From Luteolibacter flavescens (lineage in GTDB: Bacteria; Verrucomicrobiota; Verrucomicrobiia; Verrucomicrobiales; Akkermansiaceae), in contig NZ_JAPDDS010000001.1 of NCBI RefSeq assembly GCF_025950085.1, forward strand, positions 186,001-250,000: a stretch of 64,000 bases of DNA, written 5' to 3'. The translations under genes and the position numbers were made by a program. The notes under the pieces were generated by a model. It worked only from the letters and a program-made list of their open reading frames with translations. It did not search any database and was not told where the DNA came from. Position 1 is the first letter of the stretch, and each line of letters begins with the position of its first letter. Below, one piece after another: positions 1 through 64,000 of this stretch.

Positions 1-1
1 A

Positions 2-1408
2 TTGAACAAATACCAGCGTCTCGTCTTCGTCGTGGCGACGCTCGCGTGGTTGTTCGACTGCCTCGATCAGCAACTCTTTAACCTGGCGCGAAGCCCCGCG
101 ATGAAGTCGCTGATGGGGGCGAATCAGGAGATCAAGCTCTTCGGTGATGTCTCCATTGCCGCGGGTGCGCTTTCCACTTCGATCTTCGTTTTGGGATGGG
201 CCACGGGCGGCATGATCTTCGGCTCTCTCGGCGACCGCTTCGGCCGTGCGAAGATGCTTTCGGTCACGGTACTGCTTTACTCGATTGCCACGGGGCTCTC
301 CGCGCTTTCGCAGAGTTTCACGGATTTCGCGGTCTATCGTTTTATCACTGGCCTCGGTGTGGGTGGTGTCTTCGGCCTCGCGGTGGCACTGGTGGCAGAC
401 ACGGTTCCCGGTCACATCCGGCCGCGTGCTCTCGGGGTATTGCAATCGTTCTCGGCTGTCGGCAACTGCGCTGCAGGTTTCATTGGCCTGGCGATCGCCA
501 TGACGGCCATCGGGGAGAATACGAACTATTGGAAATGGTTGTTCGTGATCGGTGCGTTGCCCGCATTCCTCGTCGCCACCATCCAGCTTCGCATGAAGGA
601 GCCGGAATCATGGCGCATTTCCCGCGACAAGGCATTGGCAGAAGGCAAGCGCGCAGGCTCTTACCGCGATCTCTTCGGTGACAAGCGCTGGCTGAAGCAC
701 GCGGTGCTCGGCATGATCCTCTCCTGCGCGGGCGTCATCGGCCTGTGGGGCATCGGGGTCTTCTCGTCCGACCTGGTCGGCGACATCATCACCCACAATT
801 TCACGGAGGCGAATGCGTCCGCTGAGGAGATCAACAAGGGCAAGCAGCTCTGGATGTCCCTGAACCTGCTCGCCTTCAATGTCGGAGCCTTCATCGGCAT
901 GCTGGTCTTCACCCGGGTAGCCGTGAACATGGGCCGCAAGAAGGCATTCGGGATCTTCTTCGCCGGATCGCTGCTGATCACGGTCTTTGTGTTCCAGATG
1001 ATCGGCAAGATCAATGGACGCTGGGACATCCTGTGGATGGCTCCGCTGATGGGCTTTTTCCACCTCTCGGTCTTCGCGGGCTTCTCGATTTATCTGCCCG
1101 AGCTCTTCCCGACGCGCCTGCGGGCCACCGGTGTTTCCTTCTGCTACAATGTCGGTCGCTACCTCGCTGCGCTCGGTCCGTTTACGCTGGGAGCTCTGGC
1201 CGCGACATTCGGCAAGAAGGCCCAGGAGGCCGCCGTTGCCGCTGCTCCACCGGAAGCCACCGAGGCTTTCCTGGCATCGCTGCGGACCGCGGCGAAGATC
1301 GATGCCTTCCGCGACGCGGCTTCATGGATGTGTCTGATCTTCCTGCTCGGAATCATCGTCCTGCCGTTCCTTCCTGAGACGAAGGACCAGCCGCTGCCGG
1401 AGGATTGA
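2..1408 (+). CDS. MFS transporter, possibly 5'-truncated by the window edge
   Basis: Inner-membrane permease of the major facilitator superfamily. About twelve hydrophobic segments are visible, with the classic loop signature G-S-L-G-D-R-F-G-R between TM2 and TM3 (about residues 74-83) and a related N-M-G-R-K-K loop near residue 310 that marks the second half. The P-E-L-F-P-T-R-L-R-A-T-G motif before TM10/11 is typical of the sugar/organic-acid branch (sialate, benzoate or metabolite:H+ symporters), so a small organic anion or sugar is a reasonable but unproven substrate. The only start inside the window is TTG at base 2, which leaves almost no cytoplasmic N-terminus, so the true start may lie upstream. 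The C-terminus is complete and ends in P-E-T-K-D-Q. No partner gene is adjacent to indicate the substrate. Confidence 0.85.
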   Translation: MNKYQRLVFVVATLAWLFDCLDQQLFNLARSPAMKSLMGANQEIKLFGDVSIAAGALSTSIFVLGWATGGMIFGSLGDRFGRAKMLSVTVLLYSIATGLSALSQSFTDFAVYRFITGLGVGGVFGLAVALVADTVPGHIRPRALGVLQSFSAVGNCAAGFIGLAIAMTAIGENTNYWKWLFVIGALPAFLVATIQLRMKEPESWRISRDKALAEGKRAGSYRDLFGDKRWLKHAVLGMILSCAGVIGLWGIGVFSSDLVGDIITHNFTEANASAEEINKGKQLWMSLNLLAFNVGAFIGMLVFTRVAVNMGRKKAFGIFFAGSLLITVFVFQMIGKINGRWDILWMAPLMGFFHLSVFAGFSIYLPELFPTRLRATGVSFCYNVGRYLAALGPFTLGALAATFGKKAQEAAVAAAPPEATEAFLASLRTAAKIDAFRDAASWMCLIFLLGIIVLPFLPETKDQPLPED

Positions 1409-1425
1409 CGATGTATTGAGAGATC

Positions 1426-1451
1426 CGCCTCGTCTGGGAACGGACGAGGCG
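1426..1451 (+). terminator. Hairpin after the MFS gene
   Basis: A perfect 9-bp stem (CGCCTCGTC / GACGAGGCG, loop of 8) begins 18 bases after the MFS stop. There is no T-run behind it, so it may act as a 3' stabilising or Rho-assisted terminator rather than a canonical intrinsic one. Confidence 0.45.
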
Positions 1452-1500
1452 TCGGTCCTGCGGATAGTTGGGAAGCGGGCTTGTTTGGTTACTTCGCCTT

Positions 1501-1586
1501 CCGTCCAAGCCGGCTGAAGCCAGCGCTCCCGGCTTCGCAGATACTTGTGCTCGCTGGGAGCGCGTGCCACCGGCTCGCTTGGACGG
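1501..1586. repeat. Nested inverted-repeat element (REP/MITE-like)
   Basis: The outer arms CCGTCCAAGC (1501-1510) and GCTTGGACGG (1577-1586) are perfect 10-bp complements. Inside them GCGCTCCC (1523-1530) pairs with GGGAGCGC (1556-1563), and CGG/CCGG steps next to the outer arms extend the helix with a small bulge. The element sits between the ends of the converging MFS and dnaB genes. The size and nested palindromic build are those of a REP- or MITE-like intergenic repeat. No target-site duplication is obvious and no second copy was noticed in this window. Confidence 0.55.
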
Positions 1587-1604
1587 TCACGTGTGTTAGA
1601 CCCT

Positions 1605-3056
1605 TTACTCGCCAGCACCATCCCGCTCATCCCGGGCGCGGGTTTCGAAGCGCATCAGCTCCGCGATGAAGGTCAGCGGGACGTGGCCGGTTTCACCGTT
1701 ACGGTTCTTGGCGAGCAGCAGTTCGGCGCGACCTGCTTCGGCTTCCTTCTCTTCCTCGGTCTCGGCGTAGTAGGCGGTCCGGTAGAGCAGGCCGATCATG
1801 TCGGCGTCCTGCTCGATGGTGCCGGACTCACGAAGGTCGGACATGCGGGGCACACCGAGCGACTTGCCGGTTCGTCCTTCCGGACCACGGTTGAGCTGGG
1901 CGAGCACCAAGATGGGCAGGCTGAGCTCCTTGGCGAGGGCCTTGATGCCGGCGGAAATTTCACCGATTTCACGCTCGCGGGAGTTCTGCGCCTGCTTCGA
2001 CCCGGACTTGAGGAGCTGGAGGTAGTCGATCGCGATGAAGCCGATATTATCCTCGCGCTTCCGCCGCCGTGCCTTTGCCCGCAGCGTGTCGATCAGGATG
2101 CCCGCGGTATCGTCCACGAAGAGCTTCGACGAAGCGATCTCCTCGGCGGCGCGCTTGATCCGCAGCAGGTCTTCCTTCTTCGGCTTGAAGCCCCGGCCGA
2201 GCTGCGCCATCGGGAATCGCGCGCGGGCGAAGAGAAGACGCTGGACGATCTGGAAAGCCGTCATTTCGCAGGAGAAGACCATGCTGGGCACCTTCAGATC
2301 CACGCAGATGTGCTCCGCGACGTTCATCATGAAGGAGGTCTTGCCCATCGACGGACGCGCCGCGACGACGAACATTTCACCGGGCTTCAGGCCCTTGCAC
2401 ATGCGGTCGAGATCGGTATAGCCGGTCGCCGTTCCCTGCACCTCTAGTTCGCCATGAAGCAGCGACTCGAAGTGGCTCAGCACTTCGCCGACAGACTGCT
2501 TGATGTGGAATCCACGCGACGTCTCCGTTCCCTGGCGGATGCCGAGCACGCTGGTCTCCACGCGGTCGAGCAGGGAGACGGTCTCCTCCGGATTGTCGTA
2601 GGCCTCCGTCGATGCCTCGGTGCAGGTGCGGATGATGGAACGCAGCACGTGCTTGTCCTTCACCAGCGTGAGGTGATGCGCGAAGTGCGCGGCATTCGGT
2701 GCGTAGGTGAAGATGTCCGTGATCGCTGCCGGGCCGCCGACGCTGTCCAGATTGCCGCGGTCGTGGAGAAGCTGGACCAGCGAGACGAGTTCGATGGTCT
2801 TGCTTGCGGCATTCAGCTCGCGCAGCGTTTCGAAAAGCAGGCCATGTCCCGGCAGGTAGAAGTGGTCCCGCGTCAGGCCTTCCTCAAGCGCCTGTCCGAT
2901 CCACTGCTCCGGGTCCTTCAGCATCGAGGACAGGATGCTCTTCTCCGGTCCCAGCGCGTGAGGCATCTGCCGCAAAACGTCCGGCCCGAGCGCGGCCGCA
3001 TCGGCATTGTGAAGGGAAGGGGACTCGGGGCGAGCGGGCTTGGTATCGACGGCCAT
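1605..3056 (-). CDS. dnaB: Replicative DNA helicase DnaB
   Basis: Hexameric 5'-3' helicase that unwinds DNA ahead of the replication fork and loads primase. The N-terminal DnaB domain starts with the usual P-H-A-L-G-P-E-K-S-I-L-S motif. The RecA-like C-terminal domain has the Walker A motif A-R-P-S-M-G-K-T-S (about residue 235), Walker B I-D-Y-L-Q-L-L, and the conserved L-R-E-S-G-x-I-E-Q-D-A-D and K-N-R-N-G-x-T-G motifs near the C-terminus. The length (483 aa) is normal and there is no intein. The ATG at 3056 is chosen because homology-like sequence begins there; an in-frame ATG at 3119 would add 21 unlikely residues. No Shine-Dalgarno is visible. A small orphan gene lies just upstream on the same strand and DnaA-box-like sites lie beyond it. 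Confidence 0.95.
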   Translation of the reverse strand: MAVDTKPARPESPSLHNADAAALGPDVLRQMPHALGPEKSILSSMLKDPEQWIGQALEEGLTRDHFYLPGHGLLFETLRELNAASKTIELVSLVQLLHDRGNLDSVGGPAAITDIFTYAPNAAHFAHHLTLVKDKHVLRSIIRTCTEASTEAYDNPEETVSLLDRVETSVLGIRQGTETSRGFHIKQSVGEVLSHFESLLHGELEVQGTATGYTDLDRMCKGLKPGEMFVVAARPSMGKTSFMMNVAEHICVDLKVPSMVFSCEMTAFQIVQRLLFARARFPMAQLGRGFKPKKEDLLRIKRAAEEIASSKLFVDDTAGILIDTLRAKARRRKREDNIGFIAIDYLQLLKSGSKQAQNSREREIGEISAGIKALAKELSLPILVLAQLNRGPEGRTGKSLGVPRMSDLRESGTIEQDADMIGLLYRTAYYAETEEEKEAEAGRAELLLAKNRNGETGHVPLTFIAELMRFETRARDERDGAGE

Positions 3057-3156
3057 TTCGGAAAGGAGGCCGGTATGGCGTCCGACCGCCTCGATACCAA
3101 GCGTCGAAATTTTCCGCAACGCCCCAGTAGAACAACCGTAGGAATCGCGGGTCTGC

Positions 3157-3519
3157 TCAGTTCCGACGCCGCGATTTTGAGACCTTTGCTGGATAGGAGG
3201 CCTTGAGGTAGGTTAAGAATGACTTACTGAAAAATTTCCCAATCTCGACACGGCGAGCGAGAGAAATTTCTCGTGCAAGAGAAATCAGAGGCTCGGGGAG
3301 AGCCGCGACTCTACAAGTCACAACGCTCTCAGGAAAAGGGAAGTAGTCCTTGGTGAGATTGGGCTGGTGACGCTGGAGAATGATCGAGAGCAGATTGTCG
3401 AGTGTGTAGCAGTCTCCCGGCTCACGGGGATATCGAGAGCCATCACAGAACTCATCTAAAAATCCGCTAATTGCAGGGCACTTGATTGCTGAGATGTGTG
3501 AATGGAGAACCGGAGCCAT
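3157..3519 (-). CDS. Hypothetical protein, 120 aa, atypical composition
   Basis: Not recognised. The frame encodes a soluble, mixed-composition protein with no signal peptide or membrane segment and a basic C-terminus (K-S-R-R-R-N). The sequence looks protein-like (for example D-N-L-L-S-I-I-L-Q-R-H). However, codon use is clearly less GC3-biased than in all neighbours and the whole stretch from about 3190 to 3660 is richer in A+T, which is compatible with recent acquisition. It precedes dnaB on the same strand with a short gap, so the two may share a promoter. It could also be a chance open frame in a regulatory region. Confidence 0.42.
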   Translation of the reverse strand: MAPVLHSHISAIKCPAISGFLDEFCDGSRYPREPGDCYTLDNLLSIILQRHQPNLTKDYFPFPESVVTCRVAALPEPLISLAREISLARRVEIGKFFSKSFLTYLKASYPAKVSKSRRRN

Positions 3520-3572
3520 GGATCAAAGCATGGCATGAAGATAGTGAGTTAGTCAATTTTAGGAGCTGTTTG

Positions 3573-3655
3573 CAACGTGTGAGCAACTTCCCGTGAATCG
3601 ATATAACCGACTCACCAAACTACACGAACAGCGGTGAACAACGTGTGAATAACTT
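3573..3655. promoter_or_regulatory. DnaA-box-like repeats upstream of the dnaB region
   Basis: Two 17-bp direct repeats, CAACGTGTGAGCAACTT (3573-3589) and CAACGTGTGAATAACTT (3639-3655), differ at two bases. The second contains TGTGAATAA (3644-3652), the exact reverse complement of the DnaA box TTATTCACA. Weaker matches are TGTGAGCAA (3578-3586) and GGTGAACAA (3633-3641). The cluster lies upstream of the small gene and dnaB, where DnaA control of dnaB or a DnaA-titration site would fit. Binding is inferred from the motif only. Confidence 0.45.
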
Positions 3656-3665
3656 TTCACCACGT

Positions 3666-6269
3666 TCACTTCCCGTCACGTAGGGAGATGTAGAGCGCCT
3701 TCAATTCCTCGGCCTTCGCGCGAAGTGCCTGAGCTGCGGGCTGGGCTTCATCGGCCTTCTTCTTTGCTTCGGCCAACGATGCGGTTGCAGCAGCATGCTT
3801 GGCCTCCAGCTCACGAACCTTGGCCTGCACTCCTTCCAAGGCCTTGGTCGAGTCTTCCAGGATCTTCGCATCCGCAGGCGACTTTGCCTTCTGCCGGGCG
3901 TTGTGGTGTGCTTCGGCATCGCTGGCTTCTTTCCGCGCGACATCAAGCGCTGCCGACAGATCGTTCAGCGCTTTGGCCTCCACTTCGAAATCTGCCGCCA
4001 AGCCTTCGGCCTCGGCTCCTTGCCGGTCTGCCTCCATGCGTGCCTGCAAGGCCTGCGTGTTCAAGGCGGCGGCTCTCCAGTGACGCTCGCGGCCTTGCAA
4101 CCACGGCAGGTGCTGCCGCGTTTGCTCCAGCTTGGCAGCGGCTTCTTGCGAAGTCTTTTCGACGGGCGCGATTGCGTCGCGGGCTGGTGCGATGGCCGCC
4201 TCACGCTCCTTGATCTTACTCTCGGCGTCCGTGATCGCCTGCGCAGCACCAGTGATGACGGAGGGCAAGGTCTCGGTCTCCTTCACCATTGCCGCGAACT
4301 CTCCATCTTGCTTCGCCACTTCGTCCGTGGTCGCTTTCAGGCGCATCTCGATCTCGGTGAGCGCGCCTTCCTCCCGAGCACGTTCGGAGCGAACTTGCTC
4401 CAGATTGACTGCGGCAGCCTCGGCCTTCGACTGCTGCGTGGTCACTGCTGTTTCCAAGCTGGCGACGTCGGCGCTGCGGTTTTCCGTGCGGGCTTTTGCT
4501 AGCTCATCCTCCAGTCGCTTCAGCTCTGCTGATGCCGACTGGCTCTCCTGACCCGCAGTCGCGATGCTCTGGTCCACTGCAGCGATGGCGGCCTTCCTTG
4601 CTTCCGCTTCCTTCGACACGGCATCCAGTTGGGCGCGCGCGTTGCCGGCTTGTTCCCGCTTCGGCGGAAGTTGCTGATTGGTCGAGGCGAGCTTCTGCTC
4701 GGCCTCTTGCTTGCCTTTCACCGCGGCAGCATGTGCATCGCGGGATTGCTGAAGAGCGCCCTCGGCCTCGGTGAGACGCTTTCGGGCCTCGGCGAGCTTT
4801 CGCTGTGCATCATTCGCGGCAGCTTCCGCGGCGGCGACCATTTCGGGCTGCTTGCGGATCTCGTCACCGATGGATACCAGACGCTGCTCCACCGACGGCG
4901 GATTCGCATCGAAGCTTCCAACCGGATTGCCGCTGGCCACGTCCCACGCGGTGAGTTGTCCGCGATAGTCCGCGGCGAAGGCGCGCTTGCCCTCGCTGTC
5001 GAAGGCCACCGATACCGGCAGGTCCGGCTGATCCTTGAACTCGCGCAAGAGGTTGAAGTCCGGCTTCCACAGCTTCACCACGCGGTCGCGACCTGAAGTG
5101 ATAAAGGAGCCATCGCGCGTCCATGCGAACGCGAGCACGCCGCCCGGATGAGCATCAAGCTTTTTCACCTCGGTGCCTCCGTTCATCTCCCAGAAGCGCA
5201 CGGAGCCGTCCTCGGACGCGGTCGCAAGCAAGTTTGAGTCCGCGCGGAATGCCGCCGCCGTGATGCCTGCCTGATGGGCGCGCAGCGTGTGGAATTCATT
5301 TCCGCTGTCAGCCTCCCACACCCACACGCCGCCATTGCGGTCGCCGGTCGCCAGCAGGATGCCATCGGGCGAGAAATCGAGCGCGGTGACCCAGTCGGTG
5401 TGTTTCTTGATCGAGTGGAGTTGGCTGCCGTCCTCCGCTTTCCAGATCTTGATCAGGCGGGAAGGGGAGCCCGTGGCGACGAGCGACAGATCCGGCTTCA
5501 GGTCGCTCGCGAGCACGCTGTCGAATTCCTTAGCGGCGACCAGCATACGCTCTCCGGTGACCACGTCGAAGGTAACGGTCACGCCGGATTTCCCCGGCAC
5601 GCCTCCACCGACGATGAGATAGCGGGCATTCGGCGTGAAAGCGAGCGACACCGGATCGCCCTCGGGGAAGGGCAGCACGCCGGCGAGTTCCAGCGAGTTC
5701 GTGTCAAAGAGCAGCACCTGCTTCTGTCCCGTCACCGCGAGCAGCGGCGCCCATGGCGAGCTGGAGATGGCATTCACCGAGGATGCACGGGGCGCGACCA
5801 CGGGAGGATCTAATAGGACGTCCACCGGCATCGGCGGCGGGCCTTCCGGCTTCTGGTCGGCGGATGACTGGAGCGCGGTGTCGAATTTCGGCTTCGTCGG
5901 CTTGCGCGCGGAGGAGCTTTTGTTCTCCAGCAGACCACCTTCGATCCATGCCTTCAGCAGGCCGATCTGGTCGCCGCCAAGCTTCTCGCCTTCGGGCGGC
6001 ATCTTCGGCTCGGCGGTGTGCATCACCACGGCGATGAGCTTCGCGCCGGTGTCTCCGGGCTCGGCGATCTTGCCGCCCGAGCCGCCCTTCATCGCGCCGG
6101 AGAAGGTCGAGAGATCGAGCCCGCCCTTCGCCTTGTCCGGGTTGTGGCAGTTCAGGCAGCTCTGCTGGAAGATGGGCAGGACGTGGTCGTCGAAAGTCAC
6201 CTTGTCCGCGGCGGACGCGATGCCGCTGGCGGGAAGCAGTAGGGCGAGGATGGGGATGCGATTTGCCAA
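3666..6269 (-). CDS. Exported PSCyt1 cytochrome / WD40 propeller / coiled-coil protein
   Basis: A signal peptide (about residues 1-20) is followed by a planctomycete-type cytochrome C domain (PSCyt1-like, about 25-115) with the haem-binding site C38-L-N-C-H42 and a distal M-P-P motif near residue 90. WD40-type repeats (about 170-475) follow, with repeated S-P-D-G-x-L-L-A-T-G and x-x-W-E/K blades. From about residue 476 to the end there is an Ala/Glu/Lys-rich coiled coil of roughly 390 residues. The protein should act in the periplasm. PSCyt1 proteins are abundant in Planctomycetota and Verrucomicrobiota and usually function with DUF1549/DUF1553 proteins, one of which lies just upstream on the same strand. 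The long coiled coil suggests scaffolding or oligomerisation. The substrate is unknown. Confidence 0.85.
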   Translation of the reverse strand: MANRIPILALLLPASGIASAADKVTFDDHVLPIFQQSCLNCHNPDKAKGGLDLSTFSGAMKGGSGGKIAEPGDTGAKLIAVVMHTAEPKMPPEGEKLGGDQIGLLKAWIEGGLLENKSSSARKPTKPKFDTALQSSADQKPEGPPPMPVDVLLDPPVVAPRASSVNAISSSPWAPLLAVTGQKQVLLFDTNSLELAGVLPFPEGDPVSLAFTPNARYLIVGGGVPGKSGVTVTFDVVTGERMLVAAKEFDSVLASDLKPDLSLVATGSPSRLIKIWKAEDGSQLHSIKKHTDWVTALDFSPDGILLATGDRNGGVWVWEADSGNEFHTLRAHQAGITAAAFRADSNLLATASEDGSVRFWEMNGGTEVKKLDAHPGGVLAFAWTRDGSFITSGRDRVVKLWKPDFNLLREFKDQPDLPVSVAFDSEGKRAFAADYRGQLTAWDVASGNPVGSFDANPPSVEQRLVSIGDEIRKQPEMVAAAEAAANDAQRKLAEARKRLTEAEGALQQSRDAHAAAVKGKQEAEQKLASTNQQLPPKREQAGNARAQLDAVSKEAEARKAAIAAVDQSIATAGQESQSASAELKRLEDELAKARTENRSADVASLETAVTTQQSKAEAAAVNLEQVRSERAREEGALTEIEMRLKATTDEVAKQDGEFAAMVKETETLPSVITGAAQAITDAESKIKEREAAIAPARDAIAPVEKTSQEAAAKLEQTRQHLPWLQGRERHWRAAALNTQALQARMEADRQGAEAEGLAADFEVEAKALNDLSAALDVARKEASDAEAHHNARQKAKSPADAKILEDSTKALEGVQAKVRELEAKHAAATASLAEAKKKADEAQPAAQALRAKAEELKALYISLRDGK

Positions 6270-6338
6270 AACGATCCCACGTTTACGGCAAACGGGTTTG
6301 TCGATCTTGCGGGAAAATCATCATCGCCCGGAAAAGAA

Positions 6339-6366
6339 GAGGCCCGGCATGTCGATGCCGGGCCTC
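6339..6366 (-). terminator. Intrinsic terminator for the 85-aa gene
   Basis: A perfect 12-bp stem (GAGGCCCGGCAT / ATGCCGGGCCTC, loop of 4) lies 34 bases after the minus-strand stop at 6400. On the minus strand it is followed by a T-rich tail (TTCTTTTC). This is a strong intrinsic terminator. Confidence 0.85.
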
Positions 6367-6399
6367 AACCAGAAGCCGTTTCTTCGTTCGTGGCGGTGC

Positions 6400-6657
6400 T
6401 CAGGATCCGTGGGGGAAGCGGAAACCAAGCAGGGTGCAAAGCGCGCCGACCGCGATGGGGATCAGCGGCGCATGCTCGTCCCTCAGGACTTGGCCGAAGT
6501 GATAGAAGGCATTCTGCTCCGGGGAATTGAAAAGGCGGGCGGGCACGGTAATGAACGCCAAGCCGGGAAATGCGGCTGCTGCTACGTCAAACACCTGTGA
6601 ATCGGCCGGGGAGACCTCGGCGTCTTCGGGGTGGTGTTTGGCCGGGTAGGACAGCAT
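6400..6657 (-). CDS. Hypothetical protein, 85 aa
   Basis: Not recognised. The N-terminal third is polar and acidic, and the rest is hydrophobic with two stretches (around A-A-A-F-P-G-L-A-F-I and I-P-I-A-V-G-A-L-C-T-L-L) that could be short membrane or amphipathic segments. Codon use is GC3-biased like the neighbours. The frame is bounded by an AT-rich intergenic region with a palindrome in front and a strong intrinsic terminator behind, which supports an independent transcription unit. No function can be assigned. Confidence 0.6.
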   Translation of the reverse strand: MLSYPAKHHPEDAEVSPADSQVFDVAAAAFPGLAFITVPARLFNSPEQNAFYHFGQVLRDEHAPLIPIAVGALCTLLGFRFPHGS

Positions 6658-6673
6658 GTGCGACGCGGATTAC

Positions 6674-6685
6674 ACGCGATCGCGT
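6674..6685. promoter_or_regulatory. Palindrome ACGCGATCGCGT, possible operator
   Basis: This perfect 12-bp palindrome lies 17 bases upstream of the start at 6657. A near-identical site, ACGCGATTGCGT followed by the same AA, occurs at 24039-24050 upstream of the GH43 gene. Palindromes of this size often bind LacI- or GntR-type repressors. The assignment is inferred from two sites only. Confidence 0.3.
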
Positions 6686-6696
6686 AAGATGACAAA

Positions 6697-6726
6697 TTCT
6701 AAAAATAAAATCTGAACATTTTAGAA
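6697..6726 (-). terminator. AT-only hairpin after the DUF1549/DUF1553 gene
   Basis: TTCTAAAA (6697-6704) pairs perfectly with TTTTAGAA (6719-6726), about 50 bases past the stop at 6777. The stem is A/T-rich and so weak. It may be a 3'-end structure, or simply part of the AT-rich promoter region of the downstream 85-aa gene. Confidence 0.3.
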
Positions 6727-6776
6727 ACTTGGCAGTCATCTCCGAGTTCGCCTATCAGCCGGAAACAAGTGTGGAC

Positions 6777-9575
6777 CTAGTGATTGAAGATGAACTCCTT
6801 CGAGTTCAGCAGCGCCCAGAAGACATCATTCAGGATCTGCTGCTTCTCGCCGTTGTTCTTTCCTTCGTTCACGGCGGCCATGAGCTTCTCCATCTCGGCC
6901 GGGGTGGGTTCGCGGTTCACCGTTCTGAGGTAAAGGTGACGGATCACGTCTTCCGGGGACTTCTTCTCGGCCAGCAGCGATTGCACGATCTTGCCCTGGT
7001 TGATGCGATTGTGGGTGGCATCGCCATTCAGCAGGTGCAGCGCTTGGGAGAGGTTCGGCTCCATCTTCACCTCGCAGGAGCACACCGTGGCGCGGGTGGC
7101 GCGGCCAAAGGTGGTGAGGAAGTAGTTCGTCGTATTGCCATCGGCGATCTGCACCGCATTCGACCCGACCGGCAGGCCCTTGAATTTGTTAGGCGTCTGC
7201 GTCGCCTGCGAGATGCAGTCCAGCAGGACCTCCGCACGGATGCGGCGGACCATCGCGCGGGAGAAGTTGCGCGTGTCGGTCTCGTTTGTTTCGTTGGTGG
7301 CGCTGGAGAGTTGATAAGTGCGGGAGTTGCAGATGTCTCGCACCAGCTTCCGCAGGTCGTAGTCATACTCGACGAACTTGTCGGAGAGCGCCGCGAGAAG
7401 CTCGGGGTTTGCCGGCGGATTCGAGATCCGCACGTCGTCCACGGGATCGGTGATACCCACGCCGAAGAAGTGAGCCCAAGTCACGTTCGCGACGTTGCGG
7501 GAGAACCACGGGTTCTCGGTCGAGGTCAGCCACTCCGCCATCGCCTCGCGTCGCGATTGCTTGCCGAAGTTGTCGGGCGTCTTCGTCCCGAGGAAGCGCG
7601 GCTTCACCGGCTGCTTCGTCACCAGGTGAGGCACCTCGCCGCCGCCATCGAAGACGATACGCTCGCGCGGGTCCTCGGCGGGCTTGCGTTTCACCTGCGC
7701 GAAGAAGGAGGCGAAACCATAGTAATCATCCATTGTCCAGCGGTCGAAGGGATGATTGTGGCACTGCGCGCACTGGATGCGCGTGCCCATGAAGACCTGC
7801 GCGACATTCTCCGTGAGCTTCAGGACATCCTGCTCGATCTGGAAGAAATTCGTCGCCGGGCTGGAGAAGGTGCCGCCCTCCGAGGAGAGAAGCTCGCGCA
7901 CGATGTCGTTGAACGGCTGGTTGCCCGAGATTCGGTCGCGCAGCCAGTTGTAGTAGCCCAGTGCGGCCTTGTAGGAGACCTGTTGCGGGCCGTTGTTGAA
8001 GGTGCGGATCTGCAGCAGCTCCGCCCACTTCATCACCCACATTTCGGAGAATTCCTTCCGGCCGATCAACTCGTCCACGAGCGCTTCCCGCTTCTTCGGA
8101 TTCGTGTCCGCCAGGAATCTCTCGCGCTCGGATGGCTCGGGCAGCTTGCCGACCACGTCGATGAAGACGCGGCGCAGGAAGGTCTCGTCGTCGCAAAGCG
8201 GGGCGGGGATGATGCGCAGCTTGTGCAGCTTCTCGTGGACGTGCTTGTCGATGTAGTTGAACTCCGCCAGCTCTGGTCGCGTGTAGTCGAGATTCTTCGG
8301 GATCACGATCGCCTGCGCGACTTCGGTGAAGATCATGAAGCGGCCTAACAGGAATGCCTCGCCCCGGTTCTTCGACGTGGAGAGCCCGGTGCGGCCATTG
8401 ATCGAGACCGAGTTGTCATTCGACGTGGAGAAGGACGATAGGGTGGTCACGTCGCGGTCGGTGCCATCGGAGAAAGTCGCCTTCACCGTGAATGGCGTCT
8501 CCAGTTCACCGCCTTTCAGGACGAGCTGCGGCGGCTCGATGGTGATGCCGGTAGGCTGGGGGATCTCGCCTTGATCGTAGTTCGCCCCGTCCCGTATCCA
8601 CGCGACGAGCGTGTCGTAGGGTGCGCTGCCTTTGTCGAAGAGCTTCCCGCCGGTGTGGGGGACGTCGCCCACGGCCTTCGTGACCAGAAGTGATTCCTCT
8701 GGCAGCGCCTGATTGATGCGGCGGCCGGGACTCTCGCGAGTCAGGCGGAAGTGATCTCCCTGCGGATCGAAGCCATAGAGGGTGAGGTGAAAGCCATCCT
8801 TCCCGCGCGCGGAGCCGTGGCAGGAGCCGGTATTACAGCCCGCGGATGTCAGCACGGGCATCACGTCGAGCTGGAAGGAGACCGGTCTTGGCTTCGCCGC
8901 GTCCTTCACGGTGACGGTCACCTCGGACTTCAGCCCGCGATACTCGAGGTGCATCGTGGTGGTGCCGTCCTTCAGCGGCTTGAGCGTGGTGCCGTCCAGC
9001 TTCGCGATCGAAGGGTCGGCGACGCTCGCCTTGATCTGGCGCGTGATGTCCTGGGTTGCCGCGTCCTTGAAGCGCGCGATGACGAGCACCTTGTGAAAAT
9101 CCGCGGCGGTCTCCAGCGAGACATTCTTCGGGAAGGGCTCGATGGAGGCGATCTCGGGGTCCGCCGGCGCGTTCCAATCCGGCAGTGCAGTCTTCGGCCT
9201 CGGAGCCAGCACCACGCCCTCCGGCCATGGTGCGCCTTCTTTCATCCAGGTCTCCAAGGCACCAATCTCCTCCGGGGTGAGCGGGCCGCCCTTCGGAGGC
9301 ATGATCTCGTCGTCATCCTCATCCAGCTTCACGCGGACGAGCAGTTCGGACTTCTCCAGATGCTCCAGCACCATCGCAGGGCCGGTGCCGCCGCCTTTGA
9401 GGAATTCCTCACGGGTGGTCAGCAGCAGGTCGCCCTTCGTCTTGTCCGGATAGTGGCAGGAGACGCATTTCTTCTCCAGGATCAGCCGGACTTTTTCAAA
9501 TGACTCCGAAGCTCCCGCTAGCGTGGGGACGGCAAATGCAAGAAGCACCGCAGGCGTCGGAAATCCGGATGGCAT
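6777..9575 (-). CDS. PSCyt1-DUF1549-DUF1553 exported haem protein
   Basis: Large periplasmic protein (932 aa) with the architecture typical of Planctomycetota and Verrucomicrobiota. A signal peptide is followed by a PSCyt1 domain with C37-V-S-C-H41 and a distal M-P-P. An Ig-like region follows, then the C-N-T-G-S-C-H-G-S motif near residue 245 and a second Ig/Big2-like segment. DUF1549 (about 440-650) contains C-A-Q-C-H-N-H-P, and DUF1553 (about 665-915) follows with its usual ending K-E-F-I-F-N-H. There are thus three potential haem-c attachment or cysteine motifs. Such proteins are usually partnered with a DUF1501 protein, but none is present here. The next gene on the strand upstream encodes a ThuA protein, another common companion. 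A role in extracellular carbohydrate oxidation or degradation is proposed for the family but unproven. Confidence 0.9.
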   Translation of the reverse strand: MPSGFPTPAVLLAFAVPTLAGASESFEKVRLILEKKCVSCHYPDKTKGDLLLTTREEFLKGGGTGPAMVLEHLEKSELLVRVKLDEDDDEIMPPKGGPLTPEEIGALETWMKEGAPWPEGVVLAPRPKTALPDWNAPADPEIASIEPFPKNVSLETAADFHKVLVIARFKDAATQDITRQIKASVADPSIAKLDGTTLKPLKDGTTTMHLEYRGLKSEVTVTVKDAAKPRPVSFQLDVMPVLTSAGCNTGSCHGSARGKDGFHLTLYGFDPQGDHFRLTRESPGRRINQALPEESLLVTKAVGDVPHTGGKLFDKGSAPYDTLVAWIRDGANYDQGEIPQPTGITIEPPQLVLKGGELETPFTVKATFSDGTDRDVTTLSSFSTSNDNSVSINGRTGLSTSKNRGEAFLLGRFMIFTEVAQAIVIPKNLDYTRPELAEFNYIDKHVHEKLHKLRIIPAPLCDDETFLRRVFIDVVGKLPEPSERERFLADTNPKKREALVDELIGRKEFSEMWVMKWAELLQIRTFNNGPQQVSYKAALGYYNWLRDRISGNQPFNDIVRELLSSEGGTFSSPATNFFQIEQDVLKLTENVAQVFMGTRIQCAQCHNHPFDRWTMDDYYGFASFFAQVKRKPAEDPRERIVFDGGGEVPHLVTKQPVKPRFLGTKTPDNFGKQSRREAMAEWLTSTENPWFSRNVANVTWAHFFGVGITDPVDDVRISNPPANPELLAALSDKFVEYDYDLRKLVRDICNSRTYQLSSATNETNETDTRNFSRAMVRRIRAEVLLDCISQATQTPNKFKGLPVGSNAVQIADGNTTNYFLTTFGRATRATVCSCEVKMEPNLSQALHLLNGDATHNRINQGKIVQSLLAEKKSPEDVIRHLYLRTVNREPTPAEMEKLMAAVNEGKNNGEKQQILNDVFWALLNSKEFIFNH

Positions 9576-9655
9576 CTCCCGATTACGACGCCTCCGCGAA
9601 GTTTCTCACAGAAGAAATGCTTTTCCGCGAGGTGTCGGGCCGTGTGCCCGGCGGT

Positions 9656-10636
9656 TCACTTCATGTCCGCCGGCTTCACGCCCTTCCGGTAGCCCTTGAA
9701 GCCGAAGTTCGTGGGCTTGTAATCGCCCACGGGTTCCACATCGAGCTTCTCCGGGACGGGCAATCCGCAGGCCCAGTAGGTGGAATTGACCACGAAACGG
9801 GTCAGGCCGGGCTCCAGGAAATCGGTCGCCGCGCCCATGGTGGAGCAGATCACCTTCTGGCTCTTGCCATTGTCGAGCTTGCGGTCGCGCACCCAGGCCA
9901 CGGGCATCATCGGCTTGTTCTTGTCGCCATCCACGGCGGCGTCCTCGGGCTTCATTCCCGCCAGCACCGCACCGCGCAGCAGCACCGTGGCATCCTCGGG
10001 CAAGCCCCGGATGCCATAGACATCGGTGGGTCCCCAGACGTCGGTCACTCCGGTAAGAAGAGGGTGGCTCTTGTTTGCCTCCTCGATGATTCCGCGGGTG
10101 CTCTGGCTGCCGTGGTCGCCGTGGTGATTCACCCAGGTCTCGCCAAGGATCTTCTTCCCGAAGCCGCCATCGGAATCAAACGACCACGAGGCATACTTGC
10201 TCTCCTTGTTGCGGCTATAGTTGAAGGCGTGGGTGGACGTGCGCAGGCCCAGCAGCGGCTTGCCCGCCTCCACGTGATCCACGATGTGCTTCATTTTGTC
10301 GTCCGGCAGCTCGCGGAAGCGCAGGCCGAGGACGAGGAAATCGGCGGAGTCGATCGACTCAATGCCGGGGATATTCGTCTGCTCATCCGGATTGATATCG
10401 CCGGTCTTCGTGTCGATGGAGAAGAGGACGGTGCACTTGAAGCCATGCTTCTCTGCCAGCAGCTTGCCGAGCATCGGGAAGGCTTCCTCGGAGCGATACT
10501 CCTCATCGCCGCTCACGAAGACCACGTGCTTGCCCTTGCCGGGGCCGGACTTGCCCTCGAAGACAATCCAAGAATCGTCAGCCATGGCGGAGGAGGCGAG
10601 GACGAGTGGCACGAGCAGGGAAACGGTGGGCTTCAT
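9656..10636 (-). CDS. Exported ThuA-domain protein
   Basis: A signal peptide ending near A-S-S-A-M-A is followed by a ThuA-like fold (class I glutamine amidotransferase-like, trehalose-utilisation family). Visible features are the first strand H-V-V-F-V-S-G-D-E-E-Y-R-S-E-E, the nucleophile-elbow region L-G-L-R-T-S-T-H-A-F, and the conserved W-V-N-H-H-G-D-H-G-S segment. The start at 10636 is chosen because it gives a clean signal peptide; an in-frame ATG at 10687 adds 17 residues that spoil it. ThuA proteins are frequent beside cytochrome and sugar-dehydrogenase genes in this phylum and are thought to act on sugars or sugar derivatives. The reaction is not established. The upstream neighbour encodes an EEP-fold protein and the downstream one a DUF1549/DUF1553 protein. 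Confidence 0.85.
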   Translation of the reverse strand: MKPTVSLLVPLVLASSAMADDSWIVFEGKSGPGKGKHVVFVSGDEEYRSEEAFPMLGKLLAEKHGFKCTVLFSIDTKTGDINPDEQTNIPGIESIDSADFLVLGLRFRELPDDKMKHIVDHVEAGKPLLGLRTSTHAFNYSRNKESKYASWSFDSDGGFGKKILGETWVNHHGDHGSQSTRGIIEEANKSHPLLTGVTDVWGPTDVYGIRGLPEDATVLLRGAVLAGMKPEDAAVDGDKNKPMMPVAWVRDRKLDNGKSQKVICSTMGAATDFLEPGLTRFVVNSTYWACGLPVPEKLDVEPVGDYKPTNFGFKGYRKGVKPADMK

Positions 10637-10760
10637 GGTTGGATTACCAGCCAACCAAGCGGCTTCTTGCGGGAGCGCAAGAATCATCCCGTGAATGTGC
10701 CTTTTTTCGGGATAAAAGTGCCTGTCCGCGACGGATTGGAATATCCATCCATCTCGTGGC

Positions 10761-11678
10761 TCATGGCCATCTAACCCTGGCCCAGACCGGGAAGTGGTCG
10801 GACGGCTCTTCTTCCCTCGCTTGCTCCACTCGGATGCCCGAGGCCTCCACCTTCGCGCCGCGGCTGACGAAGATGTGATCCACCTTTGCCAAGCCGTCTC
10901 GGTGGCCTTGCCAGAAGTGCAGCGTGCGCCGGTTTTTCACGCCCGCGTGCAGTGTCTGGTAGGTGTCGATCAACGATGTGTCCCACGCCGGCTTCCTGGA
11001 GCCAGCGAGGGTCACGGATTTGCCGGTGAAGTACTGCACCGCCGGATTTCCCTCGGTCGCATTGAAGTCGCCCAGCAGCACCACGGGTTCATCCGGATGG
11101 GGGCGTGAGTCGATCCGCTGGGCGATCAGTGGTGCCGCCCGTTCGCGCGAGGGCTGGTTCCGGTGGTCCCAGTGGGTATTGAAGACGCAGAAGCCGCGCC
11201 CGGTGCTGCGGTCCACGAGACGGACCCACGCGACGGTGCGCGGGTAGGTGTTTCCCCAATTCATCGATCCCGGCGTTTCCGGCTGATCCGAGAGCCAGAA
11301 AGTCCCGCCGTGGGTCTTCTCAAAGCGATCCCGGCGGAAAAAGATCGCGGCATACTCGCCACCCCGCTTGCCATCCTCGCGGCCCACGCCGTGGAAATCA
11401 TAGTCCGGCAGCGAGGCCCGCAGATCAGCGGCCTGGCCATGGAGGCACTCCTGCACGCCGAAGACGTCGGGATTCATGGTCCGCAGGGACCGCACGAGGC
11501 GGCCCACCCGCTTCGACCACGCACGCCAGTCCTGCTCGCTCGGGTTTTCGTAGCGGATGTTGAAGGTGGCCAGCGTCAGCGACAGCGCTCCGTCTTCCGA
11601 GACCGCGACGGCCTTCGGCGCTTCGCGTTCGCAGGTGGAGATGGTGGCAAACAGGCCGCAGCAGAGGAGCCACTTCAT
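10761..11678 (-). CDS. Endonuclease/exonuclease/phosphatase-fold lipoprotein or secreted protein
   Basis: Member of the EEP superfamily (DNase I-like metal-dependent phosphoesterases). Metal-binding and catalytic motifs are visible in order: T-F-N-I-R-Y-E-N near the N-terminus, G-V-Q-E-C-L (metal-binding Glu), G-D-F-N-A-T-E-G-N (Asp/Asn) and S-D-H-F-P-V-W (catalytic His) close to the C-terminus. The N-terminus has a hydrophobic run with Cys residues (L-L-C-C-G-L-F-A-T-I-S-T-C), compatible with a signal peptide or a lipoprotein box, so the protein is probably exported. The bacterial relatives of this size are usually annotated as endonuclease/exonuclease/phosphatase family hydrolases and could act on nucleic acids or phospho-sugars/lipids. 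The start overlaps a very short upstream frame (ATGA). Confidence 0.88.
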   Translation of the reverse strand: MKWLLCCGLFATISTCEREAPKAVAVSEDGALSLTLATFNIRYENPSEQDWRAWSKRVGRLVRSLRTMNPDVFGVQECLHGQAADLRASLPDYDFHGVGREDGKRGGEYAAIFFRRDRFEKTHGGTFWLSDQPETPGSMNWGNTYPRTVAWVRLVDRSTGRGFCVFNTHWDHRNQPSRERAAPLIAQRIDSRPHPDEPVVLLGDFNATEGNPAVQYFTGKSVTLAGSRKPAWDTSLIDTYQTLHAGVKNRRTLHFWQGHRDGLAKVDHIFVSRGAKVEASGIRVEQAREEEPSDHFPVWARVRWP

Positions 11679-11752
11679 TCGTCAGGCAGGTCGTCGGGCC
11701 CCTCGATGGAGCCGCTTCGTGCCGTGCGCAAGGCCTTCCGGACCTCACGCAT
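11675..11752 (-). CDS. Possible 25-codon ORF coupled to the EEP gene
   Basis: On the minus strand, between the L,D-transpeptidase stop and the EEP start, a frame reads M-R-E-V-R-K-A-L-R-T-A-R-S-G-S-I-E-G-P-D, then D-L-P-D-E, and stops with TGA overlapping the EEP start codon (ATGA). The frame is the same as that of the transpeptidase and stays open from that gene's stop onward. The composition is charged and protein-like, with high GC3. It could be a small coupled leader peptide or a decayed gene tail. No homologue is recognised. Confidence 0.25.
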   Translation of the reverse strand: MREVRKALRTARSGSIEGPDDLPDE

Positions 11753-11800
11753 GGCATCGTCGTCCCTAGAGCGGCAGCAATGCGGGCTTTTGCCTCGCTG

Positions 11801-13000
11801 TCAGCGGATCTCCACGGTCGCCCCCGGACGGATCAGCGTCGGGATGCGGATGGCGTCCCAGTTTGCCAGGCGGATGCATCCGGCGCTGCGGGCACGGCCG
11901 ATGGTTTCCGGATCGGAGGTGCCGTGCAGGCCGATTCCCGGCTTGCTGAGGCCGTTCCAGATGATGCCTACCGGGCTGTTCGGGCCGGGCGGGATGTTAA
12001 GCGCGTTGTTTGAGCGCTTGCCGGTATCGAGCAGCGATTGGTCATAGCGCCAGACTGGCAGCTCCACGCTGTTGTTCATCTTCCACACGCCTTTGTGGAT
12101 GAACTGTGGCTTGCCCGGAGTGATAGGGAAGGATGCCACCAGCGCGCGGTTCGCGACCGGGGCCGACTTCGGCTTCACCAGCACGGGCTGGTTGGAGACG
12201 GGCTCATCTTCCTCGATCAGCAGGGCAGGGGGAGCTCCCTCGAAAATGCGGACCTGATTCTTGACGGTATCCACCACGGCGTGGCGCTCGGACATCGTCG
12301 GATCGGCCTCGTAGCGCTTGCCATTGACGTTCTCGATCAGGAAGGGCTTCACGTTCGGCACGATGAGGGTGCCGCCGGTCTTCACGCCCCATGTGTTCTT
12401 CGAGCCATTCAGCTCGAGGATGAAATCGACGTCCGTGTGGTAGCGCTCCGCCATGAACTCAGCGATGCTGCGGTAGCTCATGCGCTTCGCCTTTGCCTGC
12501 GCGGCTCGGTTGTGGGAAAGCCCGCTGTTCACCCACTTCGTGGCGACATCCGGCACGATCGCCATGCCAAAGGCATTCGGCACCGCCTTGCGCGCCGCTG
12601 CCATCACGGGGCCCATGTCGTGGGCCTCGTGGCCATGCACTTCGTTCCAGGAAGCAACCGCCTGAATGGTGAAGCGGCCCGGCTTCCCGTCGATGATGCC
12701 GGGGCCGAAATTCGATTGATCGAGGAAAACCTGGAGGCGGATCGCATCCTCTCCCGTCGGCAGATTCGCCACCTCGGGGGCATCGGTTTTGATATTCTTC
12801 TTCTGCTCCGGCATCTTCACCACGCCGGGCGCGATAGGGGTGCACTGCTGCACCACCGCTGCCGGGGCAGGGGCGGGAGGAGTGGCAGCCTTTTCCTCAG
12901 GAGTGATTTCCGATGGATCGACAGGCAGAGCCCGCAGGGGATCGGCATCAGCGGTGAAAACGGTGGCAAGAACGGCGGCGGCGACGGATTTCCGGAACAT
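11801..13000 (-). CDS. Exported L,D-transpeptidase (YkuD family)
   Basis: Peptidoglycan cross-linking or lipoprotein-anchoring enzyme acting in the periplasm. The C-terminal YkuD domain carries the signature H-G-T-S-D-P-E-T-I-G-R-A-R-S-A-G-C-I-R-L, with the catalytic Cys and the upstream His. A peptidoglycan-binding-like segment (about residues 60-200, with Q-V-F-L-D-Q-S-N-F-G-P-G-I-I-D-G-K-P-G) and a short LysM-like stretch precede it. The ATG at 13000 (M-F-R-K-S-V-A-A-A-V-L-A) gives a good signal peptide; an in-frame start at 13054 would bury it behind 18 residues. A Pro/Ala-rich linker follows the signal peptide. The gene heads a run of minus-strand genes and lies back-to-back with the plus-strand tRNA-Gln locus. 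Confidence 0.92.
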   Translation of the reverse strand: MFRKSVAAAVLATVFTADADPLRALPVDPSEITPEEKAATPPAPAPAAVVQQCTPIAPGVVKMPEQKKNIKTDAPEVANLPTGEDAIRLQVFLDQSNFGPGIIDGKPGRFTIQAVASWNEVHGHEAHDMGPVMAAARKAVPNAFGMAIVPDVATKWVNSGLSHNRAAQAKAKRMSYRSIAEFMAERYHTDVDFILELNGSKNTWGVKTGGTLIVPNVKPFLIENVNGKRYEADPTMSERHAVVDTVKNQVRIFEGAPPALLIEEDEPVSNQPVLVKPKSAPVANRALVASFPITPGKPQFIHKGVWKMNNSVELPVWRYDQSLLDTGKRSNNALNIPPGPNSPVGIIWNGLSKPGIGLHGTSDPETIGRARSAGCIRLANWDAIRIPTLIRPGATVEIR

Positions 13001-13113
13001 CTTCGAATAGTTTGAAGGTCGGGACGCAGGGAGTATTTCAGAAATCCGCGCCATGTCACGCGATGAAGCCTAACGGTTCGCGACGCTTTTGCGAAATCGG
13101 GTCAAATTCCGCA

Positions 13114-13142
13114 TTGCCAAAACAAAAAGGTCCGCCTAGCTT
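13114..13142 (+). promoter_or_regulatory. Promoter of the first tRNA-Gln gene
   Basis: TTGCCA (13114-13119), 17-bp spacer, then TAGCTT (13137-13142), 19 bases before the tRNA. The same TTGCCA and CCTAGCTT elements recur at the same place before the second tRNA-Gln gene although the spacers differ, which argues for function. Confidence 0.6.
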
Positions 13143-13161
13143 GCGCGCCCCGACGCCGAAG

Positions 13162-13232
13162 AGCCCCTTGGTGTAATGGTAACACTACGGATTTTGATTC
13201 CGTCTTTCCAGGTTCGAGTCCTGGGGGGGCTG
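13162..13232 (+). tRNA. tRNA-Gln (anticodon TTG)
   Basis: A complete cloverleaf of 71 nt can be folded by eye. The acceptor stem is AGCCCCT/GGGGGCT with one G-T pair, the D stem GTGT/ACAC, the anticodon stem ACGGA/TCCGT with loop TTTTGAT (anticodon TTG, reading CAA/CAG), and the T stem CCAGG/CCTGG with loop TTCGAGT. The discriminator is G. CCA is not encoded. Leader bases 13157-13161 (CGAAG) can pair with trailer bases 13235-13239 (CTTCG), extending the acceptor helix in the precursor after a 3-nt bulge. Confidence 0.95.
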
Positions 13233-13435
13233 CTCTTCGAGATAAGTCTATTTTCAGCGAGCTAAGGTATCCTCCTTTGGAAACCGCCCTGAAAAGCCTC
13301 CCGCTTGGTCAAAGCGACATTCCTCGTTTTGCTCACCTTGAGCGCTCGCGAACTTCACCAGTTTCAGGCTTTCGGCGGGATCTGCCTCAAGGTCCGGTTT
13401 GGGTGACAACAATGGGCCAATCACTCATTTTCCTG

Positions 13436-13463
13436 TTGCCAATTCGGCCTGCTTTCCTAGCTT
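13436..13463 (+). promoter_or_regulatory. Promoter of the second tRNA-Gln gene
   Basis: TTGCCA (13436-13441), 16-bp spacer, then TAGCTT (13458-13463), 16 bases before the tRNA. Both hexamers and the CC before the -10 match the promoter of the first tRNA-Gln gene. Nothing else of note is seen in the 247 bases between the two tRNAs. Confidence 0.6.
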
Positions 13464-13479
13464 CGCCGCGCAGGAAAAG

Positions 13480-13550
13480 AGCCCCTTGGTGTAATGGTAA
13501 CACTACGGATTCTGATTCCGTCTTTCCAGGTTCGAGTCCTGGGGGGGCTG
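13480..13550 (+). tRNA. tRNA-Gln (anticodon CTG)
   Basis: This 71-nt tRNA differs from the first only at the wobble position: the anticodon loop is TTCTGAT, giving anticodon CTG for CAG codons. It arose by duplication. Leader AGGAAAAG (13472-13479) is complementary, with one bulged T, to trailer CTTTTTCCT (13553-13561). The sequences differ from those at the first gene but keep the pairing. The T-run in the trailer probably also terminates transcription. CCA is not encoded. Confidence 0.95.
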
Positions 13551-13694
13551 CTCTTTTTCCTCCAATGTATCGCTAACTGATGCATGCGGTATGCGGCTGG
13601 CACTCTGCTGGCCCACGGCTTCCCGCAGCATCTCAAGCTGCGGCACTGGACGAGCAAGACCGGGATCTGCGTGATTAGGCGCCGCTGTAAAGCC

Positions 13695-14975
13695 TCACAC
13701 CATCGAGTGCATCCAGAACATCACGGAGTCCTCCACGTTCGCGATCATGCGGACTTGGCTGTCCTGTGAGATGACGAAGCCGATAACGCCGGGCTCCACG
13801 GAGCAGAGGCGATAGACCGCGCGGTGCCGGGTGCCGTCGGATTGGACATTCCAGTCGGTGAGCACGGTGCCGTCGAGGTCGTGCGCCTGGAAGACGCGGA
13901 AGACGTTGTGCGAGACCTGGATCTCGCCGCCGAAGCCGAGGACGCGCACGCCCTGGTCGAGCACCATCGCGCCATCCACCAGCATGAGGTCGGAGAAGAA
14001 GCGGGCCAGTTCGAAGAAAGCTTCCTCAAGCCGGTCGAGCTCCGCGTCCTTGCTGGTGCGGAAGACCTGCCACGCATCCTCGATTGTCGAGCCTTCCGGG
14101 CAAAGCTGCCCCACCCGCCGGATGATCTTTTTCATCAGGTGCGGGAAGCGGCGGCCGGCCTCATCCGACTCCGAGGTGTATTTGCAGTCGATCCAGCGGA
14201 AGGGATCACCGTCCACGCCGGTCGAGGGCAGGAAGACGACGGTGCCGCCATGGCCGCTGGTGCGGACGAGATTGATCACCCGCTTCACGAATTGCAGCGA
14301 GACGAGGTGACAGAGCTCCGAGTAGTCCTCCTGGCTCAGGGTCTGCGGCAGGCACTTGTCGCCGAGTTCCTGAACGAGGTGCAGCCGCAGGTGGGCGAAG
14401 CGCTCGCGCAGCAGGCGCGACTGGAAGACATCCAGCCGCGGGCCATAGAACTCCCGCCCGCGCCATTCCCCGATGAGCTGGTAGTCGTGGTAAAACAGCA
14501 GCCATCCCGGGTCGCGGACGTGGATGATGGGGTGGAGGATCGAGTGGCTGGCGGGCTTGCGGCCGCCGGCGACGAGATTCATCCAGCGCGGGCCGGTATT
14601 CAGGATGCCCCAGATGCGCAGGCCACGGTCGCGGTCCGGCCACACCGCCACGGCGGAGTGGAAGAAGCTGGCGGCGGGGCTGAGACGCTTGATCTCATTC
14701 GACGAAAACGCGTGCGGCGTGGTGAAGCGGATCGCATGCACGCCATCCGGCGGTCCATCCGAGAGGGGAAAGGCATCCGGCGGCGCGAGGATGACGCGGG
14801 CACGGACCGGCCGGCCTTCCTCCTTCAGCAGGCTCGACGAGAAAAGGATGTCGCAGGCGCGGCGGATCTCCTCCTGAGACGGGCAGTCCGGGCGGTCATT
14901 CAGCAGCCGGTAGAGCTGGGCGACCATCCCGGCGAGGTCGATCGGTGAAGGAGCGGTGGCGACCATCTCGGACAT
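13695..14975 (-). CDS. DACNV sensor plus DisA_N-type diadenylate cyclase domain protein
   Basis: Probable cyclic di-AMP synthase, 426 aa. The C-terminal region (about 320-415) has the two hallmark motifs of the DAC (DisA_N) fold: D-G-A (about residues 334-336) within V-D-G-A-M-V-L-D-Q-G, and R-H-R (about 383-385) in S-D-G-T-R-H-R-A-V, followed by V-I-S-Q-D-S-Q-V-R. Both motifs look intact, so catalysis of 2 ATP to c-di-AMP is plausible. The N-terminal ~300 residues resemble the putative sensor domain that accompanies such DAC domains (DACNV type). No membrane segment or signal peptide is evident. The start at 14975 is used because the frame upstream is antisense to the GH18 gene. It is transcribed divergently from that gene. 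Confidence 0.8.
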   Translation of the reverse strand: MSEMVATAPSPIDLAGMVAQLYRLLNDRPDCPSQEEIRRACDILFSSSLLKEEGRPVRARVILAPPDAFPLSDGPPDGVHAIRFTTPHAFSSNEIKRLSPAASFFHSAVAVWPDRDRGLRIWGILNTGPRWMNLVAGGRKPASHSILHPIIHVRDPGWLLFYHDYQLIGEWRGREFYGPRLDVFQSRLLRERFAHLRLHLVQELGDKCLPQTLSQEDYSELCHLVSLQFVKRVINLVRTSGHGGTVVFLPSTGVDGDPFRWIDCKYTSESDEAGRRFPHLMKKIIRRVGQLCPEGSTIEDAWQVFRTSKDAELDRLEEAFFELARFFSDLMLVDGAMVLDQGVRVLGFGGEIQVSHNVFRVFQAHDLDGTVLTDWNVQSDGTRHRAVYRLCSVEPGVIGFVISQDSQVRMIANVEDSVMFWMHSMV

Positions 14976-15056
14976 GACATGAGTAAAGGGGATGTGTGCG
15001 CTGCCGTCCAGAGTCAGGCTTGAAACATTGTGTGTCACCGTGTCGTTTTCGCGGGG

Positions 15057-16019
15057 ATGAAAGCCCTCCTTCTCACGGCGCTCGCCGTCTCCCTCATCGG
15101 CTCCGCTCACGCCCGCCCGAAGGTGGTCGCCTACGTGCCGAACTGGATCAATCTGGAGGAATTCGCGAAGACCATCGACTACTCCAAGGTCACGCACCTC
15201 AAGATTGCCTTCGAGAACCCTACCGACGACAGCGGAGAGCTGTCCTTCAACCGTCGGAACAAGGCGCTGCTGGAAATGGCGAAGGCGGCGAAGGTCAAGG
15301 TGCTGGTCTCCATCGGCGGTGGATCCGCCTCTAGCGATGCGGTGCTGAAGGACCGCTACTTCAAGCTGCTGGCGGATGACCGGCGCGCGGACTTCGTGAA
15401 GAAGATCGCTGCTTATCTGGAGAAGCACGGCTTCGACGGGCTGGACGTGGACATCGAGGGCCCGTCGATCAACGAGGACTATGGGGACTTCATCGCTGAC
15501 CTCGCCGCCGCTTTGAAGCCGAAGGGCAAGCTCCTCACCGCTGCGCTGTCGAAGGGCTACGGTGGCGACCGCGTGCCGGATGCGGCGCTGGGCCACTTCG
15601 ATTTCCTGAACATCATGGCCTACGACGCGAAGGGCTCATGGAATCCCGATGCTCCGGGCCAGCATTCATCGCTGGAGTTCGCGAAGGAGGCCGCGAATTA
15701 CTGGCTGAAGCGGGGTCTGCCGAAGGACAAGGCGATCCTCGGCGTGCCCTTCTACGGCTATGGTTTCGGAAAGGATTTCCGGAATGGCGGCTTCGGCTAC
15801 GACGATATCCTCGCCCGCCACCCGGAGGCCCACGAGCAGGACGAGGTGGGCGAAACGATCTGGCACAATGGCCAGCCGACGATCCGTGCGAAGGCGAAGC
15901 ACGTGCTGGCCGAGGGCCTCGGCGGCGTGATGATCTGGTCGCTGGACAACGACGTGAAGGGGGATAAGTCACTGCTGGACGCCCTCCACTCGGAGCTGGT
16001 GCCCGCGCCGAAGAAGTGA
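15057..16019 (+). CDS. Secreted glycoside hydrolase family 18 (chitinase-like) protein
   Basis: Endo-type glycosidase that would cleave beta-1,4-GlcNAc polymers or related glycans outside the cytoplasm. A signal peptide ends around A-H-A (about residue 19). The (beta/alpha)8 barrel shows the GH18 substrate-binding motif S-I-G-G-G-S (85-90) and the catalytic D-x-x-D-x-D-x-E at D127, D130, D132 and E134, where E134 is the acid. The later motif M-A-Y-D-A and the terminal W-S-L-D-N-D are also typical. The catalytic residues are complete. The length (320 aa) is that of a single catalytic domain without carbohydrate-binding modules. An in-frame ATG 27 bases upstream is less likely because it precedes the signal peptide. 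It could equally be a spore-type or cell-wall remodelling GH18. Confidence 0.9.
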   Translation: MKALLLTALAVSLIGSAHARPKVVAYVPNWINLEEFAKTIDYSKVTHLKIAFENPTDDSGELSFNRRNKALLEMAKAAKVKVLVSIGGGSASSDAVLKDRYFKLLADDRRADFVKKIAAYLEKHGFDGLDVDIEGPSINEDYGDFIADLAAALKPKGKLLTAALSKGYGGDRVPDAALGHFDFLNIMAYDAKGSWNPDAPGQHSSLEFAKEAANYWLKRGLPKDKAILGVPFYGYGFGKDFRNGGFGYDDILARHPEAHEQDEVGETIWHNGQPTIRAKAKHVLAEGLGGVMIWSLDNDVKGDKSLLDALHSELVPAPKK

Positions 16020-16034
16020 CCGCCGGTAAACGAA

Positions 16035-16060
16035 GAAGGGGGACGTCGCCGTCCCCCTTC
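16035..16060. terminator. Bidirectional hairpin between GH18 and ClpP-like genes
   Basis: A perfect 10-bp stem (GAAGGGGGAC / GTCCCCCTTC, loop of 6) lies between the two converging genes. Flanking T-runs are short in both directions. Confidence 0.6.
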
Positions 16061-16092
16061 CTGCATGAAATCAAATCAAACGGGCCGCCGGA

Positions 16093-17376
16093 TCAGCGGA
16101 CGCGGTAGTATTGGTCCGGATTGTACATGAAGTACACATCCTTCGGGGTCAGGCGCGGGAGGTAGGAGAAGGGGCGGCCATTGGCATCCACTTCTTCCTT
16201 CATCTCGGCGACGGGCTGCGGAGCGGCCGGGGCACCGGACTTGAGATCCGGATTCTTCGTGAAGGAAGTCTCCTCGATGCCGCTGACGATGTGGTTCACC
16301 CACTTCAGTTTCTGGGCGTCTTCGCCGAATTCGCTCCAGTCGCCGCTGCTCGAGTGCTCATACATGCGCTTGATGAATTCGTCGGTGCTCACGCCCATCT
16401 TCGCCGCGACGGGCGAGGCGAGGCGGGTCCACCAGCGCTGGCTTTCCTTCACGACTTCGCCCTGCTCGGTCAGGTTCATCTGGCCGAAGAGCGTGGAGCT
16501 GATCTGGTGGTGCAGGATGATGGCATTCGGGTAGCAGTAGCTCTCCTTGGCCAGCGTGGTGATGCCGGCGGCCATCGAGGCGGCGAAGGACTTCACCACC
16601 ACGTGCACGGGGGCGTCGCTGGACTCCATGGCCTTCAGGATGCGATAGCCCGCCATCACGGAGCCGCCGGGCGACTGGTCGATGACGATGAAGATCGGCA
16701 TCTTCTTGTCGGAGTTGTTGTAGAAATCGATGCGGTCGGTGATGTGATCCGCGGTGGCCATCGTGATCGGACCGTTCAGGGCGATGCGGCGGTCGGAAAT
16801 GACCAGCGTGCCGTCGTCACGGAGCGGGTTTTCGAGATAGACCGGCTTGGAGTCGGCATACGCCTTCCGCTTGGTCTCCATCTCCATGGAGGCGATCTGG
16901 TTCTGGAGCTTGCTGATCTCGATGCCGGACTGGCTCTGGGTAGCCTTCAGCTCGTTGGTGAGGTATTCGGCGCGGGCCTTGGCGAGCTCGTTGTCGCGGA
17001 CGATCTGGGCCTTCTCGGCCTCGATCTTGGTCATGGCCTCTTCCTGGGCCACCTGGCGCTTCATCGCGGCGAGGCTCAGGCGCTCGGCGAGGAGATCCTT
17101 CTCCATCTTCAGGCGCGTGATCTCGGACCGCATCGCATTGGTCTCGGCGGTGAGCTTGGCGGCGGCGAGGTTGTTCTCGGCGGTAAGCTTCTCCTGCTCT
17201 TCCTTCACCGGGTCCTTCTTCTCTTCTTTCTTCTCGGCGGACTCCGGCTTGTCAGCGGGCTTCTCGGCGATCGAGATCGGCGCGGTGGCGGCGGTCGCTT
17301 TGGCGGCGGGATCCTGGGCAAAGGCTGCGGTGGCCAGACCGAGCAGGACGAGTGCGGAACGGGTGGTAGTTTTCAT
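16093..17376 (-). CDS. Exported ClpP-like serine protease with coiled coil
   Basis: A signal peptide (M-K-T-T-T-R-S-A-L-V start, A-F-A end) is followed by a charged Lys/Glu/Ala-rich coiled coil (about 40-170) and a ClpP/crotonase-fold protease domain (about 185-365). Visible ClpP features are the oxyanion P-G-G-S (236-239), nucleophile S267 in S-F-A-A-S-M-A-A-G, and catalytic H290 in I-L-H-H-Q. The conserved tail Y-x-P-R-L-T-P-K-D-V-Y-F-M-Y is unassigned. Cytosolic ClpP has no signal peptide and works with Clp ATPases; an exported version cannot use those. The fold also covers SDH-type and NfeD/Sohlh-like membrane proteases. A periplasmic quality-control or proprotein-processing role is possible. 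Confidence 0.82.
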   Translation of the reverse strand: MKTTTRSALVLLGLATAAFAQDPAAKATAATAPISIAEKPADKPESAEKKEEKKDPVKEEQEKLTAENNLAAAKLTAETNAMRSEITRLKMEKDLLAERLSLAAMKRQVAQEEAMTKIEAEKAQIVRDNELAKARAEYLTNELKATQSQSGIEISKLQNQIASMEMETKRKAYADSKPVYLENPLRDDGTLVISDRRIALNGPITMATADHITDRIDFYNNSDKKMPIFIVIDQSPGGSVMAGYRILKAMESSDAPVHVVVKSFAASMAAGITTLAKESYCYPNAIILHHQISSTLFGQMNLTEQGEVVKESQRWWTRLASPVAAKMGVSTDEFIKRMYEHSSSGDWSEFGEDAQKLKWVNHIVSGIEETSFTKNPDLKSGAPAAPQPVAEMKEEVDANGRPFSYLPRLTPKDVYFMYNPDQYYRVR

Positions 17377-17492
17377 GAAACAGCGTGAGTTTACGGGCAG
17401 ACGCTACGCGGCTCCCGGAGGCACGGTTTTCAAGCGCCGCAAACTTGCGGGCTTGTCTTGAGGAAAAACGTAGCAGGAAGGGTGCCCTGATG

Positions 17493-18362
17493 TCATCTCC
17501 CTTCGCCGGGGGAGCCACCTTCCCTCTCCAAGCGCTTCTGACGCTTGATGCTCTGATAAATCATGGTCGCGGCGAAGGCGAGGAAGAGGCACGCGGCGAT
17601 GCCGAGATACATGAAAAAGCGCTGGCTGCCCTGCTTGAAATTCGCGTCCGTGACCACTTCGGGCGGATTTTCGCCGGGGACCCGGGCGAGGATCATCTTA
17701 CCGTCTTGGATTTCCGCGCGGGTCATCTTCGCCATCGCCGGTCCGAGGATGGGGTCCTTCAGATACATCTCGAAGAGGCGGAGCGTGGAGAAGTGGTCGA
17801 GGAATCCCTGCGGGACCGTGGAGCCGGGGACGTCCAGCGAATCCACCCGCAGTGCGAGCTCGCGGCGGGCGAGCTCCGGGCGACCCTTGATCGTGCCGAT
17901 CAGGTAAAAGGGATCGGCGGCCATGAAGCCCTCTTCGCCGTCCTTCGCCAGACGCGGGCGGCCATTGAGCTGGTAGCAGATGTCGATGATCAGGTGCTCG
18001 CCGGTGATCTCGCGGACGCGGAAGCTCTTGCGAAGCTGCTCGACCTGCGGGAAGGCGGCGATCGCGAGATTCAGGTCCTCGGCGGTCAGCTCGATCCGGG
18101 CGGAGCCGGACTCGTCATTGAGATCGCTGCGGAAGGCCTCCAGCCGCTCCACCAGGGCGCTGACCTTGGCTTCGTTGCCCTCGATGACATCGACCTCGAC
18201 CGGGGCCGGGGCGCTTTTGGTGAATTTCTCGATCTCCTCAGCCTGTCGGAAAGGCATCCACGCGGTGAAACCGATCAAGCCGACCAGCATCAGCAGGGCC
18301 AGAACGAGGATCAGGCACCCGGCGAGGGGCGAGCGAGGGGTGGCATCTTGCTGCGGAGGCAT
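17493..18362 (-). CDS. Hypothetical two-TM membrane protein, 289 aa
   Basis: Not recognised. A hydrophobic segment near the N-terminus (about residues 14-36) and another near the C-terminus (about 248-268) bracket a roughly 210-residue acidic domain that would lie in the periplasm, leaving a short basic cytoplasmic tail. The domain has a mix of strands and helices with L-T-A-E-D-L-N-L-A-I and L-A-R-R-E-L-A-L-R-V motifs. The second may reflect a lipid-binding or polymer-scaffold-type fold, but this is a guess. The gene lies between the exported ClpP-like protease and the PiT transporter, all on the minus strand and with gaps of about 90-120 bases, so a shared transcript is possible. Confidence 0.75.
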   Translation of the reverse strand: MPPQQDATPRSPLAGCLILVLALLMLVGLIGFTAWMPFRQAEEIEKFTKSAPAPVEVDVIEGNEAKVSALVERLEAFRSDLNDESGSARIELTAEDLNLAIAAFPQVEQLRKSFRVREITGEHLIIDICYQLNGRPRLAKDGEEGFMAADPFYLIGTIKGRPELARRELALRVDSLDVPGSTVPQGFLDHFSTLRLFEMYLKDPILGPAMAKMTRAEIQDGKMILARVPGENPPEVVTDANFKQGSQRFFMYLGIAACLFLAFAATMIYQSIKRQKRLEREGGSPGEGR

Positions 18363-18449
18363 GGGCGGCGGTTCTTAGTCGCGGATTTCCGGAAAGTCGA
18401 AGGCTGAAATGCAGCCGATGCACGCGCCAGGCCGGAGGGGCGGGGGAGT

Positions 18450-19904
18450 TCAGCCCGCCACCTTCAGCCACAGCCACATGCTGACATACGCCACGCCACC
18501 GGCGGCGGGGAGCGTCAGCACCCAGGCACCGAGGATCTTTTTCACGATCTTCATGTCGATCGCGCTGAAGCGCTTCGTCGCGCCCACGCCCATGATCGCC
18601 GTGGTGATCGAGTGGGTGGTGGACACCGTCATGCCGAATTTCCCGGTGACGGCGAGCAAGGTGGCGGCGGTGGTTTCCGCCGCGAAGCCGTGGACGGGCT
18701 GCAGCTTCACCATCTTGTGGCCCATCGTCTTGATGATGCGCCAGCCGCCGGCGGAGGTGCCCGCGGCCATCACGAGGGCGCAGACGACCTTGATCCACGG
18801 CGGGACGTCCGGAGCGAGTTCGCGGACCTTGGAAGCCATTTCCGCAAGAGGCACCTTGCCGTCCGTCTCGGCCTTCGCCCGCACGTCGTTCAGGGTCTTG
18901 ATCCAGTCGGTGTATTTCACCGCGACCATGGAACCGAGGATGGGGATCTTCGGAAGGAAACGCTCGCCCTCGGCGGCGACATTCGCGTCGTAGTCCTTGC
19001 GCACGTCATCACGCGAGCGGGCGGCACCTTCGGGGTCGCCATGCGCATCGTGGACCTCGGCGGCGAGCGCTAGGAAAGCCTCGCGGAATTCACCCGAGCG
19101 CATCTTGAAGCCCTCCGTTTCCAGGCGGGCTGCGGTTTCCAGCGAGTGCTTGCCGTCGATCACCTCCAGCAACAGGACCTCGGCTTCCGGAGTCTTCTCC
19201 ATTTTCAGGAAATTGAAGGCCTTCGGGAGATCTTCGAAGGAGCCCGCGGTGGTGGCAGTGACCAGAGCGAGGGTGATGATGCCCATGGTCTTCTGGGCAT
19301 CGGCCAGGCCGTGGGCAAAGCCCATGTAGCTGGCACTGAAAATCTGGGCGCGGCCGAAGAAGCGGTTCACCCACATCGGGCGGGCATTCCGCAGCAGCGC
19401 GTAAAGCAGCGTCATCACGATGAAGCCGCCCACCAGGCCGACGACCGGCGAGCCCAGCATCGGCCAGATCACCTTGTGGAGCACGCCTTCCATCACCACC
19501 TTGCCGTCCTTCAGCTTCTCCTGCGACCAGATGATGGCGTCCCAGTTGTTCTGGGCATTTGCCAGGGTCGCACCGCAGAGGCCCCCGACCATCGCGTGTG
19601 TCGAGGACGAGGGGAGGCCGAACCACCAGGTCAGCAGGTTCCACACGATGCCGCCGAAAAGGGCGCAAATGATGGTCTGCGACGTGACGAACTGGGAATC
19701 GACCAGCCCGGAGGACACCGTCTTCGCCACGGCGTGGCCGACCAGCGCACCGATCAGGTTTGTGACCGCGGCGAGCATGATCGCCTGCCGCGGGGTGAGG
19801 ACTTTCGTCGAGACGACCGTGGCGATGGAGTTCGCCGTGTCGTGGAAGCCATTGATGAACTCGAAGGCCAGCGCGACGAGGATGACGACGATGATGAGCG
19901 TCAT
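18450..19904 (-). CDS. PiT-family inorganic phosphate transporter
   Basis: Low-affinity phosphate permease of the inner membrane, probably Pi/metal:H+ or Na+ symport. Both halves of the internally duplicated PiT signature are present: G-F-H-D-T-A-N-S-I-A near residue 19 and V-S-T-T-H-S-I-T-T near residue 435. P-S-S-S-T-H-A-M-V-G and T-T-A-A-T-L-L also appear. A hydrophilic loop of about 130 residues rich in Ala/Glu/Asp separates the halves. The gene is followed upstream on the same strand (10-base gap) by a DUF47/PhoU-like regulator, the usual Pit partner. It is divergent from pstB-phoU. Confidence 0.93.
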   Translation of the reverse strand: MTLIIVVILVALAFEFINGFHDTANSIATVVSTKVLTPRQAIMLAAVTNLIGALVGHAVAKTVSSGLVDSQFVTSQTIICALFGGIVWNLLTWWFGLPSSSTHAMVGGLCGATLANAQNNWDAIIWSQEKLKDGKVVMEGVLHKVIWPMLGSPVVGLVGGFIVMTLLYALLRNARPMWVNRFFGRAQIFSASYMGFAHGLADAQKTMGIITLALVTATTAGSFEDLPKAFNFLKMEKTPEAEVLLLEVIDGKHSLETAARLETEGFKMRSGEFREAFLALAAEVHDAHGDPEGAARSRDDVRKDYDANVAAEGERFLPKIPILGSMVAVKYTDWIKTLNDVRAKAETDGKVPLAEMASKVRELAPDVPPWIKVVCALVMAAGTSAGGWRIIKTMGHKMVKLQPVHGFAAETTAATLLAVTGKFGMTVSTTHSITTAIMGVGATKRFSAIDMKIVKKILGAWVLTLPAAGGVAYVSMWLWLKVAG

Positions 19905-19914
19905 GGGAGGCGCT

Positions 19915-20541
19915 TCAGGAGTTCTTGTAGACGATCTGTTTCGCCACGTTGCCGACGTCGCGGCAGCGGTCGAAGACCTTCTCGAGCAGGTCGTAGAGAT
20001 TCGACACGATCACCACGAGCAGGGCGTCGTATTTGCCGCTGTAGAGGTCCTTCAGGCACTCGATCATCAGCTTGTCCGCATCGCCCTCGATCTTTTGCAT
20101 GCGGTCGTTGAGTTCCTTCATCTTCACGATATCCATGCCCTTGCGGAGGGCCTGGATCATCTGGACCACCAGGCCGGTCGCCTCATCGAGCATGGCGGCA
20201 TGGCGGTTGAAGTCCGTGGTGGCCACCCGGTCCTGGGAGATGAGGTAGCGCTCGACGAATTTCTCGATGGTCTTCGGGATCTTGTAGAGCGCGGTGGACA
20301 GGGCCTCGATGTCCTCGCGCTCCAGCGCGGTGACGAAGCTCTTCACCAGCAAGTCGCTGATTTCCTGGGTGATGGCCTTGTCCTTCTTCCGGACTTCGGC
20401 GAATTCACCGAGCGACGGGGCTTTCTCGTGGCGCAGAATGTGGGTCAGGCCCACGATGCTCTGGCGTGCTTCTTCCGCACTGGCGACCAGCAGGTCGAAG
20501 AAGCGGTCCTCTTTGCCAAACAGGCGTTGGATCGAGATCAT
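19915..20541 (-). CDS. DUF47 (PhoU-like) phosphate transport regulator
   Basis: Cytoplasmic all-helical protein of the DUF47/TIGR00153 family, which is normally encoded next to PiT transporters and is thought to modulate them. The sequence begins M-I-S-I-Q-R-L-F-G-K-E-D-R-F-F-D-L-L, the typical start of the family, and continues as long amphipathic helices with conserved acidic positions (for example E-G-D-A-D-K-L near residue 145) that bind metal in PhoU-like folds. The start at 20541 is chosen for this motif; the open frame extends further upstream without family similarity. It lies 10 bases upstream of the PiT gene in the same operon. Confidence 0.9.
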   Translation of the reverse strand: MISIQRLFGKEDRFFDLLVASAEEARQSIVGLTHILRHEKAPSLGEFAEVRKKDKAITQEISDLLVKSFVTALEREDIEALSTALYKIPKTIEKFVERYLISQDRVATTDFNRHAAMLDEATGLVVQMIQALRKGMDIVKMKELNDRMQKIEGDADKLMIECLKDLYSGKYDALLVVIVSNLYDLLEKVFDRCRDVGNVAKQIVYKNS

Positions 20542-20665
20542 TGGGAAAGTTCGGGCGGGATTTGTGTCAAAAACGTCACACGTGGCAAGCCGCGCGAAGA
20601 ATTTTCCCTGACACAGTGACCTGCGACGCCGCGCCGGGCAGACGGCGAGACCTTTACAAGACACC

Positions 20666-21526
20666 ATGTCACTGGTAACCGAAGCCCCGCCGCGGAGACG
20701 GCAAGATGCCCCGACGATGACGTCTGAAAACCCCGTGATGCCTGCTTCCGCCGAGAAAACCGAGGCCGGAGTGCCTGCAATCCAGGTCCAAGGCGTGGAC
20801 TTTTACTACGGCGACAAGCACGTCCTCAAGGACGTGACCCTCGACGTGCCGAACAACGAGGTGGTCGCCTTCATCGGCCCCTCGGGCTGCGGCAAGACGA
20901 CGCTGCTGCGCTGCTTCAACCGGATGAACGACCTCGTCCCGGGTGCCCGGGTGACGAAAGGGCAGATCATCATCGAGGGCGCGAACATCGCCGACCGCTC
21001 GATCGATCCCGTGCAGCTCCGCCGACACGTCGGGATGGTTTTCCAGAAGTACAACCCCTTTCCCCGCAGCATCTACGACAACGTCGCCTACGGTCCGCGA
21101 ACCCTCGGCGAGAAAAAGAAGTCCGCGCTGGATGAGGTGGTCGAGAAGTCCCTGCGCCGCGCCGCGCTATGGGACGAGGTGAAGGATCGCCTCGACGACA
21201 TCGCCACTGGCCTCTCCGGCGGCCAGCAGCAGCGCCTCTGCATCGCCCGCACGATGGCCGTGGACCCTGAAATCATCCTGATGGACGAGCCCTGCTCGGC
21301 ACTGGACCCCATCGCCACCGGCCACGTGGAGGACCTCATCCTCGGCCTGAAGGAGCACTACACCATCGTCATCGTCACCCACAACATGCAGCAGGCGACG
21401 CGCGTCTCGGACCGCACCGCCTTCTTCTACCTCGGCGAAATGGTGGAATATGACTCCACCCGGAAAATTTTCGAAAATCCCGCGAACAAGCGCACCTTGG
21501 ACTACATCAGCGGCCGCTTCGGCTAA
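20666..21526 (+). CDS. pstB: Phosphate ABC transporter ATP-binding protein
   Basis: ATPase of the high-affinity phosphate importer PstSCAB, on the inner face of the membrane. All ABC motifs are present: Walker [10 protein letters not shown] (71-79), Q-loop F-Q-K-Y-N-P-F-P, signature L-S-G-G-Q-Q-Q-R, Walker B I-L-M-D-E-P, and the H-loop V-T-H-N-M-Q-Q-A. The PstB-specific R-C-F-N-R-M-N-D-L segment follows Walker A. An N-terminal extension of about 35 residues is unusual, and an internal Met at residue 18 or 25 may be the real start. The pstS, pstC and pstA genes are not adjacent. phoU follows after 11 bases. Confidence 0.93.
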
Positions 21527-21537
21527 GTTTCCCCTCC

Positions 21538-22245
21538 ATGCACTCGGACACTCCACACATTCTCCGTGAATTCGACCAAGCGTTCGCATCGCTGCGCAAC
21601 GAGGTCATCTCGATGGCCGGCCAGGCCCGCCTCAATCTGGAACGCGCCATGCAGGGCCTGCTGGAGCGGGACCTGGAAAAGTGCAAGGCCGTGGTGGCCG
21701 ACGACGACGAGGTGGACGAGGCGGAAAAGCGCATCGACCGCATCGGCATGGAGACGCTCATGCGCTTCCATCCCGTGGCGGGCGATCTCCGGCTGGTGAT
21801 CACCTCGATGAAGGTCGCCTCGAATCTGGAGCGCATCTCCGACCACGCGGTGAACATCGCCAAGCGCGCGCGCAAGATGGTCAGCCGCCCGGCCTGCGCC
21901 GAGGTCCCCTTCATCGAGCCGCTCTACGCCATGGCCGAGCAGATCCTGCGCGACGCGCTTTCGGCCTACTCCGATCGCAATGCGGAGCTGGGCGAGTCGC
22001 TGAAAGCCCGCGACAAGGAGCTCGACAAGCTTCACAAGCGCCTCATCGCCACCTTTAGCGCCCGGCTGGAAGAGGGCGGCACCGGCACCGAGGATTTCCT
22101 GCACCTCATCTTCGTCGCCCGCTCGCTGGAGCGCATCGGCGATCTGGCGGTCAATATCGGCGAGGACGCCGTCTATCTCGACTCCGCCCGCGACATCCGC
22201 CACGACAAGAACCGGACTGCCGCCGCAGACAGGCAGCCTGAGTAA
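21538..22245 (+). CDS. phoU: Phosphate signalling regulator PhoU
   Basis: Cytoplasmic negative regulator that links the Pst transporter to the PhoR/PhoB sensory system. The protein has two three-helix repeats, each with the conserved metal-binding acidic pattern: D-x-E-V-D-E-A-E-K-R-I-D near residue 60 and R-S-L-E-R-I-G-D-L-A-V-N-I-G-E near residue 200. The first repeat also has R-I-S-D-H-A-V-N-I-A-K-R. The length (235 aa) is standard. The gene follows pstB by 11 bases and is closed by a strong intrinsic terminator, so the two form a complete transcription unit. No phoR or phoB is present in the window. Confidence 0.95.
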   Translation: MHSDTPHILREFDQAFASLRNEVISMAGQARLNLERAMQGLLERDLEKCKAVVADDDEVDEAEKRIDRIGMETLMRFHPVAGDLRLVITSMKVASNLERISDHAVNIAKRARKMVSRPACAEVPFIEPLYAMAEQILRDALSAYSDRNAELGESLKARDKELDKLHKRLIATFSARLEEGGTGTEDFLHLIFVARSLERIGDLAVNIGEDAVYLDSARDIRHDKNRTAAADRQPE

Positions 22246-22270
22246 AAGAAAAGATTTGCTTTGAAAAAAG

Positions 22271-22300
22271 GCGGCCCGGGATGATCCGGGCCGCTTTTTT
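22271..22300 (+). terminator. Intrinsic terminator of pstB-phoU
   Basis: A perfect 9-bp G/C-rich stem (GCGGCCCGG / CCGGGCCGC, loop GATGAT) is followed by six T. A run of six A precedes the stem, so it can also serve the converging GH43 gene on the minus strand. Confidence 0.93.
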
Positions 22301-22313
22301 CGTGTGATACCAG

Positions 22314-23903
22314 TTACTTTCCGGCCAGCGGCTTCACCTTGAGTTCGCCGAAGCTCACATGGGTATCCACCACGCGGAGGCCCACCGTGCCAGAGGTGTA
22401 GGTGCTGTCACTGGCGGTCAGCACTTCCTTGCCGCCGAGCGTCACCTTGATCTCCGGGCCGCGGGCGGTCACGCCGAGTTCGTGAGTCGCATTCGCGGGG
22501 ATATCGGCTTTTGCGCGAGCAATTTCCTTCCAGTTGCTTCCATCCATTTTTCCGAGAACCACGGAACCGTCCCGCGGGATGATTCCGGCGAAGTATCCAC
22601 GCTGCGCATCAAAGCCGACCGACGGTGCGGTGACCCGGAAGAGGATGCCGGCGTCGCGGTCGCCCTTCACGTAGCGGACGGTGGTGGTCGCTTCGATGTC
22701 AGTGAAGTCCCCGCCATCCAGCACCAGCTTTTCGCCGCTGCGGTAGTCATTCACGGGGTGGGCCGGGACGGTGCCGAGGTGCATGCCGTCCTTCTCGAAA
22801 TTGAGGAACTGCAGATGGCCATAGTAGGAGAAGCCCTTCGGGTGGCCCTTCGTGAAGTCCGCCGTCACCGGCAGCTCCGGGGTCGGAAGGGATTCGCCGG
22901 ACGGGAATGGCAGCGCGGCACCGGGAGAGACGGGCTTGCCGAAATCAGGCAGGCCGTCCGCTCCGAAGGTGAAGGGCTGCACGAAGATCGCGCGGCGCCA
23001 TCCGCCCTGGCGATCCCGCTTGGCGTGGAAGACGTGCCACCACTCCTTCTCATCGAGGCTCTTCACGAAGCAGCTATGGCCGGTGCCGTAGGTCAGCTCC
23101 GTGCTCTGGAAAACCGGCTGCGGGCTCTTCGTCCAGGACTTCGGGTCCAGCGGGTCCTTGCCGGTCAGCTCCAGCAGGCCGAGCTTGTAAGTCGGCAGCC
23201 AGGAGGCGGCGGTCGAGTAGGTGACGAAGGTGCGGCCGCCCTGTTGCAGGATTTGGGGACCCTCGGCCAGGCCGCGGGATTCCAGCTTCTCCTCGGTGCG
23301 CTCCCAGAGGTGCTCGTCGTTCTTCGCCAGCAGCACGCGCGGGCCGGAGAGTTCCGTGGGGGACTTCATCGGCGCGATGTAAAGGAATTGCTGGTCCGTG
23401 CCCGGGGCATCCCAACCGGACCAGAGGGCGTAGCGCTTGCCACCGACCTCCAGCACGGTCATGTCGATCGCCCAGATATTCGGTGACTTTCCGTCCGCAC
23501 CGTCACCGGTGTTGAAGGGGCCGTGCAAGGTGTAGGGGCTCAGCGGGTCCGAGTCCCGGGACTGGAGCACGTAGGCGAGGTGGTTCGCATTGTTGCCATC
23601 CGATGCGGCGAAATAGACGTGCCAGCGGCCGTCGAGCAGGTGGACCTCCGGCGCCCACACTTCTTTCGCGTAGGGGCCGCTCTCCGGGGCGGTCCAGATC
23701 ACGTGCTTCTGGCCCAGAGAGGTGAGGCGGTCGGAGACCCACAGCGAAATGCCACGGTTTCCCTCTGAGGCACACCACACGTACTGATTGCCGTATTTCG
23801 TCACCCAAGGGTCGGCACCTTCCGCGATCGGATTGACGAAGGTCGTCTCCACGGCGGAGACGGGGGACAACAAGGTGAGAGAAAGGGCAAGTGGACGAAA
23901 CAT
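22314..23903 (-). CDS. Secreted glycoside hydrolase family 43-like protein
   Basis: A signal peptide (about residues 1-17) is followed by a five-bladed beta-propeller of the GH43 type, about residues 24-340. The propeller begins with the typical F-x-N-P-I-A-E-G-A-D-P-W-V (catalytic-base Asp). It continues with V-W-A-P-E-V-H (transition-state Asp/Glu region) and G-L-A-E-G-P-Q-I, whose Glu fits the acid. The family includes arabinanases, arabinofuranosidases and xylosidases, and the substrate cannot be read from sequence. The C-terminal ~180 residues form a concanavalin-like beta-sandwich that may bind glycan. Transcription converges on pstB-phoU. A 12-bp palindrome lies about 140 bases upstream of the start. 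Confidence 0.87.
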   Translation of the reverse strand: MFRPLALSLTLLSPVSAVETTFVNPIAEGADPWVTKYGNQYVWCASEGNRGISLWVSDRLTSLGQKHVIWTAPESGPYAKEVWAPEVHLLDGRWHVYFAASDGNNANHLAYVLQSRDSDPLSPYTLHGPFNTGDGADGKSPNIWAIDMTVLEVGGKRYALWSGWDAPGTDQQFLYIAPMKSPTELSGPRVLLAKNDEHLWERTEEKLESRGLAEGPQILQQGGRTFVTYSTAASWLPTYKLGLLELTGKDPLDPKSWTKSPQPVFQSTELTYGTGHSCFVKSLDEKEWWHVFHAKRDRQGGWRRAIFVQPFTFGADGLPDFGKPVSPGAALPFPSGESLPTPELPVTADFTKGHPKGFSYYGHLQFLNFEKDGMHLGTVPAHPVNDYRSGEKLVLDGGDFTDIEATTTVRYVKGDRDAGILFRVTAPSVGFDAQRGYFAGIIPRDGSVVLGKMDGSNWKEIARAKADIPANATHELGVTARGPEIKVTLGGKEVLTASDSTYTSGTVGLRVVDTHVSFGELKVKPLAGK

Positions 23904-24038
23904 GTTCTACGGGTGATACGACCGGCCTGCCAGCAGTGCAAGGAATCCAGTTGTCATACAGGTTTGGTAGGCGCCGGACGCCCTGCATGGCTTGCCTGTA
24001 TTTATAACCGTCTCGGAATGGCCATTCGCCGAGTCTCT

Positions 24039-24050
24039 ACGCGATTGCGT
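24039..24050. promoter_or_regulatory. Palindromic site ACGCGATTGCGT upstream of GH43
   Basis: This site matches the palindrome at 6674-6685 at 11 of 12 bases, plus the following AA. A 7-bp inverted repeat (GGCCATT / AATGGCC, 24020-24057) surrounds it. The region separates the GH43 gene from the divergent small gene at 24147, so a shared operator is possible. Confidence 0.3.
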
Positions 24051-24146
24051 AATGGCCTGAAGGTCGGGAAACCTTAGTGATGCGGGTGTCTTGAAGATCT
24101 TCCCACGGACTTCAATGGCTCCCCGTGCTCTCACCCCTTCACCCCG

Positions 24147-24434
24147 ATGCCCAATCACGCCTCGAGTCCGCCGCTCCCGTTTTTTCCCAGGGTCGCCTTC
24201 CATCAGGAAGCCCGCGTGCTTCTCGGTGGGCGAGGGGGTGTCGGAGGCCACAATCGCCTGCGACCGGGAGCCCGGCCCCCGCTGGTGCTGGCCCTCTGCG
24301 GCCTCCTGATGTCGGTCGGGGCGGTGTATGTAACCTCACCAACCGGCGAGCGCTCGCTCGCTAGCGTCTTTGGAGCCTTCCACGAAGGGCTCGGTGATTC
24401 GTCGGTGACCGCGGTTGGAATGCCGGTCCAATGA
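24147..24434 (+). CDS. Hypothetical small membrane protein, 95 aa
   Basis: Not recognised. The frame has a strongly GC3-biased codon pattern like the real genes around it. The first ~44 residues are Pro/Arg/Gly-rich, followed by one clear hydrophobic segment (about 45-62, L-V-L-A-L-C-G-L-L-M-S-V-G-A-V-Y-V) and a C-terminal part of about 30 residues that would lie outside the cytoplasm. It stands alone between the divergent GH43 gene and a convergent minus-strand gene whose stop is only 26 bases away. A real but lineage-specific protein is likeliest. Confidence 0.5.
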   Translation: MPNHASSPPLPFFPRVAFHQEARVLLGGRGGVGGHNRLRPGARPPLVLALCGLLMSVGAVYVTSPTGERSLASVFGAFHEGLGDSSVTAVGMPVQ

Positions 24435-24460
24435 TGCTGCGCTGACTATCTAGAGGAAGG

Positions 24461-24727
24461 TCACTCCTCTTCGTCATCAAATCGCTCCGACGCATCGATT
24501 CCGTCGAGCTTCTCCCGGTAGCTTTTTTCGTCGAAGCCCTTCTTGCTCCGCCACATGGCATCCGTCTCCTCGCCGAGACAGGCGGCGATGCGGGCCTTGG
24601 CGTCGTCCTCGCTCATGCCCTTCGCGGTCAGGCGTTCCAAGGTCTTCGCCACGTAGCGGGTCTGGGGCGCGGCGAGTTGCTGCTCCACGGCATGGAGCAG
24701 GTCTTGGAAAAATGCGTCTTCGTCCAT
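24461..24727 (-). CDS. Hypothetical acidic protein, 88 aa
   Basis: Small, highly charged helical protein with no signal peptide or membrane segment, starting M-D-E-D-A-F-F-Q-D-L-L and ending in the acidic tail D-D-E-E-E. It contains Y-V-A-K-T-L-E-R-L and M-S-E-D-D-A-K-A-R-I-A-A-C, reminiscent of short conserved hypothetical proteins that carry a helical pair. The start at 24727 is chosen because residues further upstream in the frame are Cys-rich and overlap the neighbouring gene. It is the last gene of a minus-strand run that begins with the 1090-residue repeat protein. Function unknown. Confidence 0.65.
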   Translation of the reverse strand: MDEDAFFQDLLHAVEQQLAAPQTRYVAKTLERLTAKGMSEDDAKARIAACLGEETDAMWRSKKGFDEKSYREKLDGIDASERFDDEEE

Positions 24728-24764
24728 CGGCAGGCCCGATCCTGTCACGGGGTCCCGGCGCTTG

Positions 24765-25424
24765 TCAGCGTGTTTTCCGGTTTCGTCGGAAGACGACTCC
24801 ACCGAGCAACAGCAGGGGCAGTCCCACTGCCGCAGCACTGGTCGGCTCCGGCACGGCCATGCCCTGGGTCACGGTGATACCCCAACTCACGACTCTGGCC
24901 TGATCCATGGCTGCCATGTCGGCCACGAAGAGCGTCCATTGGCCGTTCGGATCGAGGCCGTTGAAGCTGGAGAGGAACTCGGTCCGGGGACTCAGGTTGG
25001 TCACCGTCTCCGGGTTCGAGATCCGGGCATCCGGCATGAAGTTCCCGGAGAAAATGCCACCGCTGTAGGTGTGGATGTCGCGGCTCGCGGAGTCTGAAAA
25101 GGTCACATCGAATCCGGATTGGTTCGATCCCGCACCGTTTTCGTCGGTGGTTCCCACCCGGTTCAGCAGCACGGAGAAGCCGTCACCGTGTCGGATGTAG
25201 GCGAAGAGGTCGCCGTTCCAGCCGCCTTCGATTTCGAGGTGGACCTGCAGGGAGTCTATCCGGGTGATGTCCAGATTGACGTTGCGCAGGTCCTTCCATC
25301 CCGCGGGATCATTGTCCGGGACGTAGCCGCTCACGACGTCCCATTGCAGGGAAGTCGTAACCGTCGCCGCCCGGGAGGTGACGGTCAGGCAAGGCAAAGC
25401 CATGGCCATGGCGAGGACTTTCAT
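24765..25424 (-). CDS. PEP-CTERM surface protein with P-domain-like fold
   Basis: A signal peptide is followed by about 160 residues resembling the proprotein-convertase P domain (L-Q-V-H-L-E-I-E-G-G-W-N-G-D-L-F-A-Y-I, then L-D-P-N-G-Q-W-T-L-F-V-A-D). The C-terminus is a textbook PEP-CTERM sorting signal: V-P-E-P-T-S, a hydrophobic helix G-L-P-L-L-L-L-G-G-V-V, and the basic tail F-R-R-N-R-K. PEP-CTERM proteins are processed by exosortase and become associated with the cell surface or exopolysaccharide; no exosortase gene is present in this window. The start codon overlaps the stop of the upstream repeat-protein gene by 4 bases (ATGA), so the two are translationally coupled. Confidence 0.88.
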   Translation of the reverse strand: MKVLAMAMALPCLTVTSRAATVTTSLQWDVVSGYVPDNDPAGWKDLRNVNLDITRIDSLQVHLEIEGGWNGDLFAYIRHGDGFSVLLNRVGTTDENGAGSNQSGFDVTFSDSASRDIHTYSGGIFSGNFMPDARISNPETVTNLSPRTEFLSSFNGLDPNGQWTLFVADMAAMDQARVVSWGITVTQGMAVPEPTSAAAVGLPLLLLGGVVFRRNRKTR

Positions 25425-28400
25425 GGAGTACGGAGTCTATAGTAGGATGAGCCTTGGAGCGGGCTGTTGTCGTTCCAGCGGAGCCGCCCGACTTCGTTGG
25501 CAGCGGCAACGGTCACCGGCGTCCAGTCGGTGAGATTCGAGGATCGCTCGATTTCATAGCTACGCAGGGGGATGACCTGCCAGGTGAGGGTGATCTGCGT
25601 GATCTGGCCGCCACTCGTGTCCGTGGAAATCGAGGGTTGATTCTGCCCCGTGCCAAGCGGCCCGCCGACCTCGACCTGGATGGTGGACTGGGAGTCCGCG
25701 CCGCGCGCGTCGGTGAGCGTGATGACAAATTGATCCGTGCCGGTGAATCCGGCGGGCGGGTAATACACCACCGAGTCCCCGCGGACCTGGACCGTGCCAC
25801 CGTGTTGCGACGGCGTGGCCATGGTCACGGTGAAGCTGTCTCCCTCGGGATCGGTGGTGCTACGGAAGAGCTTCGCGTGGTAGAGAACCAGCGGCGTCTC
25901 ATTGAAGGTGCTCGCCGATGCGCCTGCGAATACCGGCGGCGTATTGCCGGAACCGGTGAGGGCGACGTCGATGTCTCCGATGTGCAGCGTGGCGTTTTTC
26001 GCTCCGCTGCCCGTGGGGGCGAAGGCGACGGTCACGGTGCCGACTCCATCGCTGTCCGGTGCGGTGGCCCCGATGATGGTGAACAGCCCCGCATCAGACC
26101 CGTCAATGGTCACGGCAGGTGCAGCGAAGTTCGGTCCGGTAGCTGCCTGATACTTCAGCACCAGTGTGGTGCTCGACCCGGATGCCACGGTGCCGAGTGC
26201 TCGGACGTCTCCATCCGTTACCATCTGCTCGATGGGGTCCATCAAGATGATGCGGTTGCTGCTCGGCATGCCGGTGACCAGCCGTCCTGCACTCAGTTGG
26301 AATGGCCGCAGATGCCCGCTGACCAGCGGGCCCACCAGGCTGTTCGCAGGTCCGATGACGCCCGCGCTGCCTTGGGCATTGCCGATGGTGACGGCTCCGG
26401 TGTCCGGGATCGCGCCACGGTCGAAGCTTCCGCTCCTGACGAGATAGCGCCCGCCAGGCAAGGCGGAGGTGCCGGAGGACCCGACCCCATCATTGGCCGA
26501 GGCTCCGACCAACGAATTGCCGGGCGAGATGGTGCCCCTGACCCCGGTGCCCGCCTTTCCCCAGGTCACGGCTCCTCGGTCGTCGGAGCCCCACCGTCCG
26601 CTATTCACCACATAGGCCCCGTTGGTCAGGGCGGTGATACCGGAAATGCCTGCCAAGTCGTTTTCCGCGGAGCCTACGAGTGCATTCGACTCATCCATCG
26701 TGCCGGTGGTGGCGGTACCGCCGGGGCAGAGCATTACGGCTCCCGCATCGGCGATGGAGCCCCGATCCCAATATGGCGCGCTCACCACGTAGTTGCCATC
26801 GGCGAGGATTCGGACCGCCACGTCTCCCACCCGGTCATTGGCGGATGAACCGACCAAGGAATTTCCCGCGGAAAGGCTTCCGACGATGCCAGCGCCGCCA
26901 TCGGCCCAGGTGAGGGCTCCTGCTCCGCCCTGCCAGTCCGGGCTGCGCACCAGATAGTGCCCGCTTGGCAATGGAGTGATACCTGCCGAGCCCGCACGGT
27001 CGCCGGTAGCGCTCCCGATGAGGGAGTTCATGCTGCTGATCGCTCCCGTTGCTCCTGTGGAAGGGAGCCAAGTCACGGCTCCGGTACCCGCGCTCCACCC
27101 CGGGCTGGATAGCACGGCATTGCCATTGGCGAGCACGGTGATGCCGCCGGCCCCGATGGCGTCCCCAGCAGTTGATCCGGTGAGGGAATTCTGCGCGGTG
27201 ACATTGCCGGTCATGCCCGTGGTCCCGTTCACCCATGTGACGGCACCGATATCTGTCTGCGTGGCCGAGTCCCATGTCGAGCTGACCACGAAGAAGTTTC
27301 CCTGCGGCAAGACGACGATGCCTTCGTTTCCGACGCGGCATTGGGCGGTGGCTCCGGTCAGCGAATTGGCCGCGGACACAGGACCGGTGAGCCCGGTGCT
27401 ACCGGAACACCACGTGGCAGCGCCGGGATTTGGCAGAGAGCTGCTGGGTCCCCAGTAGGGACTGGTGACCACGTAGTTCCAGACATTCCCGGGGCAGGGC
27501 AGGAGCTTGACCCCGGTCGATCCCACCTGATCCAGCGCGCGGCTGCCGACCAGCGAATTTGCGGCACTCACCGCCCCGGCGATGCCGCTGGTGCCATTTA
27601 CCCAAGTCACCGCACCCACGTCCGAGACACTGGAGGAGAGGTTCCACTCCGGGCTCGCTACGATGAAGTGCCCGTTGGGGATCGCGATGATGCCCGCGGA
27701 GCCGATGCGATCGCCGCTCGTGGTGCCGACCAGGGAGTTGGCCGCGGTGATCGGCCCCGTCGACGCGGTGCTGCCCTCGCACCAGCGGACGGCTCCGGCA
27801 TTCGCCACGCTGCCATTCGTCCAGCTTGGATTGGCGATGACGAGGTTGCCATTCGCCAGCACCGTGATCGAAGACGATCCGAGCGCTTCGTTCGCGTAGG
27901 AGCCAACCATCGAGTTGGTGGCCGACACCACGCCGGAGAGCGGCGTCCCGCCCGGGCACCACGTGATCGATCCCGCGTCGGAGATCGGGCCGTTGTTCCA
28001 GGTCGAGCTGCGGATCAGGAAGCGTCCTCCAGACAGTGGGAGGACATCGTCGCTGCCGATACGGTCATTGTCGCTGGAGCCGATGATGCTGGACGTTTCC
28101 TGCAGGATGCCGATGGGGCGGGAGGACGCGGTGAACCACGCGACGGCACCGACGTCCACCAGCGGCGGGCTGTCCCATCCGCTGCACCGGACGATCATCG
28201 AGCCGTCGCTGAGGAAAGTGAGGCGACTTTCGCCGAGCAGGTCTCCAGCGGCGCGGCCGGTCAGGGAATTGGTGGCGGAAACGACGCCGTTGACGCCGGT
28301 CGAAGCCGGGCACCAGGTGATCGCTCCGGCATCGGCGATGGCGTCCCGGTCCCAATTCGGGCTGTGAACGGCGTAGCTTCCATCCGCGAGGATCGTGACG

Positions 28401-28693
28401 CCGCCGGAGCCGACATGATCGTAGGGCCGCGAGCCTCGCAGCGTGGCCAGTCGCGTCCACGAGGCATCGTAATGATGCACCGCTCCGGCGTCAGTGATCG
28501 CACCGGGGGCATCGTAGAGCGGGTCGATCACCACGTGATGTCCGTTCGGCAGTCGTGTGATCGCCATGCCGAATTGGCCGCTGCCGGATGGGCCGGAGAT
28601 GATCGTGTCTCCGGTTGCCGGAATCGCCGCAGATAAGAAGACCGCTGCCAGCAGACAGACACGCGGGTACGGAGCTTGGAATGGGGGAACCAA
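25421..28693 (-). CDS. Giant secreted repeat protein with Ig-like domains
   Basis: Surface protein of 1090 aa. A signal peptide (about 1-28) is followed by about 12 tandem units of roughly 65 residues (about 60-840). Each has the pattern N-S-L-V-G-S-x(3)-D-x-V-G-S, then a hydrophobic L-x-x-G-x-Y-V-V, S-P-x-W-x(6)-D-A-G-A-V-T-W, and a glycine turn. These resemble uncharacterised beta-strand repeats of adhesin-like proteins. After them come a choice-of-anchor/ASH-like domain (about 850-940), a cadherin-like Ig domain with G-F-T-G-T-D-Q-F-V-I-T-L-T-D (about 945-1025), and a C-terminal module ending S-Y-Y-R-L. It starts a minus-strand operon with the PEP-CTERM gene. The ligand is unknown. Confidence 0.87.
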   Translation of the reverse strand: MVPPFQAPYPRVCLLAAVFLSAAIPATGDTIISGPSGSGQFGMAITRLPNGHHVVIDPLYDAPGAITDAGAVHHYDASWTRLATLRGSRPYDHVGSGGVTILADGSYAVHSPNWDRDAIADAGAITWCPASTGVNGVVSATNSLTGRAAGDLLGESRLTFLSDGSMIVRCSGWDSPPLVDVGAVAWFTASSRPIGILQETSSIIGSSDNDRIGSDDVLPLSGGRFLIRSSTWNNGPISDAGSITWCPGGTPLSGVVSATNSMVGSYANEALGSSSITVLANGNLVIANPSWTNGSVANAGAVRWCEGSTASTGPITAANSLVGTTSGDRIGSAGIIAIPNGHFIVASPEWNLSSSVSDVGAVTWVNGTSGIAGAVSAANSLVGSRALDQVGSTGVKLLPCPGNVWNYVVTSPYWGPSSSLPNPGAATWCSGSTGLTGPVSAANSLTGATAQCRVGNEGIVVLPQGNFFVVSSTWDSATQTDIGAVTWVNGTTGMTGNVTAQNSLTGSTAGDAIGAGGITVLANGNAVLSSPGWSAGTGAVTWLPSTGATGAISSMNSLIGSATGDRAGSAGITPLPSGHYLVRSPDWQGGAGALTWADGGAGIVGSLSAGNSLVGSSANDRVGDVAVRILADGNYVVSAPYWDRGSIADAGAVMLCPGGTATTGTMDESNALVGSAENDLAGISGITALTNGAYVVNSGRWGSDDRGAVTWGKAGTGVRGTISPGNSLVGASANDGVGSSGTSALPGGRYLVRSGSFDRGAIPDTGAVTIGNAQGSAGVIGPANSLVGPLVSGHLRPFQLSAGRLVTGMPSSNRIILMDPIEQMVTDGDVRALGTVASGSSTTLVLKYQAATGPNFAAPAVTIDGSDAGLFTIIGATAPDSDGVGTVTVAFAPTGSGAKNATLHIGDIDVALTGSGNTPPVFAGASASTFNETPLVLYHAKLFRSTTDPEGDSFTVTMATPSQHGGTVQVRGDSVVYYPPAGFTGTDQFVITLTDARGADSQSTIQVEVGGPLGTGQNQPSISTDTSGGQITQITLTWQVIPLRSYEIERSSNLTDWTPVTVAAANEVGRLRWNDNSPLQGSSYYRLRTP
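26170..28510 (-). repeat. Coding tandem repeat, about 12 units of about 195 bp
   Basis: DNA underlying the ~65-residue repeats of the 1090-aa protein. Units are diverged at the nucleotide level but share the codons for N-S-L-V-G and G-A-V-T-W. Boundaries are approximate. Recombination between units could change their number. Confidence 0.7.
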
Positions 28694-28844
28694 GGGGGAG
28701 GGGGCAGGTGGGGGTGGATCCGGCCTCTGGCTAGCAGGAGGTTATCCTACGGTTTGGGGGTGCCCCGAAAAAAGCAGTTGAGACGCCAATGTGAAGCCTC
28801 AGATGCAAAAATCTAACCTTTTGCCACCTTGGACCGAGCTCCCG

Positions 28845-29777
28845 CTACCTATCTCCCGAGAGCGGGCTCTCCAGCATCTGCAGCCACGGCGTGTATTCCG
28901 GGGGGATGGGGGCCTTGAATTTCATCCGCTCCTTGGTCACCGGATGATCAAATTCCAAGCGCCATGCGTGCAGCATCAGCCGGCCCGGCTTTGCCCTTTG
29001 GCGCTCGGGCTTTGCGTAGATCGGATCGCCGACCAGCGGGCAGCCGAGGTGAAGCAGATGCACGCGGATCTGATGGGTGCGCCCCGTGTGCAGGTGGCAG
29101 AGCACAAGCGAGGAATCGGTGGAGCGGTCGATGGAAAGGACTTCGTAGTCCGTGATCGAGGCCTTACCGCCGGGGGGATTCACCACGGCCATCTTCTGGC
29201 GGTTCACCGGATGGCGACCGATGTGGGTGAAGACGGTGCCCTGCGGCGGATTCGGAATTCCCTGTGCCACGGCGAGGTAGAGCTTCTCCATCGTCCGGCC
29301 GGAGAATTGCTCGGTAAGGGAATGGTGGGCTTGGTCGGTCTTCGCCACCACCAGGCAACCCGAGGTGTCCTTGTCGAGGCGATGGACGATGCCGGGCCGC
29401 TCGACGCCGCCGATGCCGGAGAGTTGGCCGCGGCAGTGGTGGAGCAGGGCATTGACCAGCGTGCCGTCGGGATTGCCCGCCGCCGGGTGGACCACGATGC
29501 CGCTTTCCTTGTCGAGGACCACTAGGTGCTCGTCCTCAAAGAGGATGCTCAGCGGAATGTCCTGCGGCAGGGCCTCGGCGGGCACGGCCTCCGGGATGGC
29601 GATGCTGAGGTGATCGCCGATGGCCACCGAGTCGCGCGGCTTTGCAGGCTGGCCATTCCGCAGGATGAAGTGCTCGCGAATCAGCTCCTGGATGCGTGAG
29701 CGCGACAGCTCCGGCACCCGCGCCGCCAAGAAGGCATCGAGGCGTGTCCCGGCATCGCTTTCCACCCGGATTTCCAT
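28845..29777 (-). CDS. 23S rRNA pseudouridine synthase, RluA/RluD family
   Basis: Modifies uridines in large-subunit rRNA. An S4 RNA-binding domain (about residues 10-75, T-R-L-D-A-F-L-A-A-R-V-P and S-R-S-R-I-Q-E-L-I-R) precedes the synthase domain. The catalytic Asp lies in G-I-V-H-R-L-D-K-D-T-S-G near residue 145, the RluA family signature. The later motifs R-T-H-Q-I-R-V-H-L and G-D-P-I-Y are also present. The S4 plus synthase architecture favours RluD (positions 1911/1915/1917 by E. coli numbering) over RluA, but the exact targets are not readable. The gene is divergent from the Ser/Thr kinase gene. Confidence 0.93.
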   Translation of the reverse strand: MEIRVESDAGTRLDAFLAARVPELSRSRIQELIREHFILRNGQPAKPRDSVAIGDHLSIAIPEAVPAEALPQDIPLSILFEDEHLVVLDKESGIVVHPAAGNPDGTLVNALLHHCRGQLSGIGGVERPGIVHRLDKDTSGCLVVAKTDQAHHSLTEQFSGRTMEKLYLAVAQGIPNPPQGTVFTHIGRHPVNRQKMAVVNPPGGKASITDYEVLSIDRSTDSSLVLCHLHTGRTHQIRVHLLHLGCPLVGDPIYAKPERQRAKPGRLMLHAWRLEFDHPVTKERMKFKAPIPPEYTPWLQMLESPLSGDR

Positions 29778-29878
29778 GGGCGCGCAGCGTCATGGCGGGT
29801 GGCCGGGGCTGTCAATCTCGGTCGATGCTTCAAGAAATTGAAGTTTTCATTACCTGATCACGTAGGATACCCTCAGCC

Positions 29879-32245
29879 ATGCCGGAGGGGGAAATCGAAA
29901 TCGCATACTGCCACGCTTGCGGGACCTCGATGGACGTGGGGCAGGTGGCCCCTTTCTCGAATGTGGAATGCCCTTCCTGCGGGAAGCACACGCGGGTGAA
30001 GCGGGAGTTCGGCCCCTACACCTTGCTCCGCCGTCACGCCATCGGCGGCATGAGTGTCGTCTTCGTCGCACAGGACAATACGCTCGACCGCGAGGTGATC
30101 GTGAAGATCCTCAATGAGGAATATGGCAACGACGAGAAGCGGATCGCGGCCTTCGAGGAAGAGGCGCGGATCACCGCCTCCTTCAGCCATCCGCACGTGG
30201 TGCGCGTCTTCACGACGGGCCGGGCATTCGGTCACTTTTACATCGCGATGGAATTGGTGCCTGGAGGGCACTTCGAGCACCACATTCGCGAGCGCGGGTC
30301 GATCCCGGAAGCGGAGTTGCTTCCGCTCGCGATCCAGGTTGCTGCGGGGCTGAAGGCCGCACAGGCAGCCGGCCTGATCCACCGCGACATGAAGCCAGGC
30401 AATATCCTCCTGGATGCAACGGGCAATGCGAAGATCGTGGACTTCGGCCTCGCCCTCGTGACGAAGGGCGGCAAGGCGCAGGCCACGGAAATCTGGGCCA
30501 CTCCCTACTACGTCCCGCCGGAGACCATTGAAGGACTGCCGGAGGACTTCCGCTCCGACATGTATGCCTTCGGGGCTACCCTCTACCACGCGCTGGCGGG
30601 CAAGCCGCCGTGCGACGAGGAGTCGATGGACACCAACAAGCTGCGCGAGGTGAAGCGGAAGATCCTGCCGCTGGCGAAATGCGCAGCGTCGGTGAGTCCT
30701 GAGACCTGCGCCGCGGTGGATCGTGCCATGGCGCACGATCCCGCGCTGCGATTCCGCTCCTACGATGACCTGCTGGGTGCCTTGGAAGCGGCGCGGCAGA
30801 GACTCGCCGCGGGTGCTGCCATGTCCCCGGCGAAGGCGGGCAACGGCTCCAAGCGCGGAGGACACGGCAGTGAGAAACTCGCCCTCGCGGCGGCGGCTGT
30901 CCTGATCTTCGGAGCCGTGGGCTTCGCCGGTTGGTGGATCATGCGGGAAGAGCCGAAGCCGGTGATCTCGCAGGGAAATACAAGCCCGATACCCGTCGCA
31001 GTCGATCCGTCTGGAGGCGAAAGCAGCGCCCAAGTTGGCTCGGTCTATCGCTCGGCCGGAGAGGCATTGAGGGCGGGCGACTACGCGAAGGCGCGCAATC
31101 TTTTCTCCGAAGTCCGCGATCTGCCGGGTGTGCTCCAGCCCACCGGCTCATGGGCCGCCTGTGAAGTCGTCATCGCTGCCTATCTGGATGGCAAGAGCGA
31201 CGAGGCCCGTCAGGAAGCAGAGACCGCGGCGGATCACATCCGGGGGGCTGCCGGTCTCCCGGAGGTCACGCGGAGCCTGCTGATGGATGGACTGGAGGGA
31301 ATCGAGGGCTTCCGGCCGATCGTGTGGAGTTCGGAGGATCCCGCGCCCAACGGTGCAGCCTTGCTCGTCTCGCTCATCGCGGGTCTTAAGAATTGGGAAC
31401 ATGGCATGATTGATCTCGCCATGCCGCACTTCGATGCGGTCCTCGCCGCGGAGGCAAAGGGTTCGGACGCCTGGGTCGCGCCCTATCAGGAAATCCTCAG
31501 AGGCTACTCGAGCGACGCCAAGGCACTCGGCTCAGCGATTCCCGGAACGCTCCCCGGCACCGCGACCGCCTGCCGTGCCCTCGCCGATGAACTCCATGCA
31601 GTGCATGCCTCGCTGAAGACGAAGGGCCGCGCGAAATTCAACCTGCGGGCCTTACAGCTCGATCTGGAGAAGCATGCGCGTTCGCTCGGGGAAGATGAGG
31701 TCGCGCCCTCCGATCCCGTGCCGGTTTCAGCCGATCCGCTGGCGGACGTTCGCAAGACCGCTGCCGCCTGCCGGTTCACGGAAGCTGCTGCCGCGATCAA
31801 ATCGCCCGGCTTCCCCTTGAAGGACACCGAGCCCCGGGTCTCGGCGCTGCTTCTCCTCGCGGAGGCGGCGGCGTCATTCCTGGCGGATCTGGAGGACAAG
31901 CTGTCCACGCCGCCGGAGGATGTGACCCTCGAGCTGAAGGACAGTACGAAGCTGGACCAGATCACCGGCACCCGCAGCGGTGGCATCAAGATCCTCGACG
32001 CCACTGGCTCGACGCGCGATGTCGAGTGGTCGGAGGTGTCTCCGGACAGCGTGATCGAGCTGCACCGTCATCTGGTGAAGGCGGAGACCAGCGAGATCGA
32101 GCGGCTGCGCCGCCACGAGCAGGCCATTGCCTTCGATCTGCTCGCCGGCGATCCCGCGCGCGGTAAAAAAGCGGGAGAGAGCCTCGCCTTGAGTTCCCCG
32201 GCCTTCAAGCGTCGCTGGGACCTCGTGCAGGCGGCACTGGAGTGA
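29879..32245 (+). CDS. Membrane Ser/Thr protein kinase with N-terminal zinc ribbon
   Basis: A zinc-ribbon-like C11-x-x-C14 ... C31-x-x-C34 precedes a Hanks-type kinase domain (about 45-310). Kinase motifs are visible: glycine loop G-G-M-S-V-V-F-V-A, catalytic Lys K76 in V-I-V-K-I-L, catalytic loop H-R-D-M-K-P-G-N, and V-D-F-G-L-A. The APE motif is V-P-P-E rather than A-P-E. After a Pro/Ala linker, one transmembrane helix (about 338-360) leads to a C-terminal ~420-residue extracytoplasmic region of helical repeats. No recognised ligand-binding domain (such as PASTA) is present. The essential residues are intact, so it should be active. The gene is followed by the ParE-like gene after about 98 bases. 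Confidence 0.88.
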   Translation: MPEGEIEIAYCHACGTSMDVGQVAPFSNVECPSCGKHTRVKREFGPYTLLRRHAIGGMSVVFVAQDNTLDREVIVKILNEEYGNDEKRIAAFEEEARITASFSHPHVVRVFTTGRAFGHFYIAMELVPGGHFEHHIRERGSIPEAELLPLAIQVAAGLKAAQAAGLIHRDMKPGNILLDATGNAKIVDFGLALVTKGGKAQATEIWATPYYVPPETIEGLPEDFRSDMYAFGATLYHALAGKPPCDEESMDTNKLREVKRKILPLAKCAASVSPETCAAVDRAMAHDPALRFRSYDDLLGALEAARQRLAAGAAMSPAKAGNGSKRGGHGSEKLALAAAAVLIFGAVGFAGWWIMREEPKPVISQGNTSPIPVAVDPSGGESSAQVGSVYRSAGEALRAGDYAKARNLFSEVRDLPGVLQPTGSWAACEVVIAAYLDGKSDEARQEAETAADHIRGAAGLPEVTRSLLMDGLEGIEGFRPIVWSSEDPAPNGAALLVSLIAGLKNWEHGMIDLAMPHFDAVLAAEAKGSDAWVAPYQEILRGYSSDAKALGSAIPGTLPGTATACRALADELHAVHASLKTKGRAKFNLRALQLDLEKHARSLGEDEVAPSDPVPVSADPLADVRKTAAACRFTEAAAAIKSPGFPLKDTEPRVSALLLLAEAAASFLADLEDKLSTPPEDVTLELKDSTKLDQITGTRSGGIKILDATGSTRDVEWSEVSPDSVIELHRHLVKAETSEIERLRRHEQAIAFDLLAGDPARGKKAGESLALSSPAFKRRWDLVQAALE

Positions 32246-32343
32246 GAAAAGGAGATCCGGGCACTCGGAGCCAATGATTTCCGCAGGCCGACCCGGCACT
32301 TGCCAGCGGGGCGGCGTGTCCTCAGGATTCCCGAAAGATCGCC

Positions 32344-34194
32344 ATGGCCGAATACACCGAAGCTGACATCAAATCCCTCGATTGGCGCGAACACATCCGG
32401 CTCCGCCCCGGCATGTACATCGGCAAGCTGGGCGACGGATCTTCGGCGGACGACGGCATCTACATCCTGCTCAAGGAGGTCATCGACAACTCGATCGACG
32501 AGCACATCATGGGTCACGGCAAGGAGATCCGCGTCGAGATCGGCGAGGAAGGCCGTGTCGAGGTCCGCGACTTCGGCCGCGGCATCCCGCTCGGCAAGCT
32601 CTACGATTGTGCCGCCCAGATCAACACGGGCGCCAAGTACGACAGCGAGGCTTTCAAGAAGTCCGTCGGTCTGAATGGTGTCGGCATCAAGGCGGTCAAC
32701 GCGCTCTCCGGCTTCTTCGAGATCCAGGCGTGGCGCGAGGGGCAGACGAAGGTGATCGAGTTCTCCAAGGGCCAGGTGACCCAGGACATGAAGACGCCGC
32801 GCCGGGAGGAAGCCCAGTCCGGCACGCGGCTTGCCTTCGACATCGACCGCACGATCTTCCCGGCCAAGACGAAGTTCAAGGACGCGTACGTCGAGAAGAT
32901 GTGCCGCTACTACAGCTACCTGAATCCGGGGCTGACGATCGTTTTCAACGGCAAGAAATTCAAATCGAAGGACGGCCTGCTCGACCTGCTGCGCGAGGAG
33001 ATGGAGAACGAGGCGCTCTACCCGCCGATCCATCTTTCCGGCAAGGACATCGAGATCGCCTTCACCCACACCGCCGAGAGCGGGGAGGAATACTATACCT
33101 TCGTCAACGGCCAGAATACCACGCAGGGCGGCACGCACCTGCAGGCCTTCCGCGAGGGTCTCGTGAATGCGGTCCGCGGCTTTTACAAAAAGCAGTATGA
33201 CCCCGCAGACATCCGCGCGGGCATCGAGGCGGCCATCGTCGTGCGCGTGGAGGAGCCGGTCTTCGAATCGCAGACGAAGACGAAGCTGGGCTCGACCTCG
33301 ATGACTCCGAATGGCGAATCGATCCGGACCTTCGTCGGCAACTTCCTCAAACAGCACCTCGACAACTACCTGCACAAGAACCCGAAGGTGGCCGAGGCGA
33401 TCCAGAAGCGCATCGTGGCCGCAGAGCGCGAGCGCAAGGATCTGAAGGGCATCCAGAAGATCGCCCGCGAGCGAGCCAAGCAGGCGAAGGTCCACAACAA
33501 GAAACTCCGCGATTGCCGCGCGCACCTCGCCTCGAAGCACAAGCAGCGCCTGGAGAGCACGCTCTTCATTACCGAGGGTGACTCCGCTTCCGGCTCCATC
33601 ACGAAGAGCCGCGATGTGGAAACGCAGGCTGTCTTCTCGCTGCGCGGCAAGCCGCTCAATACCTTCGGCCTCGCCAAGAAGATCGTCTATGAGAACGAGG
33701 AATTCGCCCTGCTCCAGGCGGCACTCGGCATCGAGGACGGCATCGAGGAGTTGCGCTACAACAAGGTGGTCATCGCAACCGATGCCGACGTGGACGGCAT
33801 GCACATCCGCTTGCTGCTGCTGACCTTCTTCCTGCAATTCTTCCCCGAGGTCATCCGCGAGGGTCACCTCTACATCCTCCAAACGCCGCTCTTCCGCGTG
33901 CGGAACAAGAAGGAGACGATCTACTGCTACGATGAGGAAGCCCGCGTGAAGGCTCTCGCGAAGCTGGGCAAGAACGCCGAGATCACCCGCTTCAAGGGCC
34001 TCGGTGAAATCTCGCCGGACGAGTTCAAGTTCATGATCGGTGACGACATGCGCCTCGATCACGTCGAGTTCGAGGAAGGGAAGGGGACGAAGGAACTGCT
34101 CACCTTCTACATGGGCAAGAACACTCCCGACCGTCAGGAATACATCATCGACCGCCTCCGCGTGGACGTGGATCGCCAGGTGGCGGTAGCGTGA
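32344..34194 (+). CDS. Type IIA topoisomerase subunit B (ParE/GyrB-like)
   Basis: ATPase subunit of a type II topoisomerase that relaxes, decatenates or supercoils DNA together with an A subunit. The GHKL ATPase shows [16 protein letters not shown] (ATP/Mg) and [13 protein letters not shown]. The TOPRIM domain carries I-T-E-G-D-S-A-S-G and D-A-D-V-D-G-M-H-I. The total length (616 aa) lacks the ~170-residue insertion of enterobacterial GyrB and fits ParE-sized proteins. A typical GyrB with R-x-x-Q-Y-K-G-L-G-E-M is replaced here by [11 protein letters not shown]. No A-subunit gene follows. The kinase gene precedes it. Confidence 0.93.
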
Positions 34195-34213
34195 CCTCGG
34201 GCCTTCCTCCTTG

Positions 34214-34232
34214 CCGGATGAAAACCATCCGG
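34214..34232 (+). other. Hairpin after the ParE-like gene
   Basis: A perfect 7-bp stem (CCGGATG / CATCCGG, loop AAAAC) lies 19 bases past the stop and 13 before the next start. It has no T-run. It may attenuate transcription or protect the 3' end of the upstream message. Confidence 0.35.
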
Positions 34233-34245
34233 TGAGGTTGTCAGG

Positions 34246-34575
34246 ATGAGAAGGATTGTAGCGATCGTCGCCGGAGTCATCGCCATCGGCTGCATGGTGG
34301 CGTCGAACGTCAATTCCAGCGATTCGAACGCCCGGCTTCATTCGCTGGGAGATGCGGGTATATCATTAGGTCGAGCGGAGCACGCGCTCGATCAATTGCC
34401 GGAGAACGCCCCGGAGCGGGAAAGAGCTGTCATGGGAACCCAGCACATGAAGGCGTTGGATGCCTACAAGGCGGCATTCCTGTCGGCCAGCATGCGGATA
34501 GGTGGAGCGGAGTTGCTCGGGCGTGTGTCCCTGATCTTCCTCGCTGTCGCCGTTTGTGTGGCAGTTTGGAAGTGA
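34246..34575 (+). CDS. Hypothetical small two-TM protein, 109 aa
   Basis: Not recognised. Hydrophobic segments at the two ends (about residues 4-20 and 88-107) flank a polar, helical stretch of about 65 residues that includes A-L-D-Q-L-P-E-N-A-P-E-R-E-R. The N-terminal one may be a signal anchor. The topology would place both ends inside and the helix outside, or reverse. It follows the ParE-like gene on the same strand after 51 bases and converges on a LuxR-type regulator, with 12 bases between their stops. It may be an independent gene or a downstream member of that operon. Confidence 0.6.
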   Translation: MRRIVAIVAGVIAIGCMVASNVNSSDSNARLHSLGDAGISLGRAEHALDQLPENAPERERAVMGTQHMKALDAYKAAFLSASMRIGGAELLGRVSLIFLAVAVCVAVWK

Positions 34576-34587
34576 GCTTCGGAACCA

Positions 34588-35787
34588 CTACCTCAGCGCT
34601 GCCATGAGCTGGGTGCGGCTCTGCACGCGGAACTTCCTGAAGACGCCGCTGAGCTGCACCTTGATGGTGCCTTCGGTCTTGTGGAGCTGCCCGGCGATCT
34701 CCTTGTTCGAGAAGCCTTCGCACACCAATTCGACGAGCGTGCGCTCAGCCGGGGTGAGCGCGTCGTAAGTGCCTCCGGCGGGCAAAGCGATGCGAGGTGC
34801 TGCGGCGATGGTTTCCGCTTCCATCTTCCTCATCCTCACTTCCAGTGCTGGCTTGGTCAGCGTGCCATGACGCTCGGGACGGATGATCACCTCGGCATCG
34901 ATCCCGGCTACAGGGAAGGATAGCTGCTTCGCCAATCTCGGATGCTTCCCGGCATCGTGGGACTGGATCACGTGGTCATGCCACTCGCCGCGCAGAGTCT
35001 CACAAGCATCGGCGAGGCTGGGCGGCATCTTGAAATTCGAATGGGGATTCAGCCCGCGTGAGACCTCGGTGCCGAAGTTCAACTCGGAGCACAGGCCGAG
35101 CGCATCATGGCTGGAATAGACCGGCTCCATCTTCCAATTGAGGTAGAGAACCGCACCGGGCCGGCGGGAATAATAGCTCTCCAGCAGTCGCCGCTTCTGT
35201 CGCTCCTCCTCGAAGCGGCGGATCCTGTCGAGCGACACTTCCAGATGGGCGTGCAGCGTGTGAAGGATCTCCATTTCACGGTTGCTGAAGTCGCCCTGGT
35301 CCGGGCGCCTGCGCAGGGCCAGCGAGGTGTCCACCATGCCATCCTGCCAGTAGAGGAGGTGGGCGGAGTGGGCCCAGTTGTTAGGCCGCATGTAGCGACG
35401 GTAGAGCTCGGTCTCCTGCCTGCGCAGAGAGTCGGAGATGATCTCGCTGTGGCGGTAGGCCTTGAGACCCGGACGGGCATCGAGGTAGGGCTGGAAGAAG
35501 GAGCGGCCGCCTTCGATGAGCGCGCGATTGCGATCCTCGTCGTGGGGTAGGGGGGACTTCTCCGAGGAGAGCCGGCACTTCGACGACTCGTTCCGCCAGT
35601 CCAGGTAGTTCACCGACATGGTGAGGTTGTCGTGCGGGACCACGATCTCGCACAGACGCTGGAGCGAGGTCCACAGGTCACGGAACCGGAGCGTGCGGTG
35701 GAGATCCAGCAACGCAGCCTGCCCGGCACCTCCATCCAGAGCCGTGGGTGAATCGTGGCGGATCTGGCTCATGACGGCCTCGGACAT
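34588..35787 (-). CDS. LuxR-type HTH transcriptional regulator
   Basis: A DNA-binding HTH of the LuxR/GerE type occupies the C-terminal ~55 residues (about 343-399): L-T-P-A-E-R-T-L-V-E-L, then S-N-K-E-I-A, then T-E-G-T-I-K-V-Q-L-S and a last helix ending L-M-A-A-L-R. The N-terminal ~330 residues are not a response-regulator receiver (no phospho-acceptor Asp pattern) nor a clear autoinducer domain, so an intracellular signal-binding GAF/PAS-like fold is possible. M6 (at 35772) is an alternative start. The gene is divergent from the lectin-like protein; the 181-base gap between them contains the inverted sequence AGGAGAAT / ATTCTCCT. Confidence 0.85.
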   Translation of the reverse strand: MSEAVMSQIRHDSPTALDGGAGQAALLDLHRTLRFRDLWTSLQRLCEIVVPHDNLTMSVNYLDWRNESSKCRLSSEKSPLPHDEDRNRALIEGGRSFFQPYLDARPGLKAYRHSEIISDSLRRQETELYRRYMRPNNWAHSAHLLYWQDGMVDTSLALRRRPDQGDFSNREMEILHTLHAHLEVSLDRIRRFEEERQKRRLLESYYSRRPGAVLYLNWKMEPVYSSHDALGLCSELNFGTEVSRGLNPHSNFKMPPSLADACETLRGEWHDHVIQSHDAGKHPRLAKQLSFPVAGIDAEVIIRPERHGTLTKPALEVRMRKMEAETIAAAPRIALPAGGTYDALTPAERTLVELVCEGFSNKEIAGQLHKTEGTIKVQLSGVFRKFRVQSRTQLMAALR

Positions 35788-35968
35788 GCGCTCGATTCTC
35801 TACCAAAAAGAAGGAGAATCAAGTCCCTCCGTTCGTCCGATGATGCTGGTGGCTCGATTGCTAACTTTCGTTTGCTCGTCATCGCTTTCAATTCTCCTAC
35901 CAAAGCGGATGCATTGTCCGTGGCCGCGGCCTCCGGACCTGCCTCATCGAATGCATCGCAAGCAACCT

Positions 35969-37087
35969 ATGAACCGAAACGGACACTTTATGACTTCACG
36001 GCGGAATTTTTTGGGAGGGCTTGGCCCGCGGACCAGGGCTCTCATCGGATTCGGCTGCTTCCTTCCGATGGTGGCGAACGCCGACTTCTCGTTTGAATCG
36101 TTCGCGGAGAGTGAGCCGGAGCTTACCTATGGCGGCTGGGCGGAGGCTGTGAATGGCATCCTGCGTCTGACCCCCATGGAGCGACTCGTCTCGGGCGATG
36201 CCTGGCATGTGGAGAAGCAGACGACGGCGGGAGGATTCGACACCTCGTTCTCCTTCAAACTCCACCGTCCCGACGACAACTATTACTACGGCACGGACGG
36301 GGTGGTATTCGTCGTCCACAATCACCAATACGGGCTGGGGGCCAGCCCGACATCGGCATCGAACGGCATCACGCAGAATGCCCTCAACATCAAGTTCGAC
36401 TCATGGGTGACCGCGCCTTCGGATGGCAGCGCGTCCTCCGTGCAGGTCCGCAATGGAACCACGATACTGGCCACCGTCAATCTGTCCACGGTGCCGGGCG
36501 TGACGCTGGACACGCCTCCGCCGGAAGGTCCTCCGGGCGGCGGTCCGGCGGGCGGCTTCCCGTCTGCCACGATCACCGTGCGGAGTTCAAAGGCTCCCTA
36601 CGATGTCCGGGTTGTCTATCGGCCGGGAGCGCTGGATGTCTATTTCCAGGGCATCAAGGTGATCAACGAACTCGCGGTGGATCTGGGCGCGATCGGAGCC
36701 GCCGATGAAGAGGGGAAATCGTACATTGGATTCAGCGCCACCACCGCGGCCTTTCAAAACGCCGTGGGTGAGATCGATCCGTCGCGGGTTTTCACGGACC
36801 TGACCCAATTCACGGACATCTCGCGCTGGTCATTCACCAGCGGCGCGCCACAGGTAGAGACCCCGCTGACGCTGGTCTCCCATGCCTTCAATCTCGCTGA
36901 ATCGAAGGTGACCCTTGATTGGACATCGGTGGCCGGGAAGACCTACCGGGTCACAACTTCCGACAACCTCCAGACGTGGGTGCCGGTTGTGGGAGCCGAG
37001 ACCATCCCGGCCACCGGAGCCAGCACGAGCGTCACCGTGGACATTCCCGCGGGAGCGAAGAACTTCTTCCGGGTGGAGGAAAACTAA
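35969..37087 (+). CDS. Tat-exported lectin-like surface protein
   Basis: The N-terminus has a twin-arginine motif S-R-R-N-F-L-G-G followed by a hydrophobic stretch, so export of a folded protein by Tat is likely. The mature part resembles an L-type (legume) lectin beta-sandwich, about 50-290, with F-S-F-E-S-F, T-S-F-S-F-K-L, G-T-D-G-V-V-F-V-V-H-N and I-G-F-S-A-T-T-A-A. This suggests glycan binding, but metal-ligand residues were not verified. A Gly/Pro-rich stretch interrupts it near residue 190. The C-terminal ~55 residues (T-Y-R-V-T-T-S-D-N-L-Q-T-W-V-P to F-F-R-V) match the ending of two other surface proteins in the window. The ATG at 35990 is an alternative start, 7 residues later. Confidence 0.8.
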   Translation: MNRNGHFMTSRRNFLGGLGPRTRALIGFGCFLPMVANADFSFESFAESEPELTYGGWAEAVNGILRLTPMERLVSGDAWHVEKQTTAGGFDTSFSFKLHRPDDNYYYGTDGVVFVVHNHQYGLGASPTSASNGITQNALNIKFDSWVTAPSDGSASSVQVRNGTTILATVNLSTVPGVTLDTPPPEGPPGGGPAGGFPSATITVRSSKAPYDVRVVYRPGALDVYFQGIKVINELAVDLGAIGAADEEGKSYIGFSATTAAFQNAVGEIDPSRVFTDLTQFTDISRWSFTSGAPQVETPLTLVSHAFNLAESKVTLDWTSVAGKTYRVTTSDNLQTWVPVVGAETIPATGASTSVTVDIPAGAKNFFRVEEN

Positions 37088-37170
37088 CAGGTCTCAGGAT
37101 TCCTGTCGGGCGGGCCCATCCCATCGGGCTCGCTCGGCAGCTACCTTGAGCGATGGCGCATACCTTTCGC

Positions 37171-38475
37171 TCAGGGAGTCGGGGTCGCCACGATGCGGAA
37201 GAAGCGCTTCGCCGATCCGGGGCCGGGCGCTGCGAGGCTCTTCGTCACGATTTCTCCGGTGCCAGGCACGCTCTCGATCTCGATCCAGGTGCTGAGATCG
37301 TCGCTCATGAAGATGCCGTAGGTTTGGCCGCTGGTGGTGGTGAAGGAGAAGCTGCTGCTGCCACCGGGATTGAGCGTGTAGGCGGTGAGCTGGATATCGG
37401 GAATCGCTTGGAAGGTGACCGAGCCGGCGACATAGGTCGTGTAGCCTGCAGGGGCAGGAGTGACAGCGGAGGAAGCCTGCTGCGGCACGTAGGTCCCGAT
37501 GGGTGCGGGGATCGTTTCTGATGCACCGGACAGAGGCACGTAGGAACCCGGTGCTGCGGCCGATGCGGAGGCTGAACCGGTGGCGGGCACGTAGTAGCCC
37601 GGATCCGCCCGCTTGAAGGAGCTGGCTTGCGTTTTGTCCACGTAGTGGCCCAAGGGGGCGGGGAGCTGTGAATTCATCCCGGTGATCGGCACGTAGTGGC
37701 CTATCGCAGCGGGTGTGTGGGTCGCTGCGCCGGTGCTGGCCACGAAGCTGCCCGCAGGGGCTGGTATTTGTGAGGATGAGCCAGAAGCGGGGACGTAGTA
37801 ACCCGGAGAGGCGGGGATCGCGGCCTGCATGCCGCCGACCGGGGCATAGCTGCCGGCCGGGGCGGCGGTGCCATTGGCCAAGCCCGGTGAAGAGGAAATC
37901 CTCCCGGGCAGGACGGCATACTGCGATGAGGCACTGGGCTCAGGGACGCAGTATCCGGGACTGGCGAGGATGGATGCCTGCATGCCGACTGAAGGCGTGT
38001 AGCTGCCGGGACTGCAGGCGGTGGAAGTGCTCGCTCCGGCTGTGCTCACGAACCGGCCTGCCGGGGCCGGGGTCTGCGATGAAGCTCCTGCCGATGATAC
38101 GAAGTAACCGGGACTCGCGGCGATGGGGGCGCTCATGCCCGCGACCGGAGTGTAATAGCCGGGATTGCATGGCGTGGCAGTGGTGGAGGCCGTACCACTG
38201 GCATAGCTCCCGGCAGGGGCTGGTGTCTGCGAAGGCGAGCCCGTGACGGAGACGAAGTAGCCGGGGCTGGCTGCGATGGGGGCGCTCATGCCTGCCGCAG
38301 GAGTGTAATAGCCGGGACTACATGGCGTGGCGGCGGTCGCATTGGCGGTCGGCACATAGCTGCCCGCCGGGGCGGGAAGCACGCTTGATCCATCAATGTA
38401 GTAACCCGGTGGCGACTCGATGGCCCAGGCCGATGAAAAGAGAACGAAGGGGAGGAGTGGGAGATATGCTTTCAT
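37171..38475 (-). CDS. Secreted short-repeat protein (P-G-Y-Y / G-S-Y units)
   Basis: A signal peptide (about 1-18) is followed by some 19 consecutive units of 16-18 residues (about 25-345), alternately P-G-Y-Y/F-x-P-x-x-G-x-S-x-x-x-P-A and G-S-Y-x(4)-A-x(4)-P-C/A. Two or three units retain a Cys, as in the eukaryotic-like GCC2/GCC3 (ephrin-receptor-like) repeats that they resemble, but most lack it. A C-terminal ~60-residue module (G-Q-T-Y-G-I-F-M-S-D-D-L-S-T-W-I to F-F-R-I-V) matches two other surface proteins here. The protein is probably extracellular and extended. Its gene converges on the lectin-like gene. Function unknown. Confidence 0.83.
   Translation of the reverse strand: MKAYLPLLPFVLFSSAWAIESPPGYYIDGSSVLPAPAGSYVPTANATAATPCSPGYYTPAAGMSAPIAASPGYFVSVTGSPSQTPAPAGSYASGTASTTATPCNPGYYTPVAGMSAPIAASPGYFVSSAGASSQTPAPAGRFVSTAGASTSTACSPGSYTPSVGMQASILASPGYCVPEPSASSQYAVLPGRISSSPGLANGTAAPAGSYAPVGGMQAAIPASPGYYVPASGSSSQIPAPAGSFVASTGAATHTPAAIGHYVPITGMNSQLPAPLGHYVDKTQASSFKRADPGYYVPATGSASASAAAPGSYVPLSGASETIPAPIGTYVPQQASSAVTPAPAGYTTYVAGSVTFQAIPDIQLTAYTLNPGGSSSFSFTTTSGQTYGIFMSDDLSTWIEIESVPGTGEIVTKSLAAPGPGSAKRFFRIVATPTP
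37440..38400 (-). repeat. Coding tandem repeat, about 19 units of about 50 bp
   Basis: DNA encoding the 16-18 residue units of the short-repeat protein. Some paired units (for example those encoding P-G-Y-Y-T-P-x-A-G-M-S-A-P) are nearly identical, pointing to recent duplication. Boundaries are approximate. Confidence 0.7.
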
Positions 38476-38572
38476 TCGAAGGGAGGGGCGGCGTCAGAAG
38501 TCAGGAAACCGGCAGCCCTTTACCAAAAGGCCCCGGTCCTATCAATCCGGCAGATGTCGCCCCCTCCGCTGA

Positions 38573-41410
38573 TCAAGCGTAGCCCAGCCAGGGGCCGAGC
38601 CACTTCTCGGCTTCCTCGACCTTCATGCCTTTGCGGTGCGCGTAGTCTTCTACCTGATCCTTCTGGATCTCCGAGATGGCAAAGTAGTGGCTCTCCGGAT
38701 GGCTGAAGTAGAGTCCGCAGACCGCCGCGCCGGGATGCATCGCGCAGCTCTCCGTGAGCATGACCCCGGTCGGCTCCGATGCTTGTAGTAGATCGAAGAG
38801 GATGGGCTTCTCGGTGTGGTCCGGCTGGGCTGGATAACCCGGTGCCGGGCGGATGCCGCGGTAGAGTTCCTTGATGAGTTCGTTGTGGCCGAATTCATTC
38901 GGACGCTCGTAGCCCCATGATACACGGGCGCGGTGGTGGAGCAGTTCCGCGAAAGCCTCCGCGAGACGGTCGGCCAGTGCCTTGGCCATGATCGCATTGT
39001 AGGGATCGTGGGCGGCTTCCAGTTCCGCGGCCCATTCGTCCGCGCCGTGAATGCCGACGACGAAGCCGCCGATGAAGTCCTTCCCAGCTCCTTGCGGCGC
39101 GACGTAGTCGGAGAGCGCTTCATTCGGCTTGCCCGAGTCCTTCTTGATCTGCTGGCGCAGGGTGTGGAAGCGGGTGCGCTCGGAGATCCGGGAGTCGTCG
39201 CTCCAGACGATGACGTCATCGCCATCGGAGTTCGCGGGGAAAAATCCATAGATGCCGCGAGCGGTGAAGCGCTTCTCGGCGATGACCCGCTCGAGCAATT
39301 CAAGTGCCTCCACGTGAAGCTTGGCTGCCTCCTTCGCTCCTTCCTCGTTTCTGGTCTTCAGGACTCCAGCTTCGCGGTCCCACACACCGCGGAGTTCCCA
39401 GGCATGGAAGAACGGCGTCCAGTCGATGTAGTCCACCAGCTCGCGCAGCGATTGATTCGGGATCGCGCGTGTGCCGGTGAATTCCGGCACCGGTGGGGTG
39501 TAGCCCGACCAATCGGTGTGACGCGCGAGAGCGCGAGCCTCGACGATGCCCACGGTCTCCTTCTTCAGTCCGCCGGTGAATGCCTCGCGTGCCTTGCGGT
39601 GACGCTCGTTGTTATCGGCGATGAAGGACTCTTTCTGATCTGGGGAAAGCAGCGAGGTGGTCACCGGAACCGAGCGCGAGGCATCGAGCACGTGGACCAC
39701 TGGTCCTGAATAATGCTGCGCGATCTTCACCGCGGTGTGGGTCGAGGAGGTCGTCGCTCCGCCGATGAGCAGGGGAACCTTGAAGCCGCCTTTCTCCATT
39801 TCCTTCGCCACGTGGATCATCTCGTCGAGAGACGGGGTGATGAGTCCGGAAAGTCCGATGACGTCCGCGCCAATCTCCTTCGCCTTTGCGAGGATCTTGT
39901 CGCACGGGACCATTACGCCCATGTCGGTCACTTCGAAGCCATTGCAAGCGAGCACGACGCCGACGATGTTCTTGCCGATGTCATGCACGTCGCCTTTCAC
40001 GGTGGCGATGAGGAAACGTCCCGCCGAGCGGCGGCGGCCCGCGAGGGCGATTGCCTCATCACGGCTGATCGATGGATCTCCGGCCATGATCTCGGCGATG
40101 TCGCCTGCGAGGAACTCGGCTTTCTCGGTCTCCATGAAGGGAGTCAGCCATGCGACGGACTTCTTCATCACGCGGGCGCTCTTCACGACCTGCGGCAGGA
40201 ACATCTTGCCCGCGCCGAAGAGGTCGCCAACCACGCCCATGCCGTCCATGAGAGGGCCTTCGATTACCTTCAGGGGACGGCCGTATTTGAGGCGGGCTTC
40301 CTCGGTGTCCTCGTCGATGAATTTGTCGATGCCCTTGAGCAGCGCGTATTCGAGGCGCTTCTCGACGGTGGCTTCGCGCCACGAGAGATCTTCCTCGATC
40401 TTCTTGCCGCCCTGTCCCTTGAAGCGCTCGGCGAATTCAAGCATGCGCTCGGTTGCGTCGGGCCGGCGGTTGAGCAGCACGTCTTCCACGTGCTCGAGCA
40501 TTTCCTTCGGGATCTCGTCATAGACCTCGAGCATGCCGGCATTGACGATGCCCATGTCCATGCCCGCCTTGGTCGCGTGATAGAGGAAGGCCGAGTGCAT
40601 GGCCTCGCGCACCACGTTATTGCCGCGGAAGGAGAACGAGATATTCGAGACCCCGCCCGAGACCTTTGCGTGAGGGAGGTTGGTCTTGATCCAGCGTGTC
40701 GCGTTGATGAAATCGAGAGCGTAGTTGTTGTGCTCATCGATGCCGGTCGCGACGGTCAGGATGTTCGGGTCGAAAATGATGTCCTCCGGCGGGAAGCCGA
40801 CCTTGTCCACCAGCACGCGATAGGCGCGTTCGCAGATGCGGATCTTCTCGTCGTAGGTGGCAGCCTGGCCGTTCTCGTCGAATGCCATGACCACGGTCGC
40901 AGCGCCGAAGCGGCGGATGTACTTGGCCTGTTGGATGAACTTCTCCTCGCCTTCCTTCAGCGAGATGGAATTCACGATGCCCTTGCCCTGGAGGTATTTC
41001 AGGCCTTCCTCGATGATCTCCCACTTCGAGGAGTCCACCATCAGCGGCACCTTCGAGATCGCGGGCTCGCTCTGTACGAGCTGGAGGAAGCGCGCCATCA
41101 TCGCCTTGCCGTCGATCAGTCCGTCGTCGAAGCAGATGTCGATGACGTTGGCACCGCTCTCCACCTGCTGGCGGGCGATCTCAAGCGCGTCATCGAGCTT
41201 TCCCTCACGCACCAGCTTCGCGAACTTCGGCGACCCGGCGACATTCGTGCGCTCGCCGATCATGAGGAAATTCTTGTCCGGCGTGTGATTGTAGGCTTCG
41301 GAGCCTGACAGGCGGAGGACTCGTGGAATGGAGGGCATGGGAAAGTGAAGAAATGGAACCGCCGGGGTGCTGAGAGACTGATTGAAAAGGTCGGGATTGA
41401 ATGGATTCAA
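38573..41410 (-). CDS. metH: Methionine synthase MetH, pterin/B12/AdoMet-activation part
   Basis: C-terminal three-quarters of cobalamin-dependent methionine synthase (945 aa). The pterin-binding domain (about 45-300) has [11 protein letters not shown] and N-S-I-S-L-K-E-G. The B12-binding module (about 335-560) has the cap helix followed by D-V-H-D-I-G-K-N, whose His ligates cobalt, and G-L-S-G-L-I. The AdoMet activation domain (about 600-945) shows G-Y-P-A-Q-P-D-H and S-H-P-E-S-H-Y-F. The homocysteine domain is encoded by the preceding gene, and the start of this one overlaps its stop by 4 bases (ATGA). An in-frame ATG at 41338 is a possible later start. B12 is required; no biosynthesis gene is nearby. 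Confidence 0.95.
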
Positions 41411-42504
41411 TCTTCAAGAAGCGGCACCTCGCGGGGTGCGATGCCCTTCACTCCTTCGGCGATTGCGGCGACGTGTTCCGGTGTGTTTCCGCAGCATCCG
41501 CCGGCGAGATTGAGCAGGCCGTCGAGGGCGAACTCCTTCATGTAGGCATTCATGTGCGGGGGCTCGAGGTCGAAGCCGGTGGGCGCGAGGGGGTTCGGCA
41601 GGCCAGCATTCGGGTAGCAGGAGATGTGCGTGGCGGAAACCTTCGCCAGTTCCTCGAGGTGTGGCTTCATCAGGTCCGGGCCAAGCGAGCAATTAAGGCC
41701 CACTGCCAGCGGATTGACGTGCGCGACGGCATTCCACATGGCCTCCACCTTCTGCGCGGAGATCATCGTTTCACCTCCGCGACCAACCGCTGCGCTCACG
41801 ATGATCGGCAGTTTTAGGGCGTCTGCTTCGAAGACTTCCTGAATCGCGACCAGCGCAGCCTTCGCGTTTAGCGCGTCGAAGATCGTCTCCACCATTAGGA
41901 TGTCGCAGCCGCCTGCGATCAAGGCGCGCACCTGGCGGATGTAGTCCTCCTTCACCTGGTCAAAGGTCACCGTGCGGAAGCCCGCGTCATTCGCATCCGG
42001 CGAGGTGCTCAGCGAGACGGTGAGCGGCCCGATGGCCCCGGCCACGTAGCGTTTGATGCCAGTGTCGCTGCCGACATTGTCAGCCCACTTCCGGCACAGT
42101 CGTGAGGACTCCACATTCAGCTCCCACGCGAGATCGCGGAGCATCGGATCGTCGATGATCTTCTGGAAGAACTCCGGGTCCTTGATGCCGCCGTGCTCGC
42201 GCGGGTCGTCCACGAAGAATTCGCTCTGCGCGATCGAGGTCGCCGAGAAGGTGTTCGTTTCGCAGATGTCCGAGCCGGCCTCGTAGAAGCGCTTGTGGAT
42301 ATCACCGATCACGTCCGGACGCGTGATCGATAGGATGTCACCGTTGTTCAGCAGGTCCTTCTGCGAGTCCGCAAACCGGCTGCCCCGAGCCTCTTTTTCC
42401 ACCAGCCCATACGAACGGATGGTGGTGCCCATCGCCCCGTCGAGGACGAGGATGCGCTGGCGGAGAGCCTTCTGGAGTTCGGCGGTCGGATCGGGGCGAG
42501 CCAT
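41407..42504 (-). CDS. metH: Methionine synthase homocysteine-binding part (split MetH)
   Basis: Homocysteine S-methyltransferase domain, 365 aa, the first module of MetH encoded as a separate protein. It starts with [13 protein letters not shown] and keeps both zinc sites, G-L-N-C-S-L-G and [20 protein letters not shown] is also conserved. It must act with the product of the next gene, translated with a 4-base overlap, to transfer a methyl group from methyl-cobalamin to homocysteine. The start at 42504 (M-A-R-P-D-P) is preferred to one 42 bases upstream. No clear riboswitch is present. The gene is divergent from the sigma-factor gene. Confidence 0.93.
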
Positions 42505-42754
42505 GCCCGCGAGGGTATGACCGCCCGGCGCTTTCGCAAGAGTCAAATCGTCGTATCAGGATGCGTTGATGGATAGTTGGGGGCGCTTGCCACGGGGGCC
42601 CACGACCGGGTCTCTCCAGAGAAGCCGCGAAAGGACGAAAAAATTTGTCACAATCCGACCGACGATTCCGCCTCTAGCGTGAATGACCACGCGGACTGTC
42701 ACGGTGAAACCGGGTGCTGCAGCCAGTCACCAACCATCATCAGCCTTCATTTCC

Positions 42755-44482
42755 ATGATTCGAAATCCGTCATCCATCGCTCACGATCCGGTTTTCATCC
42801 GATACGTGCAGGCGGGAGACGGCGAAGCTTTCCGCGGGCTTGTCGACCGTCATCTGCCTGCCGTTCGCGGTACGGCGTCGCGGGTCCTAGGGACGGGTTC
42901 CCCATGGATCGATGACGTTGCCCAAGAAGTCTTCCTCTCGCTTGCCCGGAAGGCAGGCGTGCTTCCCGGAAATCTGATCCTCTCCGCATGGCTCCACCGT
43001 CAAACCGTACGCCGGGCGACCGATGTCCAGCGTTCGGAAGCAGCCCGTCACCGACGCGAACTCACCACCGATCTCCGCCCCGAGCCTGGATGCCTGACCG
43101 GGGAGCAGATGATCCGGGACCTAGACCGAGAGTTACTACGGTTGCCGGAGCGTGATCGCGAGATCCTGATCCTGCGCTTCATGGATAATTTCAGCTCGGA
43201 GGAGATCGGGCGTCGGCTCGGAATGAGCGCGGCGGGGGTCCGCAAGAAGATCGAGCGCAGCACGGCCAAGCTGAGAGAGCGTCTTCGCCTCACGTCGCAG
43301 CCTGCGGGCTTCACCAGCGCCGCACTGGGCACCTGCCTCGGGATCACTTCCTCAAGCGCGGGCACTACCCATCTCGCCGCGACGATCTGTGCCCGCTGCA
43401 TGGCGATCCCGGTTTCAAAGAGCCTTTTCGGCACACTCATCACCACACTTATCATGAACAAGACACGAGCAATCGTCATTGCGGCACTTCTCTGTGCAGG
43501 CGCTGGAGCCTATCTCGCAGGCAACAGCAAACCTGCCGCCCCTCCGACCCTCGCGAAGTCCACCCCGCCTGCGCCGAGCCTTCCTGTGCCTGCTCCTGCC
43601 CCCGCGGCGCCAGCAAAGCCGACTCTGCCGGTTGCAAAGGCTGATCGTATCGCCAGATTGAAGTCGATCCTTTCCCTGGGAGACGACACCAAGCGCGTTC
43701 AAGCTTTGGCCAATTTCCTGGCGCTGCTCGCCCCGGTTGAGTTCGAGGAAATGATCGACGTTGCCCAGGAATTCCCTCATGCGGATGCGAACGGCGAAAT
43801 CCGGAAGATGATGTATCTGGCATGGGCCCGTCACGACCGGGCTGCCGTTTTTGCGAAGCTGAAGAAGGATCTGCCCGCAGATCAGTTCGATCCGGTTAAT
43901 GATCTCAATGTCACCTTGGCGGTGGCCATCATGCGTGAGTATGCGGCCGAGGATCCCGAGTCGGCCGTGGAATTCGGGCGGGAGCAACTCGTCACCAAAG
44001 ATCCTCGGAAGTGGCCGGCTTATCAGAGCAAGTCGATTACCGCTCTCTTTGACGCCTTGGCCGCCAAGGATCTGCCGCTGGCCACATCCTCAGTCTCTCG
44101 ATTCGAGGGCTACTACGGTGTCAATGAAGCCGTTGCCGCCGTGGTTGCCCATGTCCGTTCGCAGGGCGACGACGCTCTGGAGAAATGGGTTGGTTCGCTT
44201 CCTCCTGAGACTCGCGGAAACACGATCCGGGGCAGGGCCATCCTGCACATCGCCCAAGACATGCTCAAAGATGATGGAGGCAAAGCGATGGACTTCACTC
44301 TCCGGTATGAACCTTCCGTGACCGCCGGTGACACCTCATGGGAGGTGATGACGATGTGGTATAAGAAGGACGCTGAGGCTGCCACCGGCTATGTCGAGAA
44401 GATGCCGGCCGGAGCGTCGCTGGATCAGATGATGAAGGCCATCGAGTTCTCCAAGAAGATGCAGTCACCTTCCGTGAAGTAG
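42755..44482 (+). CDS. ECF sigma factor fused by a TM helix to an extracytoplasmic domain
   Basis: The N-terminal ~190 residues are an ECF sigma factor. Region 2 has A-G-D-G-E-A-F-R-G-L-V and D-D-V-A-Q-E-V-F-L-S-L-A-R, and region 4 has L-P-E-R-D-R-E-I-L-I-L-R-F and E-E-I-G-R-R-L-G-M-S with a K-K-I-E-R helix. A linker leads to a TM helix starting M-N-K-T-R-A-I-V-I-A-A-L-L (about 231-250), followed by a Pro/Ala-rich stalk and a ~260-residue extracytoplasmic helical region. The next gene encodes a paralogue of that region. Membrane tethering suggests control by an outside signal without a separate anti-sigma factor. An upstream ATG at 42683 would add 24 residues. Confidence 0.85.
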   Translation: MIRNPSSIAHDPVFIRYVQAGDGEAFRGLVDRHLPAVRGTASRVLGTGSPWIDDVAQEVFLSLARKAGVLPGNLILSAWLHRQTVRRATDVQRSEAARHRRELTTDLRPEPGCLTGEQMIRDLDRELLRLPERDREILILRFMDNFSSEEIGRRLGMSAAGVRKKIERSTAKLRERLRLTSQPAGFTSAALGTCLGITSSSAGTTHLAATICARCMAIPVSKSLFGTLITTLIMNKTRAIVIAALLCAGAGAYLAGNSKPAAPPTLAKSTPPAPSLPVPAPAPAAPAKPTLPVAKADRIARLKSILSLGDDTKRVQALANFLALLAPVEFEEMIDVAQEFPHADANGEIRKMMYLAWARHDRAAVFAKLKKDLPADQFDPVNDLNVTLAVAIMREYAAEDPESAVEFGREQLVTKDPRKWPAYQSKSITALFDALAAKDLPLATSSVSRFEGYYGVNEAVAAVVAHVRSQGDDALEKWVGSLPPETRGNTIRGRAILHIAQDMLKDDGGKAMDFTLRYEPSVTAGDTSWEVMTMWYKKDAEAATGYVEKMPAGASLDQMMKAIEFSKKMQSPSVK

Positions 44483-44534
44483 ACGGTCGGACCGCCGGGA
44501 CGACGATTTTTGACCCCTTCCATTACAAAGCAAC

Positions 44535-45632
44535 ATGAGCAGAAATCTCGCCATAGGCATCCTCGGCATCCTTGTCCTCGCTATCGCGATCTGGCCTAGA
44601 GGACCGGTCGATGACAATGCCCGAACGGGCGATCCGCAGCCTGGCAGCGTCAGCCGACCTTCCGGCGTTAGCCGGTCGACTCAGGACAGGACGCTCCGAG
44701 AGGATGGAGTGAACTCGCTGACCCCGAGGTCCACTCGTCCGTCGGGCGATCCACTGGAAGGACTCGCGAACATCATGTCCACCGCCGGGGAGGCCGACCG
44801 GGTGATGAAGCTCGCAAACTACATTGGTTCCGTTGACGAAGCCGGACTCGAGGCCATCATCAATGAATTGCATCGGGATCCTGGCCTCGATCCGGGTGAC
44901 TCCTTGCGGCGAATTGTATTCCTAGCCTGGGCGAAGAAGAATCCGAGGGCCGCCTTGGACAAGCTTGAGGAACCCCGTGACTTTCCTGACAAGACGTCGA
45001 TTTATGACCAAAGACGGAGGGATCTTTCGATAGCTAGGGCGATCGGCAGCGACTGGGCGGGGCGGGATCCGAAGGCAGCCGTGAAGTTCGTGAATGCCTT
45101 CTTCACGCCGGACATGACGAATGTCGATATCCTCTCACGTCAGACGATGGGCTATCAACTCGCCGCGGGCATGCTGGCAGCCACCGCGGCTCGCGATATC
45201 ACCGCGGCAGGTTGGATGATGAGGGACTTGGGACGGCGCACCCCTGGCAACAATTTATCGGAGGTCAAACAGCGGGTCGTTTCCCAAGGCGTCCTGGAGA
45301 TGCAGCAGTGGCTGGAGATTTTTCCCGGCAGAGGTGAAGGGCCGGAGGCTGGATTGGATCGCTTCAGCCTCGCCTACGAGCTGGGATTTGAATACTCGAA
45401 ACGAGACATGAAGGCTGGCGCGGACTTCATTTTTGATAACGCCCGTCACGACCCTTTGCTTGCAAGCGATCAGGGCATTCCGATCAATTTCCTCAATTCA
45501 CTCCACTTCCTGTTAACGGCTTGGAAAGCGAAGGATCCCGCCGGAGCAGCAGCTTATGTGGAAGCGCTACCAGAGCGTCACCGGGCCGAGCAGCTCGCGA
45601 AGACCACGGCCCGGGAGATTCTCGCGAAGTGA
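44535..45632 (+). CDS. Membrane-anchored paralogue of the sigma-factor C-terminal domain
   Basis: A short cytoplasmic N-terminus and a TM helix (about 5-20, I-G-I-L-G-I-L-V-L-A-I-A-I-W) precede a ~340-residue extracytoplasmic helical region. Matching stretches in both proteins are D/K-R-V-x-x-L-A-N, R-R/K-I/M-V/M-F/Y-L-A-W-A and A-Y/G-Y-V-E-x-L/M-P near the end, so the two genes share ancestry. The stop-to-start gap to the sigma gene is 52 bases, so they are probably co-transcribed. The protein could be a competing ligand-binder, a co-sensor or a target of the sigma factor. No enzymatic motif is visible. Confidence 0.82.
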   Translation: MSRNLAIGILGILVLAIAIWPRGPVDDNARTGDPQPGSVSRPSGVSRSTQDRTLREDGVNSLTPRSTRPSGDPLEGLANIMSTAGEADRVMKLANYIGSVDEAGLEAIINELHRDPGLDPGDSLRRIVFLAWAKKNPRAALDKLEEPRDFPDKTSIYDQRRRDLSIARAIGSDWAGRDPKAAVKFVNAFFTPDMTNVDILSRQTMGYQLAAGMLAATAARDITAAGWMMRDLGRRTPGNNLSEVKQRVVSQGVLEMQQWLEIFPGRGEGPEAGLDRFSLAYELGFEYSKRDMKAGADFIFDNARHDPLLASDQGIPINFLNSLHFLLTAWKAKDPAGAAAYVEALPERHRAEQLAKTTAREILAK

Positions 45633-45644
45633 AGCGCACAAGGT

Positions 45645-45676
45645 CGTGGCCGGAGCCTCTCCGGCATCCGGCCACG
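45645..45676. terminator. Bidirectional hairpin between converging genes
   Basis: A perfect 10-bp stem (CGTGGCCGGA / TCCGGCCACG, 12-base loop) separates the sigma-linked gene (+) from the propeller gene (-). No T-run follows. It is a probable transcription barrier for both. Confidence 0.6.
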
Positions 45677-45685
45677 GATGAAGCC

Positions 45686-47182
45686 TCAGTCGGGAATCTT
45701 GTTCACCGTGTAGAAGGCGAGGTTGTTTTGGAGGGGCGAGCCGTCGGGGGAGTCCACCTTGGGGAAGCCGATGCGGAAGACGCGCCGCTCGGCGAGGCCA
45801 TCCACTTTCAGCGTCACGGACTTCGCGTCGCTGGAGACGACGGACACGTTGTGGCTTTTCTTGTCCTCCGGGTCGCTGCCGTAGGTCCACTTGGATTGGT
45901 AGGTGAAGGAGGATAGCTCCCATACCTTCGCGTCCTTGTATTGGGACGGAATCTCCTTCGTGAAGCTCACGGTGAAGCCGTCCTTGGTGATCTTCACCCG
46001 GTCGATGTCAAAGGGCACCGGGCCGAGGAAGTTGACCCGCTGCAAGCCTTCCGCGGGTGCGCCCCATCCGCGGACCGTCTGCCCGAGGTAGAGCTGCTTG
46101 CCATCCGCGGTGAAGCGCGCGCGATGGTTCCCGGAGTGCAGGCCCCGGCCATCGATGAAGTGAGTGCAGGCACCCTGCCAGGTGTCACCCACCTTCTCGA
46201 CCATCACGCGGGTGACGCGCTCGCCGTTGTTGTCAGGCAGTAGCAATTGACCGGCGAAATGATTGCCCTTCGGAAACTCCATCGGCTCACCTGCTGAGCG
46301 GTTCATTTCCATGTGCGGGATCTCTACCGCGGCCCAAGTGCGGTCCTTGTTATACTCATCCAGATTCTCCCGATAGTAAGCGAGGGGATCGGTGCTTTTG
46401 GTGAATTCCGGGTCCCAGACGAGGCTGTTCGGATGGCCGTAGAAGCGACCCTTCTCCACATGATAAAGCGGGGTCGTGGCCTTCCAGTCGCCTTGGTTGT
46501 CCCCGGCCCAGAGCTCGCCGCCGGAGTCCTGATAGATCCCATTGGCCATGCGGAAGCCGGATGCCCACGGCGTGATGTTGCCCTTGGCGTCGCTATGGAG
46601 CACCCAGCCCTTCCACTTCACCGCGGAGTAGTTCCGGCCGCGCCGACCGGCATCCGAGTAGGTGCCGAGCGTGTGCTCGAAGGTAGGGCCGGAGAAGGAT
46701 GCGGTGCCTACGGCGATGAAGTAGCCGCCCTTGCCGTCGCGGGTCAGCGCGTTCGTCTCGTGGTAGTTTCCGCTCAGGCCCCAGCCGCGGGCGAATGGCG
46801 TGAACTTGTCCGCCTCTCCGTCCCCGTCGGTATCCTCGGCCTCGGTCATCTCGGCCATCTGCGTCACGCGGATCTTCGTCGGGCTGATGACATCGAGACC
46901 GCAGCCATTGTCGAAGCCGGTGGCAAAGAGCTTCCAGGCAAAGGCCTTCGGATCCTTGGTCGGCTTTGCCGTCAAAACGTCACCACGCCGCAGGACGACG
47001 AATAGCGTGCCGTCTTCCGCGAAGTCGATGGCACCCACTTCCGGGGGCACCCCGGAGGGAAGGTCGATGGTCTCGACCTTGTAGCAGTCGGCGAACTTCA
47101 CCGCATGGAGGGGCTGGGCGGCCAGGAGACCGAGGACGCCTGCTTTGATGAAAAGGGTAGGTTTCATGGCGTGGCGGGTCAT
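45686..47182 (-). CDS. Exported PQQ-like beta-propeller protein
   Basis: A signal peptide is followed by a six-bladed propeller of the soluble-glucose-dehydrogenase / PQQ-dependent sugar-dehydrogenase type. Such proteins in Verrucomicrobiota and Planctomycetota are often called large heme-binding or DUF7133-like. Blade motifs include G-T-L-F-V-V-L-R-R-G-D-V, F-A-R-G-W-G-L-S-G-N-Y-H-E-T and W-A-G-D-N-Q-G-D-W. The protein itself has no C-x-x-C-H haem site; the upstream gene supplies a cytochrome c, and the two overlap by 4 bases (ATGA). They probably form a periplasmic sugar-oxidising pair. The substrate is unknown. M6 (47167) is an alternative start that gives a tidier signal peptide. Confidence 0.82.
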   Translation of the reverse strand: MTRHAMKPTLFIKAGVLGLLAAQPLHAVKFADCYKVETIDLPSGVPPEVGAIDFAEDGTLFVVLRRGDVLTAKPTKDPKAFAWKLFATGFDNGCGLDVISPTKIRVTQMAEMTEAEDTDGDGEADKFTPFARGWGLSGNYHETNALTRDGKGGYFIAVGTASFSGPTFEHTLGTYSDAGRRGRNYSAVKWKGWVLHSDAKGNITPWASGFRMANGIYQDSGGELWAGDNQGDWKATTPLYHVEKGRFYGHPNSLVWDPEFTKSTDPLAYYRENLDEYNKDRTWAAVEIPHMEMNRSAGEPMEFPKGNHFAGQLLLPDNNGERVTRVMVEKVGDTWQGACTHFIDGRGLHSGNHRARFTADGKQLYLGQTVRGWGAPAEGLQRVNFLGPVPFDIDRVKITKDGFTVSFTKEIPSQYKDAKVWELSSFTYQSKWTYGSDPEDKKSHNVSVVSSDAKSVTLKVDGLAERRVFRIGFPKVDSPDGSPLQNNLAFYTVNKIPD

Positions 47183-48234
47183 TCGGGTTTGGCCAGGGAT
47201 TCGATGTAGAGGGCAAGGGAATCGTATTCCACGTCTGGCAGGCCAAAGGGTGGCATGTAGTTCGGCGGGTAGCCCTTCACGACTTTCGCGTTCGGCGCCT
47301 TGATCGACTCGATGAGATACTCGCGATCCGCCATCACCGGCTTGTCGAGTCCCTCGATCTCCACCTCGTGTCCGAAGAGCAGGCCGACGGATGGCCCGTG
47401 GTTCTTCGAGCCGTCCGTGCTGTGGCAGGCGGAGCAGCCATACTGCAGGAAGAGCTTTTCTCCGGCCTCAGCGCTCGCCTTCGTGATCTTGTTGTCAGGC
47501 TGGTAGCCTTGGAATTGCCCGAGATCGCTGCCGGCGAGGGTCAGGCTCAGTGTGCCTTTGCCCTTCGCTCCCTCGACTCCCTTCCATGAAAGCTCGCCGT
47601 CGCCTGCCGTCGTCACCGTCACCGTGCAAGCCAGCGGCTTGTCAGAGGGAGTGACCGTCAGGGTAAATGGCGTCTCGCCCGCCTTGAATTCGTAAGTCGG
47701 CACGCCTTTCACGAGCCGGTGCCCGGTGTAAACCCGCGGGCCGAGGTCGGTGATCGACTTGCCATCCAGCTCGATGGGGTCCTTCCCGGTGGTCTTCCAG
47801 AAAAGCGTGCCCACCAGCCGCGGGACATAGCCAAAGGAGACCCGCGAGCCCTTCGACTGATCGCCCCAGTAGGGCGTCATGTCCACGAAGCCGCCCTGCC
47901 ATGTGTAGAGGAGCCGGCACTCGGTGGTGTCGAAAACGTAAGACAGCGAGGGCCCGAAATTCACTCCGATGGCCGCGGCGAGGCCTGCCATCGGCACCAC
48001 TTCTCCCTTCACGTCCGAGCCGATCTGCGGATTGTATTTCGAGACCTTTCGTCCCGTGTCGTGCTGGGAAAAGACCGCGTCATCGATGTCCGGGTCGGGC
48101 AGGTAGCTGCGCAGCACCAGGGGCCTCTCCACCGACCCCATCGGCCGGTTTTCGTAGGTGATCAGGGGCTCCGCGGCATGCGCGGACAGGCCGAGAGTGA
48201 GAAGGAGAAGGGTTTTCCTCATGGATGAATTCAT
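47179..48234 (-). CDS. Exported cytochrome c-domain protein
   Basis: The signal peptide (M-N-S-S-M-R-K-T-L-L-L-L-T-L-G-L-S-A-H-A) precedes a ~235-residue beta-rich domain typical of the N-terminal part of DUF6797-like verrucomicrobial proteins. A class-I cytochrome c domain follows at the C-terminus with the haem site C-S-A-C-H and the Met ligand in Y-M-P-P-F. It is translationally coupled to the propeller gene (stop overlaps start by 4 bases), so it probably accepts electrons from that protein. The open frame has an extra upstream start at 48276; the one at 48234 gives the best signal peptide, with M-R-K at 48222 as a further option. Confidence 0.84.
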   Translation of the reverse strand: MNSSMRKTLLLLTLGLSAHAAEPLITYENRPMGSVERPLVLRSYLPDPDIDDAVFSQHDTGRKVSKYNPQIGSDVKGEVVPMAGLAAAIGVNFGPSLSYVFDTTECRLLYTWQGGFVDMTPYWGDQSKGSRVSFGYVPRLVGTLFWKTTGKDPIELDGKSITDLGPRVYTGHRLVKGVPTYEFKAGETPFTLTVTPSDKPLACTVTVTTAGDGELSWKGVEGAKGKGTLSLTLAGSDLGQFQGYQPDNKITKASAEAGEKLFLQYGCSACHSTDGSKNHGPSVGLLFGHEVEIEGLDKPVMADREYLIESIKAPNAKVVKGYPPNYMPPFGLPDVEYDSLALYIESLAKPE

Positions 48235-48357
48235 TCGGAGACGTGCCAGTGTGGCAAAATCTGTCGGACAAATCACTCACCCGATTGAGTCAGCCTGTCA
48301 TGCGTGCCGAGGATTTGCCCTTGGCCCGCGGCGGTTGTTGGAGAAAGTGGCGGCAGC

Positions 48358-49692
48358 ATGCGCGGTGCCGGAGGGCGATGGAAATGGGACGAACTGATCG
48401 ACTTCGAAGTCGCCTTGGCGGCTTGGGACGGGGAATCGCGTCCGGACGAGGTCGCATCGGAGGGCTCGCGGCCCGCCGTGATGAAGTCTTGGAAACTGGC
48501 CGCCGGAGTTCCGGAGGTTGGCAGGACCTGGGTGAGGGCCATTGCCTGGGCCGGGGCGATCGCGAGCGGCCTCGCATTCCTCGCCGGTGTCGGTGCGGCC
48601 TGGGGCTGCTATGATCGGGATCGCGAGGGCGTTGATGTCATCATTTTGCTCGTTTTCACGCTCCTGATACCTTGGCTCACGCTGGTTGTGGGGCTCACCG
48701 TCTGGATTTTCCGCCCGCGATGGGGTGGGCTCATCGGGCCGGTGCTGCGGAAGCTGGTCGCAAAATTCGCCGGGAAGGACGGCGGCAAGGTGCTTTCGGT
48801 GATCGAGGGTAGCCCGGAGCTTGCGAAGTCCTTTGGCTGGAAGCTTGCCGCACGCGCGCAGTCCGCCGCGCTGAATTTCCACCTCGGGGCCATCATCGGG
48901 CTGACCCTGTTGTTCGTTTTCCGGCGGGTGGGCTTCTACTGGGAAACGACCACGGAGCGAGCCATGGAGCGCACGCTTGAGAGCGTGGTTCAGTTTCTCT
49001 CGATGCCATGGCGCGACGTGCTGCCACGGATGGTGCCGGAAATCGCAACCAGCCGCCGTGGTGCGGATTGGGAGGGCGGGGGAGCGAGTTGGATGGCGTT
49101 CCTGATACTGGCCCTGCTGGTGTGGGGAGTGGCTCCGCGATTCCTGCTGGAGGCATTTGCCCACACCCGGTCGTGGCTGGCGGTGCGCACTCCGGCATTC
49201 CAGTCGCCACGTCATCGCCGCCTCTGGCGCGTGCTCACCGGCGTGAAGCGCGGCGAGGAGCCCGCGGGCCCGGCGGATGGCGCGCTGGTGCTCGATCTCG
49301 GCGGCATCTCGCCGGACCGCGATTCGCTGCGGCCATTCTTCCTCCGCCACCTGCGGCTGAATCCCGTGGCGTGGGAAACGCTGGAGGTGCTGGACGAGGG
49401 GCGCGAGGCTGCCGCCCGGACCGCGCTCGGGAAAGCACCGGCCGGGATCATTGTGCTCGCCGAGGGCTGGTCGCTGGCCCCGCGGCAGATGGAGGAGACG
49501 CTGAAACGCGTGCTCGCCGCGGCAGGTGGCCGCCGTTCCTCGGTGGTGGTCGCGGACTTCGACCGCGAGGGGCGTCCGCGTCCGCCGAAGGCCGACGACA
49601 GGGCGGCGTGGGAAGCGTATTTCGACGGTCAAAAGGGCCTCGATGTGGAAGTGAGCTTTTATGAGGAGGATCGTACATGGGCACCTGGCTGA
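48358..49692 (+). CDS. DUF2868 membrane protein
   Basis: Member of a conserved pair of unknown function, DUF2868 followed by a DUF3482-GTPase. The sequence starts near M-R-G-A-G-G-R-W-K-W-D-E-L-I-D-F-E. It has at least three hydrophobic segments (around residues 60-85, 95-120 and 180-195, with another near 240-260) and a C-terminal cytoplasmic domain with L-V-L-D-L-G-G-I-S-P. Its end overlaps the start of the GTPase gene by 16 bases. The pair is widespread in Proteobacteria, where it is linked to membrane processes but not characterised. An in-frame ATG 54 bases upstream is a weaker start. Confidence 0.8.
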   Translation: MRGAGGRWKWDELIDFEVALAAWDGESRPDEVASEGSRPAVMKSWKLAAGVPEVGRTWVRAIAWAGAIASGLAFLAGVGAAWGCYDRDREGVDVIILLVFTLLIPWLTLVVGLTVWIFRPRWGGLIGPVLRKLVAKFAGKDGGKVLSVIEGSPELAKSFGWKLAARAQSAALNFHLGAIIGLTLLFVFRRVGFYWETTTERAMERTLESVVQFLSMPWRDVLPRMVPEIATSRRGADWEGGGASWMAFLILALLVWGVAPRFLLEAFAHTRSWLAVRTPAFQSPRHRRLWRVLTGVKRGEEPAGPADGALVLDLGGISPDRDSLRPFFLRHLRLNPVAWETLEVLDEGREAAARTALGKAPAGIIVLAEGWSLAPRQMEETLKRVLAAAGGRRSSVVVADFDREGRPRPPKADDRAAWEAYFDGQKGLDVEVSFYEEDRTWAPG

Positions 49693-51140
49693 ACGCTGAT
49701 ATCCCGGCCTTCGCCATCGTCGGGCGCGTCAATGCCGGCAAGACGTCCACCCTGGCGACACTGCTGGAGATCGATGACGACGAGTTGCTGCGGATCAGCG
49801 CGACGCCCGGGGAAACCACCGGCGTGCTTCCGCTGCCGGTGCGCTACAACGAAGAGGAGCTGCTGCTCTTCCTCGATACTCCCGGCTTCCAACAACCCAT
49901 CGAGGCGATGAAGGAGATCCAGCGCCTGGCTGCCGGACGCTCTCCCGGCCCGGCGGAGATCGCAAGATTCGTGAAGGAATGCCGCGAACGTTTCCCCGAC
50001 GAGGCGCGTTTGTTAGAGCCACTGTCGGAAGGCGCCGGCGTCATCTACATTGTCGATCCCGGCAAGCCGCTGCGTGACTCCTTCCTCGCGGAAATCGAGA
50101 TCCTCCGGTGGACGGGACGCCCGCGTCTGGCGCTGCTGAATCCCCAGTCGGAGCCCGCTCCCGAGCAGGAACGCGAATGGCGCGACCGCCTCGGCACGGC
50201 CTTCAATCTGGTCCGCACCTTTGACGCCCACGAGGCTCGATTCGACGAGCGGCGGCGGCTGTTGGAAGCGCTGCTCCAGATCGAGGAGCATCACGCGGGA
50301 CACATCCGCAGGGTCATCTCGGCGATGGAGAACGAGATGTCCGACCGTCGGGAAGAGGCAGCCGAGGCGATCCTGGATTTCCTCGAGAAGTCGCTCACGC
50401 TGCGCGTCAGCGATCCCATCGATGTCCGCGACCGCGGCATCCCGGCGCGCATGGAGAAGAAGCGGGCCGATCTGGAGGTGCGCTATTTCAAGAAGCTCGC
50501 CGACCTCGAGCAGGATTGCCTGAAGCGACTGCTCAAGACCTATCGCCATCACCTGATCAAGCCGGACATCGATCCCTCCCGCCATGCCGGGCTCAATCTC
50601 GCCGTCGCGGAGACGTGGCGGAAGTGGGGCCTGAATCGCTGGCAGCTCACCGCTGCTGGCGCGGTGGCTGGCGGCGCGGCGGGTGCTGTCTTCGACCTCG
50701 GAGTCGGCGTGCACAGCCTCGGTGCGGGCACGGTGATCGGTGCGATCGGTGGCGGAACGGCCGCGTTCTTCAAGGGCGGTGCCCTGCCCGAACTGCGCTT
50801 CAAGGGCGTGAGCCTCGGCAAGGTCCAGAGCGACGGACAGGCGCTGGAGGCCGGGCCGCCGCAGAGCCCGAATTTCGCGTGGGTGCTGCTCGATTCCATG
50901 CTGATCCGCCATGCGGGCATCCTCGACCGTGCGCATGGCCGTCGTGATTCCGGAGTGATCGAAGTGAGCGAGCAGGAGAGCCTCGTCCGGAACTTCCCAT
51001 CGTCACGCCGCAGCCTGCTGCAGAAGTGGTTCACCAGTTGCCTGAAGGGATCGCCGGATCGCGGCAAGGAGCCGGAGGTCTTTGCCGAACTCGTGGCGGC
51101 ACTCGACGAACGACAGGAAAGCGCTGAGCCGGAGGATTGA
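49677..51140 (+). CDS. DUF3482 GTPase
   Basis: GTP-binding protein related to Era/TrmE-type GTPases with a long C-terminal membrane-associated domain. G1 is G-R-V-N-A-G-K-T-S (about 16-24). G3 is L-D-T-P-G-F. G4 is a degenerate L-L-N-P-Q-S instead of N-K-x-D, so nucleotide specificity is uncertain. The DUF3482 region (about 200-487) includes a small-residue-rich double membrane segment (A-A-G-A-V-A-G-G-A-A-G-A-V and G-A-G-T-V-I-G-A-I-G-G-G-T-A-A). It overlaps the DUF2868 gene, which supports a shared role at the inner membrane. It could also be a stress-response or membrane-remodelling GTPase. Confidence 0.82.
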   Translation: MGTWLNADIPAFAIVGRVNAGKTSTLATLLEIDDDELLRISATPGETTGVLPLPVRYNEEELLLFLDTPGFQQPIEAMKEIQRLAAGRSPGPAEIARFVKECRERFPDEARLLEPLSEGAGVIYIVDPGKPLRDSFLAEIEILRWTGRPRLALLNPQSEPAPEQEREWRDRLGTAFNLVRTFDAHEARFDERRRLLEALLQIEEHHAGHIRRVISAMENEMSDRREEAAEAILDFLEKSLTLRVSDPIDVRDRGIPARMEKKRADLEVRYFKKLADLEQDCLKRLLKTYRHHLIKPDIDPSRHAGLNLAVAETWRKWGLNRWQLTAAGAVAGGAAGAVFDLGVGVHSLGAGTVIGAIGGGTAAFFKGGALPELRFKGVSLGKVQSDGQALEAGPPQSPNFAWVLLDSMLIRHAGILDRAHGRRDSGVIEVSEQESLVRNFPSSRRSLLQKWFTSCLKGSPDRGKEPEVFAELVAALDERQESAEPED

Positions 51141-51234
51141 AAGAGCGGCGGGAGTGGTGCCGTTGTGCCGTTTTGGTCACCGTTTCCTCGTCGATAGCGT
51201 TGGCGGGTGAAGATCGGGTGTCCATTTTCCGATC

Positions 51235-52110
51235 ATGGCTTTCTCATCGCTAAGACCGCTCGCTCTCTTGTTCCTCCTGTTAGGTCCTGCGTCCGGGGAG
51301 GAAGGTGCAGTCGGTTTCGTTGCTCTAGCAGGTTCTTCCCCGCCGGAGTGGAAGCCGCTTTTCCAAGGCGTGGAATATCGCCTGAGCGAGCTGGAGAAAC
51401 CGCGGCGGATCCGCATTCATGAAGTACGGATCGACACCAAAGCGGAGGGCATTTCGTTTTTCACCACGCCTGACAATGGCGATGTACCGCAGGAAGTGGA
51501 CGGTCGGCGGACGACGACTTTCCTGAAGGAGTTTGATCTCGAGATCGCGATCAATGGCACCGGCTTCAAGCCGATCGCCAAGGAGGGCGCGCCGGTGGAC
51601 GTGCTGGGCCTGTCGGTTTCGGACGGCCGCAAGGTCAGTGCGCTGGATGCGAAGTCCCGCAACCCGGTCTTCCTCGCGACCGCGGACCAGAAGGTTCAGA
51701 TCGTGCGAGCGCCCTTTCCGGAGGAAGGATTCCCGCAGGCCCACAATGCGCTGCAAGGATGGTATGGCGCGAACGGGATGCTCGTCGATGACGGCGAGGT
51801 TGTGACCGCGACGGTGGATATTCATCCCCGCACCGCGGTCGGGGTCTCGAAGGACGGGCGTCATGCCTATTTCGTCGTGGCGGATGGTCGTCAGCCGGGG
51901 AGAAGCGAGGGGATGACCCTCATCGAGCTCGCGGAGTGGATGAAAGCGAGCGGCTGCTGGGACGCCGCGAATCTCGATGGAGGCGGCTCCAGCACCATGG
52001 TGACGAAAGATGAGAAGGGTGCCGCGAAGATCCTGAACTCACCCTCCGGCGGCATCCAGCGGAGCGTGGGCAATCACCTCGGCGTGCACGCCCTGCCGCT
52101 CGCCCGTTGA
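51235..52110 (+). CDS. Secreted phosphodiester glycosidase (NAGPA) family protein
   Basis: A signal peptide (about 1-21) is followed by a domain of the NAGPA family, named after the mammalian enzyme that uncovers mannose-6-phosphate. Conserved family motifs are present: N-G-T-G-F near residue 102, P-R-T-A-V-G near residue 200, and D-G-R-Q-P-G-R-S-E-G-M-T-L with L-D-G-G-G-S-S-T-M near the C-terminus. In bacteria, members act on glycan phosphodiesters, exopolysaccharide or peptidoglycan-linked sugars. The length (291 aa) is that of a single domain. It precedes a glycerophosphodiesterase gene by 74 bases, so both may degrade phosphodiester-linked polymers such as teichoic-like glycans. Confidence 0.88.
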   Translation: MAFSSLRPLALLFLLLGPASGEEGAVGFVALAGSSPPEWKPLFQGVEYRLSELEKPRRIRIHEVRIDTKAEGISFFTTPDNGDVPQEVDGRRTTTFLKEFDLEIAINGTGFKPIAKEGAPVDVLGLSVSDGRKVSALDAKSRNPVFLATADQKVQIVRAPFPEEGFPQAHNALQGWYGANGMLVDDGEVVTATVDIHPRTAVGVSKDGRHAYFVVADGRQPGRSEGMTLIELAEWMKASGCWDAANLDGGGSSTMVTKDEKGAAKILNSPSGGIQRSVGNHLGVHALPLAR

Positions 52111-52184
52111 GCCGCGACGTGTCGGAATCGTTGCAAGTCACCCCGTGGCTGGCAGCCGCGAATCGGAGACACCACGCCCCACAA

Positions 52185-53135
52185 ATGAACCTTGGTTTCT
52201 TCCCCGCGCTGAAGTCCGCGGCTTTCCTTTCCCTCGTGCTCGCGGGCACCGCCATGGCGGACATCGCCCCGGTGCTGGCGTCCTACCGGAACTCGGAGGA
52301 CAAGCGCGTGCTCGTCGCCTGCCACCGCGCCGGGTACCTGGTGAAGGGCGGCAAGGATCTGCCGGAGAACTCGCTGCTCGCGATCCGTGACTCGATCCGC
52401 GCGGGAGCCGAGATCCTGGAGATCGACTTGATGATGACCTCTGATGGCGAACTGGTGCTGATGCACGACACGACGCTGGACCGCACGACGAGCGGGAAGG
52501 GGAAGGTGCGGGACAAAACGCTGGCAGAGATCAAGGAACTGCACCTGCTGCTCCCGGATCGCAAGCCGACCGAGGAACGAGTTCCCACCTTCCGCGAGAC
52601 GATGGAAGCCGTGAAGGGCAAGGTGCTGGTGAATCTCGACAAGCTGCCGGTGACGGACCGGAAGAAGATGGACGCGGCGATGAAGGTGCTGCGCGAGACC
52701 GGCACGGTGGATCACGCGATCTTCAAGCAAGGCGTGAAGGACGTGCCTGCGGAGAAGATCCGCAAGGCGCTGGAACGCTATCCGGAGAAGCTCGACTTCA
52801 TGCCTGTGATCGCGAATGCCACCTCGCAGGAAGTGGTGGCCGTGCTGGACACCTACCGGCCCGAGGCGATCGAGATCGTTTTCAAGGATGAGCCCGTGGG
52901 GATGCTTTCACCCGAGGTGCTGGCCGCCGCGAAGCGCCACGGGACGCGCCTCTGGATCAATACACTGTGGGCCAGCCTGAATGCAGGCCGCGATGACGCG
53001 CGTGCCCTTGCCGGAGATCCCGCCGGATCGTGGGGCTGGGTCGTTGAACGTGGCGCGGCCATCATCCAGACAGACCATCGCGATCCACTGCTCCGCTATC
53101 TGGAGGGACTCGGCAAGCGCCAGGCGGCGAAGTGA
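52185..53135 (+). CDS. Exported glycerophosphodiester phosphodiesterase
   Basis: Hydrolyses glycerophosphodiesters to glycerol-3-phosphate and an alcohol. The signal peptide (about 1-25) is followed by the GDPD barrel with its catalytic motif C-H-R-A-G-Y (the His is conserved), E-N-S-L-L-A, E-I-D-L-M-M-T-S-D-G and M-H-D-T-T-L-D-R-T-T, and a late W-I-N-T-L-W. All key residues (His, Glu, Asp) are there. The start at 52185 is preferred over upstream candidates because it yields the signal peptide. It may be co-transcribed with the NAGPA gene, and would supply phosphate or glycerol from membrane or cell-wall material outside the cytoplasm. Confidence 0.93.
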   Translation: MNLGFFPALKSAAFLSLVLAGTAMADIAPVLASYRNSEDKRVLVACHRAGYLVKGGKDLPENSLLAIRDSIRAGAEILEIDLMMTSDGELVLMHDTTLDRTTSGKGKVRDKTLAEIKELHLLLPDRKPTEERVPTFRETMEAVKGKVLVNLDKLPVTDRKKMDAAMKVLRETGTVDHAIFKQGVKDVPAEKIRKALERYPEKLDFMPVIANATSQEVVAVLDTYRPEAIEIVFKDEPVGMLSPEVLAAAKRHGTRLWINTLWASLNAGRDDARALAGDPAGSWGWVVERGAAIIQTDHRDPLLRYLEGLGKRQAAK

Positions 53136-53216
53136 GTCGATTTCCGGCGCTGCATCCCCGACAAGGCGGCAGGAGGCCTTGCCGAAGGAATAAACGCGTG
53201 TTACCCCCTGCTTCAG

Positions 53217-54137
53217 ATGGGTGCATCCGACCGGGACTACTTTCGTGATGAAGAGCGGCGCTACTCCAGAGGGGGTGGCATGGCACTGCCCGGGCTGACG
53301 CCGGTCAGCAAGTGGCTGCTGGTCGCCAATCTGGTCATCTTCCTGATCGATTTCTTTTCACGCAAGGGAGGATCGCCCTTCGGCATCATCAACGAACGGC
53401 TGTTTTTCTCGGTCCAGTCTGCATTTCTGGAGGGGAAGATCTGGGAAGTTTTCACCTTCCAGTTCCTCCACGCCAATCCATGGCACCTGATCGGGAACAG
53501 CGTCGGGCTCTATTTCTTCGGCCCGTGGGCGGAGCGGTGGTGGGGTAGCCAGCGATTCCTCGTCTTTTACCTGCTCTGCGGCATCGCGGGCGCTCTTTTC
53601 TTCAGCCTCCTCATGATCGGCGGGGTGCTTCCTTCCAGCGGTATCTCTTCTCGTTTGATCGGTGCCTCTGCCGGCATCTACGGGATCCTGATCTCGGTGG
53701 CGGTCATCAATCCGAAGGAGCGGCTCATGCTGCTCTTTCCGCGCATCGAGATGACGATGAAGAAGCTGGCGCTGATCTTTTTGGGCATCGCGGTGGTCGT
53801 CATCATCGGTGACAATCTGGTTGGCGGTCGTCCCTTCGAAAACAGCGGGGGCGAAGCAGGTCATCTCGGCGGGGCCATCCTCGCTTATTTTCTCACGCGC
53901 TTTCCTCACTTGCTCCGGAAAAAGGGCAAGGACGCGGAAAGCAAGATCATCCGCCCGAAGGAATTCCGGAAGCGCCGGGGGCCGGCCAAGCTCAGACCCC
54001 GCTCATCGGTGGATGTCGCGACGGCGTCCGACGTGGACCGCATCCTCGACAAGATCAGCCGCGACGGCATCCAGAGCCTGACCGACGAAGAACGCGAGAT
54101 ACTCCAGAAAGCCAGCAAACCGACCAAGGAACGATGA
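53217..54137 (+). CDS. Rhomboid-family intramembrane serine protease
   Basis: Multi-pass membrane protease that cleaves TM helices of substrates. Six or so hydrophobic segments are seen. The conserved H90-x-x-x-N94 in helix 2, the catalytic S151 in G-A-S-A-G, and the general base H216 in A-G-H-L-G-G are intact. The W-E-R/A-W-W-G-S loop after helix 2 fits. The C-terminal ~80 residues are basic and cytoplasmic and end in a helical tail (D-V-D-R-I-L-D-K-I-S-R-D-G) shared with many verrucomicrobial rhomboids. The gene overlaps mazG by 4 bases (ATGA). Confidence 0.93.
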   Translation: MGASDRDYFRDEERRYSRGGGMALPGLTPVSKWLLVANLVIFLIDFFSRKGGSPFGIINERLFFSVQSAFLEGKIWEVFTFQFLHANPWHLIGNSVGLYFFGPWAERWWGSQRFLVFYLLCGIAGALFFSLLMIGGVLPSSGISSRLIGASAGIYGILISVAVINPKERLMLLFPRIEMTMKKLALIFLGIAVVVIIGDNLVGGRPFENSGGEAGHLGGAILAYFLTRFPHLLRKKGKDAESKIIRPKEFRKRRGPAKLRPRSSVDVATASDVDRILDKISRDGIQSLTDEEREILQKASKPTKER

Positions 54138-54949
54138 CCGACGCCGAAATGATCGACTGCCCGGAAAAGGGCCGCCAAGTGGAACGGCTGCGCGCCATCA
54201 TGCACCGGCTGCGCGCTCCCGGCGGTTGCCCCTGGGATGCCGAGCAGACCCACGGCAGCCTCGTTTCGAATCTCATCGAGGAAGCCTACGAGACGGTCGA
54301 TGCGATCCAGCGGAACGATCTGCCGCATCTGCAGGAGGAGCTGGGAGACCTACTGCTCCAGGTCGTCTTCCATAGCGAACTGGCTGAGGAGAGCGGAAAC
54401 TTCGACATGGACGACGTGGCACGCGGCATCTCCGACAAGCTGGTGCGCCGTCATCCGCATGTCTTCGCCACCTCGCAGGCCGCGACTTCGGACGCCGTGC
54501 TCCAGCAGTGGGACGAGATCAAGCGCTCCGAAAAGGGGACCGAGGCGGAGGCCTACCTGCACGGCACCGGCAAGGGCCTGCCCGCGCTCCTCCGTGCCTC
54601 GAAGCTCCAGAAAAAGGCGGCCAAGATCGGCTTTGACTGGCCCACCCAGACCGGCGTGCTGGCCAAGATCCGCGAGGAAGTCCTGGAGGTGGAGGCCGCG
54701 GTGGATGCGCAAGATCTCCCGGCGGTGGACGAGGAGATCGGCGATCTCTTGTTCTCCGTGGTGAATCTGCTGCGTTTCCGCAAGATGGATCCTGAGGTGG
54801 TCCTGGCCGCCGCGAATGACAAGTTCGAGCGCCGCTTTGGCGAAATGGAAAAGCGCCTGAAGGCGGCGGGGATCTCGCTGGAAGACGCCACCGCCGACCA
54901 GATGGATGATGCCTGGGAAGAGGCGAAGAAGTCGAAGATCTGCGTGTGA
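54134..54949 (+). CDS. mazG: Nucleoside triphosphate pyrophosphohydrolase MazG
   Basis: Cytoplasmic house-cleaning enzyme that hydrolyses (d)NTPs to monophosphates plus pyrophosphate. The first of two MazG domains (about 15-130) has P-W-D-A-E-Q-T-H-G-S-L and the metal-binding E-E-x-x-E ... E-x-x-D pattern as L-I-E-E-A-Y-E and E-E-L-G-D-L-L. The second domain (about 150-270) repeats it as E-E-V-L-E-V-E-A and D-E-E-I-G-D-L-L-F-S. The length, 271 aa, is standard. Translation is coupled to the rhomboid gene. No toxin-antitoxin partner is nearby, so a role in nucleotide quality control is likely. Confidence 0.95.
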   Translation: MTDAEMIDCPEKGRQVERLRAIMHRLRAPGGCPWDAEQTHGSLVSNLIEEAYETVDAIQRNDLPHLQEELGDLLLQVVFHSELAEESGNFDMDDVARGISDKLVRRHPHVFATSQAATSDAVLQQWDEIKRSEKGTEAEAYLHGTGKGLPALLRASKLQKKAAKIGFDWPTQTGVLAKIREEVLEVEAAVDAQDLPAVDEEIGDLLFSVVNLLRFRKMDPEVVLAAANDKFERRFGEMEKRLKAAGISLEDATADQMDDAWEEAKKSKICV

Positions 54950-54984
54950 TGCGAGGTCGTGCAGGTCGGTCGCGTAGTGTCCGG

Positions 54985-56028
54985 ATGCGCTTCCTTCCGC
55001 TGGCATTGCTTGCTTCACCGCTGCTGGCGGCGACCCATGAGGTGGATTCGCCGGAGGGCCTTTCCGCGGCTCTCCGGAATCTGAAAGCCGGGGACGTAGT
55101 CAGGATCGCTCCGGGCGATTATCCGGCGGGTCACTTCGTCACCGGCATCGCGGATCTCACCATTGAAGCGAGCGACGCGGCGAAGCCTCCGCACTTCAAG
55201 GGTGGCAAGGAGGCCTGGCACTTCACCCGATGTCCGGGGCTGACGCTGCGGAACCTCAAGGTAAGCGGGCAGAGCGCGAATGGCATCAACCTCGACGATG
55301 GCGGCGAGCGCGGGAAGCCGGTGGCCAAGACGCTCATCGAAGGCGTGACGGTGAGCGACATCGGACCGACCGGAAACTTCGACGGGATCAAGTGCTCCGG
55401 GCTGACCGATCTGGTCATCCGGGATTGCGAGATTTCCGGATGGGGCGGACAGGCGATCGACTTCGTCGGGTGCAGCAAGGCGCTCATCACCGGCTGTGTT
55501 TTTACAGGCAAGCCCGGATATTCCCAGCACACCGGACCGCAATTCAAAGGCGGCAGCGAGGACATCGTCATCGAGAAATGCCGCTTCAAGGATGCGGGGC
55601 AGCGCCCCGTCCAGGCCGGTGGCTCCACGGGGCTGGACTTCTTCCGTCCTCCGGGCGCGAAGTACGAGGCACGTCGTATTACGATCCGCGACAATGTCAT
55701 CGAGGGCGGCATGTGCGCCGCCGCATTCACCGGGGTGGACGGGGCGGAGTTCACCGGCAACACCGTGAAGAACCCGGAGAAGTGGATCTTCCGCATTCTT
55801 CAGGAGACCAAGGAAGAGGGCTTCACCCCGTGTCGCAACGTGCTCGTGAAGGATAACTCCTTCGTCTTCCAGCGCGCCAAGGTGAGGGATGAGACCAACA
55901 TCGGCCCCGACACCTCGCCGGAGACCTTCCGCTTTGAGAACAACCGCTGGCTTGCAGAGGACAAGCCGTCTGCTTCCACACCCAAGCTTCCCGTGGAGGA
56001 GGCCGGAGGCACTTACGGCAAGCCGTAG
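54985..56028 (+). CDS. Secreted right-handed beta-helix protein
   Basis: A signal peptide (M-R-F-L-P-L-A-L-L-A start) is followed by a right-handed parallel beta-helix (about residues 40-320), recognised by repeated short strands with N/D-G turns such as L-T-L-R-N-L-K-V-S, L-I-E-G-V-T-V-S and V-I-R-D-C-E-I-S. Such folds occur in pectate lyases, polygalacturonases, alginate lyases and their homologues; no family-specific catalytic signature was recognised, so the substrate is unknown. The start at 54985 yields the signal peptide; earlier in-frame starts (GTG at 54946, ATG at 54949) would hide it. It follows mazG by 35 bases. Confidence 0.8.
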   Translation: MRFLPLALLASPLLAATHEVDSPEGLSAALRNLKAGDVVRIAPGDYPAGHFVTGIADLTIEASDAAKPPHFKGGKEAWHFTRCPGLTLRNLKVSGQSANGINLDDGGERGKPVAKTLIEGVTVSDIGPTGNFDGIKCSGLTDLVIRDCEISGWGGQAIDFVGCSKALITGCVFTGKPGYSQHTGPQFKGGSEDIVIEKCRFKDAGQRPVQAGGSTGLDFFRPPGAKYEARRITIRDNVIEGGMCAAAFTGVDGAEFTGNTVKNPEKWIFRILQETKEEGFTPCRNVLVKDNSFVFQRAKVRDETNIGPDTSPETFRFENNRWLAEDKPSASTPKLPVEEAGGTYGKP

Positions 56029-56048
56029 CGAGTGACCGGAAAAGCAAA

Positions 56049-56082
56049 ACGCCAAGTCCGGAGATCCCGGAGCCTGGCGTTG
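56049..56082. terminator. Bidirectional terminator between beta-helix and cyclophilin genes
   Basis: A 7-bp outer stem (AACGCCA / TGGCGTT) encloses a 5-bp inner stem (TCCGG / CCGGA). On the minus strand it is followed by TTTTGCTTTT, making it a good terminator for the cyclophilin gene. Six A/T bases follow on the plus side. Confidence 0.75.
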
Positions 56083-56104
56083 GAAAAAACGAGGAACGTT
56101 GGGC

Positions 56105-56773
56105 TTACTTGCCTGCGGCCTTGAGCTTGGTGTCCCACTCTTCGATCTTGGCCTTCTGTGCGGCGAAAAGCGCGTCGGTGGAGTCGATGATCTCGATCTT
56201 CTCGATCTTGTCGCCCTTGCCGGCGGGATCGACTTTCCCACCTTGCTCGCCGGTATCCATCTTGCCGAGGATCTTGTTCACGACTTCCTGACCCTTGGTC
56301 ACTTCGCCGAAGACGGAGTGGCGGTTGTCGAGGAAAGGCGTCGGGGCCATCGTGATGAAGAACTGCGAGCCGTTGGTGCCCGGGCCGGCATTGGCCATCG
56401 AGAAGATGCCCGCCTTGTTGTGCTTCAGGCTGGCGTGGAACTCGTCCGCGAACTTGTAGCCCGGACCGCCACGGCCGGACTCGGTCGGGTCGCCACCTTG
56501 GACCATGAAGTTGTCGATGACGCGGTGGAAGGCGATGCCGTTGTAGTAGCCACGCTTGGCGAGGCTCAGGAAGTTCGCGGCGGTCACCGGCACCTTGGAG
56601 GCGAAGATGGTGGCCTCGATGTCACCCTTCGTGGTGACCATCTTGATCTTGATGTCCTTGATCTCCTCGGTCTTGGCGGCTTCGGCAGGCTTCGCCTCTT
56701 CCTTCTTGGCTTCCTCCTGCGCGAAGGCGAAGGGAGCGAAGAGGGCAAGGGCCAGAATCAGTCGTCGTTTCAT
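56105..56773 (-). CDS. Exported peptidyl-prolyl isomerase, cyclophilin type
   Basis: Periplasmic foldase, 222 aa. A signal peptide (about 1-18) is followed by an acidic Ala/Glu/Lys linker and a cyclophilin domain (about 45-205). The active-site segments F-H-R-V-I-D-N-F-M-V-Q-G-G-D-P and M-A-N-A-G-P-G-T-N-G-S-Q-F-F-I-T are complete, including the catalytic Arg. F-L-D-N-R-H-S-V-F-G-E-V is also standard. The C-terminus is helical and charged. It lies downstream of the Bat cluster on the same strand (34-base gap) and could be part of that transcript. Confidence 0.93.
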   Translation of the reverse strand: MKRRLILALALFAPFAFAQEEAKKEEAKPAEAAKTEEIKDIKIKMVTTKGDIEATIFASKVPVTAANFLSLAKRGYYNGIAFHRVIDNFMVQGGDPTESGRGGPGYKFADEFHASLKHNKAGIFSMANAGPGTNGSQFFITMAPTPFLDNRHSVFGEVTKGQEVVNKILGKMDTGEQGGKVDPAGKGDKIEKIEIIDSTDALFAAQKAKIEEWDTKLKAAGK

Positions 56774-56806
56774 GCGTATCGTGTGGGTTGGAGAGTGCGG
56801 GGTGGA

Positions 56807-59212
56807 TCAGGCGTTGTTGTCGCCGCCTTTTCCGGTGCGGAGCTTCGGTGGCTCAGGACTGGTTTCGGGCACAAGAGGCCGGATGTCAACGAGCGGCACC
56901 CATCCGCGGCTATCATTGGCAAAGGCAACATAGGCCCATTCGCCCGAGCGGCTCACCAATTTGCAGAGGGATCCGGCCGGAGCCTCGATCACCGTGGGTG
57001 CCGTGCGGGCGGCATCGGTGCGGACGGTGGAGGTGTCCGCCACGATCACGGCCTGCTCCTTCACCGGGGAAAATGCGGCGTCATTCGGATAGTAATACCA
57101 GCCAAGAGCACCGCACGCGGCGATGAGCGGCGCGCTGACAAATGCGGCGATGGAGGCCATGCGGACACCGGCACCGGGGCGGGTGGCCGGGAAGACCAGC
57201 AGGCCGATCACCACGGCCCAACCGGACGCGATGATAAGACCCTGCCAAAAACCGAGAGGCATCCGGGCGATCTGATACTGGTGATCCGGGCGCTGGATGG
57301 TGATTGAGCCGAACTTCCGCTCCAGGAAGCGGAGATTCTGACGCGACTCGGCATGTGAGGAGTCGCGCAGCAGGGCGCGGCGGTAGTAGAGCGCGGCCTC
57401 GCCCGGCGAGCCGAGACGGTAGGCGGCATTGCCGATGTTGTAGAGCGTGTCGGCGGAGAGTTGATCGTAGGGGCCGCTGTCCAGCCAAGCCTTCGCGGCT
57501 TCGCTGTAACGACCGTCTTCGAAAAGTTTTCCGGCATCCTCGGCGGCATGGGTTCTCTCGCCGGAGAGGGTCAGGAAGATCGCCACCAGCGGCAGGGCAA
57601 GTTTGCGGAGTTGCTTCAGCATGCGGCTTCGTTCGGTTCGCTCCATCTTGTTCTCACCGCGGTCTTGGCGGAAGCTCACCTCGTCGCGGCGCTTCAGCAC
57701 CTCCACGATGAGCGGGTCCTGACGATCCCCGAGCCAGCGCTCGATGAAGTGCCCGGCCTTGCGGTAGAAAGTCTGGTCCGGAGCGTTCTCGACCTCGCGC
57801 CATTCCTTGTGACGGGCGATCACATCGGGGTCCTTGTGCAGGCGCGGAGCCAGATGGCGGGAGACGATCTTCACGATCAGGAAGACTACGACCAGTGCGG
57901 GCAGGATCTGCCACAACCATGCCGGTAAATTCATCTTGTTGGAAACCAAGGCGGAACCGGTATTCACCACGCCCAGAATATCGGACATCTGCTCCAGCGG
58001 CATTGCCAGCGCCGCGGGCGGGGCCGCCGTGATGCTGGGAGCCGTGGACGGCAGGATATTGATCGGGATCGGGTCGGATTGCACCGACTCATAGCTTCCC
58101 TTCGCCGGGTCGAAATAGACGAGCTTGAAGGGCGGGACCGACTTTTGCACCCGCAGCGGACGCATGTATTGGCGGAAAATGACTTCGCCGCTCAGTTCGC
58201 GACGCTCCTCGCCGCGCTCTTGGGCGGAGGCGTCGTAGAGTTTCCAGCCGTCGGGATCCAGTGGCTTCGGCGACTTGAGGGCATCGAGATTGCCGCTGCC
58301 GGAGATAGCTATTTCCACCGTGACGGGATCACCCTCGCGAAGGTCGGTTTCCCCGGTCGTCACCTTCATCTCGAATTGGCCGACGGCATTCTCAAAGCCC
58401 TCGGGAGCGCCGTCCGGGAGAGGCTTTGACTCCAAGGTGAGCGCTGGAGCCTCAAGCTTGACCGGCTGGGCATAGGAGCGTCCGAAATTCTGTACGGAGG
58501 CGATCTGGAGCTGGAGCGTCAGCGTCGCAGGGCCCAGCGTGGCGGCTCCGGCGGCATTCGTGGAGGCGGTGCTGGGGTAGGGGATGGCGAAATAGGTCCG
58601 GCCGAGCAGTTGGGTGCGGGTGATCTGCGGCTGCGGCTGGAAGCGCCAGGCTGACAGACCTTGGCGCTCGAAGTCAGGGATGCCCCAGTCGATCACCGGC
58701 TGATCGTCCGGGAAATAGATCTTGAGCTCCACCGGCTGCTTCTCCCCGAGGTAGGGCTGATCTTTCAGCGCATGGAAGCCGGCGGCGTAGCGGATCCGCT
58801 GGTTGCCGACCTGAGCGGTGGACCAGTTCAGGCTCGTCTCTTCGATCACGCGGAACTCGACCGGCTTCGTGCGATGCACCTCACCATTCACCGTCACTTC
58901 CAAGGCGGGAATGACGTGGGTTCCCGCATCGTAGCTTGAAAGGGTGAAGGAGATGAACTGCTCGAGCCGGCGATTTTCGGACGAGCGGCGCTGCACGAAG
59001 TTGCTGTTCAGCCGCATATCCACGCCCTTGATCTGCGGGATATTCGGCATCCGGATATCGTCATTGAACTCGCCCTCACGGAGGACGATCTCAAATCTGG
59101 CCTGCTCTCCCTGCACCAGGAAGCGACTGGACATCAGTGCGTCCACGCGTGGGGCGGCATGAGCCACACCGGCGAGCAGCAGGAAGAGGAAGAATTTACG
59201 GATATGGTTCAC
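56807..59212 (-). CDS. BatD-BatE fusion protein (oxygen-tolerance, TPR and SH3)
   Basis: 801 aa. A signal peptide and a BatD-like region (about 20-500, beta-rich, with an internal TM helix near 430-450) are joined to a C-terminal BatE-like part: TPR repeats (around 560-640, L-F-E-D-G-R-Y-S-E-A-A-K-A-W), two TM helices and a bacterial SH3 domain (about 725-785, S-G-E-W-A-Y-V-A-F-A-N-D-S-R-G-W-V). In Bacteroidetes the Bat proteins are separate. They act in the periplasm with the VWA partners and MoxR, and have been tied to aerotolerance and envelope integrity, but the mechanism is unclear. It is the last Bat gene, with an 17-base gap to BatB/C. Confidence 0.84.
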   Translation of the reverse strand: MNHIRKFFLFLLLAGVAHAAPRVDALMSSRFLVQGEQARFEIVLREGEFNDDIRMPNIPQIKGVDMRLNSNFVQRRSSENRRLEQFISFTLSSYDAGTHVIPALEVTVNGEVHRTKPVEFRVIEETSLNWSTAQVGNQRIRYAAGFHALKDQPYLGEKQPVELKIYFPDDQPVIDWGIPDFERQGLSAWRFQPQPQITRTQLLGRTYFAIPYPSTASTNAAGAATLGPATLTLQLQIASVQNFGRSYAQPVKLEAPALTLESKPLPDGAPEGFENAVGQFEMKVTTGETDLREGDPVTVEIAISGSGNLDALKSPKPLDPDGWKLYDASAQERGEERRELSGEVIFRQYMRPLRVQKSVPPFKLVYFDPAKGSYESVQSDPIPINILPSTAPSITAAPPAALAMPLEQMSDILGVVNTGSALVSNKMNLPAWLWQILPALVVVFLIVKIVSRHLAPRLHKDPDVIARHKEWREVENAPDQTFYRKAGHFIERWLGDRQDPLIVEVLKRRDEVSFRQDRGENKMERTERSRMLKQLRKLALPLVAIFLTLSGERTHAAEDAGKLFEDGRYSEAAKAWLDSGPYDQLSADTLYNIGNAAYRLGSPGEAALYYRRALLRDSSHAESRQNLRFLERKFGSITIQRPDHQYQIARMPLGFWQGLIIASGWAVVIGLLVFPATRPGAGVRMASIAAFVSAPLIAACGALGWYYYPNDAAFSPVKEQAVIVADTSTVRTDAARTAPTVIEAPAGSLCKLVSRSGEWAYVAFANDSRGWVPLVDIRPLVPETSPEPPKLRTGKGGDNNA

Positions 59213-59229
59213 GTCGGGAAATTCAGGTT

Positions 59230-61296
59230 TTACCAGTCTTTTTCAGGCTGACGGTATTCCGTGCGACCCGGATTCAGGGCGCCCTTTTCGAAATCTGCAT
59301 TCTCGCGAAGGATGCGGCTGGCGGCTTCTTCCGGGGTCTCACCGGCCTTCGGCTGCTTGCCGCCGTCCTTGTCGCCTTCCCGGTCACCCTTGCCATCGCG
59401 GTCATCGGGACGATCGCCACCTTCGCCATCGTTCTCCTGCTCGTCGCCCTCACCGCCTTGGCCTTCACGGTCTTCCTGACCTTGGCCCTCGCCCTCCTGG
59501 TCGCCCTCGCCACCTTCGCCGGGCTGGGGTGGGCCTTGGCCTTCGCCCTCGCCGGGTGCAGGCATCGGCTGGAGTTGCTCGGCGTTTTCCTCCACTTCCT
59601 CGAGGATCTCGCGGAGGCGCTTGAGATACTTCACGGTGAGCTTCCGGTTGTGGCGCGCATTCTCAAGCGACGGATCATACTGCAGCGCGGAGTCGAAGTG
59701 ATGGACGCTGTCCATCCAGTCGCTGAGCAAGTCCAGGAATTTGTTCAGTCCGGCACTGGTCCCGCTTTCGGGGGCCTGGCTCTGCATCCACTCCGAGAGC
59801 GATTCGCGGACGATGGTGTCGAAGGTCTCCATCGGATCCGGTTGCTCGCCATCTTCCGTTTTTGGAGCCTCCTTCGATAGGCCGAGGACGGAGTCCGAGA
59901 TCCGGCCGAAGGCATTAGGACGACCTTGCTCCTCCTTCGGATTCACATTCGGGTAGGCGGCATCGCGGGAAAGCCGCTTCCAGCCGGCCCCGAAAAGCAC
60001 ACTGCCCATGCCATGGTGTGCGGCGGCACGGACGTTGCGGTCTTTGGACGTCAGCGCGCTGCTGAATGCGGCACGAGCGCTTTCGAGGTCGCCGTCCAGA
60101 TAGGCGGCATTTCCTTCGGCCAGACGGTAGCGGGCGATCTTTTCGGGATCTTGCTCCGCGAGCGCGAGGCCCTTGAAATAGGTGGCAGCATCCTTGTGCC
60201 TGCCTTCTACGAGGGCACGGCGGGCATCGGCTTCCACACCGGCCTCGGCCGGCCGGGGCAGCAGCATCAGGAATGCCGCGGTGACAGCGGTGCTCGCCGG
60301 GCCGAGTCCACGCCAGCGGGTGCCGGCGATGACCGAGGCGATCAGCATCAGGATGCCGGGCAGCACGAACCATTGATAATACTCGATGGGAACAAAGCGC
60401 TCCCGGCCCGCGATTTCGAACTGCTTCATGTCGGAAATCGCCAGCTTCACCATTTCAGGGATGCTGGTTGCGGACGTCGCGGCGGCAAAGCGTCCGCCGG
60501 TCTCCATGGCCATCCGCTTGAGTGGCTCGGCATTCAGGGCGCTGCGCACCACGGCACCGGAGCGATCGCGGTGGCGGCCATCGGGATAGTCGCTGTCCGG
60601 GACGAAGTCGCCGAGTTCCGTGCCCATGCCGATGGTAAAAACGTAGATGCCCGCGGTTTTGGCATCTTGCGCGAGCTTCATCATGCGGCCGGTGGTCTCG
60701 TCACCGTCCGTCATGATGATCAGGGCATTTTCCTTCTGCCCGGTCTCCTTCAGGATCTTGATCGCCATCTCCAGCATGTCTTCCAGATTCGTCCCGCCGA
60801 GGGGGATGAAATTGGTGTCGAGCTGGTCGATGGTTTCGCGAACGGCGGCATGGTCCGGCGTGAGCGGTGCGACCAGATAGGGGCTGCCTGCAAAGCCGAT
60901 CACGCCGATCCGGTCGCCCGGCAGCGCTTCCATGAGATCGTAGCAGAGGGTCTTCGACTGCGTCAGCCGGTCAGGCTTGAGGTCCTTCGCCAACATGCTG
61001 CGGGAGAGATCGATCGCGAAGAGGACATTCCGGCCCTTCGTGGTCTCCGCTTCGAGGCCCTTCGTGGTCTGCGGGCGAGCAAGGCCGATCGCCAGCAGGG
61101 ACATGCCTCCCATCAGGAATGAGAAGGCAAGCCAGCGGGGCAGGGTGCTGCCACGGCGAAGGAGCTTCGGGCGCAGGCGAGCCGCGGAGAATGCCGCCCA
61201 CTGCTTGCGCCGGAGACGGCCGGTGAGCACCGCGCCGATAACGAACAGCGGGATCAGCAAGAGCAGCAGGAGCCAGGCTGGTTCGGCGAGCTTCAT
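59230..61296 (-). CDS. BatB-BatC fusion: VWA domain plus TPR and low-complexity tail
   Basis: Two TM helices near the N-terminus flank the start of a von Willebrand A domain with an intact MIDAS (D96-x-S98-x-S100 in A-I-D-L-S-R-S). A further TM helix follows near residue 310, then TPR repeats (about 350-470), an acidic region, and a low-complexity C-terminus of G-E-G-E-G-Q, D-R-E-G-Q-G and similar. BatB and BatC are usually separate genes; here they are one frame. The start at 61296 overlaps the BatA stop by 4 bases and gives the normal N-terminus; an upstream start at 61371 is rejected. Confidence 0.87.
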   Translation of the reverse strand: MKLAEPAWLLLLLLIPLFVIGAVLTGRLRRKQWAAFSAARLRPKLLRRGSTLPRWLAFSFLMGGMSLLAIGLARPQTTKGLEAETTKGRNVLFAIDLSRSMLAKDLKPDRLTQSKTLCYDLMEALPGDRIGVIGFAGSPYLVAPLTPDHAAVRETIDQLDTNFIPLGGTNLEDMLEMAIKILKETGQKENALIIMTDGDETTGRMMKLAQDAKTAGIYVFTIGMGTELGDFVPDSDYPDGRHRDRSGAVVRSALNAEPLKRMAMETGGRFAAATSATSIPEMVKLAISDMKQFEIAGRERFVPIEYYQWFVLPGILMLIASVIAGTRWRGLGPASTAVTAAFLMLLPRPAEAGVEADARRALVEGRHKDAATYFKGLALAEQDPEKIARYRLAEGNAAYLDGDLESARAAFSSALTSKDRNVRAAAHHGMGSVLFGAGWKRLSRDAAYPNVNPKEEQGRPNAFGRISDSVLGLSKEAPKTEDGEQPDPMETFDTIVRESLSEWMQSQAPESGTSAGLNKFLDLLSDWMDSVHHFDSALQYDPSLENARHNRKLTVKYLKRLREILEEVEENAEQLQPMPAPGEGEGQGPPQPGEGGEGDQEGEGQGQEDREGQGGEGDEQENDGEGGDRPDDRDGKGDREGDKDGGKQPKAGETPEEAASRILRENADFEKGALNPGRTEYRQPEKDW

Positions 61297-62294
61297 GGCG
61301 AGGGCGGTGGATTGAGGGCCAGGACGAAGGCTGCGGACAGCGCAGTAACAATCGATGCGACCAGGAACCACGGGAAGAGCTCCGTGTCTTCAATGACGGT
61401 GCGGGAGACGGTGGTGGATTTCTCCAGGTCGTCGATGCTCTTGAAGGTGTTCTCAAGCTCCTCGACATTCTGAGCCCAGTAGTGCTCGCCGCCGGTCAAG
61501 GTCGCGATTTTCTGGAGGGTCGGCAGGTCGAATTCCTGGCGGGCGAAGCGCTGGATATGTCGCTCCACGCGACCTTCCTTCGTGCCGATGGCGATGGTGT
61601 AGATCTTGATGCCGAGCTTCTTGGCATTCTCCGCAGCTTCGATCGGGGCGATCTTGCCGGAATTCGACGCTCCGTCGGTAAGCAGCACGATGATCTTGCT
61701 CTTCGCATCGCGGGATTCGAGGCGGGTCGAAGCGGCGGCAATCGCCGAGCCGATGGCGGTGCCCTGTTCGTTAAGGATATTCAGATCCACCCGGCGGAAG
61801 CTCTGGAGAAGCCAGTCGTGATCCAGGGTGATGGGGCTGACGGAGTAGGGACGCCCGGAGAAGATGACCATGCCGATGCGGTCGTCATTGCGGCCCTCGA
61901 TGAACTTGTGGACCACGGCCTTCGCCGCATCCAGGCGCTGCAGCGGCCTCCCGTCGGGCGTGCGGAAGTCGTCGATGCTCATCGACAGCGAGACGTCGAA
62001 GGCGATGGCGATGTCGATGCCGCTGGCGGTCTTGCTCTGATACTCATTCCGCCACACGGGGCGGGCCATCGCGAGGATCGCCGGAACCAGCGCGAGAATC
62101 GCGAGCGGCATGCCGAAGGAGAAGGCCGTGCGACGGACCTTTGCTCCCAGGCTGACGAGGACGGAGAGGGTGGAAAAGGTGAGTGCGGCCTCAGCCCCGC
62201 GCCCACGGCGCAGGATGAAGAGCAGCAGGCAGGGGATCAGCAGCAGCAGCCACTGCCACTGGGCGAAGCGGAAATGTTGGAAGAATTCCGTCAT
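61293..62294 (-). CDS. BatA: membrane VWA-domain protein
   Basis: Membrane-anchored von Willebrand A domain protein. Two N-terminal hydrophobic segments (about 15-30 and 60-78) precede the VWA domain, whose MIDAS D100-x-S102-x-S104 is intact (I-A-F-D-V-S-L-S-M-S). Later T-D-G-A-S-N-S-G and a C-terminal TM helix complete the usual layout. The domain faces the periplasm. It is coupled by 4-base ATGA overlaps to the downstream BatB/C and to the upstream DUF4381-like gene, so these genes are translated as one set. Confidence 0.9.
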   Translation of the reverse strand: MTEFFQHFRFAQWQWLLLLIPCLLLFILRRGRGAEAALTFSTLSVLVSLGAKVRRTAFSFGMPLAILALVPAILAMARPVWRNEYQSKTASGIDIAIAFDVSLSMSIDDFRTPDGRPLQRLDAAKAVVHKFIEGRNDDRIGMVIFSGRPYSVSPITLDHDWLLQSFRRVDLNILNEQGTAIGSAIAAASTRLESRDAKSKIIVLLTDGASNSGKIAPIEAAENAKKLGIKIYTIAIGTKEGRVERHIQRFARQEFDLPTLQKIATLTGGEHYWAQNVEELENTFKSIDDLEKSTTVSRTVIEDTELFPWFLVASIVTALSAAFVLALNPPPSP

Positions 62295-62803
62295 GCGAGC
62301 TGATGCTGGTGAAGTCGGTCAAGCAATTGGCGGGCCGCTCCTGCAAGCGCTGCGGGATCTCCCTCCGCGTCCCGACCATACTTCAATCGGGCGAGGTGGG
62401 AAAATCCTTCCGCGGTCACATTCCGGACCTCCTCGGGATAGGCGGAGAGAGCCGCGTGGCGGGAAACGAACTCCTCGTGCGTTTCGAAAAGCGCGGGATC
62501 ACCGCACACGGTGGCCAGGTAACGCCGCAGGATGAGGGAGACCCTCGTTGCGGCGGCCTGCATTCCTCCCTCCGGCAGATTTTGCAGCTCTTTCTGGGCT
62601 CGATTGTAGGCTTCGTTCTTCAGATGGCGCGGGTCTGCTTTCACCGACTTGACGCGGCGGATGAAGAAGATGGTGCCGACGATCGCCACGATCGCCACGG
62701 CGATGGCGACCCATGCCCACGGCGGCATGCCGGGCTCGGGGAGCAGCGGGTCCGCCGGGACGAGTTCCCGCAGCACCAGTGCGTCATCGGATTCCTTTGC
62801 CAT
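62291..62803 (-). CDS. DUF4381-like membrane protein of the Bat cluster
   Basis: 170 aa. A Pro-rich N-terminus is followed by a single TM helix (about 28-48, W-V-A-I-A-V-A-I-V-A-I-V-G-T-I-F-F-I) and a basic, helical cytoplasmic part with R-V-S-L-I-L-R-R-Y-L and F-S-H-L-A-R-L-K-Y-G. This is the usual position and shape of the DUF4381 member of MoxR/VWA clusters. It sits between DUF58 and BatA, overlaps BatA by 4 bases, and lies 9 bases after DUF58. It probably helps assemble the complex at the membrane. Confidence 0.8.
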   Translation of the reverse strand: MAKESDDALVLRELVPADPLLPEPGMPPWAWVAIAVAIVAIVGTIFFIRRVKSVKADPRHLKNEAYNRAQKELQNLPEGGMQAAATRVSLILRRYLATVCGDPALFETHEEFVSRHAALSAYPEEVRNVTAEGFSHLARLKYGRDAEGDPAALAGAARQLLDRLHQHQLA

Positions 62804-62812
62804 GGGATGAGA

Positions 62813-63706
62813 TCAGCGGGAGCGCCTGCGGGCGCGTTTCTTGAGGAGACGGTGGAGATCGCCGAGGCGGTCGCGATCGGTGGAGATCTGCGCGTGGTCG
62901 ATGCCGTTTTTCTTGCAGGTGTCGCGGACGCCCTCCATCTGGCGGCGCATCAGCTTTTCGTAGCCCATGCGCAGATTGGCGTTGTTCGTGTTGATCTGCG
63001 CTTCCCAGCCGGTTTCAGGGTCGGTGAAGACCACTTTACCAGCCTTCGGCAGCGTCATTTCGAGGGGGTCCGTCACCTGCAGGGCGATGGTCTCGTGCTT
63101 GCGGGAGAGCTTCCCGAGGGGCTTGTCGAGCGGGTCGTCGAAGAAATCAGAGATCAGGACGACGAAGGCCTTTTTGCGGAGCGAGGTGATCAGGAAATCA
63201 CAAGCCGAGCGGATGGAGGTGCCCGGCTTGTCCGGCTGGGCCATCAGGATCTCGCGGACGATCCGCAGCACATGACGGGTGCCCTTTGCCGCCGGAACGA
63301 AGAGGATGGGCTCGTGGGCGAAGAGCAGCAGGCCGACCTTGTCGCCATTGCCCGCCGCGCTGAAGCCGAGGATGGCGGCAGCCTCCGCAGCGGCCTCGCG
63401 CTTCGAGAAATGCACGCTGCCGAAGTCCCCGGAGCCGGAGATGTCCACCGCGAGGATCACCGAGAGCTCACGCTCCTCCCGGAATTTCCGGATAAAGGGA
63501 GACCCCATCCGGGCGGTGACATTCCAGTCGATGAAACGGATTTCATCGCCGTGCGCGTATTCGCGGAAGTCGTCGAAATCGAGGCCCTGGCCGCGGAAGG
63601 ACGACTGGTATTCGCCGGCAAAGGTTTCCTTCACCAGACGCCGGGCCTTCAGCTCCAGCTTCCGGACCCGGTTCATCACCTCCTCGATGTGCTCGTCGTG
63701 AGTCAT
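62813..63706 (-). CDS. DUF58 protein of the MoxR cluster
   Basis: 297 aa, soluble. The DUF58 family is a VWA-like fold that works with MoxR ATPases. Motifs include R-R-L-V-K-E-T-F-A-G-E-Y-Q-S-S-F-R-G-Q-G near the N-terminus, F-D-D-F-R-E-Y (family hallmark) and D-W-N-V-T-A-R-M-G-S-P with A-V-D-I-S-G-S, whose D-x-S-x-S is a MIDAS-like site. The start at 63706 (M-T-H-D-E-H-I-E-E-V) is preferred to the one 30 bases upstream. It is separated from the moxR end by the inverted-repeat region, which may modulate relative expression. Confidence 0.9.
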   Translation of the reverse strand: MTHDEHIEEVMNRVRKLELKARRLVKETFAGEYQSSFRGQGLDFDDFREYAHGDEIRFIDWNVTARMGSPFIRKFREERELSVILAVDISGSGDFGSVHFSKREAAAEAAAILGFSAAGNGDKVGLLLFAHEPILFVPAAKGTRHVLRIVREILMAQPDKPGTSIRSACDFLITSLRKKAFVVLISDFFDDPLDKPLGKLSRKHETIALQVTDPLEMTLPKAGKVVFTDPETGWEAQINTNNANLRMGYEKLMRRQMEGVRDTCKKNGIDHAQISTDRDRLGDLHRLLKKRARRRSR

Positions 63707-63713
63707 GGGAAAG

Positions 63714-63840
63714 AGACGCAAGACCGGGAGACACAAGACGCAAGACTGGAGGATATCCAGTGAGCCGTGCTGGTCCCGTCGTTCGCGCGCCGCATCATGG
63801 TTTGAGATCTTGCGTCTTGGGTCTCGAAGTCTTGCGTCTT
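63714..63840. repeat. Four-copy inverted repeat between moxR and the DUF58 gene
   Basis: AGACGCAAGAC occurs at 63714-63724 and 63736-63746, and its complement TCTTGCGTCTT at 63808-63818 and 63830-63840. Each pair has a 22-base period and shares GAGAC between the copies, so two ~34-base arms face each other across about 60 bases. The outer edge of the right arm touches the moxR stop codon. It can form a long hairpin in RNA, and may be a mobile-type intergenic repeat. Confidence 0.7.
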
Positions 63841-64000
63841 CAAGGCACCGGCACCTTCGAGAGGATGCGATCCAGCACTTGGTCGGTGGTCACTTCCTCG
63901 GCCTCGGCCTCGTAGCTGAGCAGGATACGGTGGCGGAGGACGTCGTGCGCCATGTCCTTCACGTCCTGGGGGGTCACGTAGGCGCGGCCGACGCAGAAGG
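63840..64000 (-). CDS. MoxR-family AAA+ ATPase, C-terminal end (partial)
   Basis: Only the last ~52 codons lie in the window; the gene continues beyond its right edge. The visible part is the AAA lid: G-R-A-Y-V-T-P-Q-D-V-K-D-M-A-H-D-V-L-R-H then R-I-L-L-S-Y-E-A-E-A, ending V-P-V-P. This matches the C-terminus of MoxR ATPases, which are chaperone-like AAA+ proteins that act on DUF58 and VWA partners. Its position upstream of DUF58 and Bat genes supports the call. Confidence 0.9.
   Translation of the reverse strand, partial: FCVGRAYVTPQDVKDMAHDVLRHRILLSYEAEAEEVTTDQVLDRILSKVPVP

Follow-up and report, generated by a model that had tools for sequence, protein, structure and literature searches.

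The closest described systems, as presented in the portions of the published accounts drawn on here, are ECF sigma factors that carry further domains within the same polypeptide. IutY of Pseudomonas putida is an ECF sigma factor fused to a periplasmic anti-sigma domain, which forms part of a TonB-receptor cell-surface signalling system with an adjoining receptor gene and is activated through proteolysis by Prc and RseP (PMC5411451). The actinobacterial groups ECF52 (e.g. SCO4117; PMC5826349) and ECF48 and ECF53 (PMC8999054) combine a zinc-finger anti-sigma part with a carbohydrate-binding module; ECF42 has a C-terminal TPR extension of about 200 residues, described without a transmembrane (TM) helix and thought to act through protein contacts (PMC8999054). 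The locus analysed here recalls each of these in part. Like IutY, it encodes as one polypeptide a predicted cytosolic ECF sigma domain, a single TM helix, and a periplasmic domain; like the ECF52, ECF48, and ECF53 proteins so described, that polypeptide runs from the sigma domain through a TM helix and a proline-rich stretch to an outer domain; and like ECF42, it ends in a helical-repeat extension. As in a classical ECF sigma/anti-sigma operon, there are two adjoining genes, the second with one TM helix and an outer sensor-like domain.

Within the window (the entire 64,000-nucleotide stretch of DNA that was analysed), the first of these genes encodes sigma-70 regions 2 and 4, a TM helix, and an outer domain, hereafter X, and the second encodes a paralogue of that domain, X' (Table 1). 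A first-pass annotation had read the first gene as one such frame, and Pfam, hydropathy, and AlphaFold agree with this reading. Regions 2 and 4 occur without region 3, as expected of an ECF factor, and PF04542, PF08281, and TIGR02937 all score above their cut-offs; a Pfam search found no credible family in aa 180-575. The AlphaFold model, for which a 25-row alignment was the input, places sigma regions 2 and 4, a weakly predicted juxtamembrane segment, the TM helix, and a disordered linker, in that order, ahead of a confidently modelled 16-helix solenoid (pLDDT mostly above 90 for X). Hydropathy and this model together point to a topology in which one TM helix separates a cytosolic sigma factor from an extracytoplasmic domain; the earlier label "outer-membrane-side" was wrong in that nothing points to the outer membrane. 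The juxtamembrane segment is also seen in relatives, where two leucines (aa 191 and 195) are almost invariant, and is a candidate inhibitor of the sigma domain. By fold comparison, the best match to X is SPIRAL2 TOG, with Z scores of 9.3 and 9.5 that lie in a range any helical repeat would reach. The likeness of X to HEAT/TOG-type solenoids is generic only, and no named HEAT-type relative was singled out. Sequence searches of the PDB with the outer domain gave no credible relative, and PADLOC gave no match to a defence system. A class-wide search of 188 genomes detected this solenoid domain, which has no Pfam family, in 81; the ORFs that contain it span about 300-890 aa.

Table 1. Features of the two-gene locus, in window positions.
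Feature	Position	Strand	Basis and remarks
TGTCAC after A/T tract, -35-like element	42646..42651	+	promoter type common to sigma-fusion genes; 37 nt before ATG 42683
sigma-TM-X fusion gene	42755..44482	+	open frame, 575 codons (575 aa); alternative in-frame first codon ATG 42683 (599 codons, 599 aa); three colinear paralogues
sigma-70 region 2, aa 29-96	42839..43042	+	Pfam PF04542, E 2.3e-7; fold match sigmaE/SigW region 2
sigma-70 region 4, aa 121-173	43115..43273	+	Pfam PF08281, E 5.6e-12
juxtamembrane segment, aa 178-233	43286..43453	+	weakly predicted short helices; candidate built-in inhibitor
internal ATG, Met 234	43454..43456	+	candidate second translation start giving TM-X, 342 aa
transmembrane helix, about aa 234-256	43454..43522	+	hydropathy; model helix 226-256
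disordered Pro/Ala-rich linker, aa 257-294	43523..43636	+	sequence; low pLDDT
extracytoplasmic alpha-solenoid X, 16 helices, aa 295-570	43637..44464	+	model; no Pfam family
free paralogue TM-X', 365 aa	44535..45632	+	starts 52 nt past fusion stop; homologous to X, BLASTP E 7e-13; same helix order (model)
N-terminal TM of free protein, about aa 4-21	44544..44597	+	hydropathy 3.1; model helix 4-18
solenoid X', aa 73-364	44751..45626	+	model

The neighbouring gene had been taken to encode a separate, TM-anchored copy of the outer domain, and this proved correct. In the model, its product starts with a short run of residues and a TM helix, from which a disordered linker leads to a solenoid with the same order of helices as X. 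BLASTP aligns X and X' over 292 columns at 25% identity, with the three motifs previously proposed as shared all in register (LAWA in both; RVQALAN/RVMKLAN; YVEKMP/YVEALP), and when the free protein is used as a whole-genome query the fused domain X is the next-best match (E 1.6e-11). X and X' are thus homologous and, judged by this homology together with the predicted helix order, should have a common fold.

The host genome (5.9 Mb, 71 contigs, 97.5% complete) contains three more full-length sigma-TM-X genes, at 35-38% identity and colinear over most of their length. This excludes a chance or assembly join of two genes, or a frameshift or sequencing error, which the first-pass annotation had named as refuting. 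The same genome also encodes sigma-TM genes with other outer domains, as well as free X genes elsewhere. A scan of genome contigs gave one distant locus only. A second pair of sigma fusion and free copy lies in the host genome at L029:5609-8093 on contig C2, where the two genes overlap by about 22 nt and the outer domain differs from X and has an LTPEQ-like C-terminus.

Relatives of the sigma fusion were found in 19 of 57 relatives, with more than 10 per genome in some. A different query, run against 142 genomes of the order, had matches in 56; part of these matches are free X genes rather than fusions. At the locus with the closest sigma relative (L063:4076-6299 in genome G015; 48% identity), the frame stops just past the TM helix and the solenoid carries on downstream in another frame, which may represent a linker frameshift, natural or from sequencing, or a genuine fission. 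For a broader survey we used 134 distinct sigma-TM fusions from the order; because their selection was based on likeness to the window protein and to one relative, the proportions given here are valid for the sampled fusions. Profiles stripped of the sigma domain, run alongside reversed-sequence decoys (0 decoy matches), identified the solenoid X in 74 of the 134. A free X gene lies immediately downstream, on the same strand, of 49 of these 74 fusions, compared to 5 of 60 fusions with other domains, and in an upstream control only 3 of 77 neighbours contained X. The adjacent free gene overlaps the fusion stop by 4 nt in 22 of 54 cases. For another type of outer domain, a free copy of that same domain can likewise adjoin the fusion (loci L029, L099, and L107).

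A tree of 26 pairs further indicated that the two copies have a shared history. The main family comprises 13 fused and 13 free domains in two separate groups with mirrored branching, which indicates that the pair arose ahead of these duplications and that its two members were inherited and copied jointly. A second family (L173, L174, L177, and L189) again shows mirrored grouping of fused and free domains. The correlation between fused and free distances (0.785) exceeds all 5,000 permutations and is greater than that of either domain with the sigma domain. In the window pair, X and X' instead group together on long branches outside the mirrored groups and may thus stem from a separate duplication, with individual placements being unsure because of the quick search and long branches. 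As far as these sequence comparisons can tell, sigma-TM-X followed by free X is a recurrent two-gene module that is co-inherited, so that the pairing with a domain paralogue, which had been picked out as the point of interest of this locus, is borne out both by the survey of sigma-TM genes and by the co-divergence of the copies. The first-pass annotation had offered decoy, co-sensor, or regulated product as roles of the free copy; its co-inheritance and the 4-nt overlaps make an obligate partner more likely than a product under its own separate control.

Next to 25 of the 74 X fusions there is no free X gene, and the host genome's three other full-length fusions are among these 25, hence the partner is either not always required or located elsewhere. 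Such solitary fusions would suit a plain one-component ECF factor, in which both sensing and the gating of sigma would fall to the fused solenoid by itself; the neighbour would have stayed in place through linkage once duplicated, and its periplasmic role would be unrelated. The apparently widespread occurrence of X in the class outside the sigma-fusion context is also consistent with this explanation, as are the known ECF extensions that act alone in the part of the literature covered here (PMC8999054). We nevertheless consider it rather unlikely, since downstream adjacency far exceeds the upstream control, the fused and free copies diverge together, and same-type pairing is repeated for a second type of outer domain.

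The Met at the start of the TM helix in the window fusion had been proposed as a second start. Among the 134 fusions, 96 have a Met just ahead of the TM helix and 38 do not; this Met is usually followed by T, N, S, or K, with a Lys within a few residues. A Met near a TM helix is not unusual as such, occurring at 24 of 79 internal TM helices of other proteins, and we therefore tested the mRNA context. Around the pre-TM ATG, the mRNA is 2.6 kcal/mol less folded than synonymous-codon shuffles, compared to 3.0 for the true starts of downstream genes as a positive control, and to -0.4, 0.4, and -0.5 for other internal Mets, fusions without the Met, and other internal TM helices, respectively, as negative controls. 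This signal is present in solenoid and non-solenoid fusions, survives thinning of similar sequences (70 genes, p 1.5e-9), and was replicated in 61 new fusions at other loci, mostly from other genera and families (1.9 vs 0.1, p 2e-6). Lys codons downstream of the Met are biased to AAA, and at locus L078, where Val replaces the Met, its codon is GTG, itself a start codon. Shine-Dalgarno sequences are not enriched at the internal ATG, and are also uncommon at true starts here. Taken together, these features make an internal start that yields a sigma-less TM-X protein probable in this family. The proposal of a second start is thus upheld at the family level, where the start-like mRNA was replicated, and finds weak backing in the window gene alone (+0.8). 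An internal transcription start could take the place of a second translation start, although the family promoter motif is absent there, preceding the internal ATG in 2 of 96 fusions, which equals background.

Alternatively, the pre-TM Met may be a fossil of gene fusion, i.e., the former start of a TM-X gene that is now unused, and the TM segment does look just like the N-terminus of a free TM-X protein, with the lack of Shine-Dalgarno enrichment pointing the same way. This seems improbable to us, however, because the start-like mRNA and the AAA bias reside at synonymous sites, where these genes are too diverged to retain a fossil, and because neither is present in fusions without the Met.

Finally, we rejected as very improbable that the free gene encodes a classical anti-sigma factor of the fused sigma. 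A sigma gene followed by a TM gene, with overlaps of 4 nt, is what sigma/anti-sigma operons typically show, but the downstream protein has hardly any cytoplasmic residues ahead of its TM helix (about 3-4 in the window; a median of 6 over the 37 pairs whose start is plausible). This leaves no room for such a domain, and searches of Pfam and NCBIfam gave no match to an anti-sigma factor. The suggestion first made for this locus, of a tethered sigma factor that lacks a classical anti-sigma gene, is therefore supported. With next to no cytoplasmic part, the free partner would be expected to contact the fusion within the membrane or outside.

We give about an even chance to a two-gene module in which a tethered sigma factor is gated by pairing of X with X', and in which the nested TM-X acts as a competitor. 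Gene 1 supplies the ECF sigma factor, joined through a single TM helix to X, which is predicted to lie in the periplasm, and gene 2 supplies a TM-anchored X' with no cytoplasmic part. Pairing of X, X', and the sigma-less TM-X in the periplasm would hold the sigma domain inactive at the membrane, with the juxtamembrane segment probably acting as a built-in inhibitor. A signal that changes this pairing would then release or activate sigma, most simply through intramembrane proteolysis as in IutY, or else through a conformational change. The free and nested copies, as rivals for one partner, would set the threshold. A site-2 protease family (M50) is present in the host genome, but is only permissive for such a scheme given its presence in all 14 control genomes. 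More tentatively, and with a somewhat less than even chance, each locus may give rise to three membrane products, namely the tethered sigma factor, its sigma-less twin begun at the conserved internal codon, and the paralogous partner, whose homotypic pairing on the outer side would govern sigma release as a stoichiometric switch that needs no anti-sigma factor.

A promoter-like motif, TGTC[AC][CG] after a T/A tract, was found 20-60 nt ahead of 53 of the 134 fusion starts, compared to about 2% at random internal codons, and ahead of only 2 of 54 free genes. Its placement ahead of fusions and not of free genes fits a single ECF-type promoter and one transcript per module; the module may thus be transcribed from its own ECF-type promoter, which suggests autoregulation or cross-regulation. 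In the window, the upstream TGTCAC stands at the same distance from ATG 42683 as in relatives, and the true first codon may therefore be this ATG. The ECF-like motif is very near many fusion starts (e.g., window 42640-42682), and these mRNAs may be nearly leaderless. Further upstream, on the reverse strand, a methionine synthase MetH, named by reading of the sequence, is seemingly split at 38573-42546 into ORFs of 379 aa (the homocysteine-binding part) and 945 aa (the rest) that overlap by 4 nt, and 37171-38475 encodes a secreted-looking protein with many short repeats of the PAPAGSYVP...SPGYY type.

Overall, these sequence data suggest a recurrent, undescribed transmembrane signalling design in Verrucomicrobiota. 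In the literature located for this analysis, tethered ECF sigma factors, although known as such, are treated as self-contained. The design would suggest, in concrete terms open to experiment, how ECF factors that lack anti-sigma genes could be controlled, and database entries for these fusion genes may lack a second protein product. A search of the literature on Verrucomicrobiota sigma-TM fusions found nothing relevant; the 2021 ECF reclassification was outside that search, and these sigma factors may already bear a group number in it.

Compared to the described systems, the locus combines familiar parts in a different way. It differs from IutY as so far outlined in having an alpha-solenoid for its outer domain, a paralogue of that solenoid encoded by the adjoining gene, and, for the family as a whole, a likely internal start; a FecR-type anti-sigma domain as in IutY was not found, with no Pfam match in aa 180-575 and an all-alpha solenoid in the model. 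The zinc-finger anti-sigma part and carbohydrate-binding module reported for ECF52, ECF48, and ECF53 are both lacking, as there is no Pfam match to a zinc finger before the TM helix and no Cys pair is conserved across the alignment. The solenoid is predicted to be extracytoplasmic, unlike the extension described for ECF42, and, in contrast to a classical ECF operon, the TM helix belongs to the sigma factor itself, and a cytoplasmic anti-sigma domain is missing from the second protein. The excerpts of the IutY and ECF52 accounts considered here refer neither to an internal start nor to a paired gene for the outer domain (PMC5411451, PMC5826349, PMC8999054). Because the locus has its plan in common with IutY and ECF52 while their defining domains are absent here, we regard it as a variant of the sigma-TM-outer-domain plan. 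In this order the variant is numerous and has been duplicated repeatedly, it comes with a free gene that matches the outer domain, and many of its members contain a start-like codon for a sigma-less isoform.
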